64,000 nt of DNA from Bifidobacterium sp. WK012_4_13 (GTDB lineage: Bacteria; Actinomycetota; Actinomycetes; Actinomycetales; Bifidobacteriaceae). Position 1 is the stretch's first letter; every line of letters begins with the position of its first letter. The DNA is taken from contig NZ_CP129683.1 of the NCBI RefSeq assembly GCF_041080835.1, positions 1,302,001 through 1,366,000 on the forward strand, read 5' to 3'. Below, piece after piece: positions 1-64,000 of the stretch. The notes beneath the pieces are model-generated. The model did no database searches and was not told where the DNA came from. It was given only the letters and a program-made list of their open reading frames with translations. Both the position numbers and the translations under genes were made by a program.

Positions 1-81
1 TACGCTGGTTTCGTGCAACCATTACCATGAAACTGTCGAATTCGTGGAAGTTCTACACACGGGTCAGATCCAGAGGCGCTA

Positions 82-1632
82 TCAGCGACGCACCGCGAGG
101 GTGTCGGTTCCGTTTCCGTCCCAGTCGCCGACAAGCACAGAATCGGTCGATCTGCCATATACGAGCACTTCATCGGCCTCGCCACTTCCGGTCAGCGAAT
201 TCTTGAAGTAATAGGTCCCTCCACGACGTACGGCCAGCGTATCCTTGCCATCACCATTCCAATCACCCACCAGAACGACATCCGAAGGCTTGCCATATGC
301 GAACGACCCATCGGCGACTCCTCCGGTCAGCGAATTCTTGAAGTAATAGGTCCCTCCACGACGAACAGCCAGCGTATCCTTGCCATCACCATTCCAATCA
401 CCTACCACAACGTCATCCGTCGCCTTGCCATAGACCAGGGTCTCGTCAGCCTGACCGCCCGTCAACGAATCCTTGAAATAATAGACATTGCCACGACGAA
501 CAGCCAGCGTATCCTTGCCATCACCATTCCAATCACCAATCAGCAGGACATCCGAATCCTTGCCATAGACCAGGGTCTCGTCAGCCTGACCACCCGTCAA
601 CGAATCCTTGAAATAATAGACATTGCCACGACGGACGACCAAGGTATCCTTGCCATCACCATTCCAATCACCCGAATAGACCGCATCGGTCGCCGCACCG
701 TATACGACGACGGAACTGGCGACGCTGCTCGTCAGGGAATTGCTGAAGTAGTAGGTTCTTCCAACCGTCGAAGGAGCAGGGGTTCCGGTCGGACTTCCAA
801 ACCAATCCGAGTAATACAGGAAGAAGTTTCGATTGCCATAGGACGAACAGCTGTTGCCCGTACCGTAGCCAGCTTCCAAAGCGGCCTTGTTGGGCTGATA
901 TGGAGTGTAGTTATACAGTCCGGCCGTCGCCTGATTTACTATCTTTACGACGGAAGACCCACAGGAAAGCGTGGGGCTCCAATAGATGGAATTATTCCCT
1001 ATGCGGTATTGATAGTCGGAAGGGTTTGCCTTATACAGCTTGTATTGCCGGGCAGCGGCGTATGTCTGGTTGAAGAAACCATAATATTGGCTGTTGCATG
1101 CCGCAGTATCAGGGCATCCGAACCCCATCGCAGTCGTGTATCGCCAAGGGCTGGGGTCAACGTGCGTCACAAGACCGTTTTCCTTCTGCAGCAAGACCAG
1201 AAGCACCTTCTGACTCACCCCGCAGCTACGTGCGACCCCATCGATGATCTGCGCGGCAGTCTGCTTCACTCCCCCGGTATAGCCGTTGCAATAGGAGTCC
1301 TTAGACTTGGCAACCGTTGTCGCAGTGTAATTCTTCAAACACACTATGGAAGAAGGGTCTGAGTCGAGCTGAGGCTTGCATGTCGGGACTTTCGCGTTCA
1401 GGAATGTCTGGACCTCCGCGGCCGTCATCGAGTCCGAATCATAGAAATTCGCATCAGAGATAATCTCGCCAGCGTTGAACTGAGTGGCATCGGCAGCCTG
1501 CGCCTGAGAATTCACACCCGCCAGTCCAATGCAGAAAACGATTATGGAGACCACCAGAAACGCAAATGGCCTCAAGCTTTTACGCACTCTAGATTCACCC
1601 TGTGGACGCAATATCGTGAACCTATTCAACAT
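82..1632 (-). CDS. Secreted lysozyme-like protein with C-terminal DxDxDG repeats
   Basis: A 516-residue exported protein. An N-terminal signal segment (hydrophobic run ending at AQA about residue 46) precedes a region of about 240 residues containing KENGL with Glu151 in a context that recalls soluble lytic transglycosylases, plus several cysteines and a YGNRNFF/YYSDWFG block. The last 226 residues are five 45-residue repeats. ATG at 1632 is preferred over ATG at 1638 because GGGAAG lies 6 nt upstream of the former and directly abuts the latter. Similar proteins in actinobacteria are often called hemagglutinin-related. Muralytic activity is my inference from the Glu motif. The neighbouring GH78 protein carries the same repeat, which suggests a shared cell-surface role or target. 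The 81 bases between its stop and the window edge show nothing. Confidence 0.75.
   Translation of the reverse strand: MLNRFTILRPQGESRVRKSLRPFAFLVVSIIVFCIGLAGVNSQAQAADATQFNAGEIISDANFYDSDSMTAAEVQTFLNAKVPTCKPQLDSDPSSIVCLKNYTATTVAKSKDSYCNGYTGGVKQTAAQIIDGVARSCGVSQKVLLVLLQKENGLVTHVDPSPWRYTTAMGFGCPDTAACNSQYYGFFNQTYAAARQYKLYKANPSDYQYRIGNNSIYWSPTLSCGSSVVKIVNQATAGLYNYTPYQPNKAALEAGYGTGNSCSSYGNRNFFLYYSDWFGSPTGTPAPSTVGRTYYFSNSLTSSVASSVVVYGAATDAVYSGDWNGDGKDTLVVRRGNVYYFKDSLTGGQADETLVYGKDSDVLLIGDWNGDGKDTLAVRRGNVYYFKDSLTGGQADETLVYGKATDDVVVGDWNGDGKDTLAVRRGGTYYFKNSLTGGVADGSFAYGKPSDVVLVGDWNGDGKDTLAVRRGGTYYFKNSLTGSGEADEVLVYGRSTDSVLVGDWDGNGTDTLAVRR
85..762 (-). repeat. Five tandem 135-bp coding repeats (45 residues each)
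   Basis: Each unit runs YYFK(D/N)S, GG.AD, VYGK, GDWNGDGKDTLAVRR. The GDWNGDGKD segment is a DxDxDG calcium-loop pattern like FG-GAP/VCBS repeats. Units 2-4 are near identical at DNA level; the last has one extra residue. The same unit recurs at 2381-3028. Confidence 0.9.
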
Positions 1633-1685
1633 AATCATCTTCCCATTGACGAAATAGCCTATTCAAACAGTATTCCATCGAACGA

Positions 1686-2330
1686 TCAATCTGCAACATT
1701 AACTGTTTGCGAACCGGAGACTCCTTGCGACTTGGACGAGGAATAGCTTAGCCGGATCGTCCAATTGCCCACGGCAAGCTGACTGCGAGGAATGGTGATT
1801 TCGCCGCACGAGGTATTCGTCGCATTCACCGTGGCCTCACGTGAGACGCTGCGCGACACTGAACCTTTCGTCGCTGTCAGCGTACAGGTCCCTCCCGTTT
1901 CGACGACATTGTTGACGGCGCCATTTGCCTGGATACCGGCCGATTCGGCATCCCACCATGTCAGCTGTACCTGAGCGACCGTCTTCCCGTTCTTCGTTGA
2001 CTGAGATGTTGTCGTTGGATCGGTTGCGACTGCGTCATCTGAGTCTGATGCTGAACTCTGGGAACTTGACGCCGTCGAATCCTGGGTCTGTGAAGTCTCA
2101 TCCGAAGATGACGAAAGCGATGCGTCAGTCGACGTGGACGACGCCGTATCGCTTGATTTGGAAGAATTCTCTATCGAGGAGCTCAGCGAAGCCTCGCTCG
2201 AAGTGCTGGCCTCCATCGCGGCCTGGGTACGTTTCCAAGATCCTTCGGCCCACCAGATCAGTGCAACCACAACGACCAAAGCAACTATGGAAGCAATACC
2301 GGCAATAATCAATCCATGTTTCCTTTTCAC
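1686..2330 (-). CDS. Membrane-anchored Ser-rich protein with Ig-like C-terminal domain
   Basis: A 214-residue protein I do not recognise as a named family. It has a single membrane segment at about residues 7-27 (GLIIAGIASIVALVVVVALI), a Ser/Thr/Asp-rich linker to about residue 110, then a compact beta-rich region with two cysteines (TCTLTA, TSCGEI) that looks like an immunoglobulin-like fold carried outside the membrane. It lies between the two repeat-bearing secreted proteins on the same strand, 53 bp downstream of the Ser/Asp-rich start of one and 53 bp upstream of the other, so the three probably form one surface cluster. The serine-rich linker is a plausible O-glycosylation target of the Pmt enzyme encoded at 50994-52661 (inference). 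Confidence 0.7.
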   Translation of the reverse strand: MKRKHGLIIAGIASIVALVVVVALIWWAEGSWKRTQAAMEASTSSEASLSSSIENSSKSSDTASSTSTDASLSSSSDETSQTQDSTASSSQSSASDSDDAVATDPTTTSQSTKNGKTVAQVQLTWWDAESAGIQANGAVNNVVETGGTCTLTATKGSVSRSVSREATVNATNTSCGEITIPRSQLAVGNWTIRLSYSSSKSQGVSGSQTVNVAD

Positions 2331-2377
2331 AACTGTAAGATTACCCTGTCCTGATCATTTAGGTCGGCGATCTGCAA

Positions 2378-5300
2378 TCAGCGTCCGTCCCAATTGCCCA
2401 CGAGAACAACGTCGCTGGCCTTTCCATAAACGACTACCGTATCCGCCTGTCCACCAGAAATTGAATTCTTGAAGTAATATGTCGATGTTCTTCTGACCAC
2501 CAACGAATCTATTCCGTCACCATCCCAATCACCTGCAAGAACCGTATCCGTTGCCTTGCCATATGCAATGACCCTATCCGCAACCCCACCAGAAATTGAA
2601 TTCTTGAAGTAATATGCTGCGCCTCGACGGACGGCCAGGGAATCAGAGCCATCCCCATCCCAATCACCGACTAGCACTGAATCGCTCGTCCTGCCATATG
2701 TTATGACTCTGTCAGCAGTTCCCCCCGCAATGGAGTTCTTGAAATAATATGCATTGCCACGTCTGACGGCGAGAGTGTCAACCCCATCACCGTCCCAATC
2801 TCCAACAAGAACCGTGTCGGTCGGTCGGCCATAACGAATAACCTTGTCAGCCGTTCCACCTGATATCGAATTCTTGAAATAATACTCATTGCCACGTCTG
2901 ACGACCAAGGTGTCCTTGCCATCACCGTCCCAATCACCGGTAAGAACAGCATCCTTGGCTTTTCCATAGGAGATTACTGAATCGGCCAATCCTCCAGATA
3001 TCGAATTCTTGAAATAGTATGTGGCATTTCTTCTCGCCGCCAGAGAATCACCTGCGAAGCTCTCATATTCGGGGGGCTGATTCTGCTCTGGATCTGTGAC
3101 GGTGAAGGCATAGGTGCCTGCCGCGAGCGCATTCAACGCAGTCGTGCTCACACCGTCGCTCGGCGTTCCCATGAGTATGGACGCATCCGTGTCACTGCTG
3201 AGAGAGGCTTCGCTTGACACCTTCGGTATTCTCAGCTGAGCGTTCAACCCGGATGGAATTGTGATGATTATCGTTCTGGTATCACCAGTTCTTGCAATCT
3301 TCGTGCTGATCTGGCCCTGCTTCGTGCTGATCGTCGTCGTGACTGTCTCGCCGATGATCCCATTCGCATCGATTCGATACATCTGCGAACCCTGATCAGT
3401 TGCATCTGGCATGGCAACCGTGCCGCCGACGCCTTGTATCATCGCGGAGCCCCCGCCACTCCCCCAAGGATGGGAGAAGGTCATATTGGGCTTCGAACCC
3501 GTCGACCATGCTTCGGGAGTAATCGTGGCATGAAGCTTGTTGATGACTGAATCGTACGTTCTGGGGTCATTGCTTTCCGTACTTTCCAAGATGCCGTTGG
3601 CGAGGTCGCCATTCCCGCTGTCGTATAGCCCCTGATAGAAGAAGTACGCAGAATAGATGCTTCCTGACGCCTGTCTGCCGTAGTGAGTTATCTTTTCCGC
3701 TATGGCATTGGCATCCCTCTGGGAAGGGTAGACGCCATAGGCTAGCGCGACGTATGAGTTCTGCGGAGAAGTATGTTGCACGCCCTGCTTCGCCGCATTG
3801 AGTCCATCTATGAAGGTATGGGTCTCGGAACTGTATAGCTTGGTGAGGATCGCCGATTTGATTGCTGCCGCCCGGTCACCGTATGCCTTCTGATCCTGGG
3901 GGTTGTGCAGCGCGCCTGCGAGATAGGAAAGGTTTGCGTATGCCTCGTATGCAAAGACGTTGATCGCAGTCTTGTACGTCGTATTCTCATAGTCAAAGCC
4001 CGGAGTTTCGGTTCGCGGCCAGTCAACCAGATCTTCTTTCGAAGAGGCGCCTTTCACCAGATGCAGCTTCGAATCGTAATCGATGACCTTCCCACTGCGA
4101 AGGATCTCCTGCAACTTCGAGTAGACGCTCCTTACATATTGCACATCACCAGTATGGATGTAATCCTGGTAAACGCCGAGCACCGGCATCAGTCCGTATT
4201 CCGTATACTGCGATGGGTTGTCAATGAGCCAGTTCCAGGTGTTTCGCGATTCCAATCCCTGCGAGCCCATTGAGAATTGCAGGCTCTGATAGATAAGGTT
4301 GTCGCCCTCATATGGTCGGCGTTCACGGGTTATCGAATCCGGAACCGTGTCCATGGTCGTTGCCGAATCAGTATGCTGCGTGAGGGAATAGATTGAATTC
4401 AGCAAGGAGTTCTGTGAAGTGAACGATGTCGCCTGTGCAGGGTCCGAGGGTATCGAGGTCTGCAGGCCCTGAATCTTGTCTGCGGTCAGCTTCTCAGGAT
4501 AGTTGTAAAGGGTGACGTAGCGGAATGCCTTCAGACTGTATCCGGCAAAGGTCGTGCCTTGGCTTGGGAACTTCCAGGTCTCACTGTACGTGTTGCCGGT
4601 ACGCATTCTATACACGGCCTTGCCGCCGGAAATCTCCTCACCCAAGGTTATCCGAACATTCGCCTTTGACGAGGAGGTGAGCTGGATGTCTCCGATGACC
4701 TCTTGAGGGAAGGTGACCGTATAGGTTCCACCTCCTAGATCCACTATCGAGGCAGGGCTGACCTTTCTTCGAATGGTGTTCGCGGTTATCGATGGAGCGA
4801 GTACGGGATTGCCAGAGATCATCTGGCCGAGAGCCTTATATATGCAGGGAGAGGTCGTGGATGCGGAACATGATGTCGTGTCGATGAAACCGTTCGATTC
4901 CCTAGGCACGCTGTACTCGCTCCCATTCAGCTTCCACCAGTCGTACGGGAAATTGCCTGTATCGGCGTTCTGAGCGAGTTCAGTGTAATATCCGGTGCCG
5001 ATTGACTGTCCCGAGGTTCCGTACACGATGGAATCCATCGGCATGATCTGCTGTTTGTTGTCAAAGGTTGCAGCGGCATTGTCTGAGCCATTACCGTCAG
5101 TGGTTTCTGAAGTTGTATTTGGCCGAGCCGAGTTGTAGACCACGATGGGCGTTCCATCTGCGGAAAAATAGCTCAGCTGCACCAACACCCCGGTAGTCTT
5201 GGCCTGTGAATAGCTGTACAGTCCGACAGTATTGGGGCTAGAGGGCGACTGAGACAATTCGTTGGTCACGTCGAAAGTGTTGTAATACACGGTCGGCGTG

Positions 5301-6235
5301 CCTTCACCAGCTTTCGGGGAAGTTCGCCGATTGGGACCGACACCTACCTCGACTCCATTCACGTAGACATTGGAGACGTAGCGTTTGGATGCCTCTGTGT
5401 CCAAGGCGGTCACTGTCAGCAGAGCCTTACTGTATGCAATGCCACCGTTCTGCATGGCCGGCACCTGAGCTCGGAGCAATGTGGAGACGCTGGCCGGATG
5501 AAGCCACAGAAAGTTCGTGTCCGTAAAGCCAGTGTTCCCCATCGCTGTGGCAAACTCATCTGTTGACGAACGTTGAGCGCCCTGACCATAGGTAACGGTC
5601 AGCTTCCATGAGTACAGGGTGCTATCTTTCAGACTGTTCTCTAGATTCGGCAGTTCCTGCGCAGATGCAGAAGCGGAATACTTGACACCCGTATCGAAGA
5701 CAGGGCTGCCTTGAGCCACCTCTCCCTGATATATAGCTATCTGGTATGCCTGCTGCGCCTGGGAATTGGAGTTCTTCCAGGAGAAGGCGATACTGGCCCT
5801 GTCGACATTCCACGCTTCTCTCAGACCATTGACCGCTAGGCTGTATGGGTTCGTGCCTTGAATGCTTTCCTGATCAGAGGCATCGTCATCGCTGATCGCC
5901 TCCGTCGCATCTGTGGAAAAGTCCTGGACTGACCTGCTGCCTGTCGACGGCGACGTAAGTTGCGGAGCGGGTGTCTCCTTGGGCTGAATCGTCTCTGGCG
6001 TCGTTTCAGCATCAAGCCGCTGCTGCTGCTGCTCGAGTTTCTGCGTCTCTTGAACCGAATCTTGAGTGTCTGAATTATCTGTGCTCGAAGCATCCGAAGA
6101 ACTTGGCGATTGTGACGAAGCTGAAGAATCATCCGTCGATTCTTCAGCTGAGGCTGCCTGCGAAGGAACAAGTAAAACCAAGCTGACTATTGTGCAGCAA
6201 ATGGCTGCAAATATTCTTCTTCTATCTCTTCTCAC
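2378..6235 (-). CDS. Secreted GH78-like alpha-L-rhamnosidase with surface repeats
   Basis: A 1285-residue exported glycosidase. Order: signal peptide (to about residue 30), a Ser/Asp/Gln-rich low-complexity stretch, beta-sandwich domains, a helical (alpha/alpha)6 barrel, a C-terminal beta domain, and five DxDxDG repeats. The barrel has D-S-I-T-R-E-R-R...E-G-D at about 633-645, matching the GH78 D..xRDE..G.xGD acid motif with Asp, Glu and Asp kept. It also has PEAW (about 904) and SHPWGSGGG (about 920), typical of the family's C-terminal barrel motifs. Family members release terminal L-rhamnose from polysaccharides or glycosides. The start is GTG at 6235 with no convincing Shine-Dalgarno sequence, so the exact start is uncertain. 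The last repeat stops after GNWDGR, lacking the DTLAVRR tail. Proximity to ugd suggests a role in surface or dietary polysaccharide handling. Confidence 0.8.
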   Translation of the reverse strand: MRRDRRRIFAAICCTIVSLVLLVPSQAASAEESTDDSSASSQSPSSSDASSTDNSDTQDSVQETQKLEQQQQRLDAETTPETIQPKETPAPQLTSPSTGSRSVQDFSTDATEAISDDDASDQESIQGTNPYSLAVNGLREAWNVDRASIAFSWKNSNSQAQQAYQIAIYQGEVAQGSPVFDTGVKYSASASAQELPNLENSLKDSTLYSWKLTVTYGQGAQRSSTDEFATAMGNTGFTDTNFLWLHPASVSTLLRAQVPAMQNGGIAYSKALLTVTALDTEASKRYVSNVYVNGVEVGVGPNRRTSPKAGEGTPTVYYNTFDVTNELSQSPSSPNTVGLYSYSQAKTTGVLVQLSYFSADGTPIVVYNSARPNTTSETTDGNGSDNAAATFDNKQQIMPMDSIVYGTSGQSIGTGYYTELAQNADTGNFPYDWWKLNGSEYSVPRESNGFIDTTSCSASTTSPCIYKALGQMISGNPVLAPSITANTIRRKVSPASIVDLGGGTYTVTFPQEVIGDIQLTSSSKANVRITLGEEISGGKAVYRMRTGNTYSETWKFPSQGTTFAGYSLKAFRYVTLYNYPEKLTADKIQGLQTSIPSDPAQATSFTSQNSLLNSIYSLTQHTDSATTMDTVPDSITRERRPYEGDNLIYQSLQFSMGSQGLESRNTWNWLIDNPSQYTEYGLMPVLGVYQDYIHTGDVQYVRSVYSKLQEILRSGKVIDYDSKLHLVKGASSKEDLVDWPRTETPGFDYENTTYKTAINVFAYEAYANLSYLAGALHNPQDQKAYGDRAAAIKSAILTKLYSSETHTFIDGLNAAKQGVQHTSPQNSYVALAYGVYPSQRDANAIAEKITHYGRQASGSIYSAYFFYQGLYDSGNGDLANGILESTESNDPRTYDSVINKLHATITPEAWSTGSKPNMTFSHPWGSGGGSAMIQGVGGTVAMPDATDQGSQMYRIDANGIIGETVTTTISTKQGQISTKIARTGDTRTIIITIPSGLNAQLRIPKVSSEASLSSDTDASILMGTPSDGVSTTALNALAAGTYAFTVTDPEQNQPPEYESFAGDSLAARRNATYYFKNSISGGLADSVISYGKAKDAVLTGDWDGDGKDTLVVRRGNEYYFKNSISGGTADKVIRYGRPTDTVLVGDWDGDGVDTLAVRRGNAYYFKNSIAGGTADRVITYGRTSDSVLVGDWDGDGSDSLAVRRGAAYYFKNSISGGVADRVIAYGKATDTVLAGDWDGDGIDSLVVRRTSTYYFKNSISGGQADTVVVYGKASDVVLVGNWDGR
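2381..3028 (-). repeat. Five tandem 45-residue coding repeats, last truncated
   Basis: Units of YYFKNSISGG.AD.VI.YGK..D.VL.GDWDGDG.DTLAVRR, the same family as 85-762. The fifth is cut to 36 residues by the stop codon. The two arrays are direct repeats about 1.6 kb apart. Confidence 0.9.
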
Positions 6236-6296
6236 AAGCTAATACTAAATGAGACTAGGTACTCTGAACTCAATAACCACTCAGTTTTAGCTAATG

Positions 6297-7541
6297 CTAG
6301 TCCCGCTTGAAAAGATCCCTCGTGTAAACCTTGTCTGGCACATCCGAAAGATCGGCATTCCATCGGTTGGCGACGATGACATCGCTTTCCTGCTTGAATG
6401 CCTCCAAGTCGTGAGTGACCTTGCTGCCAAAGAAGTCAGGATCGTTCAGCGTCGGTTCATACACCACAACCGTGATGCCGCGTGCCTTGATTCGCTTCAT
6501 CACGCCCTGTATCGCCGATTGCCGGAAGTTGTCGGATCCCGACTTCATCGTAAGGCGATAAATCCCCACAACCGGATTCTCGACTCCCCGCACACGTTGC
6601 TCAATCTCGGTCGCTATGAAATCCTTACGAGTCCGATTCGCGTCGACGATTGCGGAAATCAGGTTCTGTGGCACCTGATCGTAGTTGGCCAGCAGCTGCT
6701 TTGTGTCCTTGGGCAGGCAGTATCCGCCGTATCCGAAGCTCGGATTGTTGTAATCGGCACGAATGCGAGGATCAAGGCATACGCCATCGATTATTTCCTG
6801 GGTCTGCAACCCTCTGGTCTCGGCATAGGTGTCAAGCTCGTTGAAGAATGCCACGCGCAAAGCCAGATAGGTATTGGCGAACAGCTTGATGGCCTCCGCC
6901 TCGGTCGGACCGACTACGAGGCGTGGAATGCCAATGGTTCCATCGGCATTCTTGCGCCCGGTCTCGCCGTCGGCCGCACCATGAATCAGCAGGTCGGCAA
7001 AGCCTTCGGCTGCCTTGCGAGCTTCGGCGTCATCCTGCGGGGCACCAACGACAACGCGTGAGGGGTGCAGGTTGTCATACAATGCATGGCCTTCGCGTAG
7101 GAACTCAGGGGAGAACAGCAGGCGGTCATCCTGCAACTTTCCGCGCAGATCGACCGTGTATCCCACTGGAATCGTTGACTTGATGACAATCCAGGCAGTC
7201 GGGTTGACCTCACGGATCGCAGCGATCGCCGCCTCGACGCTTGAAGTATCGAAATAGTTCTTCTGAGAGTCATAGTTCGTCGGAGTGGCAACAACCGCAT
7301 AATCCGCACCCGTGTATGCCTGACGAGGATCGAGCGTCGCCTGAAAATCCAGTGGGCGCCTGCCTGAGCTATTACCATCAAGAAAATCAGTGATTTCCTT
7401 ATCGACAATCGGGCTCTTCCCATCATTGAGCATCTCCACCTTTTCGGGGATGATGTCCAAAGCATGCACTTCATTGTGCTGAGATAGCAATAACGCCACG
7501 GAAAGACCCACATAACCTGTTCCGGCCACTGCAATCTTCAT
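6297..7541 (-). CDS. ugd: UDP-glucose 6-dehydrogenase
   Basis: A 414-residue NAD-dependent nucleotide-sugar dehydrogenase that oxidises UDP-glucose to UDP-glucuronate for exopolysaccharide or wall polymer synthesis. The N-terminus [19 protein letters not shown] is the Rossmann GxGxxG; STIPVGYT and [11 protein letters not shown] follow; the catalytic Cys sits in [14 protein letters not shown] in the middle of the protein. The length fits the short bacterial form. ATG at 7541 is preferred to the in-frame TTG just upstream, since Ugd proteins begin M-K-I. It lies 61 bp upstream of the GH78 gene's GTG on the same strand, with no obvious terminator between. The product could be another UDP-sugar dehydrogenase (for example UDP-ManNAc), but the short spacing and motifs fit Ugd best. 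Confidence 0.9.
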
Positions 7542-7649
7542 CAATTAACCCACTTTCAGAGTAATAAAGCCTTCAAACACTGCCAATAGTAGTCCATGGA
7601 AAATCCTTGTCTCAACTACAGAATCGAGATAAGCCACGAAAATATGGAA

Positions 7650-7693
7650 AAGCCAGGCCGCCTGACGAATCGAGCAATCAGGCATCCTGGCTT
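7650..7693 (-). terminator. Intrinsic terminator after the alcohol dehydrogenase
   Basis: Stem AAGCCAGG + GCCTGA pairs with TCAGGC + CCTGGCTT across a 12-nt loop, with a 2x2 internal mismatch. Read on the minus strand it is followed by TTTTCC. It sits 43 bp beyond the stop at 7736. Confidence 0.8.
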
Positions 7694-7735
7694 ATTTCCT
7701 TCTCACACGATTGAGTGAGCGAACAGTCATCCGGA

Positions 7736-8806
7736 TCAGATCTCAGGCGAAATCAGAATCTTGACTTGGCTCTTATCGGTGGCAAGGGTCTTGATGCCAT
7801 CTTCCAGCGCATCGTCAAGGCCGATGCGCTTGGTGATGATGGACTGGAATTCGTCACGATGTCTGTTGATGATTTCAAGGACCTTCGGGAAGCTGTTGTT
7901 GTAGCAGAGTGTGGTAATCACGTCGATGCCTTGCATGATGAGATCATCGGTGATGTTGACATTGACCGGATGCCCATAGAGAGCGACAATCTGGACGATT
8001 CCAGTTCTCTTCGTTACCTTGAGCGCGGTATCGAAGGTGGTCTGAACTCCGGCGCACTCAAAGCTGATGTCAACGCCATCGGAAACGCACTCCCGGATAG
8101 CAGCATTCACATCATCATGCGCAGGATTGAGCATGTCCTTGAAGCCAAGCTTCCTTGCCTGATCGAGACGCACTTCAGATACATCGGAGATGAACACTCG
8201 GGTCGCTCCGGCAATTCGAGCGAGCAGCGCCGTGACCAGACCGATGGGACCGGCCCCGATCACGGCAACGGTCTGGCCCGCATGCAATCCGCTCTTTTTC
8301 AAGGCTTCGAAGGCAACCGCCGCCGGCTCGCACACTGCCCCCAGCTCAGGTGACATGCCTTCCGGCAGCCTATGTGCAAAGACATCCTGAATATTGGCAT
8401 ATTCTGCCATGCCGCCATCCTGCGAGAAGCCGAGGAAGTTTCCCGCACCATCCTTTGCGAGCGCCTTGTTGCAGAAATTATAGTTCCCAGCTCTGCAGTT
8501 CGCGCATCTGCCACACGCAATCAATGGCTCCACGGCAACGAAATCTCCGACTGCAAGATCATCGACTCCGCTGCCGACCTTGACGACCTGACCTGAGAAC
8601 TCGTGGCCGAGTGTGATGGGAACGGTTTTACCGGTAATCGGGTGAGGCTGCGTAGGCAATCCCCATCCTTCAAGGAATGCGTGAAGATCGCTGCCACATA
8701 TGCCGCAGTCCTTGACCTTGATCTGAACCTCATCGTCTGCAGGATCGGCAATCGCAACATCTTCGATGCGAATGTCGCCCTTTCCATAAATACGAACAGC
8801 TTTCAT
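7736..8806 (-). CDS. Zinc-dependent medium-chain alcohol/polyol dehydrogenase
   Basis: A 356-residue NAD(P)-dependent medium-chain dehydrogenase closest in feel to (R,R)-2,3-butanediol dehydrogenases and sorbitol/threonine dehydrogenases. Visible motifs are KDCGICGSDLH (catalytic zinc Cys), GHEFSG (zinc His/Glu), a structural-zinc cysteine cluster C-x2-C-x2-C-x7-C (CGRCANCRAGNYNFC), CEPAAVAFEA and the Rossmann VAVIGAGPIGLV. The start at ATG 8806 (MKAVRIYG) has GGAGG 10 nt upstream; the ATG at 8815 is too close to it. Alone with its own terminator, it is likely monocistronic. Substrate cannot be read from sequence; acetoin/2,3-butanediol or a polyol is most likely. Confidence 0.85.
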   Translation of the reverse strand: MKAVRIYGKGDIRIEDVAIADPADDEVQIKVKDCGICGSDLHAFLEGWGLPTQPHPITGKTVPITLGHEFSGQVVKVGSGVDDLAVGDFVAVEPLIACGRCANCRAGNYNFCNKALAKDGAGNFLGFSQDGGMAEYANIQDVFAHRLPEGMSPELGAVCEPAAVAFEALKKSGLHAGQTVAVIGAGPIGLVTALLARIAGATRVFISDVSEVRLDQARKLGFKDMLNPAHDDVNAAIRECVSDGVDISFECAGVQTTFDTALKVTKRTGIVQIVALYGHPVNVNITDDLIMQGIDVITTLCYNNSFPKVLEIINRHRDEFQSIITKRIGLDDALEDGIKTLATDKSQVKILISPEI

Positions 8807-8944
8807 AAGAAGCATTCCTCCCCGAACGTTTCCCCAGACGGACGCTATTGTCCGTTGCCATACCCATTCTATTCCTTTCTCTACCAAGTGGAAACTTTTC
8901 GCGGTGACATGCCTACTGCACACCAAGGTTGGCATTTACGCATA

Positions 8945-8991
8945 CAGCAAGCGAGTGACGGGAAACATGCGCTCCCACCACTCGCTTGCTG
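8945..8991 (-). terminator. Hairpin downstream of the phosphoesterase gene
   Basis: Perfect 13-bp stem (CAGCAAGCGAGTG with CACTCGCTTGCTG) around a 21-nt loop, 41 bp past the stop of the minus-strand gene ending at 9032. No strong T-run follows, so termination is likely but not certain. Confidence 0.5.
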
Positions 8992-9031
8992 GTGATTTAT
9001 AAACAGAAGACACCTATCTCATGCCATGCTC

Positions 9032-12000
9032 TCAGCGCTTGCCCATCTTCCAAGTCAAACGCTTCAAAGCCGCACCGCAGGCAGCCATCATCATCACAGC
9101 CAGGGCGACGATCGAAACGTTAACACCTGTTTTGACAAGCTTGTCTCCCTTGTATACCGACTCGGTGGAACCGGTCTGTGTCTTGGAGTCTGGGGTGTCG
9201 TTGCCATCTGCGACGTGTGATCCACCCGGCGACCCTCCATTGCCTTCATCACCCGTGGTGTCATCTGCATGGCTGTCAGAACCCTGATTATCGGATCCCT
9301 GGCTGCCACCATCGGCTGGAGCCTTCTTCTCGACAGCCTGCACATAGCTGACTGGCGAAGTGACGGTTCCTCCATACTGATTACTCACGACCGCATACCA
9401 GCCATGCGTTCCGACAGATGCGTTCTTCCAGGAGACCTCGGCGGTCAAAGGCAGGCCATTTTCAGTATCGGCCGTTTGCTCGGAGAGGCTTTCAACCCCC
9501 GATGCGAGCCCTCGCACGAGACCGAGCTTCTCCTGGCTGACATGCCTCGTCTGCGACACGGCGTTAGCACTCGCGATCAGGGTGCTGCCCTGCAAGTCCG
9601 CAGCGAACTCATCCGTGGAGATGCGCTTTTCAGAATTCTGCGCCGTTCTCGGCTTGATTCCCAGCTCGGAGAGATCGACAGTGAATTCCTCGTCAGAGGG
9701 TTTGAAACTCGACGAAGCAACAGTCTGAGAGCCGTACTTCTGAAGCGATGGCGAATACGTCCTCACCTCCATCGTGCCGTTCTGCGTATTGACGTGCATG
9801 AGCCGAAGGAAGCCCATGCCGCCCTCATCCAACGCCTGGTAGTCGAAGAGAAGATTCAGAACATTGCGGTCAGGCTTGCCGTCGCCATCGGAATCGATGC
9901 GTGACACGGTTTTCTGAGCACTGTGATAATGACCGGAGAACACCATCTTGACGTTCTTGTTGGGAATGACCACCTGCTTGTATATCTCCTGAGGGATGAG
10001 CCCCAAGCCTCCGGACGCGAGTAGGTACTCATGGAAGTTGAGGATGGCGACCCGGTTCGGATACTGCGCGAGAATCTGATTCGTCCAATCGATCTCATCC
10101 TGTTCGACACCCCAGCCCACGGAAACGACGATGAAATCGATGCCGCCTGCAGAAATGAGATCGTAATGGCCGCGGTTGTCTTCGAAGCTTCCGCCATACC
10201 AAGGGTTGGAGTCATATCTGCTTTCTCCGAAGTTCTTCGAGAAGTTGACATAGTTCTCGTCCTTGTGATCGACGTCATGGTTTCCCGCCAGCACACCATA
10301 GGGGAAATTGGCATCGTCAAGCTTCTTGTACTGAGCATCGGCGCGATCCCATTGAGCCTGAATATCCGCATCATCTACGATATCGCCGGTATGGAACAGA
10401 TACTGGATGTTCATTGCCTTGCGATTGTTGATCAGCCAGTTGTGAATGTTCTCCTGATGCTGGTAATACCCGTCATCATCGTAATTGGCGTTGTAATACT
10501 GCGTATCCGACTCCCAGGCGAAGGTGAAATCGTAATCGCTGCGGGCAGTTGCCTCCTGCGATATCGCATCATCGTTCATCGTCACCACAGGATTGCCGTC
10601 AGCTCCATCGATGGTGGAGGTCGTGGCAGATTCGGGACTCTTCAAGCCATTGGGATTGGTGTTCTCGGACGATGCGTCGTCGCTCAGATTACCAGAGGCA
10701 TACCCAGCACCATTCTGAACCACCACACTCATCTGATTGTCTGCAACATGGTCCTTGTTCACCACATTCTGCGCTATGCTCACCTTCCCATCCTCGTCCG
10801 CGCAAACACGTGAAACCTTGTCCCATGCACCGGTGGCAGTGTTCTTCACGAAGGCATAGATGTCAGCGTTCGCCTCGGCAGTGCCACTCCAATGAAGCGT
10901 CGTCGTGGCATCCGCATCCTTCGCAATCGCATCGGGAATGCTCACGGTGAACGACTGGTAGGGGAAACCATTGTCGGTCGCTGTCGTCGTGACCACCTTG
11001 CCATCGGCATCGTCCAACTTCGCCGCATCGGAGGCAGATACCGCTTCGCCAACGGTTGACGTGGCAAGTCCTGACTGAGTCGTTATCCCCGCAGCTACCG
11101 ACACCTGCTTCGAATTTCCAGGCTTGTACTCCTCGCCGGCATAAAACTTCACATTCAACTCATCGCCAGGATTGCCCTGAGCAGTTACGCTCAGCTTCGG
11201 ATCGCTCGTGGCGCTTCCATCAACTGAATCGGTCGCGACGATGGTGGGATTCTCGGCATAGGTCATGAAGGAGACCGACTTTGTGGCCTCGTTGCCAGCC
11301 TTATCACTTACCGTGAAGGCCACCGTGTGCAATCCTGCCGCCAGACCCGCCGAAGCGGTCTTGTAGGGAAGAGTGATGCTCTTCGCCTCACCGCTGCCAT
11401 CCGTCAACGTTGCGCTCAGCGCACCTGTCTCGTCTGCGGCAGGAATCCCTGACGTTGCATCGCTCGCACTCGCGTTGATGACGATATTGCCGCGAAGCGT
11501 GTTCGATGCGCTTGCGTCCGCCGAAATCTCCGGCTCGATGGAAGGCTTGGTGTTGTCAACGATGACCTGAGATTTCGCCTCGCCCGCCTGCGCATGTGCC
11601 TCTACGTCATGCTCTCCATCGGTGACCTTCGATGTATCCCATGAGTACTGGCTGGACATCACCGACGAGGGGTCAATGGTGAAATCGAGACGTATGTATT
11701 CATATTGACCCGACGAATCACCTATCTTGATCGAACTCTGCGCATTGGCGACTTCGTCGGTCACGTCCTTTTCGGTCACTGTGCCCGTCGCTCCAGGGCT
11801 CACCGCCGCGACAGCCTTGCTGACCTTGAGATGCGTGCCATCGGGCAGCACGAGTCTGATATTCGAAGCCAGATAGTTGTCTGCGTTTTCGGTGTTGACG
11901 TTGCCTTGGTCATCGAGAATGTCGGTCGCGCTCGACTTGGTTCCGGAATTCATATACAGCGAAAGAGTGTTGTCGTGGATTTGCTCCAACGGCACTGGGA

Positions 12001-14296
12001 AGGAGACCGTCTGGGTATCCCCATACGTGCCGTCGTCAAAGCTTCCGATGACGTTGTCCTTCCAGTCATCCTCTGTCGGAGTTCCGGTAATGACCGTTTT
12101 CGTTGTGAATGAATTGAAGAAGAAGATATCAGTCTGCGTAATCTCAGCCGCAATGTATGGTTCCGATTCCAGTGACCCGCTCACGTCGCTTGAATCGATG
12201 GCTTGAGAGTCCACCGACATCTTCGGTAGGTCGGAAGAGCTCGTCCCCGTTGCGCGAAGCGTGACTTTTCCACGAAGGAATTGCCCTTCCTGCACGTTCA
12301 GGCGCACCTTGGCATCAGAAAAGTCAGTATTGACGATGGACTTGGCCGTCTCAGTGAACACCGGATTGATGCCGTCAGAGATTTCAAGATAATAGTCGAC
12401 ATCCTTCACGCCGATGAGATCGATCTTATTCTCGGTGTAGCCGTAGGTATCGCTTCCCGCAGGCTTCGTCAAGTTATGAGACGTGTATGTTTTCTCTCCC
12501 GCATGTCGAATAAAAAGTGATACTCGATTGAGAGCCACTTTCGAAGTGATGTCAAAGGAGAATGCCAAATCCTCATCCGATCCGAACGAAGTTGGCGTGT
12601 TGTCTTTCACATCTGGAGCTGACGGCGCCGCAGGATATGAATATGGCGTTGCACGAATGTCGTCATCTTGCACCGATCCGGGAGTCGGGGCCTGATCGCT
12701 TCTTCCCAATTTGGTCTCATTTTGCCCTGCAGAATACACATATTGCAAGGAGTGGGTGCTTCCGGTGAGATTTGTCGAAGCGTTGTCAGGATATGACGCA
12801 CTGGAGATAAGCGTCTTGGTTTTCGTTTCGATCTTAAGCATCCGGGCCGAATTGTTGGCCATGCCGGCAGAGGAGATCTCGAAGAGATTCGTTCCCAGAA
12901 CAAGGGCTTTATCAGCTGCAAGGCCGAAGTTCTTGTTGAAGTCTGCAGCCGTCATCTGGTCATTCGGGCCGTTCTTGATCCAGAAGACAATCGAGGTACC
13001 AGCAGGAATGGTGATGTCATTCTGCACTGCTGGCCATTCGACGTCACCGCTGTCACCCTGCTCCGGGTAGCTGTAATACAACGAATAATTATTGGAAAAA
13101 TCAATTGTCCTATTTGCTATATTCGTAACCTCGATGAATTCATACCCATCGGCACCGCCAACATTTGCAGTATCAGGGGCAATTTCAGTGATCACCAGCG
13201 GAACAGTCGCCTTGTCATACTCATTTGCAGGCTTCGCAGACAACGCAATGGTCGCTCCTTCTCCCACGGTTTGAACGCCGTCAACGTCAGTCGCGACGAA
13301 TTCATAGGAGATGCTCGTCTTCCCTGTCAGCTTCCCGGCAGGAATAGTGAAGACCCATTCATCACTGCTCCGATTGCCGTCGAACGATGAATCGGCAAAG
13401 CTGGCATCAACGTTGGTTTTGGTATAGAGACGAACCGAACCTATGGAATCCAGACCATCCGATGACGATGCCTTGACTGCCAGCTTGATCGCATCCGAGT
13501 CGTTCGCAGTGGCAGGAGCATCGGAAACATCGGTGAGAACGATCTTGCGAGCGCTTGTCTGCGGCCAGGAAGCCGGAATCTGCCCCTCGACCGTCGTTCC
13601 CGGAGTAGCCGCATTGTTGATGGAAAGCGTGCCGATTCCCTGCTCATCGTATGCATAGTTGATGGTGGTGTCGGTGTCGCCGCTCGTGGAATAGCTCACC
13701 GAATTCGTCGCATGCGTGGATCTTTGAGTCAGCACAAGCGTTCGCTGACTCGTGTTTGACATACCAGCTCCCTTGGAAATGGTGAACAATGTGGAGTTCA
13801 TGACAAGCTGGGGGTCGTTCTGGGTGCGATCCTTCCAGAATGCGTTGAAGTCCGCGTCTGTGCTGAGCGCGGGGCTTATGCCTTCGGCCGTCACATTCGC
13901 ATAGTTATCCCACAGGACTACCGAACCCTTGGCAGGTATCTGTGGATTCTGGGCATTGCCGCCGGCTGCCGCATCGAAGGCTTCAGGCGTCCAGTCGACG
14001 CCGTTATAGGTCAGGCTCAGGTCGCTCACACTCACGGGCTTCTCGCTGACGTTCGTAAGCTCTATGAATTCACCGATATTGACCGACTGCTTCACGCCAT
14101 TTGCATCGGTGAATGAACCGTTTGCGGTCTTTACCGCAAGTTCGGTCATAACCACGGGCATTGCTCCTGTGATGCTTGCCTGGCTTGATTCCGCCGCCGC
14201 CGGCTTGGCGACCAAGCCCGCAGTAAGGGCCATCACCGATGCAATCAAGACCGACACCACCTTCATGCCGCCGTATCTCATACGCTTCTCCCTCAT
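9032..14296 (-). CDS. Giant cell-wall lamin-tail / calcineurin-like phosphoesterase
   Basis: A 1754-residue secreted protein. The signal peptide ends near AAAESS. Two lamin-tail-domain-like segments follow (about 45-180, VVMTELAV...GEFIELTNVS; about 365-500, LVITEIAPD...EFIEVTN), then several Ig-like beta modules. A calcineurin-like phosphoesterase spans about 1255-1460 with metal motifs SDTQ, HTGDIVDD, AGNHDVD, NFHEY and SGHYHS. The C-terminus has a Gly/Ser/Asp-rich spacer, then KLVKTG, a hydrophobic helix and a basic tail (KMGKR), which is a sortase-signal architecture with LVKTG instead of LPxTG. It is likely an extracellular phosphatase or nucleotidase/phosphodiesterase tethered to the wall. 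ATG 14296 and ATG 14281 both have a plausible GGGAAG/AGGGAG. PhoP-like repeats lie about 115-160 bp upstream. Confidence 0.85.
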   Translation of the reverse strand: MREKRMRYGGMKVVSVLIASVMALTAGLVAKPAAAESSQASITGAMPVVMTELAVKTANGSFTDANGVKQSVNIGEFIELTNVSEKPVSVSDLSLTYNGVDWTPEAFDAAAGGNAQNPQIPAKGSVVLWDNYANVTAEGISPALSTDADFNAFWKDRTQNDPQLVMNSTLFTISKGAGMSNTSQRTLVLTQRSTHATNSVSYSTSGDTDTTINYAYDEQGIGTLSINNAATPGTTVEGQIPASWPQTSARKIVLTDVSDAPATANDSDAIKLAVKASSSDGLDSIGSVRLYTKTNVDASFADSSFDGNRSSDEWVFTIPAGKLTGKTSISYEFVATDVDGVQTVGEGATIALSAKPANEYDKATVPLVITEIAPDTANVGGADGYEFIEVTNIANRTIDFSNNYSLYYSYPEQGDSGDVEWPAVQNDITIPAGTSIVFWIKNGPNDQMTAADFNKNFGLAADKALVLGTNLFEISSAGMANNSARMLKIETKTKTLISSASYPDNASTNLTGSTHSLQYVYSAGQNETKLGRSDQAPTPGSVQDDDIRATPYSYPAAPSAPDVKDNTPTSFGSDEDLAFSFDITSKVALNRVSLFIRHAGEKTYTSHNLTKPAGSDTYGYTENKIDLIGVKDVDYYLEISDGINPVFTETAKSIVNTDFSDAKVRLNVQEGQFLRGKVTLRATGTSSSDLPKMSVDSQAIDSSDVSGSLESEPYIAAEITQTDIFFFNSFTTKTVITGTPTEDDWKDNVIGSFDDGTYGDTQTVSFPVPLEQIHDNTLSLYMNSGTKSSATDILDDQGNVNTENADNYLASNIRLVLPDGTHLKVSKAVAAVSPGATGTVTEKDVTDEVANAQSSIKIGDSSGQYEYIRLDFTIDPSSVMSSQYSWDTSKVTDGEHDVEAHAQAGEAKSQVIVDNTKPSIEPEISADASASNTLRGNIVINASASDATSGIPAADETGALSATLTDGSGEAKSITLPYKTASAGLAAGLHTVAFTVSDKAGNEATKSVSFMTYAENPTIVATDSVDGSATSDPKLSVTAQGNPGDELNVKFYAGEEYKPGNSKQVSVAAGITTQSGLATSTVGEAVSASDAAKLDDADGKVVTTTATDNGFPYQSFTVSIPDAIAKDADATTTLHWSGTAEANADIYAFVKNTATGAWDKVSRVCADEDGKVSIAQNVVNKDHVADNQMSVVVQNGAGYASGNLSDDASSENTNPNGLKSPESATTSTIDGADGNPVVTMNDDAISQEATARSDYDFTFAWESDTQYYNANYDDDGYYQHQENIHNWLINNRKAMNIQYLFHTGDIVDDADIQAQWDRADAQYKKLDDANFPYGVLAGNHDVDHKDENYVNFSKNFGESRYDSNPWYGGSFEDNRGHYDLISAGGIDFIVVSVGWGVEQDEIDWTNQILAQYPNRVAILNFHEYLLASGGLGLIPQEIYKQVVIPNKNVKMVFSGHYHSAQKTVSRIDSDGDGKPDRNVLNLLFDYQALDEGGMGFLRLMHVNTQNGTMEVRTYSPSLQKYGSQTVASSSFKPSDEEFTVDLSELGIKPRTAQNSEKRISTDEFAADLQGSTLIASANAVSQTRHVSQEKLGLVRGLASGVESLSEQTADTENGLPLTAEVSWKNASVGTHGWYAVVSNQYGGTVTSPVSYVQAVEKKAPADGGSQGSDNQGSDSHADDTTGDEGNGGSPGGSHVADGNDTPDSKTQTGSTESVYKGDKLVKTGVNVSIVALAVMMMAACGAALKRLTWKMGKR

Positions 14297-14410
14297 ATTC
14301 TTCCCTTTTCTCTTGCCGCTGATCTCACTATTGCGATCGCAACTCCCTGTGAACGAGCATTGCTCACGATACGGGAGCTCGATATGGCGGCATTCAGGAA
14401 TCTTGAAGAT

Positions 14411-14457
14411 TTCATCAAGTATTGTCGTAGATTCATCACGGATTCACTGTGAATTCA
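14411..14457. promoter_or_regulatory. Phased TTCA direct repeats resembling a PhoP box
   Basis: TTCA occurs at 14432, 14443 and 14454, exactly 11 bp apart, with a further TTCATCA at 14411 (21 bp upstream). Actinobacterial PhoP sites are built of 11-nt direct repeat units starting GTTCA/ATTCA. The array lies upstream of the secreted phosphoesterase gene. The next 230 bases up to 14704 show nothing else I can support. The regulator identity is inference. Confidence 0.45.
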
Positions 14458-14704
14458 TTGTCGCCGTGCTGTCGCTATGAGAGAGTGGCGACGTGCACGA
14501 CCTGGGTGCGTGCAGTTGGAACTGGCTGCGTCCAGATTCAGCCGACAGTCAGGCACATCTTGGTATCCCATGACCATGAAACGAAAAGACTGCAGTGACA
14601 CGGTGCGAGGTTTTCGAAGAAACGAACGAGTGCGAGGATGATTTCAGAAAAGCACACGCCTACGCATTGCCCATTCATCCATGACATGTGTTATCGTGTT
14701 CAGG

Positions 14705-14734
14705 TTGCATAAAACGGTTCATCTGGATTATGCT
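14705..14734 (+). promoter_or_regulatory. Predicted promoter of tRNA-Ser
   Basis: TTGCAT (14705-14710) and TATGCT (14729-14734) are separated by 18 bp, placing a start about 10 nt before the tRNA 5' end. Confidence 0.5.
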
Positions 14735-14751
14735 GGTTTTTTTGTGACACT

Positions 14752-14836
14752 GGAGGATTCGCCTAGTGGTCTATGGCGCACGCTTGGAAAGCGTGTTGGT
14801 GTAACAGCCTCACGAGTTCGAATCTCGTATCCTCCG
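14752..14836 (+). tRNA. tRNA-Ser (anticodon GGA)
   Basis: Acceptor stem GGAGGAT/ATCCTCC with discriminator G, anticodon arm CGCTTGGAAAGCG giving anticodon GGA, an extended variable arm as expected for class II serine tRNA, and the T-arm ACGAGTTCGAATCTCGT. No CCA is encoded. The following 390 bases to the next gene hold only a 13-bp palindrome, ATACATAATGTAT, at 14991-15003, and a 7-bp hairpin (15166-15211) in the leader of that gene. Confidence 0.95.
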
Positions 14837-15227
14837 CTCTCAGGGTTTCGATTGATTCACGAAGCCTATCCCTCTGCGTTTGTCTGAGAACGCGATGCTA
14901 TCGCCGGCTGTTCCCCATAACTTCCCTCACCGAATTGCTCAAAGTCAGACGAGACGATTGCCAGACTGAGAACGCTCATGGTTTGATAATATACATAATG
15001 TATGAGATAGCATCGAATCGGTAAGACGGCTGCTCTGACAAAATCGGATCCGCCTGGCACGTCCTCACGAACACACCGAAACGAACATTATTTTTGTTAC
15101 ATATCTCATATCCATTTCGCAGGAATACTAGAGTATCCGAGTTCGAAGAATGGTATTTTGAACAGGCAGAGGACCACAGTCGCCGTGATTCCCATGTGCA
15201 CGACCCTCTGCGGAGAGGGAAAATCGA

Positions 15228-16505
15228 ATGACATTGTTGCCCGACAACCGCTGGACCCGTGCCGTTGCACCCGCACTATTGCTCCATATTTCCATAGGAA
15301 CCGTCTATTGCTGGAGCGTTTTCAAACAACTCATCGCCGACGAGCTTCAGGCATCGCCGGGAGTCATCGAATGGGGATTCTCATTGGCCATCTTCTTCCT
15401 GGGAATGTCGGCTGCATTCCTTGGACCGATGGTTGAAAAGGACCTCAGAAAATCCGCCCTCATATCGACCATCTGCTTTGTCACCGGCTTTGTAGGAACT
15501 GGCGTAAGCATTGCCACGCATTTCGTTCCCGGCATTTTCATCTTCTATGGCGGAGTGATGGGCATCGGTCTGGGAATCGGCTATCTCACCCCAGTCAAGA
15601 ATCTCATGCTCTGGTTCTCGAAGAACAAAGGCCTCGCAACGGGCATCGCAGTGGCAGGCTTCGGCCTCTCCAAGGCCATTGCAAGCCCGATCATGGAATA
15701 TCTGATCGAGGGAGTCGGCCTTGTCAACATGTTCTACATTCTCGGCGCCGTGTATGCGGTGCTGATGCTCCTTGGATTCGCGCTGATCAAGCGTCCTGAA
15801 GGGTATGTCTATTCCGCGCCGCCAAGGGAATCACGTCGTGGGGCATTGCTTCGCAAACCACTGTTCTGGGGAATCTGGATCGCTTTCTATCTGAACATCA
15901 CATGCGGTCTGGCTCTGATCTCGCAGGAAAAAGACATTCTCAAGGACATTCTGCACCAGCTGCCGCAGTATGCTCAGCTTTCACCAAACGATTTCTCGAT
16001 TGCCATTGCTGGCATCATCGCAACGGTTCTTTCCGTCGACGCAATCTTCAACGCAGCCGGTCGTCTCGGCTTCGCTACACTGTCAGACCACATGAAGCGC
16101 CGCGAATCCAGCTATGTCATCATCTTCGTCATGTCCATCGCAATCTGCGCGCTGCAACTGGTGACCCACAGCATCGACAACGCACTGCTCTGGGTGGTCC
16201 TGGCAATGCTGTTCCTGATCAACGCAGGCTACGGCGGCGGATTCTCGACACTTCCGGTGCTGCTTGAGCAGCACTTCGGAATCAAAAGCGTGTCAACCAC
16301 GCACGGGCTCACGCTCAGCGCATGGGGGTTTGCCGGTCTGTCCGGCAACCAGCTCGCCTCATTCGTCGTAACGCACACATCCGACCAATCACACCGCTAC
16401 GCGGCAGTGATCCCTGTGATCACTGTCCTCTACGCAGTCGCGCTGATTTCCATCTGGCTCGTTTCGCGCGCCAGACCCGCACTCGCCACCGAACGAACCA
16501 TATAG
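15228..16505 (+). CDS. OFA-family MFS transporter (oxalate/formate antiporter-like)
   Basis: A 425-residue, 12-helix major facilitator of the OFA type. The start LLLHISIGTVYCWSVFK is the family's diagnostic first helix (GxxYxWSVF). It is followed by GMSAAFLGPMVEK, GGVMGIGLGIGYLTPVKNLM, LWFSKNKGLATGIAVAGFGL and, in the second half, GYGGGFSTLPVLLEQHFG. Characterised members exchange oxalate, formate or other small carboxylates, but many annotated members are unassigned, so the substrate is open. ATG 15228 follows GGAGAGGG by 8 nt. No frc/oxc oxalate genes are adjacent, which argues against a dedicated oxalate system here. Transcription ends at the strong hairpin at 16519-16560. Confidence 0.85.
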   Translation: MTLLPDNRWTRAVAPALLLHISIGTVYCWSVFKQLIADELQASPGVIEWGFSLAIFFLGMSAAFLGPMVEKDLRKSALISTICFVTGFVGTGVSIATHFVPGIFIFYGGVMGIGLGIGYLTPVKNLMLWFSKNKGLATGIAVAGFGLSKAIASPIMEYLIEGVGLVNMFYILGAVYAVLMLLGFALIKRPEGYVYSAPPRESRRGALLRKPLFWGIWIAFYLNITCGLALISQEKDILKDILHQLPQYAQLSPNDFSIAIAGIIATVLSVDAIFNAAGRLGFATLSDHMKRRESSYVIIFVMSIAICALQLVTHSIDNALLWVVLAMLFLINAGYGGGFSTLPVLLEQHFGIKSVSTTHGLTLSAWGFAGLSGNQLASFVVTHTSDQSHRYAAVIPVITVLYAVALISIWLVSRARPALATERTI

Positions 16506-16518
16506 CGTTCGTTCACAG

Positions 16519-16560
16519 GGCGCGTCCGTGACGCATCAGCAAGCGTGTCACGGACGCGCC
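16519..16560 (+). terminator. Strong hairpin terminator after the OFA transporter
   Basis: Perfect 14-bp GC-rich stem (GGCGCGTCCGTGAC with GTCACGGACGCGCC) around a 14-nt loop that can pair further, followed by TTCTCC. Confidence 0.75.
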
Positions 16561-16596
16561 TTCTCCATCATGACCGGCAATGACTATCCTTGCCGT

Positions 16597-17118
16597 ATGA
16601 CCTTCTTGGCATTTGCAGCCTTCACACTGTTCGTCGTACACGAATTCGAAGAAATCATCCGGTGCAGACCCTGGATAGAGCGACACGAGTCCGAAGCCCG
16701 ATATGCGCGTGACATGTGGATACGAAACCGCCGTGCATACCCCTCGACCGAAACGATCGCCGCGATGATTCTCGAAGAGGTCATATTGGCCGCGATAATT
16801 CTGCTGATTGCATCATCCTCCGGTTATCTCTCACTGGTATTCGCAGTGGTCTTTGGAAATTCCTTGCATCTTGTGGGTCACATCATCTCTGCAATGGCAT
16901 CAAAAGCATGGAATCCTGGTAGCATCACCGCTGCCATGACGCTACCGTTCAATATTGCAATACTTATCATTGTGTGGATGCATACGATTGCACGAGTGAG
17001 ATTCGGAGCCTTGCAGATCTTCACCGCATCGATTATCATCACAGCCGTCCTCGTCGCGAACCTGAGTATGCTCCACCATATTTCACCAAGGCTCGACGCG
17101 ATGATTCATCGAGGATAG
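16597..17118 (+). CDS. HXXEE-domain membrane protein
   Basis: A 173-residue integral membrane protein with about four to five helices. The first helix carries HEFEE (HxxEE), and later segments show SLHLVGH and a pair of His near the end (LHHIS), the pattern of the HXXEE family, whose function is unknown. The start was placed at ATG 16597 (MTFLAFAAF), right before the HEFEE helix. An ATG at 16570 is possible, but anything earlier would lie inside the terminator hairpin at 16519-16560. Neither start has a clear Shine-Dalgarno sequence. Convergent with the DUF523 gene 43 bp downstream. Confidence 0.7.
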   Translation: MTFLAFAAFTLFVVHEFEEIIRCRPWIERHESEARYARDMWIRNRRAYPSTETIAAMILEEVILAAIILLIASSSGYLSLVFAVVFGNSLHLVGHIISAMASKAWNPGSITAAMTLPFNIAILIIVWMHTIARVRFGALQIFTASIIITAVLVANLSMLHHISPRLDAMIHRG

Positions 17119-17161
17119 CCCACAGCGCGTCGAAGAGACGCATCCTTGCATGGCTGAACGG

Positions 17162-17659
17162 CTAGACAAATCGGGCAAGGTCTGGAATCAGATCGTCATC
17201 GATGAAGGGACGGACGGTTTCGGGGTTCAGTCGGGTATCCGGGAACACCTGCACGCCGCTGGAAGCCAGAAGCCTTGCCGTGACTCCCATTCCCTTGATC
17301 TTCGCACCAGTGAACGTGCCATCGTATATCACGTCCACCCCGCATGACGGGCTGCGGTCCTTCAGAAAGGCGACGGTGATGTTGTTGCGTTTCACCATGT
17401 TCAGCACGCGTTTCGCACCAAGCTCGTATGGAGCGGTGACATCCTTTCCCGTGCATTCCCTGACCCTACGGAACGAATGGCCATGCTCCCCATGGACGAT
17501 TTCCGCCGACGGGCGCGGAATCGCGAATCCGCCAAGAATCTCGGGGCAGGCCGAAACGGCCTGGCCGCGCTCGACCAGCCATTCAGCCAAGCTGTTACGA
17601 GCGTCAGAACCGTCATATCTGACTGCAAATCCAGCCAGACAAGCGCTCACCAAGATCAT
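17162..17659 (-). CDS. DUF523 / TudS-like desulfidase family protein
   Basis: A 165-residue protein of the DUF523 (YbbK) family. Conserved blocks are SACLAG..VRYDG (Cys7), SACPEILGGFAIPRPSAE (Cys38), FLKDRSPSCGVDVIYDG (Cys106) and GMGVTARLL. The three cysteines are those that bind an iron-sulfur cluster in the thiouracil desulfidase TudS of the same family; equating function with TudS is inference, since most DUF523 proteins are uncharacterised. Length is typical for the single-domain form. Located alone between convergent membrane protein and a hypothetical gene. Confidence 0.8.
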   Translation of the reverse strand: MILVSACLAGFAVRYDGSDARNSLAEWLVERGQAVSACPEILGGFAIPRPSAEIVHGEHGHSFRRVRECTGKDVTAPYELGAKRVLNMVKRNNITVAFLKDRSPSCGVDVIYDGTFTGAKIKGMGVTARLLASSGVQVFPDTRLNPETVRPFIDDDLIPDLARFV

Positions 17660-17759
17660 CGTCCACTCCCAAACCGTGCATGCAGGGAATCATCCCCGAG
17701 GATTCCGAATAGTGCATGACCATACAATCACACTGCGTCAACTTTTCTCATCACATACC

Positions 17760-17791
17760 AGGTGTGTTGCATATTAGGTGTGTTGCATATT
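17760..17791. repeat. Perfect 16-bp tandem duplication
   Basis: AGGTGTGTTGCATATT occurs twice in immediate succession (17760-17775 and 17776-17791). The second copy ends on the first base of the TAA stop codon (minus strand) of the gene at 17791-18663, so the duplication abuts the 3' end of that gene. Confidence 0.95.
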
Positions 17792-18663
17792 TATGATACG
17801 ACCGTCCAATCGTGGATCGACCTCCCATCGTCGTCCTTGAGCACCAGCCAGCTGTTCGTCCCGCCAAAGTAAAGGAAGAGTCCGACCTCGTTGACGCTTT
17901 TGAGAAGGATGTCCGTGGTCGTCTTGAAACTCTTGAACTCCGCTGCGTGATCACGTCGCATCTGTTCAGCAAAGCGTGCCGAGAATCCAAGCGAACCGTC
18001 CTTATTCAAGGGAGCCCTATCGAGCATCGTCGCCCCTTTGAGCACGAGCATCTGGTTCCTTGCAAGCCAGCGGACCGTTGCCCTGACGCCTTTGTAGTCT
18101 ACATGGAATCCAATGGTGCTCACCTCCTTCGACCAACGATGACGCGCCTTGGCAGGCGCTGCTGGCCGACGGACCCTGTTCGATGCGGATCCCGGCACCT
18201 TGATGTCAGCAGCGACATTCGTGGCAGAATCTGAATCCCCGCCGTTCCCGCAGTCTGCAAAATCAGCTTCGTCACCAAGCAGCGCATCCAAAAGACCGAG
18301 ACGGCTCAGAACGGCGACGATCACTCTCCCCACATCGTCCACGGAGCCGGAATCATGTTCGTCCTCGAAAACATGCGGATACCGCGCCGAATCCCTATCG
18401 TCTCGCATCACATGTGCGATCTTGGCAATCCGCTCGCGAAGCTTCTGCGAATCAAGTCCCTGAGGTGGCTCGACAATGATGATTCTATGGTGTTGTTCGT
18501 CTCGAAACAGAAGCCGCGCAGCACTCACGCCACCATCGTCATGCACATCGTTGTCATGCACATCATCGTCATGCACATAGTCGGATACGGTCACCGTGAA
18601 GCTCGGACTGACGCACCTGACGACAGTGCTTGACTCACCCAATTCAAGCGTCAAAGAAAGCAT
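17791..18663 (-). CDS. Hypothetical protein with His/Asp repeat and basic linker
   Basis: A 290-residue protein I cannot assign. The first 30 residues look like the start of a beta-rich domain (LSLTLELGESSTVVRCVSPSFTV). A VHDDD/VHDND/VHDDG repeat occupies about 29-43. A helical segment (RERIAKIAHVMRDDRDS) and an acidic stretch lead to a basic Pro/Arg-rich linker (about 165-178). The C-terminal ~110 residues (MLVLKGATMLDRAP...VGLFLYFGGTNSWLVL) are loosely reminiscent of DUF4357-type domains in restriction or ATPase-associated proteins, but I would not rely on that. ATG 18663 has GGAGAGGAAAG upstream. No membrane segment or signal peptide. Confidence 0.6.
   Translation of the reverse strand: MLSLTLELGESSTVVRCVSPSFTVTVSDYVHDDDVHDNDVHDDGGVSAARLLFRDEQHHRIIIVEPPQGLDSQKLRERIAKIAHVMRDDRDSARYPHVFEDEHDSGSVDDVGRVIVAVLSRLGLLDALLGDEADFADCGNGGDSDSATNVAADIKVPGSASNRVRRPAAPAKARHRWSKEVSTIGFHVDYKGVRATVRWLARNQMLVLKGATMLDRAPLNKDGSLGFSARFAEQMRRDHAAEFKSFKTTTDILLKSVNEVGLFLYFGGTNSWLVLKDDDGRSIHDWTVVS
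18538..18582 (-). repeat. Three 15-bp tandem repeats encoding VHDDD
   Basis: GTCATGCACATCGTT, GTCATGCACATCATC and GTCATGCACATAGTC follow one another in frame. They could change copy number by slippage without a frameshift. Confidence 0.9.
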
Positions 18664-18825
18664 GGCATCTTTCCTCTCCGGCTATGCGCCCTTTTCCGAT
18701 TACTCGCTTCCACCGATTACTCAGACAAATATCAGAATAGCCTAGAGAAGTCAGCCCATCCACATCACATTGAAAGTCGGAAATCTTGAAGATTCACGGA
18801 TACGATCCCATGCTCGCCAGGAACG

Positions 18826-19227
18826 CTAGATCGTCACTCCAGATTCGAGAATGATATTCGAAAATGGGGTATCTTCACCGGTACGAACGACCGCCTTGCA
18901 CTGCTTCGTCATTTCCTTCAGCTCTTCATGAGAGTAATAGACGACACTCACGCCTTCTGGAAGGAGTGCCTGTATCGCTTGAAGCTGTTCAGGATTCTGG
19001 GTCCGAATCTCATCGGCGAGGAAAATCTTTTGGACCACGATATTGTCGAGATATACCTTGAGCACGTCGATGAACCTCGGCTCACCACGTTTCAAAGCCA
19101 GGTCAATTTTCTGGATTCCCTTCGGCACCGGCAATCCAAGATCGCCAATGCACACCAAGTCCGTATGGCCCAAGTCATCGGCCACTTTTGCAAGATCGCT
19201 ATTGAGAATGCCTGTCTTTTTCACCAT
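18826..19227 (-). CDS. rbsD: D-ribose pyranase
   Basis: A 133-residue RbsD-family protein interconverting pyranose and furanose forms of D-ribose ahead of ribokinase. Motifs: KKTGILNSDLAKV, GHTDLVCIGDLGLPVP (with the family His), VYLDNIVVQKIFLADEI and the C-terminal VRTGEDTPFSNIILESGV, which contributes the ligand site. The start is ATG 19227 or the next codon GTG 19224 (which would give the usual MKKTG and a better distance to GGAG); an in-frame TTG at 19242 is less likely. It follows the LacI-type regulator gene in the same direction, with a palindrome in its likely promoter. No ribokinase or ribose transporter is in view, so it is an orphan within this window. Confidence 0.9.
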   Translation of the reverse strand: MVKKTGILNSDLAKVADDLGHTDLVCIGDLGLPVPKGIQKIDLALKRGEPRFIDVLKVYLDNIVVQKIFLADEIRTQNPEQLQAIQALLPEGVSVVYYSHEELKEMTKQCKAVVRTGEDTPFSNIILESGVTI

Positions 19228-19250
19228 AACTCCATTGTCCAAATTGCTTT

Positions 19251-19266
19251 GATATATCGTTATATC
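19251..19266. promoter_or_regulatory. Palindrome in the rbsD promoter region
   Basis: GATATA-TCGT-TATATC, 6-bp arms, centred about 30 bp before the rbsD start. It could be a LacI-family operator overlapping the -10 region; the assignment is inference from position. Confidence 0.35.
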
Positions 19267-19384
19267 GATTTCTAGGTATATCCTTCGCCTGCAGTCTTGT
19301 CAAATCTATGGTCAGAGCCACATCCCAGAAATCACTTTCTCTCTGTGTCAGGGCGGCAGATCATCGACCAATGACGTCATCGAA

Positions 19385-20413
19385 TCAAGCGACGGTGCAT
19401 GTCTCGCCGACGGATTCGCGGTCGATGAACAGAGTCGGGATCCTTATCCGACCGAAGGCATCCTCCGTCTGCTCACCGAGCGCCCGACCCTGCATCAACG
19501 ACGACAGCATCCTGACGCCATAGTCGCCCATCATCCCCTGCTGCTGCGAAATGACGGAAATGCTCGGTGCCGTCAGTTCAAAGACCGGGATATCGTCAAA
19601 ACTGATTATCGATACGTCCACTCCAATTTTCAGTCCTTGCAGACGAAAATATCGAATTGCCTCCAACGCATCAGGCGAGTATCCGAACATGAAGGTGTCC
19701 ACCTTCCGGGACAGAGGCTCGCGTATCGCAGACAAGGCGCTCACATGTTCCGAAACGAGGGCGTTTCGGTTTCCAAGACGAGAACCTGCAATATCCACGA
19801 ACATCTGCTCACGCTCCAGCAAATTCGGTGACTTGGCGGTCGGCCCGTGAATGAATCCAATCCGGGAATGACCCCGCGCCTTCACACTTTCAATGGCAGC
19901 CTTAATTCCCGGCCTCGGATCCGCGTCAATGACTGGGATTCGCCCCGCATCCGGCAGATCCCTCACCTGTCGGTCAAGGATTACGAGAGGCAGCCCAGAA
20001 GCAACGAATTTCTTGAGACCTCGCGATGCCGTTCCCTGAGGAATCAGAATCGCCCCATCGATTCTCTGCGTCAGCAGCGATCGAAGAAATCTGTCCTGCC
20101 CTTCCAAGCTTTCCGAGGACGAGCCGATCATGCAGACATATCCCTCTACCAGAAGCTCGCGGGTAATCAACGAAATTAAATATGAAAAATATGAATTACT
20201 GATATCGGGAACCAGGATTCCCACGGTCTTGGTCGAACTCGACCTCATCGAGATGGCTGCCGAATTGGGAATGTAGTCAAGTCTTCTCACGGCTTCCAGA
20301 ACGCGCTGACGCGTCGCCGCCGAAATACGACCGGTGTCATTCAGCACTTGAGAAACGGTGGGAACGGACACGCCAGCCTCATGGGCAACGTCCTTTATCG
20401 TGACGTAATTCAT
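19385..20413 (-). CDS. LacI-family transcriptional regulator
   Basis: A 342-residue repressor. The N-terminal helix-turn-helix plus hinge reads VTIKDVAHEAGVSVPTVSQVLNDTGRISAATRQRV...LDYIPNSAA, with a Ser-Gln at the end of the recognition helix. The periplasmic-binding-like sensor follows (KTVGILVPDISNSYF, GHSRIGFIHGP, VSIISFDDIPVFELTAPSISVI). ATG 20413 is chosen because GAGGG lies 5 nt upstream; a TTG four codons earlier overlaps that site. Immediately upstream of rbsD in the same direction (158 bp), so it probably responds to ribose or a related sugar and may control rbsD and itself. Confidence 0.9.
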   Translation of the reverse strand: MNYVTIKDVAHEAGVSVPTVSQVLNDTGRISAATRQRVLEAVRRLDYIPNSAAISMRSSSTKTVGILVPDISNSYFSYLISLITRELLVEGYVCMIGSSSESLEGQDRFLRSLLTQRIDGAILIPQGTASRGLKKFVASGLPLVILDRQVRDLPDAGRIPVIDADPRPGIKAAIESVKARGHSRIGFIHGPTAKSPNLLEREQMFVDIAGSRLGNRNALVSEHVSALSAIREPLSRKVDTFMFGYSPDALEAIRYFRLQGLKIGVDVSIISFDDIPVFELTAPSISVISQQQGMMGDYGVRMLSSLMQGRALGEQTEDAFGRIRIPTLFIDRESVGETCTVA

Positions 20414-20525
20414 CACATCCCTCAATCCACTCCCTCAACCAACATCCTCATGCATGAACAAGGCAATCACACGCCAACCGTACGGATTGCGAACGGTCAA
20501 GGATTTTATGCTAGATTGTCTCACA

Positions 20526-20542
20526 GGTACAATCCCTGTACC
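20526..20542. promoter_or_regulatory. Inverted repeat between divergent lacI-type gene and unknown gene
   Basis: GGTACA-ATCCC-TGTACC at 20526-20542; a second short palindrome CCGTACGG lies at 20478-20485. Either may serve the LacI regulator or the divergent gene at 20681. Weak evidence, based on symmetry only. Confidence 0.3.
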
Positions 20543-20680
20543 AACTCCATGCACATGACATTTCGTTTCTGCCATATGCTGACGCGGATGTCAAAGAATT
20601 CAAGCTGTATATACAGGTCGCATTGCTTCTCACGATGACTAGCATTCATCAGCGACTCTTGGACTGGAAGGACACCATTT

Positions 20681-21082
20681 ATGGAGAACGAGAAATTGAT
20701 AGTCGTCCATCGCCATCTTTACGGCGAGGACGCCGAAGCAAAGACCCAGGCTGCGAACGAAGTTGCCAGGAAGTTCGGCATCAGCGATGACGCACTTGCA
20801 CAGGTAGAGGACTTCAAGGAAGCATTGACCTATCACAAGGCATGGGACCTGCCATTCTTTGGATATGTGAATGAGGACGGCGAAGGATTCGCCTATGTTC
20901 CGGACTACGCAATCGCAGACGATAAGTGGGACGCGCACAAGGCATTCCGGGACTTGCCTCTTGACGTTCAGACCGCATTCGCCATCCGAATGCTCTTCAC
21001 TCACCGCGATGTTGACCGATATGGCGCACGCATGTTCCTCCATTACGATAGAGGCTTCATCGTTCAGCATGATTCGCTGTGA
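20681..21082 (+). CDS. Hypothetical cytosolic protein
   Basis: A 133-residue acidic protein that I do not recognise. It has no signal peptide or membrane helix. The composition is rich in Asp, Ala and aromatic residues, with an amphipathic helical middle (ALAQVEDFKEALTYHKAWDLPFFGY) and a C-terminal segment rich in Arg/His/Asp (FTHRDVDRYGARMFLHYDRGF). AAGGA lies 8-9 nt before the ATG, so translation from 20681 is credible. It stands alone, divergent from the LacI regulator. An antisense open frame over the same DNA has no matching features. Confidence 0.6.
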   Translation: MENEKLIVVHRHLYGEDAEAKTQAANEVARKFGISDDALAQVEDFKEALTYHKAWDLPFFGYVNEDGEGFAYVPDYAIADDKWDAHKAFRDLPLDVQTAFAIRMLFTHRDVDRYGARMFLHYDRGFIVQHDSL

Positions 21083-21310
21083 AGCAGCCGGATAGCCGCG
21101 CACACGAGCGAATGATGCGGATCCCGCAAACCCGGTGAATAAAAAACGACGGATGGGTTATTTTTGTCTGCTTTCCCGACAAAGATGGCCCATTCGCCAT
21201 GTCTGAGCCCTGTTCAGCATAAGATCCGTATATTCCTGTCCTCCCAGCAGCGCAATTCGTGAAATACTTGGCACTGCGTCTCCACCGTTCCACTGTCATG
21301 CATCTCCATC

Positions 21311-21362
21311 ATTCCTGGTTGCCATGCGTCATTGCCATTCCTCGTTGCCATGCGTCACAGCC
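21311..21362. repeat. Two 26-bp tandem repeats in a 452-bp gene-free stretch
   Basis: ATTCCTGGTTGCCATGCG TCATTGCC-type units at 21311-21336 and 21337-21362 differ at 3 positions; a partial third unit follows. Built on the shorter motif GCCATGCGTCA. Between 21083 and 21534 I see only these repeats and the palindrome at 21465-21475. Confidence 0.8.
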
Positions 21363-21464
21363 ATGCATCAGTGCCATGCTTGTCGTTGCAAGCCCCAGTC
21401 TGGATGAATGCCGAGAGAGTAATCAGGCCCGTGCCTCAGGTATTATGATTGATGTTGGATATTT

Positions 21465-21475
21465 GGACAGTGTCC
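21465..21475. promoter_or_regulatory. Palindrome upstream of the MFS efflux gene
   Basis: GGACA-G-TGTCC, extendable to TTGG...CCAA with one extra C, 60 bp before the predicted start of the transporter at 21535. Possible operator; no regulator gene is adjacent. Confidence 0.35.
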
Positions 21476-21534
21476 CAATACATCGCATCGTGCGACGATT
21501 CTCAGTGGGCAGCAAGAAACGAGTAAGGCCGGTC

Positions 21535-22845
21535 ATGATCTCACCATCCACAGACTTAGGTGGAGTTTGGCGCAAGAACAGTTATCTTTTCCTCTTCAGT
21601 CAGTTCGTCACTGGCATCACCTCAATGATCGTCCAATACGCAATCATCTGGTATCTGACTCAGAAGTCCGGTTCCGCGACCATCCTCAGCGTTGCGACGA
21701 TTCTCGCGATGCTCCCCATGGTGCTGGTCAGCCCCTTCATCGGCACCTTCGTCGATCGGTGGAACAAGAAGGCCCTGCTCATCGTCCCGGATATGGTTGC
21801 CGCAGCGGTGGCAATCGTCCTGTGCATCGTGGGAACAGTCAACGAGACATTTCCACTGTGGCTTATCTTCGGTTCACTGCTCATACGCTCCATCGCGCAG
21901 GCATTCCAGATGCCGACGGTGCAATCCATCCTGCCGACCATGGTTCCGCCCGAGGAAATCACCAAGGTCAACGGCCAGCTTGGCATGGTCCAGTCCGGAA
22001 CCCTGATCATCTCTCCGGCACTCGGTGCGCTGCTCTATGCGATAGTCCCGATCAACTATCTGCTGCTCATCGACGTGCTGGGCGCAGCATTCAGCTTCGG
22101 CTCCCTGATGTTCGTCCATATCATCTCGAACACCGTCGAACCTGAGAGCAAGGCCCATCCCTGGACCGACATGGTATACGGGCTCAAACGCATCGGCACC
22201 GCACCAGGCATGTGGTCCATCCTCGCAATGGCGGCCATTTCAACGCTGACCTTCATGCCTGCGGCGAGCCTGTACCCCCTGATGACCTTGGGCTATTTCA
22301 AGGGCACGATCTTCCAAGCCGGAGTGGTCGAGGTCATGTGGTCGGTCGGATCGCTTGCAGGAGGGGCTTTGATTGGCATGTTCGGCAAGTGGAAGAACCG
22401 CATACCCCTTATCATCGCGGGCCAGATAGTGCTTGGCGTTGCCTTCATGGCATGTTCGGTCCTTCCCGTTTCCATGCCTGGATTCGTGATGTTCGTAGGC
22501 CTGAACTTCATCGCAGGCTTGGCGACGGCCTTCCCATCCACGCTTTCAATGGCGTTGATCCAGCAGTCGTATCCCGCCAGTGAACTTGGAAGAATCTTCG
22601 GTGTCTGCCTTTCCATCACCGGAATCGCAGGCCCGATCGGCCTGCTGTTCGTAGGACCGGTCGGAGATGCGATAGGCGTCGAATGGATTTTCGCAATCTC
22701 AGGATTCGGAGCCGTGCTCTGTGGCCTGTTCATCTTCGCGGTTCCCGCTGCATTGCAATATGACAGACGACTGAGAGAACGCATCGAACGGGGAGACATT
22801 CCCGGCGTCTCCCTGCACTCGGATATTCCGTCAAGCGCAAACTGA
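21535..22845 (+). CDS. MFS transporter, MefA/macrolide-efflux-like
   Basis: A 436-residue, 12-helix major facilitator of the DHA3 (macrolide efflux-like) type. Diagnostic stretches are SQFVTGITSMIVQYAIIWYLTQKSGS, VSPFIGTFVDRWNKKALLIVPD (motif A), QAFQMPTVQSILPTMVPPEEITKVNGQ, and in the second half GIAGPIGLLFVGPVGDAIGVEWIF. The start at ATG 21535 was chosen because the first helix begins about 20 residues later and GTAAGG is just upstream; the frame is open for a further 92 codons, but that part has no protein-like character. Likely an exporter of a hydrophobic compound; substrate unknown. Confidence 0.8.
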   Translation: MISPSTDLGGVWRKNSYLFLFSQFVTGITSMIVQYAIIWYLTQKSGSATILSVATILAMLPMVLVSPFIGTFVDRWNKKALLIVPDMVAAAVAIVLCIVGTVNETFPLWLIFGSLLIRSIAQAFQMPTVQSILPTMVPPEEITKVNGQLGMVQSGTLIISPALGALLYAIVPINYLLLIDVLGAAFSFGSLMFVHIISNTVEPESKAHPWTDMVYGLKRIGTAPGMWSILAMAAISTLTFMPAASLYPLMTLGYFKGTIFQAGVVEVMWSVGSLAGGALIGMFGKWKNRIPLIIAGQIVLGVAFMACSVLPVSMPGFVMFVGLNFIAGLATAFPSTLSMALIQQSYPASELGRIFGVCLSITGIAGPIGLLFVGPVGDAIGVEWIFAISGFGAVLCGLFIFAVPAALQYDRRLRERIERGDIPGVSLHSDIPSSAN

Positions 22846-22878
22846 GCGCATACCCCCGCCCACGAATAGACTGTATGC

Positions 22879-23577
22879 ATGGGGAAAGCAGAGAAATCAA
22901 AGAATAGCAGGACGACACGTTCAAGCCGGGCGATGGTTCATCATTCCGGCAGAGGCTTCCGGGCATTTGCCGCAATCGTCACCACCTTGGCGATTGGCTG
23001 GGCCCTGGTCGGCTGTGGATCGAGCGAGTCCGCAGACTCGACTGCGACCTCTGGAGAAGGCAATCCATCGACGACGGCGAGTTCGTCTCCCGACAGCGAC
23101 TCATCATCGGCTTCCGGCACTTCGTCGACCTCATCGCCCGCAACGACAGCGGACGGCACATGCGCGACGTCGCAGCTCACGGCCACGGTCAGCACAGGCA
23201 GTGGCGGCGGTGCTGGGAGCCTGTATCCATATATCGTGCTGACCAACCACGGCAGTGCCTGCGCGATCGGCGGATATCCCGGGGTGTCACTCGCCGCTTC
23301 CGGCAAGCAGATCGGCGCCGCGGCTGTCCGCGAGTCGGGAAGCTCGACGACATTGACCTTGCAGAGGGGGCAGTCAGCCTATTCGGCATTGCAAATCACC
23401 CAAGCTGCGAATCTCTCGGAATCTGCATGCAAGCCCACTCAGGCAGACAGCGTCGTGATATATCCACCTAATCAAAAAACCTCGATATCCGTTGCGAACA
23501 AAGACTTCACGGGTTGCGCGAACGCCGGTACGGCGATAGTCCGCGTCAAGCCGCTTCAGGCTGGAACCGGTCAGTGA
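22879..23577 (+). CDS. DUF4232-type lipoprotein
   Basis: A 232-residue exported lipoprotein. After a basic N-terminus and hydrophobic segment there is the lipobox LVGC with Cys46, a Ser/Thr/Ala-rich linker (about 48-92), then a beta-rich domain with four cysteines beginning CATSQLTATVSTG...YPYIVLTNHGSACAIGGYPGVSL. This matches the DUF4232 domain common in actinobacterial lipoproteins, whose function is unknown. The start may also be ATG 22933, which leaves a standard-length signal. Separated from the FtsX-type permease by 188 bp, so co-transcription is not assured. Confidence 0.75.
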   Translation: MGKAEKSKNSRTTRSSRAMVHHSGRGFRAFAAIVTTLAIGWALVGCGSSESADSTATSGEGNPSTTASSSPDSDSSSASGTSSTSSPATTADGTCATSQLTATVSTGSGGGAGSLYPYIVLTNHGSACAIGGYPGVSLAASGKQIGAAAVRESGSSTTLTLQRGQSAYSALQITQAANLSESACKPTQADSVVIYPPNQKTSISVANKDFTGCANAGTAIVRVKPLQAGTGQ

Positions 23578-23765
23578 ACTTGCCGACATTGCTCGCTCTC
23601 AGGATTCATTCAGCTTGCAGACAGCATTATTGTAGGTAGAGACCAGATAAATCACACACCAAACGTGCATAGTGATGTGTGGGGTTCCATGCCGAAGCAT
23701 TGGCATGAAGGTTGGTACAAGTAGCATGTTGGATTTTTCGGCATCTTGATATTGGAGTAGACGGT

Positions 23766-25226
23766 ATGTTCATTCTCAAAGAGGCATGGGGTTCAATCGC
23801 ACGCCATAAGGTTTTGAGCGTGGTCTCTGTGACGACAACGGTCGTTGTCACCGCGGCGACGCTGATGGGATTAGCCATTGTCCAGGCTGACACCAACGCG
23901 CAGACGACGACGTACAACGCTCAGAAAGTCAATGCGATCATCAGCCTCGACAAGGCAAAAATCGAGAAGGCGAACAAGACAAAGAACGTTGACTGGAGCA
24001 AATACGAACTCAGCTGGGAGAAATACAGCACCTATGCCGAGGCCGCAGGCGTGACGATCAACGCCTATTACTATGAGACCGCGGATGCCAAGCTGTCGGG
24101 AGACACAAAGACCGTTTCCGGCACCAGCGACACGAAGAGCAGCGCCGAGCGCGGACAGATTTCGATTGTAAGCACCTCGTCCAAGGCAGCGACCGCATCC
24201 TTGCCTGACTCAGGATTCACCCTTGTTTCGGGAAAGACGGTCGACTACACCGGAACCACGATAAGCAACAAGGCAGTGGTGTCTCAAAGCTTCGCAAAGG
24301 CCAATGATTACAAGGTCGGCAGCAAGTTCAAGCTCGTGAACCCAAGCAATGCCAAGAAGACGATAGAGATGACCGTCAGCGGCATCTACAAGGACCATGC
24401 GAGTTCATCAAAGCTTTCGACGAAATACTCAGATGCCAGCAACGCGAACAATGCAATTTATGTCAGTTCATACACCTTCATGGGCAACGGATTCTATTCG
24501 GCCACGAAACCCGGAAGCATAGGGCATGTCTTACGAATCGTCTTTGAGCTCTCGAGCCCGAAGGACTACAACACATTCGTGAAGAAGTCCCGTGCAGCAG
24601 GGCTGGGGAGCAATTACATCATCAGCTCTCCGACGCTCGCACAGTACCAGGCAAAGGTGGCCCCGCTGACGACCCTGGCAAAGGTGATGAAGGTCACGGT
24701 CATTGCGATCGGCGCACTTGGAGCGATCGTTCTTCTGATCTGCCTCATTCTCTCATGGAAGCGTCGCAACGAGGATATTGGCATGCTTGTCGGCATCGGC
24801 GTCGGCAGGGCGAGGATTTCCTGGCGCTATTCAGTCGAATTGCTGATGATCACCATCCCAGGAACCATTGTCGGTTTCGGCATCGGCGTCGGACTCAGCT
24901 TTGCAATCGCCGGGGTGCTGCCAGCATCCGGCATCGTCCGCGCAACGCCTGACATGACATTGATGAAGTATGTGGCAATCGGCGGCGTCGCATTGTGGGC
25001 GCTCTGCATCATCGCAGCGATTGTGCGCGTGGCATCGTTCCGAATGAACACCTTGCTCGGGCCGGCAACCTATGAATCGGTTGCAGATCATGAAGTCGCC
25101 GACGGCGAAGACACGGATCATGAGAGCGGAATCGAAGATGACGAGCCGACAGAATCCGAAGACAAGAACAGCGAAGACAATCACGCAGCAACCACGGGGA
25201 CTCACAAGGAAGGGGTATCCGCATGA
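23766..25226 (+). CDS. FtsX/MacB-type ABC permease with acidic tail
   Basis: A 486-residue membrane protein with the FtsX/MacB plan: an N-terminal helix (about 16-40, VVSVTTTVVVTAATLMGLA), a large extracytoplasmic domain (about 41-305), three C-terminal helices (from VTVIAIGALGAIVLLICLIL) and a cytosolic motif WKRRNEDIGMLVGIGVG between the first two, where the partner ATPase normally docks. The last ~50 residues are a very acidic tail (ADHEVADGEDTDHES...). ATG 23766 has GGAG 9 nt upstream. It overlaps the next gene by ATGA, so the two are translationally coupled. Such permeases usually drive mechanotransmission or lipoprotein/peptide export rather than solute import. Confidence 0.85.
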   Translation: MFILKEAWGSIARHKVLSVVSVTTTVVVTAATLMGLAIVQADTNAQTTTYNAQKVNAIISLDKAKIEKANKTKNVDWSKYELSWEKYSTYAEAAGVTINAYYYETADAKLSGDTKTVSGTSDTKSSAERGQISIVSTSSKAATASLPDSGFTLVSGKTVDYTGTTISNKAVVSQSFAKANDYKVGSKFKLVNPSNAKKTIEMTVSGIYKDHASSSKLSTKYSDASNANNAIYVSSYTFMGNGFYSATKPGSIGHVLRIVFELSSPKDYNTFVKKSRAAGLGSNYIISSPTLAQYQAKVAPLTTLAKVMKVTVIAIGALGAIVLLICLILSWKRRNEDIGMLVGIGVGRARISWRYSVELLMITIPGTIVGFGIGVGLSFAIAGVLPASGIVRATPDMTLMKYVAIGGVALWALCIIAAIVRVASFRMNTLLGPATYESVADHEVADGEDTDHESGIEDDEPTESEDKNSEDNHAATTGTHKEGVSA

Positions 25227-26497
25227 AATCCGAAGAAGTTGAAGACGACAATGGTTCATTGAACGATTCACTGGATGAGAAATCGACTGACATCAATGAC
25301 ACTGATATCAGTGACTCCGAGAAGCTTGCCGACGATTCCGTCGGAGAGCCAGTGCAATCCGACGATGGCGAGGAATCGGATGACTCATCCGCAGCCGACG
25401 ATGGCGAGGAAAACGACGAAGAGGTGAATTTCTCCATCGTATTTGAGGATGATGAAGAGGACGAAGACGCAGACAAGGACGAAGACGAACATTCTCAGGA
25501 TGCTGATGGCACATCGGCAGAACAGCCAGAAGCCGATTCAGAGAACGATTCAGTCAGCATCTCAGCGGCGTCGAAATCCCTGAATTCGAAAACCGTCTCC
25601 AAAACCCCTGAGGAAGCCGAAAAGCCTGCTTCGGATAGGAATGGGCACACGATCGCTGAATCATCTTCAGCGCCGCTCTCCACCCAAGAAAATCGATCCA
25701 AGGCACAGACTCAAGCACAGGCGCATACACAGACACACACGAAGCCGAAACCTTCCAGATCGAGAGACCTGTCCGAAGATTCCCTCCATGTCGTGTCACA
25801 GAAAATCAACAGACGCATCCGTCATCTTCGGCGAACGCGATTCGAGCAATACCCGATTCTTGCCTTCAACAAGGTCACATACACACTCAGACACGAACGA
25901 TTCGATCTCTTGAACAAGGTGGATTGGGCCTTCTACAACTCGCGAGTACAGAGTGTGCTGATCCGTTCAGATGACGAACGTCGCGCGGTGGTGGCACTGG
26001 GATCTGGCATGAGGACACCGAATCATGGAACGATTACCTTCCATGGCAAGGACATCCAGGAAATGGAACCGAATGAGTTCCGCCGCCATAACATCGGCGT
26101 GCTGTTCGAACACTTCAATCTGCGGAGTGAACTGACGGCGAGCGAAAACATCGTGCTGACGATGGATGTTTCGGGTCGCAACTTCCTCAAGCCAATGCCG
26201 GTTCTGGCTGCAGAACTGCTCAATCAGGTCCAGTTCCCGGACGACCAGTTCGACACCCCTGTCGGACAGCTCAGTCTGCTGAATCAGCGCAAGGCTCAAC
26301 TCGCTCGGGCTCTGAGCTGCGATGCCAGCATCATTCTTGCCGACGAACCGACGCTGGGTCTTGATGACGAAGACACGGAAACGATTCTCGATGTGATGCG
26401 ATTCCTGGCCGACAAGAAATCAAAATGCATGATTATCGTGACCGCCGATGAGGATCTTGCCGCGCAGACCGACGCGATCATCTATACCGATGACTGA
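25223..26497 (+). CDS. Degenerate ABC ATPase homologue with long acidic extension
   Basis: A 424-residue protein. Residues 1-190 are disordered and strongly acidic (Asp/Glu/Ser). Residues 207-424 align with LolD/MacB-type nucleotide-binding domains, but nearly every nucleotide motif is altered. The P-loop position reads RSDDERRAV (248-256), with no glycines and Arg where Lys is expected. The Q-loop glutamine is Glu296 (LFEHF), LSGGQ is LSLLN (350-354), and the switch His is Ala408 (VTADED). Only Walker B, SIILADEPT (369-377), is intact. Reading frame and Walker B conservation argue against a pseudogene. It probably acts as a structural or regulatory partner of the coupled permease, or pairs with a separate active ATPase; that part is inference. 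Confidence 0.85.
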   Translation: MKSEEVEDDNGSLNDSLDEKSTDINDTDISDSEKLADDSVGEPVQSDDGEESDDSSAADDGEENDEEVNFSIVFEDDEEDEDADKDEDEHSQDADGTSAEQPEADSENDSVSISAASKSLNSKTVSKTPEEAEKPASDRNGHTIAESSSAPLSTQENRSKAQTQAQAHTQTHTKPKPSRSRDLSEDSLHVVSQKINRRIRHLRRTRFEQYPILAFNKVTYTLRHERFDLLNKVDWAFYNSRVQSVLIRSDDERRAVVALGSGMRTPNHGTITFHGKDIQEMEPNEFRRHNIGVLFEHFNLRSELTASENIVLTMDVSGRNFLKPMPVLAAELLNQVQFPDDQFDTPVGQLSLLNQRKAQLARALSCDASIILADEPTLGLDDEDTETILDVMRFLADKKSKCMIIVTADEDLAAQTDAIIYTDD

Positions 26498-26512
26498 TCT
26501 GCGGCTCTTCGA

Positions 26513-26571
26513 CGCATGTGCCCTGTCAGTCTGGTCAGGTTGTTTCTTGCCAGACTGACAGGGCACATGCG
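26513..26571 (+). terminator. 22-bp perfect hairpin after the ABC pair
   Basis: Arms 26513-26534 and 26550-26571 (CGCATGTGCCCTGTCAG... and its complement) enclose a 15-nt loop, 15 bp past the stop. Only a short A-rich, not T-rich, tail follows, so it may stabilise the mRNA 3' end as much as terminate. Confidence 0.7.
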
Positions 26572-26609
26572 CATTGAAAGGTGATTGCGCTGCAGCGTTT
26601 CTCTCCACG

Positions 26610-26646
26610 TGCCCCCTGCATGAGTTCTGCTCAGAATCAGGGGGCA
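26610..26646. other. Second hairpin in the same intergenic region
   Basis: TGCCCCCTG pairs with CAGGGGGCA, with an inner TGAG/CTCA pair in the loop. Together with the hairpin 40 bp upstream it makes a double stem-loop region before the rlmA-like gene. Confidence 0.5.
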
Positions 26647-26650
26647 TGCT

Positions 26651-26682
26651 GCATTCCACAGTCCGTGCATTCCACAGCCCGT
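26651..26682. repeat. 16-bp tandem repeat
   Basis: GCATTCCACAGTCCGT followed directly by GCATTCCACAGCCCGT (one mismatch). Confidence 0.85.
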
Positions 26683-26782
26683 GCTTCGCGAGCTCTGCGC
26701 TTCAGCCTCGGCATGGCGAGTTCGAGAATTCATGATCGGTTGAAACGCCAACGGAGATGAAAGATTCGCAGAGAAGAGGACA

Positions 26783-27670
26783 ATGATTCACATGAAGCCT
26801 TCGATACGGAAATTTCTCGATGCAGCAGGGACATTCCAATGCCCCATATGCGGCGATGCCCTGGCTCCGTCAGGAACAAGTCTGCGATGCTCCCGCAATC
26901 ATACCTTTGACATCGCTGCAAAAGGCTATGCTTCATTTCTGAATTCTCACCGTGGGCATGACGGTCTGTACAGTCAATCATTCTTCGAAAATCGCAGCCA
27001 GGCACTGAGCACTGGACTCTACGACCATATAATCCGCAAGGTTGCCGAGGCAGTCATTCCGTGCATGCATTCGGATGGTTCAGCGTTGCTTGACGTTGGC
27101 TGCGGCGATGGGACGCTGACGAAGCAACTGCAGCGACTGGTCAATACAGCAGACGCAGCGGCGCCAGCAGTTCCCGAAGCATCGCTGTATGCCTGTGACA
27201 TTTCCGCCCCTGCGATTTCGATTGCGGCCCGAGGCGGTGGAAACATCCGATGGTTCATCGCAGATCTGGCTCAGCTGCCACTGTCAAATGGCTCAATGAA
27301 CGTGATCACCGACATTTTTTCACCCGCGAACTATGGAGAATTCAAACGAGTTCTCGTGCCCGATGGAAGACTGGTGAAAGTCGTGCCGGGAAAGAATCAC
27401 CTTGTTGAATTGCGAGAGACGATTGCCCATTCCCACCAGGAAAAGCCAGATGTCTATTCCAACGACGACGTGTTCCAGGGGATCGAGCGACACTGCACCA
27501 TTCGGCAGGTATCAAGCGCAACCGCAACGATTCCTCTCAGTTCCAAGCAGTGGGAACGGTTCCTCGCGATGACTCCGCTCATGTTCCACGTACGTCGGTC
27601 CTCAATCGATCTCGCATCGCTGCATGAGCTTACCATCGAGGCTGAAATCGTAGAGGCGACAATGAGATGA
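26783..27670 (+). CDS. rlmA: RlmA-type 23S rRNA guanine-N1 methyltransferase
   Basis: A 295-residue SAM-dependent methyltransferase of the RlmA/TlrB family, which methylates N1 of a guanine in helix 35 of 23S rRNA (G745 or G748 by lineage). The zinc finger is C20-x2-C23...C36-x3-H40 (CPICG, CSRNHTFD), followed by the family block AAKGYASFLNSH. The SAM site is LLDVGCGDGTLT at about 102-113, and DIFSPANYGEFKRVLVPDGRLVKVVPG is the typical late motif. ATG 26783 has AGAGGA just upstream; an internal ATG three codons on is possible. In Gram-positive hosts the G748 enzyme can influence macrolide response. Monocistronic by spacing. Confidence 0.85.
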   Translation: MIHMKPSIRKFLDAAGTFQCPICGDALAPSGTSLRCSRNHTFDIAAKGYASFLNSHRGHDGLYSQSFFENRSQALSTGLYDHIIRKVAEAVIPCMHSDGSALLDVGCGDGTLTKQLQRLVNTADAAAPAVPEASLYACDISAPAISIAARGGGNIRWFIADLAQLPLSNGSMNVITDIFSPANYGEFKRVLVPDGRLVKVVPGKNHLVELRETIAHSHQEKPDVYSNDDVFQGIERHCTIRQVSSATATIPLSSKQWERFLAMTPLMFHVRRSSIDLASLHELTIEAEIVEATMR

Positions 27671-27807
27671 GGCCATCACCGACCGCAATCCCAGGCCATT
27701 TCTGAACTCCAACGTCACGACCGGCAACGGCCGGCATGGATGCCAACCGTGAGAGCCTGCACCCACGCATCCTCTTCATCTCCTATTCGCCTCCAGCCCG
27801 TTGCAGC

Positions 27808-28506
27808 CTACGAAAGCGCAGTGCCACCTTCGTCATTGAGCCGCGTAACCCTGATGCGCCTTGCCGCCGAAGCGCCGAGTGCGACCTTTGCACCCGATGG
27901 CAGAACCAGGGTAACTATGTCGGAATACGGGGTGAACTTGCCTATTGTGGCGCTGCCGTTGATGGAAAGCCCTTGCTGCTGAAGGAAGCGCAATAATTTC
28001 GGATCTTCGTCGCTGACTCGTTCGATACGCACCTTCACGCCCTCCGGCGCATCGGTCAGCAGTATGCTGCTGTCCTCTTCCATCTCTCCATTTGGTCCGG
28101 GAATCGCATCACCGTGAGGATCCTTCGTCGGACGGCCGAGACTTTCATCAATGCGCTCAATCATGAGATCCGATGCGGCATGTTCCAGCTGATCTGCCTC
28201 CTTATGGACTTCATCCCATCGATACCCGAGCTTCTCTACAAGAAAGGTCTCGAGCAGCCTGTGTCTGCGAACCATTTTCAAGGCGTACTGCTCACCTAGC
28301 GGCGTCAGGATGATATCTCCATATGGAGCGTGGGTGACCAATCCCTGCGTGGTCAGACGAGCCATCGCCCCGGACACCGTTGACGGCTTCATGCCGGTCT
28401 TTCGAGCAAGATCCGTTGGCTGAATCGCCTTGTCGGACCATTCGCGCAGATCCCAAAGCACCTTGAGATAGTCCTGCGAGTTCGTAGATAGCTCTTGAAA
28501 AGTCAT
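27808..28506 (-). CDS. DtxR/MntR-family metal-dependent repressor
   Basis: A 232-residue regulator with winged helix (about 1-70, LARKTGMKPSTVSGAMARL), dimerisation/metal domain, and C-terminal SH3-like FeoA domain. The metal ligands line up with DtxR His79, Glu83, His98, Cys102 and His106 as His82, Glu86, His101, Asp105 and His109 (VHKEADQLEH). The Cys102 position is Asp here, and acidic residues at that site are typical of manganese-sensing MntR proteins, so manganese is the likelier co-repressor. It is divergent from mntH, the expected target. ATG 28506 begins MTFQELS; the frame extends 46 codons further upstream without protein character. Confidence 0.9.
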   Translation of the reverse strand: MTFQELSTNSQDYLKVLWDLREWSDKAIQPTDLARKTGMKPSTVSGAMARLTTQGLVTHAPYGDIILTPLGEQYALKMVRRHRLLETFLVEKLGYRWDEVHKEADQLEHAASDLMIERIDESLGRPTKDPHGDAIPGPNGEMEEDSSILLTDAPEGVKVRIERVSDEDPKLLRFLQQQGLSINGSATIGKFTPYSDIVTLVLPSGAKVALGASAARRIRVTRLNDEGGTALS

Positions 28507-28555
28507 GCTGTACAGTCTAACCAATGTCGCCGTTTTGATGCTGAAAGGTTCATAT

Positions 28556-28587
28556 CTCAATGCATTCCTTACAATTTCTGCATTGAG
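28556..28587. promoter_or_regulatory. Inverted repeat between mntR-like gene and mntH
   Basis: CTCAATGCA (28556-28564) and TGCATTGAG (28579-28587) are perfect 9-bp arms with a 14-bp spacer, 50 bp upstream of the repressor start. Candidate operator or leader hairpin in the 315-bp divergent region; I see no Mn riboswitch there. Confidence 0.4.
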
Positions 28588-28821
28588 ACTCCTATGCGCG
28601 AAAACCCCTGTGCGAGGTCCTACAGGGAAGCGTCCACGAGCCATCTCCCATCACGATGATCCCGCAGCGAAAGGCATGGTCAGACTTGATTCGTGGATGG
28701 TTACGCGAAATCGAAAACTTCGTTAACGGATTGTGTCATCACTCGCATTCCATGCATATCCGTCTATACTTCGAGGGGTAGAACTAAATTGTTTGAGGGC
28801 TACGATTCAGGGATGGGGATA

Positions 28822-30276
28822 ATGAGCGACACGTCAGCGGCAACAGAGACTTCTACGAAGGAACGAAGCGGGAAATTGGGCGGTTCCGAATCAAGGATCT
28901 TCAGCAGAGGCAAGTTGATTGAGACGGCCAATGGCCTCTCACTCGAAGAGATCAATGCAACGGTAAGCATTCCAAAGGCAAGTCACAGCTTCTGGAAAAG
29001 CCTCATTGCATTCTCGGGACCCGGCGCACTGGTTGCCGTCGGGTACATGGATCCAGGAAACTGGATCACGTCTATCGGCGGTGGCGCACAATATGGCTAT
29101 CTCCTGATGTCAGTGATTCTGCTTTCCAGCCTCATCGCAATGCTGCTGCAATATATGTGCGCAAAGCTTGGCATCGTCGCAGGCCTTGACCTGGCTCAGG
29201 CGACGCGTCTTCATACCGGTAGAAAGACGGGAATCGTCCTCTGGATCACCACTGAACTGGCAGTCATGGCAACCGATATCGCAGAGGTGATCGGTGGCGC
29301 AATCGCCTTGAACCTGCTTTTCGGCATTCCACTTGCCGTCGGCGTGGTTCTCACCGTGTTCGATGTGCTGCTCCTGCTGCTGCTCATGCAGGTCGGGTTC
29401 AGACGCATCGAGGCAATCGTCGTGACCCTGATCCTGGTCATCATGGCCGTCTTCGTCTATGAGGTATGGCTGGCACAGCCGAACGTCGGCGCTGTGTTCG
29501 CCGGCTTCATCCCGAACTCACAGATTTTCGGCAATGGTCAGCTCACCATGGCGTTGGGCATCGTGGGCGCAACCGTGATGCCGCACAACCTGTATCTTCA
29601 CTCATCGATCGTTCAGACACGCAATTACGACCGCAAGGACGATCGGGAGGTCAGCAACGCGCTTCGCTTCGCCACCTGGGACTCGAACATTCAGCTCACG
29701 GCAGCGTTCGTCGTGAACTGCCTGCTGCTCGTTCTTGGCGCGGCAATGTTCTTTGGCCATGGTGATGGCCTCGACACATTCACATCCCTCTACAATGCTC
29801 TCGGCGACAGCAGACTCGCAGGCCCCGTCGCCAGCGGTGCTCTCAGCACGCTATTCGCAGTCGCGCTGCTCGCATCCGGTCAGAATTCAACGATCACGGG
29901 CACGCTCACCGGGCAGATTGTGATGGAGGGCTTCATTCGAATGCGCATTCCAATGTGGCTTCGGCGTGTGGTTACCAGAGTTATTTCGATAATCCCAGTG
30001 CTTGTCTGCACCTTCGCGTTCGGTGGGACGGAGTCTGCACTTGACAACCTGCTGATCTATTCCCAGGTGTTCCTCTGCATCGCATTGCCCATCTCCATGG
30101 TGCCTCTGGTCTGGTTCACCTCATCAAAGAAAATCATGGGCAGGAAATATGCCAACCCGCTTTGGATGTCGATTCTTGCCTGGATCGTCGTTGCGGTGCT
30201 GTCAGGCCTGAACGTCTGGCTGATCGTACAGGACATACAGCAGCTGATTGCATTCCTGCGACCACTTCCGCTGTAA
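28822..30276 (+). CDS. mntH: NRAMP manganese/divalent metal transporter
   Basis: A 484-residue proton-coupled divalent metal importer of the NRAMP family, about 11 helices. The metal-site helices are visible: GYMDPGNWITSIGGG (DPGN in helix 1) and GATVMPHNLYLHSSIVQTR (MPHN in helix 6), with the cytosolic loop block GQNSTITGTLTGQIVMEGF. A 60-residue hydrophilic N-terminal tail precedes helix 1. ATG 28822 is preferred since GGGGA lies 3-4 nt upstream; upstream in-frame codons are outside any likely leader. Divergent from the DtxR/MntR-type repressor and followed by a strong terminator. Confidence 0.95.
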   Translation: MSDTSAATETSTKERSGKLGGSESRIFSRGKLIETANGLSLEEINATVSIPKASHSFWKSLIAFSGPGALVAVGYMDPGNWITSIGGGAQYGYLLMSVILLSSLIAMLLQYMCAKLGIVAGLDLAQATRLHTGRKTGIVLWITTELAVMATDIAEVIGGAIALNLLFGIPLAVGVVLTVFDVLLLLLLMQVGFRRIEAIVVTLILVIMAVFVYEVWLAQPNVGAVFAGFIPNSQIFGNGQLTMALGIVGATVMPHNLYLHSSIVQTRNYDRKDDREVSNALRFATWDSNIQLTAAFVVNCLLLVLGAAMFFGHGDGLDTFTSLYNALGDSRLAGPVASGALSTLFAVALLASGQNSTITGTLTGQIVMEGFIRMRIPMWLRRVVTRVISIIPVLVCTFAFGGTESALDNLLIYSQVFLCIALPISMVPLVWFTSSKKIMGRKYANPLWMSILAWIVVAVLSGLNVWLIVQDIQQLIAFLRPLPL

Positions 30277-30315
30277 CCACTCCTCTGTGACCACCCCTTT
30301 GTGATCGCAAAGCAG

Positions 30316-30366
30316 CGGCGCAGATCAGGTTAGAACTTCTCCCGAACCTGGTCTGCGCCGTTTTTC
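30316..30366 (+). terminator. Intrinsic terminator of mntH
   Basis: 16-bp stem (CGGCGCAGATCAGGTT with AACCTGGTCTGCGCCG, one G-T pair), 13-nt loop, then TTTTTC. Confidence 0.9.
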
Positions 30367-30396
30367 TTACATCTTCTTCAGAGAGGACATATGTTC

Positions 30397-31155
30397 CTAG
30401 AGGCTCCCACCTGCGGCAAGATGCATCAGCGAACTGCCAAAGTCAAGGCCCTCACTCGCATCGGTTTCATCGGCATTATCATCGACTCTGGCCTTGAAGG
30501 TGCGCGTATATTTTCCTCCAACCGAGTCAAGAAGATTCTGGTGGACATCAGCCACGACCAAAGCCGCCAGCTCTGCGGCCACTCGATCCTGATGCGTCGC
30601 AAGATCGGCAGATCCCCAGTCACCCGTGGCAGCCATAACACCGGTCGGAACGATCAGCGCACGCATGAATGCGAACAACGATCGCATCGCGGTATCCGGA
30701 ACCAAGGCATGGCGTTCGCTGCCGCCAGTGGCGACGACGGCCAGGGGAAGCCCAAGCACGATATCGGCATCGGCAATGTCCCAGAACGACTTGAACAGAC
30801 CAGAATACGTGGCCTTGTATACGGGGCTGGCAACAATAACGGCATCACTGCTCTGAACGGTCTGCAACGCATCCTGCAAGGCAGGAGAAATCTGCAGAGA
30901 GACCGAGGCGATTGCGATGTCATTCGAAAGATTCTTCAATTCGATAAGCGCAATGTCGCTGTCTGTGCCATATTCCTTGAGCAATTCGCTTGTCTTGAGC
31001 GCAATGCCACGCGCAAGCTCTGTGGTCGTCGACGGATTGCCGACACCGGCACTCACGATGGCAATGCGATGAGCGCGCCGCTCCCTATGGGATGACGGGC
31101 CTCCCCGCGATGCCGATGAACTGCCAGACGCTGTTTCCAAAGAACTCTCACTCAT
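30397..31155 (-). CDS. NADPH-dependent FMN reductase, LLM-partner type
   Basis: A 252-residue flavodoxin-fold reductase (RIAIVSAGVGNPSTTTELARGI; SSDAVIVASPVYKATYSGLFKSFWDI; GLPLAVVATGG) of the type found next to luciferase-like monooxygenases in actinobacteria (the CE1759-type family). It supplies reduced FMN to its partner. A Ser/Arg-rich N-terminal tail (about 30 residues) and an acidic C-terminal extension flank the core. ATG 31155 has GGGAG 7 nt upstream. It starts 30 bp after the stop of the monooxygenase gene, so they form an operon. Confidence 0.85.
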   Translation of the reverse strand: MSESSLETASGSSSASRGGPSSHRERRAHRIAIVSAGVGNPSTTTELARGIALKTSELLKEYGTDSDIALIELKNLSNDIAIASVSLQISPALQDALQTVQSSDAVIVASPVYKATYSGLFKSFWDIADADIVLGLPLAVVATGGSERHALVPDTAMRSLFAFMRALIVPTGVMAATGDWGSADLATHQDRVAAELAALVVADVHQNLLDSVGGKYTRTFKARVDDNADETDASEGLDFGSSLMHLAAGGSL

Positions 31156-31185
31156 GCATTCACTCCCAACGATCCCCCAAAGGTA

Positions 31186-32445
31186 TCAGTACAAACTCGG
31201 CATCGTAACCCTTTGATTCGGGTCCGAATCAATATATGGGCTGGTTCCAGTCACATTGTCGCCACGATTATCGTGAGGCTTTGGCTGACGCGCGGGCTTG
31301 TCACCATATTTCGCATGAACCATATCATCGTGAGAGGGGGCTGCGACAGCTCGCGGGCTACGCTCTGCGGCGAATTCTTTACGAAGGACGGGGAGAACGT
31401 CCTCACCAAGCCTGTCAAGCTGCTCCAAGACCGTGCCTGATGGCAGGCCACCGTGATCGACGAGAAAGAGCTGGCGCGCATAGTCACCGTAGTATTCGCG
31501 CTGCTCAAGCACGCGATCGATGATCTGCTGCGGCGATCCGACGAGCAACGGTGTCTCCTCAATCATCGTCTCCAGCGGAGGGCCGCCCTTGTAGACCGGA
31601 GAGTTGTTGAAATAAGGGCGATATTCGCGAATGGCATCCTGCGAGTTCCGAGCAATGTAGGTCTGCGCAGCAACCCCGACGATCGCCTGCTCAGCCGTGC
31701 CGTGGCCCCAGTGCTGGAAGCGCTGGCGATACAGACGAACGAGCCTGCGGAAGTGTTCCACCGGCCAGAAGATGCCGTTCGCGAAGAATCCATTGCCATA
31801 GAAAGCGGCCTGCTCAGCGATTTCGGGAGTGCGAATCGACCCATGCCAGACGAATGGAGGCACGTCATCAAGCGGTCTCGGGATTGATGTGAATCCTTGC
31901 AGAGGCGTTCTGAACTTGCCCGACCAATCGACCACATCGTTGTGCCACAGCTCATGGAGCAGATTGTATCCCTCGAGCGCCAAGGGCAGGCTTTGACGAA
32001 TGTCCTGGCCAAACCACGGGTATACAGGTGCAGTGTTTCCGCGTCCGAGCATGAGGTCTATCCGGCCATCGGCAACATGCTGAAGCAAGGAATACTCCTC
32101 GGCTATGCGAACCGGATCGTTCGTCGTTATCAAGGTCGTCGATGTGGAAAGCGTGATCCGCTTCGTTTTCGCAGCTACCGCCGCAAGGAAAGTGGTCGGA
32201 GACGATGACCAGAATGGTGGATTGTGGTGCTCGCCGACGGCAAACACGTCGAATCCCGCCTCTTCGACCTTCACTGCCTCCTGCAACGATGCCTGAATGC
32301 GCTCCGCCTCGGATGGAACCGAATTGCTCACAGGATCGCGCGTCACATCCGACACAGACATGACACCGAATTGGATTGGGCCTGGTCGGGCCGACGAAGG
32401 CTTGCGTTTGTTGGCCTCGATGATCTCTTGAGCGTCCTGCGCCAT
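31186..32445 (-). CDS. Luciferase-like (LLM class) flavin-dependent monooxygenase
   Basis: A 419-residue bacterial luciferase-superfamily protein (TIM barrel, FMNH2-dependent) of the CE1758-type family that is regularly paired with a dedicated FMN reductase. Motifs: FGVMSVSDVTRDP, AVKVEEAGFDVFAVGEHHNPPF, RITLSTSTTLITTNDPVRIAEEYSLL, DLMLGRGNTAPVYPWFG and LLVGSPQQIIDRVLEQ. The last ~50 residues are a polar, probably disordered tail. ATG 32445 has GGAAGG upstream; the frame continues 65 codons further but without a start signal. The substrate is unknown; members oxidise small organics, sometimes alkanesulfonates or xenobiotics. Confidence 0.85.
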   Translation of the reverse strand: MAQDAQEIIEANKRKPSSARPGPIQFGVMSVSDVTRDPVSNSVPSEAERIQASLQEAVKVEEAGFDVFAVGEHHNPPFWSSSPTTFLAAVAAKTKRITLSTSTTLITTNDPVRIAEEYSLLQHVADGRIDLMLGRGNTAPVYPWFGQDIRQSLPLALEGYNLLHELWHNDVVDWSGKFRTPLQGFTSIPRPLDDVPPFVWHGSIRTPEIAEQAAFYGNGFFANGIFWPVEHFRRLVRLYRQRFQHWGHGTAEQAIVGVAAQTYIARNSQDAIREYRPYFNNSPVYKGGPPLETMIEETPLLVGSPQQIIDRVLEQREYYGDYARQLFLVDHGGLPSGTVLEQLDRLGEDVLPVLRKEFAAERSPRAVAAPSHDDMVHAKYGDKPARQPKPHDNRGDNVTGTSPYIDSDPNQRVTMPSLY

Positions 32446-32679
32446 GATGGCTTCCTTCCTCGAAGTAACACGGTTCTTGAGATATGCAGTCTTTTGTGAA
32501 TGAAGTTTTGTGAATGAAGAGTCGCCTGCATGACGATATGAGCAAAGGGAGAGTCCCCAAACCTTCGCTTCAGGGCCTCGATGCCCTGCGGTCAGAATCG
32601 GGAACGATGGCTGGCGATAACGAGCAGACCCCAACGCCATGTGAGGTTGGCTTGCCCTCGCCAGCCGCGAAAGAGAGCA

Positions 32680-33219
32680 TCAGTTCTTGTGCCTGTCGAT
32701 GAAGGCGACGAAGGCGTTCACGAAATCAGTCAGGAAGCCTTTCGCGTCGTCGGCCACTGAACCGTCTTCCTTCAGACCGGTCGTTGCGTTGAAATAGACC
32801 TCTGGCTGTCCCATGATCTCGGTATTCAGGTAGATCAGAACGTTACGCAGGGCAGCCTGTGCCTGGGTGGTTCCCAAAGCGCCAAGCGAGGCGCCGACGA
32901 TGGCAGCGGGCTTGCCATTGAACGAATTCTGGCCCCATGGGCGTGAAGCCCAGTCAATCCCATTCTTCAGGACACCGGAAAAGCTTCTGTTGTATTCAGG
33001 GGTGACGAAGAGCACACCGTCGGAGCGCTCGATCAGATCCTTCAACGCCTTCGCATCCGCTGGGAAATCGGCCTCGAGGTCTTGGTTGAAAAGAGGAAGG
33101 TTCAAGTCGGCCGTTTCGAAGGTGACTCCTGCTGGAGCCAGCTTCTCAATGTTTTCAGCCAGGCTCTTGTTGAAGGAATCTCTGCGTAGCGATCCCACCA
33201 GAACTGCGATGCTTGTCAT
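32680..33219 (-). CDS. NADPH-dependent FMN reductase / quinone reductase
   Basis: A 179-residue flavodoxin-fold oxidoreductase like YieF/ChrR and azoreductases: IAVLVGSLRRDSFNKSLAENI (FMN phosphate loop), FNQDLEADFP, DGVLFVTPEYNRSFSGVLKNGIDWASRP (the family signature) and KPAAIVGASLGALGTTQAQ. These proteins reduce quinones, azo compounds or chromate two electrons at a time. ATG 33219 has AGGGAG 7 nt upstream. Divergent from the ATP-grasp-like gene, with an AT-rich palindrome between them. Confidence 0.9.
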   Translation of the reverse strand: MTSIAVLVGSLRRDSFNKSLAENIEKLAPAGVTFETADLNLPLFNQDLEADFPADAKALKDLIERSDGVLFVTPEYNRSFSGVLKNGIDWASRPWGQNSFNGKPAAIVGASLGALGTTQAQAALRNVLIYLNTEIMGQPEVYFNATTGLKEDGSVADDAKGFLTDFVNAFVAFIDRHKN

Positions 33220-33283
33220 AGTGTCTCCCTTATGGGTGTTGTGAATGGAAAACGGCCCCCTGGCCGCCACACTTCTTCTAAAG

Positions 33284-33311
33284 ATAAATCATTAAAAAAT
33301 TCCTGATTTAT
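33284..33311. promoter_or_regulatory. AT-rich inverted repeat in the divergent promoter region
   Basis: ATAAATCA (33284-33291) and TGATTTAT (33304-33311) with a 12-bp spacer, between the quinone reductase (33219) and the ATP-grasp-like gene (33323). Likely overlaps both promoters, so a single regulator could control both. Confidence 0.4.
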
Positions 33312-33322
33312 GCTTATAGATT

Positions 33323-34450
33323 ATGAAGGCCTCAGCTGAGAAAATCCATGGTGAACAGGGCGATTCCCCTGCACGCGATTTCCATATAGTGACGGATTTG
33401 CAATGGATATGGGAGTCTTTCAAGAGCGGGGAGGAGTTGCTTTCCGGGCAGTGGAATTTCGAGCATGACCTGGGATTGTGGCCTATCCCACATTTGGGAG
33501 AGAACGATGCGTTGTGGATAGATCCAGCGAGTCTGGTCGCGAACAATGCGTGGCGCGCGCACGATGGCCAGCCACCGATTCTCCTGCTTGCTCCCCCGGA
33601 TCGTTGGCTGGATGGATTGAGCCAGCGGCTTCTAGATCGACCTGTCGCGTTTCGGAGTGTGGCCGAAATCCTGGATATGCACAAGCTACCTGAAGCGTTC
33701 TCAGAGAGACCATGGGCTCAGCCAGCCGAGGGCAGGATATCGGGATTCAGGGCTGCACGCCGAAGCCTTGCACAGCTGCAGCACGACCTTCTGACTGTGT
33801 CCGATCATGGTTCTGGCAGCAGAGCGAGCACCGGCCCAGCACACCGACGGCAGGCACCAGAGGAATCGATCATCAGGCTGGAGGGACACATCACCGACAT
33901 CACAGAGGAATGGATGGTCGCGGTCGCGGGTGGAGTCGCTCTTGCAGCCAGTCCGTATTGCATTCACCAGGGCAGTCCCGATGGGGCAAGCTCGGAATCC
34001 GAAGAGATCGTCACGATTTTCGATCTCTCGGCCACCCGGCAAGTCGCATCCTCGATCGAGGCTGAGGGCATAGCGGGAAAGAGCGGCATGCCGCATTTTG
34101 ACGAAGGCCATCGCAGCATGGCACTGGGCATTGTTGGAGATGCGCTCACGCAGTCACACGTTCAAGACGACTTTGCTGGAATGATCGATGTCGCCTTTCG
34201 CGCAGAACGCCCTCCAGTGATTCTCGAAATCGCTCCACTATGGTGCTCTGGGCCATACGGCTTCTCTTCCACGGAGCAGGCTTCAATCCTGAAGGCCATC
34301 GCATCAGGAAGAGTCGGCGCTGCCGAAGAGTCCGGATGCCACGCAGGCGCCGATGAACGAGCCATGCGGAACGAACAGGATGGCACGATGAAGGTGTTTA
34401 CCGCAGGACCCTGGATGAGGCAACATTATGCCCAACGCTATATTCGTTAG
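33323..34450 (+). CDS. Putative ATP-grasp-like protein
   Basis: A 375-residue soluble protein without a clear family. The C-terminal third contains DFAGMIDVAFRAERPPVILEIAPLWCSGPYGFS, which resembles the final strand of ATP-grasp enzymes (hydrophobic-E-x-N/A-x-W-x-G-x-YG) seen in DUF4343-like members, where the Glu and following residue bind Mg-ATP. Here the usual Asn is Ala. Earlier parts have FHIVTDLQWIWESFKSGEELL and a RPVAFRSVAEIL segment that could be the ATP-grasp N-lobe. ATG 33323 lacks a clear Shine-Dalgarno. Assignment is a moderate-confidence pattern match; the partner substrate is unknown. Confidence 0.55.
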   Translation: MKASAEKIHGEQGDSPARDFHIVTDLQWIWESFKSGEELLSGQWNFEHDLGLWPIPHLGENDALWIDPASLVANNAWRAHDGQPPILLLAPPDRWLDGLSQRLLDRPVAFRSVAEILDMHKLPEAFSERPWAQPAEGRISGFRAARRSLAQLQHDLLTVSDHGSGSRASTGPAHRRQAPEESIIRLEGHITDITEEWMVAVAGGVALAASPYCIHQGSPDGASSESEEIVTIFDLSATRQVASSIEAEGIAGKSGMPHFDEGHRSMALGIVGDALTQSHVQDDFAGMIDVAFRAERPPVILEIAPLWCSGPYGFSSTEQASILKAIASGRVGAAEESGCHAGADERAMRNEQDGTMKVFTAGPWMRQHYAQRYIR

Positions 34451-34558
34451 CTTGGTCAGGCATCGTTCACGCGTCACCGCACGACGCAGCTTCCTTCATT
34501 TTCAAGGCTTCACGTGCTCTCTAGCCGCCTTGTAAGGATTTGGCCAGTCAATCCGACA

Positions 34559-34577
34559 TTTGTACGTTCAGTACAAA
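34559..34577. promoter_or_regulatory. Palindromic operator candidate for the TetR gene
   Basis: TTTGTAC-GTTCA-GTACAAA, perfect 7-bp arms, 78 bp upstream of the TetR start. Size and symmetry fit a TetR dimer site; autoregulation is inferred. Confidence 0.5.
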
Positions 34578-34654
34578 CTCGGCCTAAATGGCTATTCTCG
34601 ATAGAATGAGGAGCTAGGGGATAAATACAAAGCTACAAATACGAGGTGGTATTC

Positions 34655-35287
34655 ATGACCGAAGGATATATCCAGCATCAAAAGAAGCAGGCCGAGAAGA
34701 TAATCCAGGCTACCGAGGAGCTGTATCTCAAGGGCGGCGTCGACAGCTTCACGATGGGAAACATCGCAGATACCGCGGGAATCACCCGCGCGACCGTATA
34801 CAACTACTTCACATGCAAGGAAGATATCCTTTGGGCCATCTTCTTCGGGAAGATGGCGGAGCTGCTCACCCGCGTCGAAGAGAAGTTCAAGAAGTCAAAG
34901 ACGACCTTGGACCGGCTTCACGCATATGCGGAGGCGAATTATGAGTACTATCTCGAAGACAAGACCTTCGCGATCTTCTTTGACCTGTTCCTCACCATCT
35001 TCTCCACGGCCAGCGAAAAGCCGAAGAGCTTCTGGGACAATCCATACAATGTCGCGCATTGGCAGCCGGGAAAGACAATCGCGATGTTCAATGAGAACTT
35101 CGATGATGGAAGCGTCCGCGCGGGGCTTGATGCGAAGACCACCGTCCCAGCCTTCTACTACGCATTCCTGGGAACGATAAGCTTCGATTTCAAAAATAGA
35201 AAGGACCTCGAGAAGATCTACAAGCTCGATCTGAAAGAGGTGCTTCAGATGCAGGTTGACTGGATCCTCTCCGGCATCAAGTCCTGA
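34655..35287 (+). CDS. TetR-family transcriptional regulator
   Basis: A 210-residue regulator. The N-terminal helix-turn-helix is EKIIQATEELYLKGGVDSFTMGNIADTAGITRATVYNYFTCKEDIL, with the TetR hallmark R-A-T-V-Y-N-Y-F. The C-terminal part is helical and rich in Phe/Tyr/Lys, consistent with a hydrophobic ligand pocket. ATG 34655 has GAGGTGG 5 nt upstream; the GTG at 34646 overlaps that site and is rejected. No efflux gene adjoins it; the ATP-grasp-like gene lies 204 bp upstream and the HD gene is convergent, so its target is not evident. Confidence 0.9.
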   Translation: MTEGYIQHQKKQAEKIIQATEELYLKGGVDSFTMGNIADTAGITRATVYNYFTCKEDILWAIFFGKMAELLTRVEEKFKKSKTTLDRLHAYAEANYEYYLEDKTFAIFFDLFLTIFSTASEKPKSFWDNPYNVAHWQPGKTIAMFNENFDDGSVRAGLDAKTTVPAFYYAFLGTISFDFKNRKDLEKIYKLDLKEVLQMQVDWILSGIKS

Positions 35288-35335
35288 GCGCAAGCTTGAA
35301 CTCTCACCGCCGCCATGGCGGCCGAGACACCTGAA

Positions 35336-35376
35336 ATCATCAGCCGCACTGCCCTGAGAGCGCTGCGGCTGATGAT
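35336..35376. terminator. Bidirectional terminator between tetR and the HD gene
   Basis: Perfect 13-bp stem (ATCATCAGCCGCA with TGCGGCTGATGAT), 15-nt loop, placed between convergent genes ending at 35287 and 35386. A second palindrome CCGCCATGGCGG lies just before it. Confidence 0.65.
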
Positions 35377-35385
35377 ATCGGACGT

Positions 35386-36024
35386 CTATCGACGGATCGG
35401 CTGATGATATCGTCTGGCCAGAGCCTCGATGTCAGGCAGAGAGTATTTGGCAACGAGACTTCTCCAACGACGGTAATTCTTTTCCCCAAACTTCGCGGCA
35501 CGTCTGTCTTGCCTGCCTTCGGCAATGAATGACGATGGAACGGATTTGCTGTTGAACTTGTCCGCGTACATCACCAGTTCCTGTTCATCATTGCGTGGCA
35601 CATAGTCTTCTGGCGGCAATGGAAGGCCCTCGTCGATCACATCCTGCCGATAGAGCCCGACTCCCGTATGGTTTCTTGCGAACTGAGCGATTTCCTCGCC
35701 GAAACCCTCGTGCAGAAGCAGCTCATAGCCAAGAATCCCGTGAAGAATGTATCGGTTGCGGTCGAACTTGAGCGGCTTGCCGTCGGCCCCATCATGCTTG
35801 AAGACCTGATACGTGCCGATGTCGTGCAGCCAGGCACCAACAAGCGCCAGCTGCAGGTCAAAGCCGTCATCTTTCCAATGCGCGGTTGACTTCTGAGCCA
35901 ATTCGAGTGTGATATCCGCCACAATATGACAGTGGGTGTGCACCACACGGTATGCCGCCTCGGAAGGCGCGCATCTATGGTGAATCTCATCGATTGCTTG
36001 CTGATTTGGTAATTCTCGGACCAT
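35386..36024 (-). CDS. HD-domain phosphohydrolase
   Basis: A 212-residue HD-superfamily metal-dependent phosphohydrolase. Ligands visible: an early His (VVHTHCHIVAD, about 29-33), the HD pair in LALVGAWLHDIGTYQVF (His67-Asp68) and a later His (ILHGILGYELL). Length and order match small HD proteins active on nucleotides or phosphate esters; the substrate is unknown. Start ATG 36024 (MVRELPNQ) is inferred from where protein character begins; its Shine-Dalgarno is weak and ATG 36093 is an alternative. Divergent from zwf. Confidence 0.75.
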   Translation of the reverse strand: MVRELPNQQAIDEIHHRCAPSEAAYRVVHTHCHIVADITLELAQKSTAHWKDDGFDLQLALVGAWLHDIGTYQVFKHDGADGKPLKFDRNRYILHGILGYELLLHEGFGEEIAQFARNHTGVGLYRQDVIDEGLPLPPEDYVPRNDEQELVMYADKFNSKSVPSSFIAEGRQDRRAAKFGEKNYRRWRSLVAKYSLPDIEALARRYHQPIRR

Positions 36025-36167
36025 ACCTGCATCGTACCCAGCCCCATGTCTAAGACATCTGGCGGCTGTTCGCACGCCACGCTTATACGTCATTTGTGAA
36101 CTTCAATGCATTTCTTCGAGTTCAGAACGTAGAATCGTCTCGTATGAATAGCGAACTAGGGGGCAAT

Positions 36168-37820
36168 ATGGGCAATTCGAGCAGTAACCATGGTTCCACA
36201 CCCGACACTGAATCCGACAAGCCTGCCGAGCATGCGGCTGAGGCACCGACCACCGCGATTCCATCTGATCGGGCGCAGACGGACAGTCAGCCAGGTGAGC
36301 AGTGGAGCAATCCACTGAGAGATCCAAGCGATCTGAGGCTTCCAAGAATCGCCGGGCCATGCTCTCTGGTCATCTTTGGCGTGACCGGCGATCTGTCGAA
36401 GAAAAAACTGCTTCCGGCAATCTACGACCTTGCAAACCGCGGCCTGCTTCCCGCAGGATTCGGTCTGATTGGATTCGGGCGGCGTGACTGGTCCGACGAG
36501 CAGTTCGGCAACTTCGTCAAGGAGAACATGCAGGCTCATTGCCGGACTCCTTTCAGGGAATCGACATGGCATCATCTCTCCAAGGGCTTCCGCTTCGTCA
36601 AGGGCAACTTTGACGATGAGCAGGCCTTCACCAACCTGTCCAAGACGGTGTCGGAACTCGATCGAGATCGTGGAACGATGGGCAACCATGCGTTCTACAT
36701 GTCGGTGCCGCCCAAGGCGTTCCCCGAAGTATCACGTCAGCTCGCGAAGTCGGGACTTTCCCACTCCACCAAGGGCGCTTGGCGTAGGGTCATCATCGAA
36801 AAGCCCTTCGGACATGACCTGAAGAGCGCCAAGGAACTCGACCGCGTCATCTCAAGTGTCTTCGATCCCGATTCGGTGTTCCGCATCGATCACTACCTCG
36901 GCAAGGAGACCGTGCAGAACCTGCTTGCCCTTCGCTTCGCGAACATGATGTTCGAGCCAGTCTGGAACGCCAACTATGTAAGCCACGTGCAGATCACGAT
37001 GGCCGAGGACATCGGCATCGGTGGACGCGCAGGATACTACGATGGCATCGGCGCCGCCCGGGATGTGATTCAGAATCATCTCCTGCAGCTCATGGCGCTC
37101 ACTGCGATGGAAGAGCCCGTGTCGTTCTCCGCCCAAGATCTGACGTCTGAGAAGACGAAGGTGCTGTCCGCAATCCGAGTGCCCAAGGATCTCGCGAAGT
37201 ACACGGCGCGCGGCCAGTATGCCGATGGCTGGCAGGGCTCGGAAAAGGTGCTCGGATACCTCAACGAAAAGGGCATTGACAAGGCTTCCACGACGGAGAC
37301 CTATGCCGCAGTCCGCCTTGACGTCGACACCCGCCGCTGGGCCGGAGTTCCGTTCTACCTTCGGACAGGCAAGCGCCTGGGCAAGCGCGTCACCGAGATA
37401 GCACTCGAATTCAAGCACGCACCCCATCTGCCTTTCGAGACCACGGCAACCCGCGAACTCGGTTCGAACGCAATCGTCATCCGCATCCAGCCTGACGAGG
37501 GCGTGACCTTGCGGTTCGGCGCAAAGGTTCCTGGAACCGCAATGGAAGTGCGCGACGTGAGCATGGACTTCAGCTATGGCCGCTCATTCACCGAGGCTTC
37601 CCCGGAAGCATACGAGCGCTTGATTCTCGATGTTCTGCTTGGCGATCCGCCGCTCTTCCCGACAACCGAGGAAGTCAACCTGTCATGGAACATCCTTGAC
37701 CCGATCGAGGAATATTGGAGCACCCTCGGTCAGCCGCAACCATATGCCTCAGGCACATGGGGGCCTGCCCAGTCCGATGAAATGCTAGAACGCGATGGAA
37801 ACCACTGGAGGCTGCCATGA
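36168..37820 (+). CDS. zwf: Glucose-6-phosphate 1-dehydrogenase
   Basis: A 550-residue enzyme oxidising glucose-6-phosphate to 6-phosphogluconolactone with NADP. Visible: coenzyme loop FGVTGDLSKKKLLPAIYDL (about 69-87), EKPFGHDL, and the active-site signature RIDHYLGKE at about 239-247 with the substrate-binding His and Lys. A disordered ~55-residue N-terminal extension precedes the core. The start at ATG 36168 (MGNSSSN) has AGGGGG 5 nt upstream; the ATG at 36144 does not. First gene of zwf-opcA-pgl with overlapping junctions, so expression is coupled. Provides NADPH alongside the fructose-6-phosphate shunt typical of bifidobacteria. Confidence 0.97.
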   Translation: MGNSSSNHGSTPDTESDKPAEHAAEAPTTAIPSDRAQTDSQPGEQWSNPLRDPSDLRLPRIAGPCSLVIFGVTGDLSKKKLLPAIYDLANRGLLPAGFGLIGFGRRDWSDEQFGNFVKENMQAHCRTPFRESTWHHLSKGFRFVKGNFDDEQAFTNLSKTVSELDRDRGTMGNHAFYMSVPPKAFPEVSRQLAKSGLSHSTKGAWRRVIIEKPFGHDLKSAKELDRVISSVFDPDSVFRIDHYLGKETVQNLLALRFANMMFEPVWNANYVSHVQITMAEDIGIGGRAGYYDGIGAARDVIQNHLLQLMALTAMEEPVSFSAQDLTSEKTKVLSAIRVPKDLAKYTARGQYADGWQGSEKVLGYLNEKGIDKASTTETYAAVRLDVDTRRWAGVPFYLRTGKRLGKRVTEIALEFKHAPHLPFETTATRELGSNAIVIRIQPDEGVTLRFGAKVPGTAMEVRDVSMDFSYGRSFTEASPEAYERLILDVLLGDPPLFPTTEEVNLSWNILDPIEEYWSTLGQPQPYASGTWGPAQSDEMLERDGNHWRLP

Positions 37821-38749
37821 TTGTCACACTGTCACAGACCACAACATCTGCCATTTCCTCGAAGATAGACAGTCTGCACACCGAGCGCGGCGAAGTCGCG
37901 CTCGGCCGAGTGCTTACGATGCTTATCACGACGGATTCCGAGAATCTCGAAGCCACTCTCGAGACCGCCAACAGCGCAAGCCGCGAGCATCCCTGCCGCG
38001 TGATCGCCATCGTCGATGCCGATCGCAACAAGCACGAAAGCTCGCATCTTGATGCACAGGTTCGGTTCGGCGCCGATGCCGGAGCTGGCGAAATCATCGT
38101 CCTCAAGCCATACGGAGACCTGACCCGTCACCTCGACACGCTGGTGATTCCCCTGCTGGTTCCGGACGCACCCGTGGTCGCATGGTGGCCTACCCGCGTG
38201 CCAGAGGATCCTTCGAAGGATTCACTTGGCGCGATGGCGCGAAATCGCATAACCGATGCCCTGCGCGCACCTAACCCAGAGGCAGCGTTCACCGCGCTTC
38301 GCGCGCATTGGTCCCCGCAGGACGTGGATATGTCATGGACTCGTCTCACACGCTGGAGGGCCTTGGCTGCGGCCCTGCTTGACGAACCACCGCACCTCGC
38401 CGTCGTCTCTGCACGCGTAACCGGCCAGTCGCATTATCTCCCGGTGGACCTGCTCGCTGCCTGGCTGGCAGTCAGGTTGAACGTTCCAGTCACCCTCGAT
38501 CAGCAACCGACGGAGCATGCGATCACCGGAATCTATCTGACGCGCGAAGACTCAAGCGTGGTAAGCATTGAGCGCCATAATGACGAGGACCAGGCGATGA
38601 TCACGCAGGCCGATGAACAATCGCAGGCAATCGCCATGCCCATGCGCACGCTCGACGAATGTCTGAGCGAGGAACTGCGAAGACTCGATCCCGACGAGAT
38701 TTACGCTGAAGTCATCAACCGTGGCTGGAGCATGATCGACCATGACTGA
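37817..38749 (+). CDS. opcA: Glucose-6-phosphate dehydrogenase assembly protein OpcA
   Basis: A 310-residue OpcA-family protein, the activator/assembly factor of actinobacterial and cyanobacterial Zwf. Characteristic blocks are GRVLTMLITTDSE, HPCRVIAIVDAD, GAGEIIVLKPYGDLTRHLDTLVIPLLVPDAPVVAWWP and MSWTRLTRWRALAAALLDEPP. ATG 37817 overlaps the zwf stop (ATGA), a clear translational-coupling junction, and its own end overlaps pgl by 8 bp. Confidence 0.95.
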   Translation: MIVTLSQTTTSAISSKIDSLHTERGEVALGRVLTMLITTDSENLEATLETANSASREHPCRVIAIVDADRNKHESSHLDAQVRFGADAGAGEIIVLKPYGDLTRHLDTLVIPLLVPDAPVVAWWPTRVPEDPSKDSLGAMARNRITDALRAPNPEAAFTALRAHWSPQDVDMSWTRLTRWRALAAALLDEPPHLAVVSARVTGQSHYLPVDLLAAWLAVRLNVPVTLDQQPTEHAITGIYLTREDSSVVSIERHNDEDQAMITQADEQSQAIAMPMRTLDECLSEELRRLDPDEIYAEVINRGWSMIDHD

Positions 38750-39548
38750 AGCTGCGAACGCCTCGTTGCGAACGGTCATCCAGTATGCCAGTCCCGAACT
38801 GATGCATCGCGCGACTGCTGCAAGGTTTCTGCTTGAGTTGGGCGACCGACTTGCCAGGGGGCCTCGAGTCGATGTCGCCCTTACCGGTGGCACCGATGGC
38901 ACGGCTGTGCTCAAGGCCATTGCGGAGAGTCCATTGAATGGTGCCGTGGACTGGTCCAGAGTGCATCTGTGGTGGGGTGACGAGCGCTTTGTGCCCGCCG
39001 ATTCGCCTGACCGCAACGCCAAACAGGCTCGCGACGCATGGTTTGGCAAGCTCCTTGATGATGGCCAGATGCCGGCTTCGCATGTGCACGAGATGCCGGC
39101 TGACACGCGTACACGAAGTGAAATCGCGGCTGCAACAGATGAAGAGGACGTTGATCTGCTGAACGGAGCCGCCGCTGCATACGATCAGGAACTGGTCTAC
39201 GAACTGGGCACCTATCCCAAACTGGATGTCGCGATGTTCGGTGTGGGGCCAGATGGGCACTTTGCCTCACTCTTCCCTGATCTTGCGGAAATTCGCATCG
39301 ACGATCCGCTCAAACGGGTCGTCGGCATCACCCATTCGCCAAAGCAGCCCCCACTGCGCCTGACGCTGACTTCACCCTTCATTCGCAGCAGCGACAAGGT
39401 GTGGCTGCTCGCAGGCTCAGCAGGCAAGGCCGAGGCCGTTGCAAGCGCGCTTTCCGGCGTGAACAACCCGCACGTGCCCAGTTCATTCGCCGCCGGCAAA
39501 CAAGAAACCCTGTGGCTCATCACCAAGGCGTCCGCGAAACTCCTGTAA
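38742..39548 (+). CDS. pgl: 6-phosphogluconolactonase
   Basis: A 268-residue enzyme hydrolysing 6-phosphogluconolactone to 6-phosphogluconate, following Zwf in the pathway. Family motifs: VDVALTGGTDGTAVLKAI, WSRVHLWWGDERFVPADSPDRN, LDVAMFGVGPDGHFASLFPD (catalytic GxGxDGHxASLFP) and the C-terminal KVWLLAGSAGKAEAV. About 20 residues longer than the E. coli DevB-type forms through a short acidic insert near RTRSEIAAATDEEDVD. Last gene of the operon; followed by the large inverted repeat at 39576-39692. Confidence 0.95.
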   Translation: MTEAANASLRTVIQYASPELMHRATAARFLLELGDRLARGPRVDVALTGGTDGTAVLKAIAESPLNGAVDWSRVHLWWGDERFVPADSPDRNAKQARDAWFGKLLDDGQMPASHVHEMPADTRTRSEIAAATDEEDVDLLNGAAAAYDQELVYELGTYPKLDVAMFGVGPDGHFASLFPDLAEIRIDDPLKRVVGITHSPKQPPLRLTLTSPFIRSSDKVWLLAGSAGKAEAVASALSGVNNPHVPSSFAAGKQETLWLITKASAKLL

Positions 39549-39575
39549 TTTCGATTTCAATCGTTTCTGGAGATC

Positions 39576-39692
39576 AGATTCTGAGTTTTGCGGCAATTGG
39601 AAAGTATAGACGCTTATTTTTGTTGAATTCACGTGTCGTTTTCAACGTTTTTGACCTTCTATACTTTCCAATTGCCGCAAAACTCAGAATCT
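39576..39692. repeat. 117-bp element with perfect 35-bp inverted arms
   Basis: The arm 39576-39610 (begins AGATTCTGAGTTTTGCGG) is exactly complementary to 39658-39692. The 47-nt centre holds a further GTTGAA/TTCAAC stem. AT-rich compared with flanking genes. It lies 27 bp after pgl, before a separate terminator. A second, more diverged copy of the same layout sits at 57005-57122. It could be a MITE-like element, or an RNA stem acting at the pgl 3' end. Confidence 0.9.
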
Positions 39693-39718
39693 CGAAACAG
39701 CATTGGAAATTTTGAGAT

Positions 39719-39773
39719 GCAAAACCCCTATTCTGACCACATGCAAGAGCGTGTGTCCAGAATAGGGGTTTGC
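39719..39773. terminator. Bidirectional terminator between pgl and gnd
   Basis: AAACCCCTATTCTG pairs with CAGAATAGGGGTTT (14 bp, extendable by GC/GC past a bulged A), loop 22 nt, between convergent genes. Confidence 0.8.
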
Positions 39774-39830
39774 GTTTACGTACATCTGCTGTCTTTAAGC
39801 CACCGATGAACGAAGGCTTTGAATCCTGGC

Positions 39831-41294
39831 TTATGCCTTGATTTCCTTCTGGTCTCCGGCCCAGAGGGTGTGGAAGGCGCCTGGTTCGTCGACACGGCCA
39901 TAGGTATGGGCACCGAAGAGATCACGCTGGCCTTGGATCAGTGCTGCAGGCAGACGCTTGGAGCGCAAACCGTCGTAATAGGCCAGGGAGCTTGAGAACA
40001 CCGGCACTGGAACGCCAGCCTCTGCAGCGGTGGAGACCACGCGACGCCAGGATCCCTGAGCGTTCTCAACGGCCTTCTTGAAGAATGGGTCGAAGAGCAG
40101 TGAGCCAAAGCTTTCGCCCGAACCATAGGCATCGGAGATGCGGTTGAGGAACTTGGCTCGAATGATGCAGCCACCACGCCAGATACGGGCGACGGCACCC
40201 AGATCGATCGTCCAATCGTATTCCTTGGCGCCCGCCTCAATCTCGGTGAAGCCCTGCGCATAGGCGACAATCTTCGAAGCATAGAGTGCCTCGCGAATAT
40301 CTTCGATGAAGGCCTTCTTCGCTTCTGCATCGTTGGCGATCCTGGAGAGGAACTCGGTTGGATCAGGCCCTTGCAGCACCTTCTCCTGAGCTTCCTTGCG
40401 AAGCCCGGCCTCGGAAGAGAGCCCGCGGGCGAACACTGCCTCGCCGATGCCGGTGACCGGCGTTGCGAGAGAGAGAGCCGTCTGAACCGTCCATGTACCG
40501 GTGCCCTTCATGCCAGCCTGATCGGTGACGATGTCAATGAATGGCTTGCCGGTCTTCTCATCGACATGGCTCAGCACCTGAGAGGTGATCTCTATCAGGT
40601 AGGAGTTCAAGTCGCCCTTGTTCCACTCAGCGAATACGTCGGCGATCTCCTTCGGTGCCATGCCCAGCCCACGGCGCATCAGGTCGTAGCTTTCCGCGAT
40701 GACCTGCATATCGGCATATTCGATGCCGTTATGCACCATCTTTACGAAATGGCCAGCGCCGTCGGTGCCGATATGCGTCACGCAGGGCTCGCCTTCGGCA
40801 ACTGCTGCGATTGATTTCAGAATCGGTCCGAGGGTCTTCCAGGATTCATCGGTGCCGCCAGGCATCATGGAAGGCCCGAGGAGCGCGCCCTCTTCGCCGC
40901 CGGAAACGCCGCAGCCCACAAAGTGCAAGCCACGTGCGCGAATTTCCTTTTCGCGACGAATCGTGTCCTTGAAATAGGCGTTGCCTGCATCGACGATGAT
41001 GTCGCCCTTTTCCATCACATCCGCCAGCTCGTTGATCACCGCATCCGTCGGAGCCCCCGCCTGCACCATGATTATTGCCGTGCGAGGCTTTGCAAGCGAA
41101 TGAACGAACTCCTCCACGGTCTTCGAAGGAATGAAGCTGCCTTCTGAACCGTGTTCATCCATCAAAGTCTCAGTGCGCGAATAGTGACGGTTAAACACTG
41201 CGACGGTGTTGCCGTGGTGAGCGAGATTCCTCGCCAGACTTGCCCCCATAGCAGCGAGTCCAACAACGCCAATGTTTGCCTGTTCCTCTGTCAT
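39831..41294 (-). CDS. gnd: 6-phosphogluconate dehydrogenase, decarboxylating
   Basis: A 487-residue enzyme converting 6-phosphogluconate to ribulose-5-phosphate with NADP reduction and CO2 release. The dinucleotide site IGVVGLAAMGASLARNLA and NRHYSRTE are at the N-terminus; the substrate site is GCGVSGGEEGALLGPSMMPGG and the catalytic Lys in GHFVKMVHNGIEYADMQ (about residue 183). The C-terminal all-helical domain has the WRGGCIIRAKFLNRI block. Full length for the long homodimeric form. ATG 41294 has AGGGG 7 nt upstream. Convergent with the zwf operon, so the pathway genes are clustered but separately transcribed. Confidence 0.97.
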   Translation of the reverse strand: MTEEQANIGVVGLAAMGASLARNLAHHGNTVAVFNRHYSRTETLMDEHGSEGSFIPSKTVEEFVHSLAKPRTAIIMVQAGAPTDAVINELADVMEKGDIIVDAGNAYFKDTIRREKEIRARGLHFVGCGVSGGEEGALLGPSMMPGGTDESWKTLGPILKSIAAVAEGEPCVTHIGTDGAGHFVKMVHNGIEYADMQVIAESYDLMRRGLGMAPKEIADVFAEWNKGDLNSYLIEITSQVLSHVDEKTGKPFIDIVTDQAGMKGTGTWTVQTALSLATPVTGIGEAVFARGLSSEAGLRKEAQEKVLQGPDPTEFLSRIANDAEAKKAFIEDIREALYASKIVAYAQGFTEIEAGAKEYDWTIDLGAVARIWRGGCIIRAKFLNRISDAYGSGESFGSLLFDPFFKKAVENAQGSWRRVVSTAAEAGVPVPVFSSSLAYYDGLRSKRLPAALIQGQRDLFGAHTYGRVDEPGAFHTLWAGDQKEIKA

Positions 41295-41459
41295 CGCATC
41301 CCCTTTCCTCTGTCAGCAGCGCGCGCGACGCGGCTCAATGCGAAGACACGTCGCAAACCACCGAGCTGCCAAACCTTCGACGAGGCATTCCTTTTCCAGT
41401 AATACCGAATCGATTCTATTGCCTTAACTTGACCACAGGCTGGATATTCGCTCGAAACT

Positions 41460-42329
41460 TCACAGCGAGCGGATTGAATATTCTCCGGTTCTGTTCGATA
41501 TGGAGATGAGTTCGTTGTTCTGCAGTTCGACCCAGCCATCTTCCGGTCGCTGGGTGAATCCGGACGATGCGACTACAACGCCCACGTGTTCCCCCTGATC
41601 GCCCTTGATTTCGCGGTAGCGTATGGCCCTGTAATCAAGCGCATGCCTCTCGACACCGTATTCCCGATATATCTCTGTGATTCGGGGAGGGGTCTCGACT
41701 CTTCCCGAAGCCCGCACGCAGACAAGCTGGTCGCGACTTTGGACAAGGCAGTTATAGGATGATTTCGGATAGACCTTGCGAAGCTTTCCGATCGCCTGGC
41801 TCACCGCCTGCTCAAGAGAGTATCCCTCGCTGAGTTCCTGCAGAACGACCGAGAAATACATCGCCGTATCGCTTTTCCCACCAGTGCTGAGAAAAAGGTC
41901 CCTATCGATCGGAAAGTCGGAATTCTCGACGATGTTGCGGCCTTCGTCGTCGCTGATATCGCCATTATGGCTGAAGGCAAGTCCTCCACTGTAGAAAGGC
42001 TGCTGATTCTCCATGATCAATGGGATGTTGGAAGATGCAAGACGCAGATGATATATTGCGCCGCGTGCAGGCTGTGCGGCGAATGCCTCGAAGGCAGAAT
42101 CAAACTCTGCGGCAACGGTGGAACGATAAAAGCGATTTTCGGTCTCCGGACTCGGCGCTCCGCCATCCTTGCTGAATGGCTCCTCCTGGGTTGCAGCGAG
42201 TAGTGCGGTACCCCAGCCATCGTTGTGGATCTTGGAGATCTCCCGAAACTCCACAACCGCCTCATGCCCGAGCACTTCCTCCAGACTGAGATTGCGGCCG
42301 TCCGTTGCATACCCTAATAATCTGCACAT
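41460..42329 (-). CDS. Class II glutamine amidotransferase
   Basis: A 289-residue Ntn-type glutamine amidotransferase like YafJ/EgtC. The start must be ATG 42329, so that Cys2 of MCRLLGYAT becomes the N-terminal nucleophile. Other conserved parts are HNDGWGTALL, GAIYHLRLAS (Arg/His of the glutamine site), ENQQPFYSGGLAFSHNGDI (Asn-Gly-Asp) and STGGKSDTAMYF. Upstream in-frame codons are excluded by the Cys requirement. It presumably transfers ammonia from glutamine to an unknown acceptor, or acts as a glutaminase. No egtB/egtD ergothioneine genes adjoin. Between kup and gnd, all on the minus strand. Confidence 0.85.
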   Translation of the reverse strand: MCRLLGYATDGRNLSLEEVLGHEAVVEFREISKIHNDGWGTALLAATQEEPFSKDGGAPSPETENRFYRSTVAAEFDSAFEAFAAQPARGAIYHLRLASSNIPLIMENQQPFYSGGLAFSHNGDISDDEGRNIVENSDFPIDRDLFLSTGGKSDTAMYFSVVLQELSEGYSLEQAVSQAIGKLRKVYPKSSYNCLVQSRDQLVCVRASGRVETPPRITEIYREYGVERHALDYRAIRYREIKGDQGEHVGVVVASSGFTQRPEDGWVELQNNELISISNRTGEYSIRSL

Positions 42330-42358
42330 AATTCGCATTGCACCTAAACGTAAAAGCA

Positions 42359-42413
42359 GAGTGTCAGATGCAGTGAGCACGAAGCTACATCATGCCCATG
42401 GCAGCTGACACTC
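42359..42413 (-). terminator. Hairpin downstream of kup
   Basis: GAGTGTCAG/CTGACACTC, 9 bp, with TGC/GCA pairing further in after a mismatch. On the minus strand it is followed by TGCTTTTA. Also lies 30 bp upstream of the amidotransferase start, so it may be a leader structure instead. Confidence 0.5.
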
Positions 42414-42527
42414 AGCATAAATGGTCACCGATGCTCTACATTATGCCAGTTCTTTGAGTTGGCTGTGTAAAAGGTCTCACAGCGAAAGATCGCGCAGGCA
42501 ATATGGGCGGCATCATATCCGGTGCGA

Positions 42528-45074
42528 TCACTCCTTGGGATTATGCCGAACCGTGCTCGAGTGACGGCGCGAGCGCCGCAAGGCAATGCGCTTGAGGCGC
42601 GGGACCGGGCGCGTGGAGACGAAGAGCGGCTGGACCTCAACCAGTGGGTTGTATGGCGCCAGCCCGAACCACTTGACGGGAGAACCGGCGACATGCCTGA
42701 TGGCATACTTCACCTGCAGCGAGATTGCGCCGCGCGTCGTTATCTTCGATTCGGGCATGAGGGCCTTATGCACGAGGACGTACTTGATGGTTCCTATCTG
42801 CGGATCCTCGTCCACCTTGGGGTAGAGCGAGGTCTGCTTTGGCAGCTCGCCGTTGTCTATCAGCTCATGCATGATCTGATGCAGATAGGTTGCAACGTTT
42901 GGGTCCACCTTGAATCCAAGACGGATCCGGACACGAAACATATGGTTCGTATCGAAGTTCTCAACCGAATATTCGCGGGTGAACGGGTCGTCAGTCGTCT
43001 GCACCGACACCGACCACCACGCGCGGGCACGCTTTGGATGATCCGCGAAGATCGAGAAGAATATGTCCGTATCCAGACGTCCCATCTCCGAGTCGGATGT
43101 CAGATAGACCAGATTATCCGCGAAGTACGGGATTCTGAAATCCTTGTGCAGCATGTCCAACGCCGGAAGGAATTCCTTTGGATTCATGTGTCTTCGCTGC
43201 GAGCGCTCGACTCTCGTCCCCTCGTCCCAGGTGTACATGATGAACAGGCTGGCAATCGTAAGCAGCATGGTGAACCAGCCACCATGCAGGAACTTCGCCA
43301 TCGATGCAAGGAAGAACAGCGTCTGAATTGCCAGGAACACAACCGTGAATATGATTGCAAGCACATGCCTGTGCTCGAACCAGATATATACGCCTAGGAG
43401 CACGGTTGTCGTGATCATGGTGATGGTGAGCGCCAGACCATACGCGGCGGCAATGTGTTCGGAGTCCCTGAACAGCCCCAGAACCACAAGGGTGGCCGTG
43501 CACAGTACCAGGTTGACGACCGGAATGTAGAGCTGGCCGCGCGTGCGAGCCGGGTAGCGAACCTGCAGATGCGGCATCCAATTCAGACCGGTGGCTTCGG
43601 AAACCATCGTGAAGGCACCCGTGATCAAGGCTTGCGACGCTATGACGCCCGCGGCGACCGAAAGCAGGACCGCAGCGTAGCGCACGCTTGGGTTGAGCAT
43701 CTGGAAGAACGGGTTGAGATTCGTCAGGCCATGCAACGCCTTGTTGTTCTGGTTTCGCAGCATCCAGGCACCCTGGCCGAAGTAGTTCAGGACGAGGGCG
43801 ACCTTGATGAACGGCCATGTGGCATATATGTTGCCACGTCCGACATGCCCCATATCCGAATACAGAGCCTCGGCACCGGTCGTTGACAGGAAGACCGTTC
43901 CCATGATGGCAAGACCGGCGGCATTGTTGTGGCTGAATAGAAATTGAATGCCATACAACGGATTGAGTGCGGCAAATACCGACCAGTCGTTGCCAAGGTT
44001 CACGACCCCGGCAATGGCAAGGAAGCCGAACCAAACCATGACGGTTATGCCGAATACCTTGCCGATGCGTTCAGTGCCTCGCGATTGCACCGAGAAGAGA
44101 ATCAGAATGACGACAACGGTTATCATAAGAGTGAGATTCTCATTGTCGCCGAACACAGATGTCAGCATCGGCAAGGTTTTCAGACCTTCGACGGCCGAAG
44201 AGATGGAAACCGCTGGCGTGAGCACCGAATCCGCGAGGAATGCCGCGCCGCCCAGCATTGCAGGAATGACCAGCCAGCGTGCATGTCGGCGCACGAGGCT
44301 GTATAGGGCGAAGATGCCGCCCTCTCCCTTGTTGTCGATGCGCATGGCGATCAGAACGTATTTGACGGTTGTGATAAGCGTGATCGACCAGAACACAAGG
44401 GAGAGCATGCCCAGGACTGCAGGGCGGTTCGTGTTCTCGAGACCTCCCTGACCGGCGAGGAATGTCTGCGCCATGTAGAGCGGAGATGTGCCGATATCGC
44501 CGTAGACCACGCCGAGAGCGACGATCGCCATGCCAAAGGTGATCTTATCGGGAGACTGTCGCGCGCGGCGCAGCAGTCGGCCGAATGGCCCTCGAGGCTT
44601 CTTCGCAAGAAGAGACGCCTCACGCATGGCCTCCTTGCGAGCTCGCTTCATCGCCGCCTTTTCTTCGCGGGTCCTGCCTTGCTTGGAGACCTTGGGGGCC
44701 TTGGTGATGCTCTCCGCCGGAAGGATGGATTCAGGAATCACATCATGGGTGACGCTGTCCTCCACCTTTGTCTTCTCTGATGTCCCAGGCTTCCCGGAGA
44801 TCTCAGACTTCTCTGATGCCCCAGACTTCTCTGATGCCTCATCCTCGACATCCTGCTTTCTGATGATCTGGGTAACTGCGGTGTCTTCGGCGAAATCTCT
44901 CGTATTCGAATTTCCGTCCATGGATTCAGTCGACTTGCCGCGCGAACCATGGGAGTCCGAACTATGATTCTCCGAAGCGTTGTCATCGATGCTTTCGGCA
45001 TGTGAATGGGATCTGTTGATATCCTCGTTCGTGTCGTTGCTCTCAGCAGATGAATCATGCTGTGTTCCAGCCAT
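42528..45074 (-). CDS. kup: Kup-family potassium transporter with long acidic N-terminus
   Basis: An 848-residue potassium uptake permease (KUP/HAK/KT). The core starts at about residue 175 with ITFGMAIVALGVVYGDIGTSPLYMAQTFL (signature at 188-200), continues with about 12 helices (DNKGEGGIFALYSLVRR, FLADSVLTPAVSISSAVEGL, SDMGHVGRGNIYATWPF) and ends in a cytosolic domain. Unusual is a ~155-residue N-terminal extension rich in Ser, Asp, Glu and His, with repeated SEKSG/SEKSE/TSEK motifs, followed by a basic stretch (EEKAAMKRARKEAMREASLLAKK). ATG 45074 has GGAGGG upstream; the frame's earlier ATG at 45113 precedes that site. Between tatD and the amidotransferase. Confidence 0.92.
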   Translation of the reverse strand: MAGTQHDSSAESNDTNEDINRSHSHAESIDDNASENHSSDSHGSRGKSTESMDGNSNTRDFAEDTAVTQIIRKQDVEDEASEKSGASEKSEISGKPGTSEKTKVEDSVTHDVIPESILPAESITKAPKVSKQGRTREEKAAMKRARKEAMREASLLAKKPRGPFGRLLRRARQSPDKITFGMAIVALGVVYGDIGTSPLYMAQTFLAGQGGLENTNRPAVLGMLSLVFWSITLITTVKYVLIAMRIDNKGEGGIFALYSLVRRHARWLVIPAMLGGAAFLADSVLTPAVSISSAVEGLKTLPMLTSVFGDNENLTLMITVVVILILFSVQSRGTERIGKVFGITVMVWFGFLAIAGVVNLGNDWSVFAALNPLYGIQFLFSHNNAAGLAIMGTVFLSTTGAEALYSDMGHVGRGNIYATWPFIKVALVLNYFGQGAWMLRNQNNKALHGLTNLNPFFQMLNPSVRYAAVLLSVAAGVIASQALITGAFTMVSEATGLNWMPHLQVRYPARTRGQLYIPVVNLVLCTATLVVLGLFRDSEHIAAAYGLALTITMITTTVLLGVYIWFEHRHVLAIIFTVVFLAIQTLFFLASMAKFLHGGWFTMLLTIASLFIMYTWDEGTRVERSQRRHMNPKEFLPALDMLHKDFRIPYFADNLVYLTSDSEMGRLDTDIFFSIFADHPKRARAWWSVSVQTTDDPFTREYSVENFDTNHMFRVRIRLGFKVDPNVATYLHQIMHELIDNGELPKQTSLYPKVDEDPQIGTIKYVLVHKALMPESKITTRGAISLQVKYAIRHVAGSPVKWFGLAPYNPLVEVQPLFVSTRPVPRLKRIALRRSRRHSSTVRHNPKE

Positions 45075-45352
45075 ACACCCTCCAATGGCAGTCGATTGGT
45101 AAGGCTGCCTCACGAGTTAATTACGCGTCCGATACACGTTAGCACCTTTCATATCCATACTGAACTTTCACGCTTCAGGTTTTGCGCGAATCGGATTGCC
45201 CTGTCCCCTCTGCAGCGATCGACCAAGTCTGGAGCGGCATTCATGCGAATTGGTTGCGGCCTATGAAGGTCCAAGAGAAACCACGCGCGGAAAGGAAGGA
45301 TGCCGTCTTTTCCATGTCTGAAGGCTTCTCTCCATCCAATCCGGCACTCTTC

Positions 45353-46309
45353 TCAGATGCCGTATACCGCCCGCGTGGTCCTGCGCGTGGCGCGGGCGAC
45401 CTCCGCCACGGGCAGGTCGACGGCGTCTGCCATTGCTCCAAGCGTGTAGGGAATCATATATGGGGCGTTGGTGCGGCCGCGGAAGGGCATCGGCGACAGG
45501 TACGGGGCATCGGTCTCGACCATCGCATGGTCCAGTCCGACGATTCTGAGCGATTCGCGTATGCCGTCGTTGCCCTTATACGACACCGTTCCCGAAAAGC
45601 TCAGATACCAACCGTGGCGCCGGGCAATCTCGGCCATCTCGGCATCGCCCGAATAGGAATGAAACACGGTTCTTTCCGGTGCGCCATCCCTGAGCAAGGT
45701 CTCGACCACCTCCTGGTGGGCGTCACGGTCATGAATCTGCATCGGTAGATTCAGCTCCTTGGCAAGGGCTATATGGGCGCGAAAGGCTTCGCGCTGCATG
45801 TCGATGGCAGCCTCGCCAGTCCTGAAAAGATCCATCCCGGTCTCCCCTATGGCTACGACCTGTCGGGGGTAGGCCTTGGCAAGCTCGCCGACCTTCGCGA
45901 ATGCTTCCTCGAAGCTTGCGTCGTGCCAGGGTTGATATTTCACCGGCAATCCGTCCGGGCCAGGGACACCGCGATGCCCGTGAAGTACAGCTTCGTTGGG
46001 GTGAATGGCGACTGCAGCATGCACCGAATCTGGATGCTGCAGAGCCATCTCTATTGCCGTCTGCAGATGCGGCAGCTCACAACCGACATCGATGATTCCC
46101 TCGACGCCAGAGTCCTTGGCTTTGTTCAGCAGCTCGTCGACAGAGAATACGGGCACATCAGCCTGACCTCGCTCGTGCGCCTGGCGGTTCATTTCGCGCG
46201 CAAATGGAACGACGGATGCCACATGCGTATGGTCATCGATGACGGTGGCGTCCTCTGGGAGTGGCTGCGGAGCAGGCGCCCAGCTGCGATTGCGATGATG
46301 TTTGCTCAT
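45353..46309 (-). CDS. tatD: TatD-family metal-dependent hydrolase/DNase
   Basis: A 318-residue TIM-barrel hydrolase. Metal ligands are visible as DDHTHVAS (HxH), AIGETGMDLFR (Glu), QIHDRDAH (His), FHSYSGD (His) and MVETDAPYLSP (Asp). Family members are 3'-5' DNA/RNA exonucleases or related hydrolases. The ~25-residue N-terminal tail and the GVPGPDG insertion are seen in bifidobacterial versions. ATG 46309 (MSKHHRN) has GGGA 5 nt upstream, whereas ATG 46318 has none. Downstream of metG in the same direction, the usual actinobacterial order, but a terminator intervenes. Confidence 0.9.
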   Translation of the reverse strand: MSKHHRNRSWAPAPQPLPEDATVIDDHTHVASVVPFAREMNRQAHERGQADVPVFSVDELLNKAKDSGVEGIIDVGCELPHLQTAIEMALQHPDSVHAAVAIHPNEAVLHGHRGVPGPDGLPVKYQPWHDASFEEAFAKVGELAKAYPRQVVAIGETGMDLFRTGEAAIDMQREAFRAHIALAKELNLPMQIHDRDAHQEVVETLLRDGAPERTVFHSYSGDAEMAEIARRHGWYLSFSGTVSYKGNDGIRESLRIVGLDHAMVETDAPYLSPMPFRGRTNAPYMIPYTLGAMADAVDLPVAEVARATRRTTRAVYGI

Positions 46310-46429
46310 ATATCCCATTGTGTGCGAAGTGCCGACCGATGAGGCATCGGCCTCGGCGAACCTTCACCATGCTGGGCATTCAAGCTGGGCGTTCAGACTG
46401 GGCATCCATGCCCGGCGTTCCAAGCGGGC

Positions 46430-46466
46430 CATAAAAAGAAGAAACCCGACGGGGGGAACCGTCGGG
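46430..46466 (-). terminator. Intrinsic terminator of metG
   Basis: CCCGACGG/CCGTCGGG with a 6-nt loop, followed on the minus strand by TTTCTTCTTTTT. The rest of the 372-bp gap between metG and tatD holds nothing else I can support except a candidate tatD leader. Confidence 0.9.
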
Positions 46467-46681
46467 ATTAGAGAAGAGAGAAGAAGGGATTCAGTTAGGG
46501 GATTCGATTGGGAACCTCATCAGCGCTACCATCTGCTGACAATTCATATATAACCAGCCGATCCTTGGTAACATGATGTGCTTTCCTAAAAGTTATCTGA
46601 GAATCATGTGTCTGGATTGTGACCAATCTACATTGCAGACAGCAGGCCTTCACCTGCAATCCTGAAGCCGACAGGCAGCCG

Positions 46682-48568
46682 TCACGCTTCCTGCGTCTTC
46701 TCCTTCTCTTTCGCAAGATCCGCCTTGGCCTTGGCCAAGCGCTCAGCCTCCTTCACTCGTCTGGCATCGAGCTCGGACTGGAATCTGTCGAGTTCCTCTT
46801 GAACGGCTTCTTTGGGAATCTTCTGGAAAATCGGGGATGGCTTGGAGATGGGCGTCCCATCGACCAAAGGCTCGCGCTTCCAAGGATGCACGTTCACGCC
46901 AAGCTTGTATGTGCCGGTTATGATCTGATACTCGAATTCAGGCTTATCCAGGTCATGGACCTGCTCGAGATGCGGCAATGGCGAGAACGTGCCCTTGCCA
47001 CCCATCGTCTCGAATACCTTCTGAGCGGAATGAGGCAGGAAAGGCGCAAGAAGCACGTTCGCGTCGCTTACGGCCTGAGCCGCCGTGTGAAGAATGCAGG
47101 CCACACGGTCTTCATCGTCCTTTATCTTCCAAGGTTCTTCGGCGGAGATATACCTGTTGATTTCACCGACGATGCGCATCGCCTCGCCCAAGGCCGCCTT
47201 CTGCCGATGGCGCTCGATCAGATCCCCGACAGTGTCGAAGGCCTTCGCGCTCTCTTCGAGCAATGCGGTGTCTTCGTCGCTGAGTGTCGATTCATCGACC
47301 TCTGGGATTGCGCCGAAATGCTTGAACAGCAGATTCGCCACGCGATTGACCAGATTGCCCCAGCTCGAAGCAAGCTCTTCATTGTTATGGCGCACGAACT
47401 CGGACCATGTGAAGTCGGCATCCGAAGTTTCAGGACCTGCGATCGATATGTAGTAGCGCACGGCATCCACCTGATACCGTGCAAGAATGTCCTTGACATA
47501 GATGACGATGCCCCGCGAAGAGCTGAACTTCTTGCCTTCCATGGAGAGGAACTCGCTTGCCACGACTTCCTGCGGGAGGTTGAGCTTTCCGAACTCTCCG
47601 GCTTCGCCACCCTTGGAACCCTCGCCGTTGTATGCCAGCAGCTCGGATGGCCAGATCTGGGAATGGAAGGTGATGTTGTCCTTGCCCATGAAATAGTAGC
47701 CGGGCGCATCCTCATCATTCCACCATGCACGCCATGCATCAGGGTCTCCTTGGCGACGCGCCCACTCGATGGAAGCTGAAAGATAGCCGATCACGGCATC
47801 GAACCACACATACAGGCGCTTGTTGGGGTTGTCGATCCAGCCATCCACGGGGATGGGAATGCCCCAATCAATGTCGCGGGTTATCGCGCGTGGCTTCACT
47901 TCCTTGAACAGGCCGAGTGAGAAGTTGATGACGTTGGTTCTCCAACCCTTGCGGGTTTTCAGCCATGCAAGGTTTGCCTCGGCAAGTGCCGGAAGGTCAA
48001 GGAAGAAGTGCTCCGTTTCCTTGAAGATGGGAGTTTCGCCGTTGATCTTGGACACGGGGTCGATCAGTTCATCGGGGTCAAGCTCATTGCCACAGTTATC
48101 GCACTGGTCGCCTCGAGCGCCGGACGCCCCGCAGATCGGGCACGTTCCCTCGATGTAGCGGTCTGGTAGCGTGCGCCCTGTCGATGGCGAAATGGCGACC
48201 TTCTGCGTCCCTTTATATATGTATCCGTTTTTCAGGCACTGTTCGAACATCTCCTGCACGACATGCTCGTGATTGCCAGTCGTCGTTCTGGTGAACAGGT
48301 CGTAGCTCAAACCCAAGTCACACAGGTCCTTCGATATGACACGGCTGTAGCGATCGGCGAGCTCCTGCGCGCTCACGCCCTCGGCCTCCGCCTGAACGAG
48401 AATCGGGGTTCCATGCTCGTCTGTGCCGGAAACCATCAGGACGTCATTGCCTTTCATGCGCTCGTAGCGCGCATACACGTCGGACGGCACTCCGAAACCG
48501 GCGACATGACCTATATGACGTGGACCATTAGCATACGGCCAAGCGACCGAAACAAGGATATGACTCAT
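46682..48568 (-). CDS. metG: Methionyl-tRNA synthetase
   Basis: A 628-residue class I synthetase charging tRNA-Met. HIGH appears as PRHIGHVAG (about 17-20), the zinc-binding insert as [18 protein letters not shown], and the KMSKS loop in the variant form GKKFSSSRG. The C-terminal region covers the anticodon-binding helices ([19 protein letters not shown]) and ends in a Lys/Glu-rich tail ([19 protein letters not shown]). No EMAP-like tRNA-binding domain is fused. ATG 48568 is fixed by the conserved start [15 protein letters not shown]. Divergent from the AbiEi-like gene, with DnaA-box-like sequences between. Confidence 0.97.
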
Positions 48569-48620
48569 AGTCCTTGATTATTGGTGTCGGCGAGGACAGC
48601 AGACAACATGTTTCACAGGC

Positions 48621-48658
48621 TTATCCACAATCCACCGACTGCTGGGCGAATATCCACA
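48621..48658. promoter_or_regulatory. DnaA-box pair in the metG upstream region
   Basis: A consensus TTATCCACA at 48621-48629 and a one-mismatch ATATCCACA at 48650-48658, in the same orientation, 29 bp apart. No other origin features are present. DnaA-mediated control or titration is inference. Confidence 0.5.
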
Positions 48659-48718
48659 ACTGCACCTGCTGAGCCGACCCTTGCCACATCGCCCTGAGCT
48701 TTCGCGTAGTTTCTTGGC

Positions 48719-49522
48719 ATGAAAGTCATTCAGCAGCGATCATCGCAACATGCCGCAAGCCGAAGGCGGCCCGACACATTCATCGACATCGATTCCCTGC
48801 CAGGGCCTCTGAGCATGAGGTATCTGAGCACATTGAGAATCGTTACGAAGATGGATGACCATAGCTGCTTCTCAAATGAGAACCTGCATACCCTCTATGG
48901 TCGAGCGTCAATCGCGGCCCGCCTGGTTCCGATCGGCGCCGCAGCATGCACATACCTTGCGCGATGGATATGGTCCGGTGGGAAATTCCCCGGGACCATT
49001 GACATAATCTCGAATTCGCATTTTCGCGCCGCCGTCCACGGCCACCTGATCCGTGTGAATAACCGACGAATCGGGGCAGACCATATGGTTCAGATAGGAA
49101 CCTTGCTGCTCACTTCACCAACGAGAACGGCGTGCGACATCGCATGCAACGAAGACACGAGCGAAAGCTTCAACGAGTCGGTCGAGACCATCAGCAGGAT
49201 GCTGGAGCTCTATGATGTCGAACCTGAAGAATGCATGGAGCTATTGATCGACAATCAGCGTTGGCCGGGGCATGCGAAAGGCTTGGAAATCATGAGAATG
49301 ATTGTTTTCCTGTCCGGCTCCCGCACGCTCAGGACACACATGTCGCATGGCAGCGGGAAAGCCCATGTTCCGGAAGATGAAATCGAAGCGGTTTGCCATG
49401 ATGGACCGCTGAATGAGCATGGATCGGGAACCAATGCTGACGCCGCGCACATGGCGAAACGAATGAACGGCCGAATTCCAAGAAGCGCACCGACCGAGTG
49501 TCTGGCTCAGGCAAGGCAATGA
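48719..49522 (+). CDS. AbiEi-like orphan antitoxin-family protein
   Basis: A 267-residue protein. The block GTLLLTSPTRTACDIACNEDTSESFNESVETI resembles the central part of actinobacterial AbiEi-type proteins (V..TSPARTALDLA...), preceded by a beta-rich segment (VHGHLIRVNNRRIGADHMVQIG) as in that family. The usual N-terminal winged helix is not evident and the C-terminal 80 residues are low-complexity and His/Arg-rich. No AbiEii nucleotidyltransferase toxin is adjacent, so it is an orphan or serves another role. ATG 48719 gives MKVIQQ. Its stop overlaps the next start by 4 bp (ATGA). Confidence 0.55.
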   Translation: MKVIQQRSSQHAASRRRPDTFIDIDSLPGPLSMRYLSTLRIVTKMDDHSCFSNENLHTLYGRASIAARLVPIGAAACTYLARWIWSGGKFPGTIDIISNSHFRAAVHGHLIRVNNRRIGADHMVQIGTLLLTSPTRTACDIACNEDTSESFNESVETISRMLELYDVEPEECMELLIDNQRWPGHAKGLEIMRMIVFLSGSRTLRTHMSHGSGKAHVPEDEIEAVCHDGPLNEHGSGTNADAAHMAKRMNGRIPRSAPTECLAQARQ

Positions 49523-49878
49523 CCCGACGCGATGCGCACCGAACCGCAAGACACTCGCGGCGCTTCTTCACATCTTTCCGAAAGCCCTGCGAGCAAAGGC
49601 TGCTGCCCATTCACCCGAATGCAGGCGATGACTCTGCCTTGCAGGGCAATGCCCTCGATCCGCCCAAGCCTCCGCTTCCCCAGACCGCGTTGACTGCATG
49701 CGATCCGGCAACGCCACTCGACGCACTGTGGTCGATTGCGCACGAGCGTCCGGAGCTGCGTCAATGGGTCATCGCAAACACATCGGCGACTCCTGAGCTG
49801 CTCGAATACATCGCCCAGGCTGGCGGCCCAAACGTCGCGCGCTGCATGAGAATTCTATTGGATTCGCTGGGCTCCTGA
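49519..49878 (+). CDS. Small protein with variant leucine-rich-repeat-like unit
   Basis: A 119-residue protein. The last ~55 residues (TPLDALWSIAHERPELRQWVIANTSATPELLEYIAQAGGPNVARCM) match the pattern of variant leucine-rich repeats common in bifidobacterial proteins, here two units. The first ~45 residues are basic and polar with no clear fold. ATG 49519 overlaps the previous stop (ATGA) and has AAGG upstream, so it is translationally coupled to the AbiEi-like gene; an upstream GTG at 49498 is less likely. Function unknown; the coupling suggests the two proteins work together. Confidence 0.6.
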   Translation: MTRRDAHRTARHSRRFFTSFRKPCEQRLLPIHPNAGDDSALQGNALDPPKPPLPQTALTACDPATPLDALWSIAHERPELRQWVIANTSATPELLEYIAQAGGPNVARCMRILLDSLGS

Positions 49879-49950
49879 TGCTGAATGATGCTGCGCGGCA
49901 GTCAGGCGACGATAGGCGACGTTAAGCCCCATTCGAAAGGCAACGCCGCC

Positions 49951-50964
49951 CTAGGACTTGAGTTCCAGGACTGCGGAATAAATCTGCTTGCGGTTGGGCA
50001 GCGAACCATCGGGCAATGGGTGCTCCTGCGCGACGACGGCGATGGCATCCTTTATGCGGATGCCGTCTTCCAAGGCGCGATCAATGGCCAGCACCGCCAA
50101 ATCCTCCGCCGACAGATTCGAAGGCGCAGCGGCCATCGCCTCATCCTCACTTGCGCCAGCGATGACGAGCACCATCTCACCACGAGGCGGATCGTCAACG
50201 ATCGACTGCCGAATCTCGCCTATGGTCCCACGCCGTATCTGCTCGTAGTCCTTGGTCAGCTCTCGGCACAACGCCATGCGCCGATTGGGGCCGAAGGCGT
50301 CGAGAACGTCAACGATCGAATCTGCGATGCGGTGCAGCGTCTCATAGAAAACGATGGTGCGCTGCTCGGACTGCAACATCCGCAAGTGCTGAACACGTTC
50401 GGAATGACGTCTTGGGAGAAAACCTTCATAGCAGAAGCGGTCGGTCGGCAATCCCGAAAGCGCCAAGGCATCAAGAACCGCACTCGGACCTGGAGCGCAC
50501 GTGACTGGCAGTCCACGCTCAATCGCCCGTCGAACGACCGCCAATCCAGGATCGTTGATCGTCGGCATTCCCGCATCGGAAACGACCAAGACGCATGCTC
50601 CGGATTCGACCTGGTCAAGTATGTCGTCAGCCTTGTCGCGCTCGTTGTGGTCATGATATGAGATGACGGTTCCTCCCACATGCAAGCCCAGTCGGTTCGC
50701 CAAGTCATACAGCCTGCGGGTGTCCTCGGCAGCAACGAGATCAGCGTGCTCGATAAGCGATTTCAGACGCTGTGAGGCGTCAGATACATTGCCGATGGGA
50801 GTTGCGGCCAAAACCAAGGTCCCGCGTGGAACGATCCTCGCCAAATCCCCTTCGGATACCGCTTCTGCAGCGCCTGCGCTGCGTTCATCCTCATCTTCGT
50901 ATTCGCTTTCCTCTCCCTTCTGGAAGGCTGGGTCTTGTGATAATTGGACATTGGGCGTTTGCAT
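49951..50964 (-). CDS. rsmI: 16S rRNA (cytidine(1402)-2'-O)-methyltransferase
   Basis: A 337-residue RsmI. Motifs: GTLVLAATPIGNVSDASQRL, LVAAEDTRRLYDLANRLGL, VISYHDHNE, VLVVSDAGMPTINDPGLAVVR, CAPGPSAVLDALALSGL and FYETLHRIADSIVDV, covering both lobes of the tetrapyrrole-methylase fold. A 45-residue acidic N-terminal extension (QKGEESEYEDEDERS) precedes the core. Start ATG 50964 is chosen by position and weak TGGA; it leaves only 29 bp to the divergent pmt start. The C-terminal RsmI-specific helical domain is present (DGIRIKDAIAVVAQEHPLP). Confidence 0.93.
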   Translation of the reverse strand: MQTPNVQLSQDPAFQKGEESEYEDEDERSAGAAEAVSEGDLARIVPRGTLVLAATPIGNVSDASQRLKSLIEHADLVAAEDTRRLYDLANRLGLHVGGTVISYHDHNERDKADDILDQVESGACVLVVSDAGMPTINDPGLAVVRRAIERGLPVTCAPGPSAVLDALALSGLPTDRFCYEGFLPRRHSERVQHLRMLQSEQRTIVFYETLHRIADSIVDVLDAFGPNRRMALCRELTKDYEQIRRGTIGEIRQSIVDDPPRGEMVLVIAGASEDEAMAAAPSNLSAEDLAVLAIDRALEDGIRIKDAIAVVAQEHPLPDGSLPNRKQIYSAVLELKS

Positions 50965-50993
50965 AGTTCCAGTATCCTCTACTCTTAGGATTG

Positions 50994-52661
50994 ATGCGTT
51001 TACGAAATAAAAACACTTGGGGACACGCTTCCACAGTGCGGAAGCTTTCATCATTCATGCCTGCCGCTGGATCGCGGGCGTATGCTGCGTATACCTGGGC
51101 ATTGAGCATACTCATGGCTGTCTTTGGCGGAATACTGCGATTCGCACGCCTTGGATCGCCCCATGCCATCGTCTTCGACGAAACTTACTATGTCAAAGAC
51201 GCCTGGACGATGCTGATGACCGGCGAACCAAGAAACTGGCCCAAGTCGGTTGGCATCAACAACACGCCCATTGACACCTTGTTCGCCCATGGAGATACGC
51301 AGGGCTGGCTGCAATCAGCCGAATACGTGGTGCATCCTCCAATAGGCAAATGGATGATTGCAATCGGCCTGAAATTCTTCGGCGGAGCAGGCGACGCATT
51401 CGCATGGCGCTTCTCCACGGCCTTCGTCGGAACGCTTGCGATCCTGGTCCTCTGCAGGGTTGCCCTGCGAATGTTCCATAACCTTCCCATTGCACTTATC
51501 GCGGGATTCCTGCTATCAATCGATGGTCTCGGCATCGTCATGAGCCGCACCGCCCTACTCGACAACTTCATCATGATCTTTGTGCTCATGGCCTTCGCAT
51601 GCCTGCTGATTCACAAGGACAAGGCATATGAGCGGCTCACCGCGGCCTACGCGCAGGACTCCCAGCGTCGGAGTGCAAGATTCATGCCGGTTCTGATCCG
51701 TTTCGGCAAGAACCGGGGAAAAACCAGACTGACGCTCGATGCACGGGGACCGTGGATTGCCTTCTCATGGTGGCGTGTCGGCGCGGCCATTCTGCTCGGG
51801 CTTGCAACGGGAACCAAATGGTCGGGCATATACTTCTTTGCGGTCTTCTCCGTGATCTCAGTGCTGTGGGATGCGTGGAACCGTCGCGAGGTAGGATACC
51901 GCAACTGGTTCTCGCACGGATTCCTGAAGGACGCTCTTCCGACCGCTGGCTTCATGTTGCCGATCTGGGCTGGCACATACCTGGCTTCCTGGACGGGATG
52001 GTTCCTGCATTCGGACTCATATCTGCATAATTGGGCCGCGGACAACCCTGGCCAGGGCGTCACCTGGCTGCCGGAGGGTCTGAGATCGTTCGTCGAATAC
52101 CACAGAGAGATGTGGGACTTCCACACCACTCTCGACACGCCGCACAGCTATATGGCGAACCCGCTCACATGGCCATTGCAGATACGCCCGACCAGCTTCT
52201 ATTGGGAAAACGTCAACGGAAGCCCGGGACTATGCGCGCTGTCGCCCTCGTCGCAATGCGTCGTTGCCGTGACTTCATTGGGCAATCCGTTGCTATGGTG
52301 GCTTGGATCATTGTGCGTCCTGGTCGGAATCGTGATCGCTTGCTTCATCAAGAAAGGCGATTGGAGAATACTGGCCGTTGCGGCTGGCTTCATCGGAGGA
52401 TGGCTGCCTTGGGCGCAGTATTTGCACCGGACCACCTTCACCTTCTATTCAATAGTGATCTTGCCCTGGATCGTGCTGGCGATCTGCTATGTCGCCAACT
52501 GGCTCAGAGAGAACGTCGCCGCGGTCAACTACCGGGTCAGCGTCGGCGCGGTCCTGGTCGTGCTTTCGATCGTCTCTCTGTTCTTCTACCCAATATGGAC
52601 TGCCATGCCAGTGCCATACGAATTCTGGCTTGCCCATATGTGGCTGCCGAGCTGGATATGA
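50994..52661 (+). CDS. pmt: Protein O-mannosyltransferase (Pmt family)
   Basis: A 555-residue polytopic glycosyltransferase (GT39) that moves mannose from polyprenyl-phosphate-mannose onto exported proteins. The catalytic loop 1 is visible as VFDETYYVKDAW (Asp-Glu, about residue 62), with HPPIGKWMIAIG after it and GLATGTKWSGIYFF further on; about 10 helices follow. Actinobacterial Pmt works with Sec export on Ser/Thr-rich stretches, which several secreted proteins in this window have. ATG 50994 has AGGA 4 nt upstream. Divergent from rsmI with 29 bp between starts, an arrangement common in actinobacteria. Confidence 0.93.
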   Translation: MRLRNKNTWGHASTVRKLSSFMPAAGSRAYAAYTWALSILMAVFGGILRFARLGSPHAIVFDETYYVKDAWTMLMTGEPRNWPKSVGINNTPIDTLFAHGDTQGWLQSAEYVVHPPIGKWMIAIGLKFFGGAGDAFAWRFSTAFVGTLAILVLCRVALRMFHNLPIALIAGFLLSIDGLGIVMSRTALLDNFIMIFVLMAFACLLIHKDKAYERLTAAYAQDSQRRSARFMPVLIRFGKNRGKTRLTLDARGPWIAFSWWRVGAAILLGLATGTKWSGIYFFAVFSVISVLWDAWNRREVGYRNWFSHGFLKDALPTAGFMLPIWAGTYLASWTGWFLHSDSYLHNWAADNPGQGVTWLPEGLRSFVEYHREMWDFHTTLDTPHSYMANPLTWPLQIRPTSFYWENVNGSPGLCALSPSSQCVVAVTSLGNPLLWWLGSLCVLVGIVIACFIKKGDWRILAVAAGFIGGWLPWAQYLHRTTFTFYSIVILPWIVLAICYVANWLRENVAAVNYRVSVGAVLVVLSIVSLFFYPIWTAMPVPYEFWLAHMWLPSWI

Positions 52662-52669
52662 CCGGAACA

Positions 52670-52696
52670 ATATAACCGAAGCGATATAACCGAAGC
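52670..52696. repeat. Two 14-bp-spaced direct repeats after pmt
   Basis: ATATAACCGAAGC at 52670-52682 and again at 52684-52696. Downstream, CGGCCGC/GCGGCCG can pair as a 7-bp hairpin (about 52697-52735) between the convergent genes; no clear T-run. Confidence 0.7.
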
Positions 52697-52790
52697 ACGG
52701 CCGCACAGAACAACGATGGCAGAAGCTCGCGGCCGATAACGGCCACTCACCGAAGCTACGCGAAACGCACCGCGCTTCACGCCATACGCT

Positions 52791-54410
52791 TCAGCCGAGC
52801 ACAAGGTCCCGCCTTCGATAGCATTCGATCGCAATCACGCAGAGAACCAGACTGAGACCGGTCATCCAAGAGAACGTCGCCCAATCGACGGTTCCGGCAG
52901 GAACGGAATTCACCCAGCCATATGGTGAAAGGCGGCGAGTCCACTTCGGCAGATTCATCAGGTCTGCGAGATATAGGGACATGAATCCATATACTGGGAC
53001 GATCCATATCACTTTCTGGAAGCGTGGAGCGCACCCTGAAAGCAGTGCAGCCATAGCGCAGACAACCATTACGGCAGGCCAGAAGCCAAGGAATCCACGC
53101 ATGTATGTGGACAGCGCGATGGGCTGGTCCATTGCCTGATTGCCGACGAGTCCCAAGCCCAGCACTGCGGCTGCAAGGCAGACTGTACCTATGAAAGCTG
53201 CGAAGATCAGAAAGACAAGGCTGAGATGCCGACGAGATAGGCGCTTCGCATGAAGCATCTCCAAATACCCCTTGCCTTCGTCAGCGTTGAGACGGAGTAT
53301 CACCAAAATCGCAGGAATGGAGACCACGACTGCAAAGATGCTCGTCAGCGTACCTGACAGGGACAGCACGATTGCATGAATGCCCGCAGCCTTGGAGGTG
53401 CCTGCCAGAAAGTTCCCAAGGACGCCGCTGGATGAAGCCAGATCTCCGACCGTTCCAAAGATCGAGCCATAGCTTGCACCAAGAACGAACATGCCCAGAA
53501 TCCAAATCACCGCGCTCACCCGCTCCAAGCGGACGAGCAGGCTCATCGGTCCTCGCAGAAGCATGCTCGCAGCGCCCCGCCCAGCCCTCGCTGGAATCAA
53601 TCCAGCACCAAGATCCTTGACCGAGGCAAGCGGGACCGTGACCAGAAGCATCAGGACGCACACTGCGGCCATCCACAGCACTGGCATCCAGTCATTGCCC
53701 ACATAGGGCTTGGTAAGCTCGATCCACCCATAGACCGTCCATCGAGTCCACTGTGGACGCTGAACGTCGGTCACCATTCGCAGGACGTAGAGGGCCGCGA
53801 GAAGAAGATAGCTCACCATGGTCGTGCCTCGCGCATTGCTGGCGAGCTGAGCGATAAGCAGCGTGAAGGTGCCGAACATCATGCCGAACGCAGCGAGCGA
53901 AAGCCCAAAGAGCCAGTCTCCCGAAGCATCCGAACCTGGGACCGAGGCAGCCATGAGGCCGAGGCTTTCAAGGACCCCGGCAATCAGGTTGACGGCTGCA
54001 AGTTCAAGGATCGCCGCAAGCAGCGGGCTCTGCCTGCCTGTGGATCGCGACAGAACAAGTTCCACGGTTCCGCGGTCTTCCTGTGCGCGAGTGGCACCGA
54101 CTGCGATGTGAATGTTCATCATCGCGGAGAACATGCCCATGAAGACGGTCATCTCGCTGCCATAGATCATTGCACTGCGATACGGCTCAGTGCCGAAGAA
54201 CGGTCCGAACATTGCCACCATCGAAGGGGTCCTCAAGGTTTCGACTATGGCCTTCATGGCGGCTTCGGTGCCATAGAGATCGCCGAACTTGGCCGCCGCC
54301 GCAGCGATCACTGCGACGAGACCGACGACCCACAGCGTGATTTTCAGCCAATCATCATGCAGATTGATGCGTAGCAGCTGACCGACATTCGCAAAGCTAG
54401 CGCTGCGCAT
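52791..54410 (-). CDS. ABC exporter permease, antibiotic/drug type
   Basis: A 539-residue permease with about 12 helices in two halves. Features of the class: NIHIAVGATRAQEDRGTVELVLSRSTGR in the first half and LNADEGKGYLEMLHAKRLSRRHL in the second, the repeated E-x-x-x-x-x-L-x-x-x-x-x-x-R cytosolic loop typical of polyketide-antibiotic exporters. ATG 54410 lies inside the 3' end of the ATPase gene (14-bp overlap), so translation is coupled. The encoded pump probably exports a hydrophobic antibiotic or detergent-like compound; the substrate is not deducible. Confidence 0.88.
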   Translation of the reverse strand: MRSASFANVGQLLRINLHDDWLKITLWVVGLVAVIAAAAAKFGDLYGTEAAMKAIVETLRTPSMVAMFGPFFGTEPYRSAMIYGSEMTVFMGMFSAMMNIHIAVGATRAQEDRGTVELVLSRSTGRQSPLLAAILELAAVNLIAGVLESLGLMAASVPGSDASGDWLFGLSLAAFGMMFGTFTLLIAQLASNARGTTMVSYLLLAALYVLRMVTDVQRPQWTRWTVYGWIELTKPYVGNDWMPVLWMAAVCVLMLLVTVPLASVKDLGAGLIPARAGRGAASMLLRGPMSLLVRLERVSAVIWILGMFVLGASYGSIFGTVGDLASSSGVLGNFLAGTSKAAGIHAIVLSLSGTLTSIFAVVVSIPAILVILRLNADEGKGYLEMLHAKRLSRRHLSLVFLIFAAFIGTVCLAAAVLGLGLVGNQAMDQPIALSTYMRGFLGFWPAVMVVCAMAALLSGCAPRFQKVIWIVPVYGFMSLYLADLMNLPKWTRRLSPYGWVNSVPAGTVDWATFSWMTGLSLVLCVIAIECYRRRDLVLG

Positions 54411-55368
54411 GGTCGTGCGATTCCATGTTTCGTGACTCCGTGGCAGCAGGGCGGCTGTCTGATGAGGAGGGCCCATCGGACGGGGTCTCGTTGTAATACC
54501 TCATGAATAGATCTTCCAAGGTCGGCGGCGTGCTTTCGAAGGATGTGATGCCAAGCGGCTGAATCGCGGCTATCAGATTCGCAATCGAGTCGGAGTCGAC
54601 CGAGAACACGGCCTCATTCTCTGACTTCGCATCGAAGTGCGACACGAATGGCAACGAACCGATGCGATCGAGCGGCTGAGCAGTCCTGGCTCGGATGATG
54701 CTGCGGCTGAACTGCCTCATCTCGTCAAGCGTGCCTTCCTCGATGATCTCACCCTTGCGAACGATGCCGATTCGGTCGCATATCCGTTCCACTTCGCTCA
54801 GGATATGCGAGGATAGCAGAACACTTTTGCCCGCATCCTTCAAGGCGAGGACATGATTTTCGAAGATGCCGATCATCAACGGATCAAGGCCGCTGGTGGG
54901 TTCATCGAAGACATAGAGATCGGCATTGCTTGAGAATGCCGCGACCAGCGCAACCTTCTGCCTATTGCCCTTGGAATATGTTCTCGATTTCTTGGTGGCG
55001 TCGAGGTTGAATTCACGAATCAGGTCATCGGTCCTTGAACTGTGGCGTTCGCCATTGAGCCTGAGCAGTGTGTCGATGATCTCTCCCCCGGTGAGATTCG
55101 GCCAGAGGAACACGTCTCCGGGAACATATGCGACACGACGATGAATGTCAACGGCATCGTTCCATGCGTCCTGGCCGAAGATCTCAGCTCTTCCTTCGTC
55201 CGCCTTCAGCATGCCAAGAAGAATCCGGATGGTGGTTGATTTTCCAGCACCATTGGGACCTATGAAGCCAAATGTCTCTCCTGTGCGAACCGAGAAGCCC
55301 ACCCTTCTCAGGGCTTGAAATCTGCCGAATTTTTTCCCAAGATTCTCAACCGTTACCACATCAGTCAT
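54397..55368 (-). CDS. ABC exporter ATP-binding protein
   Basis: A 323-residue ATPase of the DrrA-like class. Walker A is IGPNGAGKSTTIRIL, the signature YSKGNRQKVAL (S-K-G-N-R instead of SGGQ), Walker B LYVFDEPTSGLDP, and the switch region SSHILSEVERICDRIGIV. A ~100-residue C-terminal DrrA-type extension ends in a polar tail. ATG 55368 has AGGAG 7 nt upstream; the frame's earlier ATG 55398 precedes this. All motifs are intact, unlike the degenerate ATPase at 25223-26497. Confidence 0.92.
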   Translation of the reverse strand: MTDVVTVENLGKKFGRFQALRRVGFSVRTGETFGFIGPNGAGKSTTIRILLGMLKADEGRAEIFGQDAWNDAVDIHRRVAYVPGDVFLWPNLTGGEIIDTLLRLNGERHSSRTDDLIREFNLDATKKSRTYSKGNRQKVALVAAFSSNADLYVFDEPTSGLDPLMIGIFENHVLALKDAGKSVLLSSHILSEVERICDRIGIVRKGEIIEEGTLDEMRQFSRSIIRARTAQPLDRIGSLPFVSHFDAKSENEAVFSVDSDSIANLIAAIQPLGITSFESTPPTLEDLFMRYYNETPSDGPSSSDSRPAATESRNMESHDHAQR

Positions 55369-55468
55369 AGCTCCTCCTATCAGAGCTCTGTGATCCAATG
55401 AAACAGCAACTGCAATCGACTCGGAATCGATTCGGATTCAGTATAGTGCTTTTGGTCGGCGTTGCACC

Positions 55469-55486
55469 CATCTCACGGGTGAGATG
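55469..55486. promoter_or_regulatory. Operator candidate upstream of the ABC exporter
   Basis: CATCTCAC-GG-GTGAGATG, perfect 8-bp arms, about 100 bp before the ATPase start. Rest of the 377-bp divergent region (to dedA) shows nothing further. Probably bound by a TetR/PadR/GntR-type dimer encoded elsewhere. Confidence 0.5.
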
Positions 55487-55745
55487 ATGAGGGAATTTGC
55501 AGACTGCGATTTTCAGCATGGCAAGCAACATGATAAGCGAGATTGCAGCCGCTTCCGCATACGCCTCACGGCCTCTGTGATGCATCTACTCTGCTCCCGC
55601 GCTCTCCCCCGCTCTCAGGCTGCTTCATGCTCAGCTGGTATTGTGTTATTCGGTTTCGAAAGTTCTACATACGATTCAGCTTGGCTGAAATCGTGATGTG
55701 TTGGGAATTCATGCGCGCTGCGCGATGAGCAAGGGGTTTTGCAAT

Positions 55746-56414
55746 ATGGCTGTCATCCGTTGGTTTATCGAATTGCTGAAGGATCCCAGAAGCGCGATTG
55801 CATCATGGATTGCCCTTGGCCTGGTGCCAACGTATTCGTTCATTTTTCTGATTGTCTTTATCGAGACGGGCATAGTGTTCATGCCTTTCCTGCCAGGTGA
55901 TTCACTGCTGTTTGCCGCAGGTGTGTTCACACATGATCCGAAGAGTGGCATGACACTCGCTGTGCTTCTTCCAGTGGTGTGGATCGCACCCATTCTTGGC
56001 GATCAAAGCAATTTCTTCATCGGGCATTTCTTCGGACGCAAGATCATCGAATCCGGCAAGGTCAAGGCGCTCACACCGGAAAGAATCGCCAAGACAGAGA
56101 GCATGATTCAAAAATGGGGTCCGCTTGCCGTCTTTCTTGGCCGTTTCTTCCCCATCATCAGAACCTTCATGCCATTCATCTCAGGAATTTCAGGCATGTC
56201 ATGGTCACGCTTCACGCCATACAGTGTGCTTGGGGGTCTCGTCTGGTCAAGCCTGTTCACCTTCCTGGGCTACTTCTTTGGCGGCATACCTGCCGTTCAG
56301 AAGCATTTTGAGCTGGTCATCATCCTGATTCTCGCAGTCTCCCTCCTGCCCACGGTTATCGGCCTTTTCAAGGCAAGATTTGGGAAGAAGAAGACGGCCT
56401 CGCACGCCAAGTGA
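55746..56414 (+). CDS. DedA/SNARE-associated-family membrane protein
   Basis: A 222-residue DedA-family protein with five to six helices. Diagnostic blocks: ETGIVFMPFLPGDSLLFAAGVF (E...PGD), FFIGHFFGRKI, and FLGRFFPIIRTFMPFISGISGMSWSRF (R-F-x-P-x-x-R-T), including the Glu and Arg residues needed for proton-coupled function in E. coli YqjA/YghB. Family members scramble or recycle undecaprenyl/phospholipid carriers. ATG 55746 has AAGGGG 9 nt upstream; ATG 55725 has no ribosome site. Confidence 0.9.
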   Translation: MAVIRWFIELLKDPRSAIASWIALGLVPTYSFIFLIVFIETGIVFMPFLPGDSLLFAAGVFTHDPKSGMTLAVLLPVVWIAPILGDQSNFFIGHFFGRKIIESGKVKALTPERIAKTESMIQKWGPLAVFLGRFFPIIRTFMPFISGISGMSWSRFTPYSVLGGLVWSSLFTFLGYFFGGIPAVQKHFELVIILILAVSLLPTVIGLFKARFGKKKTASHAK

Positions 56415-56568
56415 CTATCTGGCAGTCATATCCGATTTGGATTCCACGCAAATTTGGCTGCTGTCAACAACCGCAGCGGCATGAGGGTCTTCTGGCGAAT
56501 CGCTCTGTGATTCGGCGATTCGATGATTCGGCGATTTGCGCAGGATCACGTGGAATTCTCCTCTCAAA

Positions 56569-56597
56569 TTGCGAAAGAACAGACCCTGCGCTAAAGT
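56569..56597 (+). promoter_or_regulatory. Predicted promoter of tRNA-Ala
   Basis: TTGCGA (56569-56574), 17-bp spacer, TAAAGT (56592-56597); start predicted near 56604. Directly upstream, TGATTCGGCGATT occurs twice 16 bp apart (56508-56536). Confidence 0.45.
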
Positions 56598-56635
56598 GGC
56601 ATTCGTTGTCTTGCAATGCACGGCAACATCCACTT

Positions 56636-56708
56636 GGGGCTATAGCTCAGTTGGTAGAGCGCTTCGTTCGCATCGAAGAGGTCGGGAGTTCGACTCTCCC
56701 TAGCTCCA
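56636..56708 (+). tRNA. tRNA-Ala (anticodon CGC)
   Basis: Acceptor GGGGCTA/TAGCTCC with a G-T pair, D-arm GCTCAGTTGGTAGAGC, anticodon arm CTTCG-TTCGCAT-CGAAG giving CGC, T-arm GGGAG-TTCGACT-CTCCC. Discriminator A; CCA not encoded. Confidence 0.95.
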
Positions 56709-57564
56709 CAGTTCATTCTGCGTCGCGGTTCATTCCGATTCACGACTCATTCCGATTCACAGCTTGCGAGCTTCTAGCAACCTCGTTCTTATCGAAACCA
56801 TTGCAATGAGCGCGTACACCATCTGTCGGTCCCGCTCCGAATTCGACTGACAAGTCCACACGATCGCCATGCGTGTCATCGTCCGCATCCAAGATATCTG
56901 CAGACAGTCCGGGCCACGTCTGAGAAGCATCGGCAAAGGCACTTCAAACGCCTGGAATACAATTTCTGGGCATTTCGGTCCTCATCGACCTGCTTCACAA
57001 GTCGAGATTGCAAGTTTTTGGCACTTCGTTGAGTATATACGGCCGAAAACGGCATGATAGCCACCGCCAGTGCACCAATTCCACTGTTTTGTACTTTCAT
57101 GAGTGCCAAAAACTTGCAATTCCAACAGAAAACTGACGGTCAGCATGAAAAACCGCGCGTGCAACAGAGCAATCACCGCAATGTGCAGCACACATCAAAA
57201 GCATACGAGCCTCTCCGTGCGACCTTGCTCGGTTTCCTCAGGATTTCAAAGCCACATCTGCCGAATCGGCAGCCCAGCACGCGCGAAAATCGATTGTTGC
57301 GGTCTCTTCAGAGTGTTGCCAACGAAAACGTTGAAACCACGGTTCGAATTCGGGCATTTTGAGACATGCTGTGGGAAAAGGCCGCACAATTCGGCATCCG
57401 GATTTCAATGGCTCACCATCGTGCCTTGAAACCAGATGAAATCGACACCTCGCCCCTCCACACACGACACAGCTCATCACAGGGTACTCGGGGATACGGC
57501 AAGGGGCCGGTCTGCCAGACCGACCCCTCATGCAACCTCATGCACCCTTATGCACAGTCAATAC
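56709..57564. other. 856-bp stretch without a supportable gene
   Basis: Six frames hold only short open stretches with no start signal or protein character. It contains the inverted-repeat element 57005-57122 and, at about 57502-57528, an AGGGG-GGTCT/AGACC-CCCCT stem-loop downstream of the minus-strand amidinotransferase gene, a possible terminator without a T-run. The remainder could be decayed coding DNA. Confidence 0.6.
57005..57122. repeat. Second inverted-repeat element, related to 39576-39692
   Basis: ATTGCAAGTTTTTGGCACT (57007-57025) is exactly complementary to 57102-57120. Overall length and the order AGATT..AGTTTT..GGCA.TT..AGTATA.ACG match the left arm of the 39576 element (about 27 of 37 aligned positions by eye), and the right end shares TACTTTC...TGCC..AAAACT. 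Confidence 0.7.
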
Positions 57565-58452
57565 CTACTTGACGTTATCCCTGCACAGCGGAAGCGTTGC
57601 ACAGCGGAAGCCTCCGGGGAACTTCGTGACTTCCGAGAAGTCCAAGGGAACCGGCTCGACGTCGTGCGCCCGAAGCGCATCGGCCAGTCGCCTTGCCCGC
57701 GAATCGATGATGATGCGGTCTGGTGCGAGCGCGACTGTGTTGACCATCAGCGAGCGGGCCTCGACGTCGTTGGCCTCGATCAGTTCGAAGCGCGAGGCTA
57801 TCTGGCTGCGCGAATATGGCGTCAGCGACGATGAATGGATGTATCCGAGCTTCGGCCCCACCATCGTGAACTTCGTGTCGAGATGCACGACTCCGCGGCC
57901 TGAGAACTCGATCGGGACTATCTCCCGGTCGATGCCGGCGCGTGAGAAGCATGCCCTCAGCGCGCTGATTCCCTGAAGATTCGTTGCCTCGCTCAGACCG
58001 ACGAAGACGACGTCGTCGGTCACCATCACATCGCCACCCTCGATATGACCGGACTCGATTCTCTCGACCTTCGAGAACTCGGTGAGATACGGTTCGAGAG
58101 CCCTCTGCTCCTTCTTCCTGATTGGATCGCGCGAACGGGACAGGAAGATCGTGTCATCGACCGCAAACGCGATGTCCCTCGGATACAGCTGAATGTCAAC
58201 GTCCGGCAGCGATGCGAGGGTATGGACCTTGACGCCGGAATCGACCAGGGTCTGCACGAGCTTGTCATGCTGACGTCGCGCGATGTCATGATTGGGCACG
58301 CGAACCGTATTGTTCTCGACATATCGAAGGCTTGCCAGATCCGGGTAGCGCAGAGACCCCCAGATCAGGTTCCACCAGTTATATGTCTTGTATGGACCGA
58401 CTATCGCCTCGTGCAGCTTACCGATATCGCTGGGGTTTGCAATCTGAATCAT
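57565..58452 (-). CDS. DDAH/arginine deiminase-like amidinotransferase-fold enzyme
   Basis: A 295-residue guanidino-group-modifying enzyme fold. Active-site elements: YPRDIAF (90-96), HIEGGDVMV with Glu138 and Asp141, VHLDTKF with His190, and GGFRCATLPL with the nucleophile Cys284. This matches dimethylarginine dimethylaminohydrolase-type enzymes more than full arginine deiminase, which is about 400 residues and lacks this N-terminus. It probably hydrolyses a guanidino compound (arginine, methylarginine, or similar) to a ureido product. ATG 58452 has AGGAG 6 nt upstream. Divergent from a TetR regulator and near an MFS transporter. Confidence 0.85.
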   Translation of the reverse strand: MIQIANPSDIGKLHEAIVGPYKTYNWWNLIWGSLRYPDLASLRYVENNTVRVPNHDIARRQHDKLVQTLVDSGVKVHTLASLPDVDIQLYPRDIAFAVDDTIFLSRSRDPIRKKEQRALEPYLTEFSKVERIESGHIEGGDVMVTDDVVFVGLSEATNLQGISALRACFSRAGIDREIVPIEFSGRGVVHLDTKFTMVGPKLGYIHSSSLTPYSRSQIASRFELIEANDVEARSLMVNTVALAPDRIIIDSRARRLADALRAHDVEPVPLDFSEVTKFPGGFRCATLPLCRDNVK

Positions 58453-58622
58453 GATGCTCCTATCGTCCTTCGTTGCCGTCGACGCGAGCCGCAAACCTAT
58501 TTCGCGGCACAGAACTTTCAACAGGCCCAACCCTAACGGCAACATTGGCCACATGTCCAACATAAACGAATTCCAAAAATGCGTCAAGCTCCGCCGTGCT
58601 TGCGCGGTGATACCCGCTCGCT

Positions 58623-59240
58623 ATGCTTGCAAGCATGAGCAAGATCGTCAATCACTCGGCACGCCGACTGGAAATCGTCGACGCGTGTCTCAGGGTGGTA
58701 TCGAGAGTCGGGCTTTCAGGGGCGACGACACGCGAGATCGCAAAGGAGGCTGGGGTCTCCCATGGGATCATCTCGCATTATTTCAACGGGAAGAACGAAA
58801 TATTGCGAGCCGCATTGCAACGTTCATACCAGCAGCTTGCCGATCGCATCGACGCGAATCTCAATGGCCTGTCCGGTCTGGAAGCACTGCAACGAGCGGT
58901 GTATGACGCTCTTCCAGTCGATGAGGAAGGCCGGATTGGAGAGCAGATCGAGCTTGCATTCTGGGCATATGCAATCGGGAATCCCGAATTGGCAGAGGAG
59001 CGCTGGCGCTCATACACCGAGTGGAGACGCGCGCTCGAACTGCTGATCAGAGGCGCGCAGGCCCAGGAACATCTTGCCGGTCCCGATCCATCCCTTGTGG
59101 CAGAGACGATCATTTCGGCGCTCGATGGACTCGGCGCGCAGGTCGCGATGTATCCCGATCGCATCCCCGCGGAACGCATGGTCGAGATCATGGATGCCCT
59201 GCTTGCCGGTTTCGGCTTCGTTACGACCAAGAACACATGA
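58623..59240 (+). CDS. TetR-family regulator (BetI-like)
   Basis: A 205-residue regulator. The helix-turn-helix is RRLEIVDACLRVVSRVGLSGATTREIAKEAGVSHGIISHYFNGKNEIL, with the H-G-I-I-S-H-Y-F recognition helix of the BetI-like subgroup, and the C-terminal ligand domain is typical (LAFWAYAIGNPELAEERW). ATG 58623 lies inside a 14-bp perfect palindrome ATGCTTGCAAGCAT (58623-58636); ATG 58635 is the alternative start, and neither has a clear ribosome site. It sits between the divergent DDAH-like gene and the MFS gene, and a 30-bp palindrome precedes the latter. Confidence 0.88.
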   Translation: MLASMSKIVNHSARRLEIVDACLRVVSRVGLSGATTREIAKEAGVSHGIISHYFNGKNEILRAALQRSYQQLADRIDANLNGLSGLEALQRAVYDALPVDEEGRIGEQIELAFWAYAIGNPELAEERWRSYTEWRRALELLIRGAQAQEHLAGPDPSLVAETIISALDGLGAQVAMYPDRIPAERMVEIMDALLAGFGFVTTKNT

Positions 59241-59282
59241 GGTAAATTCCAGAGACTTTTGAGCAAACTCGCAAGAATGATG

Positions 59283-59312
59283 ATTTATATTGGCCATATG
59301 GTCAATATAAAT
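59283..59312. promoter_or_regulatory. 30-bp near-perfect palindrome before the MFS gene
   Basis: ATTTATATTG-g-CCATATGG-t-CAATATAAAT: symmetric except one opposed G/T pair. The core TTGxCCATATGGxCAA has the size and form of TetR-family operators. 42 bp upstream of the transporter start; the adjacent TetR is the likely binder. Confidence 0.7.
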
Positions 59313-59353
59313 TCGAGCTCAGGCATCGTCACTCAAGCGCTAGGCAGGCGCCA

Positions 59354-60595
59354 ATGATGACGATGGAGAGCACAGTGACGGCTCGGCCTGTCATCGGACG
59401 CGCATACTATCCCGCACTCGTGGCCGCCAGCACCAGCATGTGGGCAATCATCCTCGGCCCGGTCCTGAGCACGATTCCCAATCAGGTCGACAGCATCGCA
59501 CCAGGGAACAAGGTGTTCGGACTCGCTCTCGTAACAGGCATCGCTGGCATCGTCGGCATCGTCACGAATCCACTCATCGGACATCTGAGCGATATCACCA
59601 GAACCCGTTTCGGTCGTCGAATCCCATGGTTGGTGGCCGGATTGGCGGTCATCCTTCCCGTATCGATCATCATCGGTCATTCGAAATCGATCGCCGAGCT
59701 CGCTCTGTGGTGGACCCTGCTCCAAGTGGGCGCGAACATGCTCATGGCTCCGACATCGGCCACCATACCCGACGTGGTTCCCGAACGGCGCAGAGGCATG
59801 GCATCGGCATGCCTGGGAATCGCCGCCGCGGCAGCCCCCGTCCTAGGGACCGGCATTCAGACCCTGGTCTCATCGCCAAGCCTGGTATACATGATTCTTG
59901 GCGGGCTGATCTGCCTCGCACAGCTATGCTTCATCGCCACGCTTCGCAATGACCACACCCTCCCACAGGCCCACCCCAGAACGAGAAGACGCATTCGCTG
60001 GGAACACCTGATTCCACGCAGCAAGGATTTCTGGCTGGTCTGCGCGCACCGGATTCTTTTCGGCCTCGGGCAGAACATGGCACTCGCCTATCTGTTCTAC
60101 TATCTTCAGGATGTCATTCACTATGCCGCGCAGCACCCCGGCCAGACAACGGACGACGGAGTGCTGCTGCTGACCGCGATATATGCGCCATGCGTCATCG
60201 TCGCCGCCATATTCGCGGGCTCGCTGACTGACAGAACCGGCCGCTTCACCTGGTGTCTGGTGACCGCCACACTCGTATTCGCGGTGGGAGCGGTGCTTGG
60301 TGCGGTGACCGCCAGCTGGATTGGGGTAATCGTCCTGGCTGTGCTCACCGGACTGGGGTATGGGGCATATGCGTCCACAAGCATGGCAATGGCAGTCCAT
60401 CTGCTCCCCGACGGCGAACGCCGAGCCCGCGACCTGAGCCTGATCAACGTCGCCGACCTGAGTGCAATCGCACTGGGACCGATCCTTGCAGCGGCAGGCA
60501 TCTCCCTATCCGGCTACTCGGCGGTGTTCATAGCCTCAGGAATTCTGGTGGTCGTCAGCGGAGTCATCGTCACAGCCATCAAGGGCGCCCACTGA
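59354..60595 (+). CDS. MFS transporter controlled by adjacent TetR
   Basis: A 413-residue, 12-helix major facilitator. Motif A appears as NPLIGHLSDITRTRFGRRIPW (a form found in sugar/cation symporter-like and some drug transporters), with PTSATIPDVVPERRRGMASACLG in the middle and ILAVLTGLGYGAYASTSMAMAVHLLPDGERRARDLSLINVADLSAIALGP near the end. ATG 59354 has AGGCAGG upstream; ATGs at 59357 and 59363 are alternatives. With the DDAH-like enzyme and TetR it forms a likely uptake or efflux module for a guanidino or related compound (inference). Confidence 0.85.
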   Translation: MMTMESTVTARPVIGRAYYPALVAASTSMWAIILGPVLSTIPNQVDSIAPGNKVFGLALVTGIAGIVGIVTNPLIGHLSDITRTRFGRRIPWLVAGLAVILPVSIIIGHSKSIAELALWWTLLQVGANMLMAPTSATIPDVVPERRRGMASACLGIAAAAAPVLGTGIQTLVSSPSLVYMILGGLICLAQLCFIATLRNDHTLPQAHPRTRRRIRWEHLIPRSKDFWLVCAHRILFGLGQNMALAYLFYYLQDVIHYAAQHPGQTTDDGVLLLTAIYAPCVIVAAIFAGSLTDRTGRFTWCLVTATLVFAVGAVLGAVTASWIGVIVLAVLTGLGYGAYASTSMAMAVHLLPDGERRARDLSLINVADLSAIALGPILAAAGISLSGYSAVFIASGILVVVSGVIVTAIKGAH

Positions 60596-60727
60596 GCTCA
60601 CAGCGGTGTCATCGGCGTCCGCAGGCACCGTCATGTCAGTGACGCCACTCTCGATTGCGCCGGTTGGCGACAACCATCTCCGAGCCACCTCATGCTCTCA
60701 TCTCTCACCTGCAGCGCCCGGCGACCA

Positions 60728-61213
60728 TCAGGCCCTTTCCTCCAGCACGGGATACTCATTCTTGATGACGAAATACGATCCTCGAATGGTTCCGGCCAAC
60801 TTTGACTTCTGTCTGGCAAACTTGAATCTATCGGCGAGTTCAGCAGGTACCTCCATGCCTTCGCACAGCTTGAAACCGACGGCACGCTTCCCTTCCGGAT
60901 CCAGCGAATACATGACATTGACCGAAAGCCCGCTCTGATAGAACACATAGGCCATGTTCAGAGACGCAACCTGAAACCGCGAGGTCTGCAATGGCAGCGA
61001 AGCAAATTTCAATCCTCGCTCCTCCTCAAGCACATGGTTCACGTATTCCAGCGTCTCTTCGCTCTCCTCTGCGGGTGTGACCGTGAAGCGATGCTGGTAC
61101 TTATTCCAATAGTATCGAGCCTCGTTCGCCCTGACGCCTGCCAAGGCCTCTGCATATGGCGATGATTCGAGGCCCTCGACCGACACTTGCTTAAAATCAA
61201 CGATCATTGACAT
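60728..61213 (-). CDS. Hypothetical protein
   Basis: A 161-residue soluble protein that I cannot place in a family. It is mixed alpha/beta, acidic in the middle (PAEESEETLEYVNHVLEEERG), with a hydrophobic block SLNMAYVFYQSGLSVNVMYSLDPEGKRAVGFKLCEGMEVPAELADRF. No signal peptide or membrane segment. ATG 61213 has GGAGG 7 nt upstream; an in-frame ATG two codons later is also possible. Convergent with the MFS gene. Confidence 0.6.
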   Translation of the reverse strand: MSMIVDFKQVSVEGLESSPYAEALAGVRANEARYYWNKYQHRFTVTPAEESEETLEYVNHVLEEERGLKFASLPLQTSRFQVASLNMAYVFYQSGLSVNVMYSLDPEGKRAVGFKLCEGMEVPAELADRFKFARQKSKLAGTIRGSYFVIKNEYPVLEERA

Positions 61214-61723
61214 TTCAATCCTCCAACGAAGTCCAGGAACTCCCCCGGCACAGAACTGACCCAACCCGAAGGATTCAAGTCTAAACCGTCACCATCGAAT
61301 ATGGCAACAGCGAACGGCATGCATGCCCCGTCCGATGAAAATCGGCAGACAGCTAGGGATCCCAGCGACGGTGGGCATGCGAGCACCCAGCATCGGACCC
61401 GAGCGAACACCCCTCTCCAAGGGCCTGTTCTCTACAATGACCTGTTCTCCATAATGACCTGTTCCCTGCTATGAACTGACTCTCAGAGCATGGCAAAATC
61501 AGCGATTCATTCCTCAGATGTCTTCAAAGATACATGAATATTAATAGATATATACATAATATACCTATTAAATTTAAAGCAAATTTCTGAGATAAAAAGC
61601 CACAATCCCCATTCTTGAGCAATGGCAAAGCACATAAATCATCAATCCTTATAGTTCATAATTAATGAATATACATAATATTTGGAAGTCACAATAATTT
61701 ATGATAAATTCATTAAGAATGCA
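61214..61723. other. AT-rich leader upstream of the mannosidase
   Basis: 510 bases without a gene. From about 61500 the sequence becomes conspicuously AT-rich. ATATACATAATAT occurs at 61550-61562 and 61669-61681, and an imperfect palindrome TTCATAATTAATGAA lies at about 61655. A plausible promoter/operator zone for the mannoside operon. Confidence 0.6.
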
Positions 61724-63028
61724 ATGGAGCACACAGAAAGTTTGGTCATGATTATGGCTACGTCATTGGGATATATAGAGTCACAGGTATTTCCGCGGGT
61801 CCGGAATTCAGTGCCGACACGCGCCGCAGAGATCTTTGAGAACTGCTTCTCGGACACTCTGCAATCGACGGTCACGGTCGATGAAAACGATTCCGCATTC
61901 ATGGTGACCGGCGACATATCCGCGATGTGGCTTCGCGATTCCACCTGGCAGCTCTATCCATACCTGCGTTTCCTGAACGCCGACAAACACCTGCAACGCC
62001 TTGTCGCGCAGGTTTCTCGCAGGCAGCAGGCCTATGTACTGATAGATCCCTACGCCAATGCATTCAATCCCGCGTCAAACGCAGCAGGGCATCAGGATGA
62101 CCATACGATGATGAGCCCTTGGATATGGGAACGCAAATATGAAGTGGACTCACTATGCGCGCCGATATATCTGGCATACGCCCTATGGTCCAGAACCGGG
62201 GAGACCTCTCACCTGCATGATTTCGAGCAAGTGCTGCAGACCATACTGACGGTGTGGAGGATCGAGCAGCATCATGATGCACAATCCACGTATCTCTTCG
62301 AACGCGATCACCCTTTCAAACCGTCGGACACGCTGGGAAGAAACGGCAAGGGCCCTGAATCGGGATTCACCGGAATGACATGGAGCGCCTTCCGACCAAG
62401 CGACGACGCCACGGCATACGGATATAACATACCCGACAACGCATATGCGGTTCTTGTGCTCAGGCACGCGGCTGCAATCGTCCATGAAGTGCACCATAAC
62501 GAGGCCCTGCAGCAGCAAGCCCTTGAACTCGCAGATGAGATCGAGCAGGGCATACTGACGCATGGAATCGTCAGCGTGCCAGGCATCGGTGACATCTATG
62601 CCTATGAAGTCGACGGACTGGGGAACTCGATCCTGATGGATGACGCCAATCTTCCCAGTCTGCTTTCACTGCCCTTCCTGGGCTGGGACATAGACGATGA
62701 CACGTACCGCAGGACTCGTGAATACATACTCTCACCATCAAACCCATTCTGGTATGAGGGCGCATGCGCGCAAGGGATCGGCAGCCCGCACACCCCTGAG
62801 AACTATGTATGGCCCATAGCCCTGAGCATCCAGGGACTCACCAGCAACGATGCGGGCGAGCGCGAGCAGATACTCAAGACCCTGTCCCAGACAGACGCGG
62901 GGACTGGACTCATGCACGAGTCTTTCGACGTCAACGATTCACAAAGCTACACGAGACCTTGGTTCTCGTGGGCAAACGCAATGTTTTGCGAATTCGTGCT
63001 GAATTATTCCGGATTCGATGCTGATTGA
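61724..63028 (+). CDS. GH125 exo-alpha-1,6-mannosidase
   Basis: A 434-residue metal-independent alpha-mannosidase. GH125 signatures: FMVTGDISAMWLRDSTWQLYPYLRF near the N-terminus, IDPYANAFNP, MMSPWIWERKYEVDSLCAPIYLAYALW, ESGFTGMTWSAFRPSDDATAYGYNIP, LMDDANLPSLLSLPFLG, and LMHESFDVNDSQSYTRPWFSWANAMFCEF with the late acidic residues. Such enzymes trim terminal alpha-1,6-mannose from N-glycan or yeast mannan fragments. No signal peptide, so it acts inside the cell on imported oligosaccharides. The start is uncertain: ATG 61724 is taken, ATG 61745 is possible, and a TTG at 61682 is unlikely. Followed 32 bp later by a sugar permease. Confidence 0.88.
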   Translation: MEHTESLVMIMATSLGYIESQVFPRVRNSVPTRAAEIFENCFSDTLQSTVTVDENDSAFMVTGDISAMWLRDSTWQLYPYLRFLNADKHLQRLVAQVSRRQQAYVLIDPYANAFNPASNAAGHQDDHTMMSPWIWERKYEVDSLCAPIYLAYALWSRTGETSHLHDFEQVLQTILTVWRIEQHHDAQSTYLFERDHPFKPSDTLGRNGKGPESGFTGMTWSAFRPSDDATAYGYNIPDNAYAVLVLRHAAAIVHEVHHNEALQQQALELADEIEQGILTHGIVSVPGIGDIYAYEVDGLGNSILMDDANLPSLLSLPFLGWDIDDDTYRRTREYILSPSNPFWYEGACAQGIGSPHTPENYVWPIALSIQGLTSNDAGEREQILKTLSQTDAGTGLMHESFDVNDSQSYTRPWFSWANAMFCEFVLNYSGFDAD

Positions 63029-63060
63029 TCAGCTCGATCAGAGAGAAGGGGGAAGTTGGG

Positions 63061-64000
63061 GTGACTACTACAAACGATCTCGCGCTTGAGATGTCAGAAA
63101 TCAAGCAGACCCATGTCGATGAGGACAGGGCGCGACACCCGGTAACGGAAAATCCCAAGAATGAATCGGTTCGCAGACAGTCTCGTGCAGCCTGGATGTT
63201 TCTGGCGATACCGCTGCTGTTCTTTGCGGTCTTTGTCATCATACCGTTGCTGCTGGCGGTGGGGACGAGCTTCACCGACTATTCAATCGTCTCAGCGCCG
63301 CATTGGATCGGTCTAGCGAACTTCCGTGCAGTCTTGAGCGACTCGTTCTTCTGGGTTGCGATGCGAAATACCGTGTACTACACGGCCGTCTATGTGCCGC
63401 TCGGCCTGGTGGTCTCATTCGGCACTGCACTGCTGCTGAACAGAAGGACATGGTCGGCAAAGGTGTTCAGAACGCTGTTCTACATTCCCGTCGTCTCGTC
63501 GAGCGTGGCCACGGCGACCATCTGGGTGTGGGTGCTGAACAAGGACAAGGGCATGCTCAACATGGTGCTGGGCTGGTTCCATATCAACGGACCAAACTGG
63601 CTGAATGATTCTCAATGGGCGATGTTCGCGATAATCCTGATGAGCATCTGGGCTGGATTCGGCGTGAACATGATCATCTTCCTTGGCGGGTTGCAGAGCG
63701 TCCCGGTGGATCTCAGGGAGGCCGCGAAGCTTGATGGCGCAAACTGGTGGCAGATAGTCTGGAATGTCGTCATTCCGTCCATTCGACCGACGATGTTCCT
63801 GGTGACCATGCAATTGATCATCGGCTCGTTCCAAGTCTTCGATCAGGCGTATCTGCTCACTGGTGGCGGACCGGGGAACGCAACCATCACGATTGTCTAT
63901 TACATATATAATTCAGGATTCGGTTCGCTGAAGATGGGCTATGCATCAGCCCTGTCATTCGTCCTCTTTGCAATCATCCTTGTCTTTTCGCTCATTAACA
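63061..64000 (+). CDS. Sugar ABC transporter permease (partial, runs off window)
   Basis: An open frame of 313 codons with no stop before the window end. GTG 63061 follows AAGGGGG by about 8 nt. After a 40-residue polar tail, the translation gives the MalF/UgpA-type permease: AAWMFLAIPLLFFAVFVIIPL, LAVGTSFTDYS, TVYYTAVYVPLG, FYIPVVSSSVATATIWVWVLN, and the EAA loop PVDLREAAKLDGANWWQIVW, then LLTGGGPGNATITIVYYIYN. It belongs to the CUT1 class that imports oligosaccharides. Adjacent to the GH125 mannosidase on the same strand, so mannosides are the likely cargo. Its partner MalG-type permease and binding protein should lie beyond the edge. Confidence 0.92.
   Translation, partial: MTTTNDLALEMSEIKQTHVDEDRARHPVTENPKNESVRRQSRAAWMFLAIPLLFFAVFVIIPLLLAVGTSFTDYSIVSAPHWIGLANFRAVLSDSFFWVAMRNTVYYTAVYVPLGLVVSFGTALLLNRRTWSAKVFRTLFYIPVVSSSVATATIWVWVLNKDKGMLNMVLGWFHINGPNWLNDSQWAMFAIILMSIWAGFGVNMIIFLGGLQSVPVDLREAAKLDGANWWQIVWNVVIPSIRPTMFLVTMQLIIGSFQVFDQAYLLTGGGPGNATITIVYYIYNSGFGSLKMGYASALSFVLFAIILVFSLIN

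Follow-up and report, generated by a model that had tools for sequence, protein, structure and literature searches.

A conserved ABC nucleotide-binding domain that has lost most of its ATP-site motifs is paired with a type VII permease in bifidobacteria

Introduction

What does an ABC nucleotide-binding domain (NBD) do beside a permease when most of the motifs that form its ATP site are gone, and are such losses old and maintained or a sign of recent decay? This question is raised by two adjoining genes in a 64,000-nucleotide stretch of Bifidobacterium sp. WK012_4_13 (contig NZ_CP129683.1; hereafter the window, meaning the whole stretch analysed), and the NBD encoded there, together with its orthologues, is referred to below as the dead NBD. 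Type VII permeases, the NBD fold and degenerate NBDs are each known already, and what appears to be new is a stand-alone, single-clade dead NBD that is family-wide and the sole NBD of its operon, for which no description was found in the open-licence PMC literature.

Results

An intact gene encodes an NBD without most ATP-site motifs

The NBD gene and the positions of its ATP-site motifs, all on the + strand, are as follows.

25223..26497, + strand: dead ABC NBD protein, 424 aa (from the ORF, its translation and orthologues)
25961..25984, + strand: former Walker A / P-loop, IRSDDERR (aa 247-254), aligned to GPSGAGKT of the canonical paralogue L002
26105..26119, + strand: former Q-loop, FEHFN, with Glu296 (by alignment; FQSFN in L002)
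26270..26287, + strand: former signature, LSLLNQ (aa 350-355; LSGGEQ in L002)
26330..26353, + strand: retained Walker B, IILADEPT (aa 370-377; by alignment)
26435..26449, + strand: former H-loop, IVTAD, with Ala408 (by alignment; THS to TAD relative to L002)

Translation of 25223-26497 gives an open, intact frame of 424 residues, in which an acidic arm, predicted to be disordered, precedes a MacB-like NBD fold. Pfam ABC_tran matched the NBD at 53.7 bits over profile positions 32-136 of 137 and, since the alignment begins at position 32, the Walker A part is left unmatched; this match supports the ABC NBD fold and with it the earlier note's description of the protein as an ABC ATPase homologue. 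ABC_tran was likewise detected in 54 of 54 dead NBDs scanned, and the AlphaFold model of the window NBD, which is confident from about residue 210 onward, has MacB of E. coli as its best Foldseek match (5lj9, TM-score by target 0.83). The same note had reported that the P-loop, Q-loop Gln, signature and switch His are lost and that Walker B is kept, and every one of these calls held at its position. All glycines and the Ser/Thr of the P-loop are gone, along with the signature, the switch His and also the A-loop aromatic, which is Leu222 in the window but Tyr in every one of the 27 canonical paralogues aligned; at this position in 95 dead orthologues Tyr falls outside the six commonest residues. 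Of the features that define a catalytic ABC ATPase, the dead NBDs therefore have the fold and Walker B and lack Walker A, LSGGQ and the H-loop His.

The same losses recur across Bifidobacteriaceae

A recognisable orthologue was present in 137 of 189 Bifidobacteriaceae genomes, full-length in 136 and broken in one. Carriers comprised 27/27 genomes of g1 (the genus to which the tool assigns the window), 100/112 of g5, 9/9 of g6 and the single genome of g14 (1/1), and no orthologue was recognised in the other 12 genera of this 189-genome search; the g5 genomes that lack the gene are mostly 1.5-1.8 Mb in size. Full NBD motifs were scored in 136 carriers, made up of 95 and 41 further genomes. Orthologues with intact P-loops, which the earlier note had looked to as evidence of recent decay, did not appear: the Walker A Lys is absent from all 137 carriers, its position being occupied by Arg (96), His (30), Gln (4), Leu (4) or Val (2) in the 136 full-length proteins. 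The pattern GxxGxGK[ST] was found in none of 95 dead orthologues versus 27 of 27 aligned canonical paralogues, in which the motifs are intact throughout. The former P-loop varies among lineages in both length and sequence, and the residue before the Lys position is often acidic. The signature pattern was absent from the 95 dead orthologues, from the 41 further genomes and from the broken copy, and the switch His from all 136 full-length orthologues. Walker B retained Asp in 131 and Glu in 109 of the 136, and the Q-loop position was Gln in 104 and Glu in 3. The orthologues thus share the window's losses at Walker A, the signature and the switch His, and the loss of the Q-loop Gln is local by this alignment.

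In the 137th carrier (G057), Walker A and the signature are also absent and the frame ends after the former signature and before Walker B; this broken copy adjoins an intact-looking open permease frame. At the window locus itself, recent decay and sequencing error were both rejected because 136 full-length orthologues carry the same losses, and no frameshift was found in the window gene. The earlier view of a clean frame in which decay is unlikely is upheld by the open frame here, by purifying selection on the NBD (below) and by these orthologues.

Among the 52 genomes without a dead NBD, 29 best matches were classified, all of them canonical, nine genomes had no match at E <= 1e-20, and the other 14, with best matches of at most 116 bits, lay outside the classified set. 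Since the profile scores of the two groups overlap somewhat, with dead NBDs down to 189 bits and canonical ones up to 248, dead and canonical proteins were classed by sequence.

Outside Bifidobacteriaceae the matches examined were canonical, and a wide spread of this oddity was accordingly rejected. An order search of 396 genomes, at least 35 of them from the same family and each with four candidates scored, gave matches at E <= 1e-38 in 15 genomes outside the family, none above 148.3 bits, and the two inspected (L235 and L236) were both canonical. A species-wide scan with one peptide pattern kept 80 loci of 86 relatives found; 79 came from bifidobacteria or Bombiscardovia, with the printed motifs dead in all 79, and the 80th was a canonical ABC gene of an alphaproteobacterium. 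Of seven matches at E <= 1e-20 in the protein collection, four were inspected (P0004 dead, P0005-P0007 canonical). NCBI names three of the four close relatives in this collection 'ATP-binding cassette domain' proteins, so that a pseudoenzyme common to most bifidobacteria examined sits hidden under an ATP-binding label.

The losses are shared by a single clade under purifying selection

A tree was built from 35 dead NBDs, 27 canonical paralogues and eight others. In it the dead clade lies on one side of a branch with an SH-aLRT of 100 (87 for the canonical group), and three long end branches are flagged (one outgroup row and the dead rows L123 and L099). The split stays when the catalytic columns are removed (FastTree; 161 columns, 95 + 27 rows), with a warning that the long branch of the canonical row L286 meets the dead clade. 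Since the dead NBDs form one clade, the ATP-site losses most likely happened once.

Synonymous divergence between the window and its nearest relatives is saturated (dS 1.8-1.9), and dN/dS was therefore taken from closer pairs elsewhere. For the dead NBD, 66 asteroides-group pairs gave a median of 0.06, and the pairs above 75% identity (199, of which 194 were usable) gave one of 0.12, compared with 0.17 for the canonical NBD (58 usable of 87 pairs); the pooled ratios point the opposite way, the dead NBD (0.152) evolving slightly faster than the canonical (0.126). As judged from these ratios, the dead NBD is under purifying selection, and neither mark of a pseudogene, relaxed selection or a broken frame, was found (median dN/dS 0.06-0.12, frame open in 136 of 137 carriers). 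Within the dead NBDs, pooled rates at the former Walker A (0.234) and former signature (0.342) exceed that of the whole NBD, while in the canonical paralogue these motifs are nearly frozen (0.003 and 0.005).

The dead NBD is paired with a type VII permease

Immediately upstream lies the permease gene.

23766..25226, + strand: type VII (MacB/LolC/E-type) ABC permease, with four predicted TM helices and a large extracellular domain
24762..24830, + strand: predicted coupling-helix region of the permease, RRNEDIGMLVGIGVGRARISWRY (from the model helix and residue counts)

Permease residues are numbered from nt 23760, two codons ahead of the likely ATG, and the M-F start is invariant among 45 aligned permeases. 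The type VII assignment, an FtsX-domain permease with four TM helices and a large extracellular domain, follows from Pfam (FtsX at 25.7 bits, just over the cut-off of 25.5), from an AlphaFold model (mean pLDDT 81.6) in which four helices have TM length, an extracellular domain is present and a further short helix spans 337-345, and from Foldseek matches of this model to 5xu1, LolE and MacB. The pair would have a type VII ABC build, and it lacks motifs that define an ABC ATPase.

The permease stop and the NBD ATG (25223) share an ATGA overlap, which the earlier note read as translational coupling to an FtsX/MacB-type permease, and a 4-base start/stop overlap was seen in 48 of 56 dead loci, in which start codons had been picked for nearness to the permease stop. 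In the window and in each of the 56 dead loci checked, the NBD gene is immediately preceded by a permease gene of the same strand, and no second NBD was found within ~3 kb in the 56 dead loci. Together with conserved coupling-helix residues, this adjacency supports the earlier suggestion that the NBD is dedicated to this permease.

To describe the interface we used column counts from 57 permeases with a dead partner and 26 with a canonical partner, an earlier coupling-helix pattern having proved too strict (5 of 60 matched). With a dead partner, G347 is present in 57/57 and R336, Q356 and E360 in 56/57 each, the window permease being the exception at Q356; W355 is present in 53/57, a position that is Ala in 18/26 permeases with a canonical partner. 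On the NBD side, positions 288, 301, 306, 319, 338, 356, 366 and 392 are fixed differently in dead and canonical proteins. Among 95 dead NBDs, G288 occurs in 87, R301 in 86, A306 in 89 and R319 in 95, and L322, which is Asp in most paralogues, in all 95; the window NBD departs from the dead family with Arg288 and, in place of L392, Met392, and follows it at most other sites. The stretch 288-319 presumably corresponds to the Q-loop and the helical subdomain facing the membrane part. Residues near the permease coupling helix thus appear both conserved and re-specialised on the two sides of the expected interface, where the dead NBD would dock on the coupling helix.

Downstream, a strong hairpin may end the two-gene unit.

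26514..26570, + strand: strong hairpin, possible end of the two-gene unit, 16 bases 3' of the NBD stop codon

The region 26498-26590 has an MFE of -58.7 kcal/mol (z -8.3), and the hairpin arms, tested with 18 bases of each, are unique in the genome even when up to 3 mismatches are allowed; the hairpin was not among the calls of a terminator scan, and the promoter/terminator scan of the window gave output at about chance level. An operon that includes the neighbouring DUF4232 and RlmA genes was rejected, neither being found within ~3 kb in L067-L126. Gene-neighbour clustering of 79 loci gave no third constant same-strand neighbour, using a greedy ORF picker that also keeps antisense frames and that placed the permease in 61/79 and the NBD in 63/79 loci. 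An anti-phage function was also rejected, the sole PADLOC match being a partial mad3 (E 8.6e-10) over the ABC fold.

A variable acidic arm carries one conserved motif

The N-terminal part of the NBD protein contains three further features.

25223..25780, + strand: acidic, predicted disordered N-terminal arm (aa 1-186), with no secondary structure
25427..25462, + strand: conserved arm motif, NFSIVFEDDEED (aa 69-80)
25781..25834, + strand: predicted helix just ahead of the NBD (aa 187-204; AlphaFold helix 187-203)

AlphaFold gave the arm a pLDDT of 43-63 per ten-residue block up to residue 190, and Asp and Glu make up 59 of residues 1-209 of the window protein. The arms of 83 orthologues range from 58 to 397 residues (median acidic fraction 0.275) and align poorly except in the stretch adjoining the NBD and in one motif, much of the arm drifting freely. 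The pattern [FYVI]x[IVF][VIETF][FYI][DE] was found in 81 of 83 arms (missing in L099 and L125), compared with a mean of 0.56 and a maximum of 3 in 200 composition-keeping shuffles, figures to be read in light of a pattern written after viewing the sequences, a sample of 83 of the 137 carriers and shuffles that ignore relatedness. A stricter DNA version matched the dead NBD gene in 10 of 10 genomes and its reversed control in none; three of the ten had an extra match, that of the window genome falling, by sequence, inside leucyl-tRNA synthetase. The motif resembles a docking strand with acidic residues after it, and the AlphaFold model predicts neither a fold nor docking for it. For the helix just ahead of the NBD, a loose pattern matched only 55 of 83 orthologues.

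Discussion

Our preferred reading, held with moderate confidence, is a type VII ABC complex that works independently of ATP, with the dead NBD as the anchor of the permease and the arm as the recruiter of a cytosolic partner. The permease would form the membrane and extracellular part of the complex. The dead NBD would keep its fold and its coupling-helix surface while forming no ATP site, presumably without binding nucleotide, and would act as a fixed cytosolic anchor or adaptor rather than as a pump motor. The acidic arm, via its conserved strand-like motif, would recruit a putative cytosolic partner, and the extracellular domain would bind a putative envelope partner or ligand, giving the complex a probable regulatory or scaffolding role. 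This reading builds on the shared motif losses, the single clade, purifying selection, the constant pairing in the loci checked, the conserved residues on both sides of the expected interface and the arm motif; nucleotide-free function, docking, the scaffold role and both partners are inferred from these. Counting against it are the persistence of Walker B Asp/Glu and, in most species, of the Q-loop Gln, for which a purely structural role offers no obvious need, as well as an arm motif with no predicted fold or docking, the two of 83 arms that lack it, the broken copy in G057 and the window's own departures at 288 and 392. We hold somewhat less firmly, at a little under even odds, to the broader idea of an ancient lineage of ABC membrane complexes that makes no use of nucleotide: the energy subunit would be a conserved pseudoenzyme, the disordered acidic arm with its docking motif would serve as the input, and the complex would signal across the membrane or hold partners on its two sides.

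The alternative that survives best, although we consider it unlikely, is that a canonical NBD from another operon (e.g., G000:C1:682966) powers the permease, with the dead NBD as the regulatory member of an asymmetric NBD pair. Asymmetric ABC pairs are common (PMC7756269), and a second NBD without the Walker A Lys occurs in RbsA and NupO of B. subtilis, in which it is fused to another NBD (PMC11466899). The window genome has a canonical paralogue with its own permease as well as other FtsX-type permeases, and the paralogue is present in 78 of 137 carriers. Its absence, at E <= 1e-60, from the remaining 59 of 137 carriers (hand count) weakens this alternative, as does a permease coupling helix unlike that of the canonical partner's permease. 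Moreover, one ATP site combines the signature of one NBD with Walker A/B and the A-, Q- and H-loops contributed by the other (PMC7756269). Having lost both contributions, Walker A and the signature, the dead NBD would break both composite sites even with an intact partner, and would form no complete ATP site as a homodimer either.

Less probable still is that the NBD fold now binds a ligand other than ATP, which would make the complex a ligand-gated sensor or transporter. The former P-loop does have preferred residues, since 126 of 136 orthologues carry Arg or His in place of the Lys, often with an acidic residue before it, and 131 of the 136 retain the Walker B Asp. However, the former P-loop varies by lineage in length and sequence, unlike a conserved ligand site, and in close pairs it evolves faster than the NBD around it (0.234 versus 0.152).

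We regard as quite improbable that slow or unusual ATP binding persists and makes the protein a genuine, if weak, ATPase. In favour of this, most species retain Walker B Asp/Glu and the Q-loop Gln, and replacement of the Walker A Lys by Arg is also reported for ABCG5/G8 (PMC7756269). This alternative would nevertheless have to accommodate the joint loss in the window of the P-loop glycines and Ser/Thr, the A-loop aromatic, the signature and the switch His, and P-loop glycines that are kept only singly, in 3, 4 and 9 of 95 orthologues, with Thr in 7.

That the gene is in decay, and persists by chance or because its translation is coupled to that of the permease, would fit the lost motifs, the drifting arm and the truncated copy in G057, but it is scarcely credible and largely contradicted by the open frame in the other 136 carriers, the low dN/dS, the invariant new residues L322 and R319 (95/95 each) and the deep single clade.

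Partner searches and knock-outs can be designed straight away in this genus, which matters to both medicine and food: more than 100 orthologues are available, many of the cells also carry a canonical sister, and the arm has a conserved, putative docking motif.

Comparison with known systems

The nearest relative is the canonical paralogue pair (G000:C1:682966, L002), which belongs to the tree group nearest the dead clade and has the same order of permease and NBD. L002, the closest canonical protein of the window genome, is 37% identical to the window NBD and differs in having intact GPSGAGKT, LSGGEQ, DEPT and THS motifs and a shorter N-terminus (canonical N-termini were judged by eye, in three proteins). 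At E <= 1e-60 the paralogue occurs in 92 of the 189 genomes, and its distribution differs from that of the dead NBD. MacB, LolCDE and 5xu1-type (type VII) systems share both the NBD fold and the permease fold with the window pair; their NBDs are ATPases, whereas the window NBD is without every ATP-site motif save Walker B.

NBDs that have lost the Walker A Lys, signature or switch residues are likewise described for Pdr5, ABCG5/G8 and RbsA/NupO (PMC7756269; PMC11466899). These systems keep a second, canonical site, which a partner NBD or a fused half supplies, whereas in the window unit both contributions are gone from the only NBD. The window pair thus lacks the hallmark of a degenerate-site asymmetric transporter, one or more complete composite sites, with Walker A and the signature both lost.

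FtsEX shares the type VII build with the window pair and is described as a signal transmitter, not a transporter (PMC11627006). The window NBD is not an FtsE equivalog (82.5 bits versus a cut-off of 264.85), and FtsE differs in being an ATPase whose ATP hydrolysis is required later. The parallel is only partial because the mutant in the E. coli recruiting study blocks septal synthesis and is believed to remain bound to ATP (PMC7343993). Nevertheless, the same study reports that recruitment by FtsEX, on either side of the membrane, is independent of ATP hydrolysis, which suggests what the complex proposed here could still do. The dead NBD and its permease provide a natural test of how far a type VII ABC machine can operate when ATP is not used, a matter of current interest for FtsEX.

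Divergence among orthologues of the dead NBD

Among the dead orthologues in the NBD tree, the most divergent is that at locus L123 (genome G184); it sits on a long branch and, as it belongs to a separate genus, g14, could help to date the loss of the ATP-site motifs. At locus L374 (G057:C22), the dead-copy frame stops past the former signature and the adjoining permease frame is open; this broken copy reflects either decay in the G057 species or an assembly error. In L092, L096, L100, L104, L115, L117 and their relatives, which belong to one Bifidobacterium subgroup, the former H-loop region is extended by long acidic insertions or tails of low complexity. The C-terminal end of the domain in this subgroup looks as if it were free to drift.

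Surroundings of the permease and dead NBD genes

The following features flank the pair in the window.

22879-23577, same strand as the permease and upstream of it: DUF4232 protein (DUF4232 match, 92 bits)
26514-26570, a short way 3' of the dead NBD gene: near-perfect inverted repeat with 21-base arms
26783-27670, beyond the hairpin: RlmA-type rRNA methyltransferase (zinc ribbon and methyltransferase)
27808-30276: divergent iron-dependent-repressor-type regulator (FeoA domain) and Nramp metal transporter

By eye, the DUF4232 protein has a lipobox-like VGC; no DUF4232 gene was found near the permease in loci L067-L126. With its flanks, the inverted repeat folds at -58.7 kcal/mol (z -8.3), and 18 bases of its arms have no second copy in the genome with up to three mismatches allowed. 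Inspection of the five nearest relatives (loci L009-L013) indicated that an RlmA-like gene likewise comes next. The regulator and Nramp transporter are an ordinary metal-homeostasis pair.
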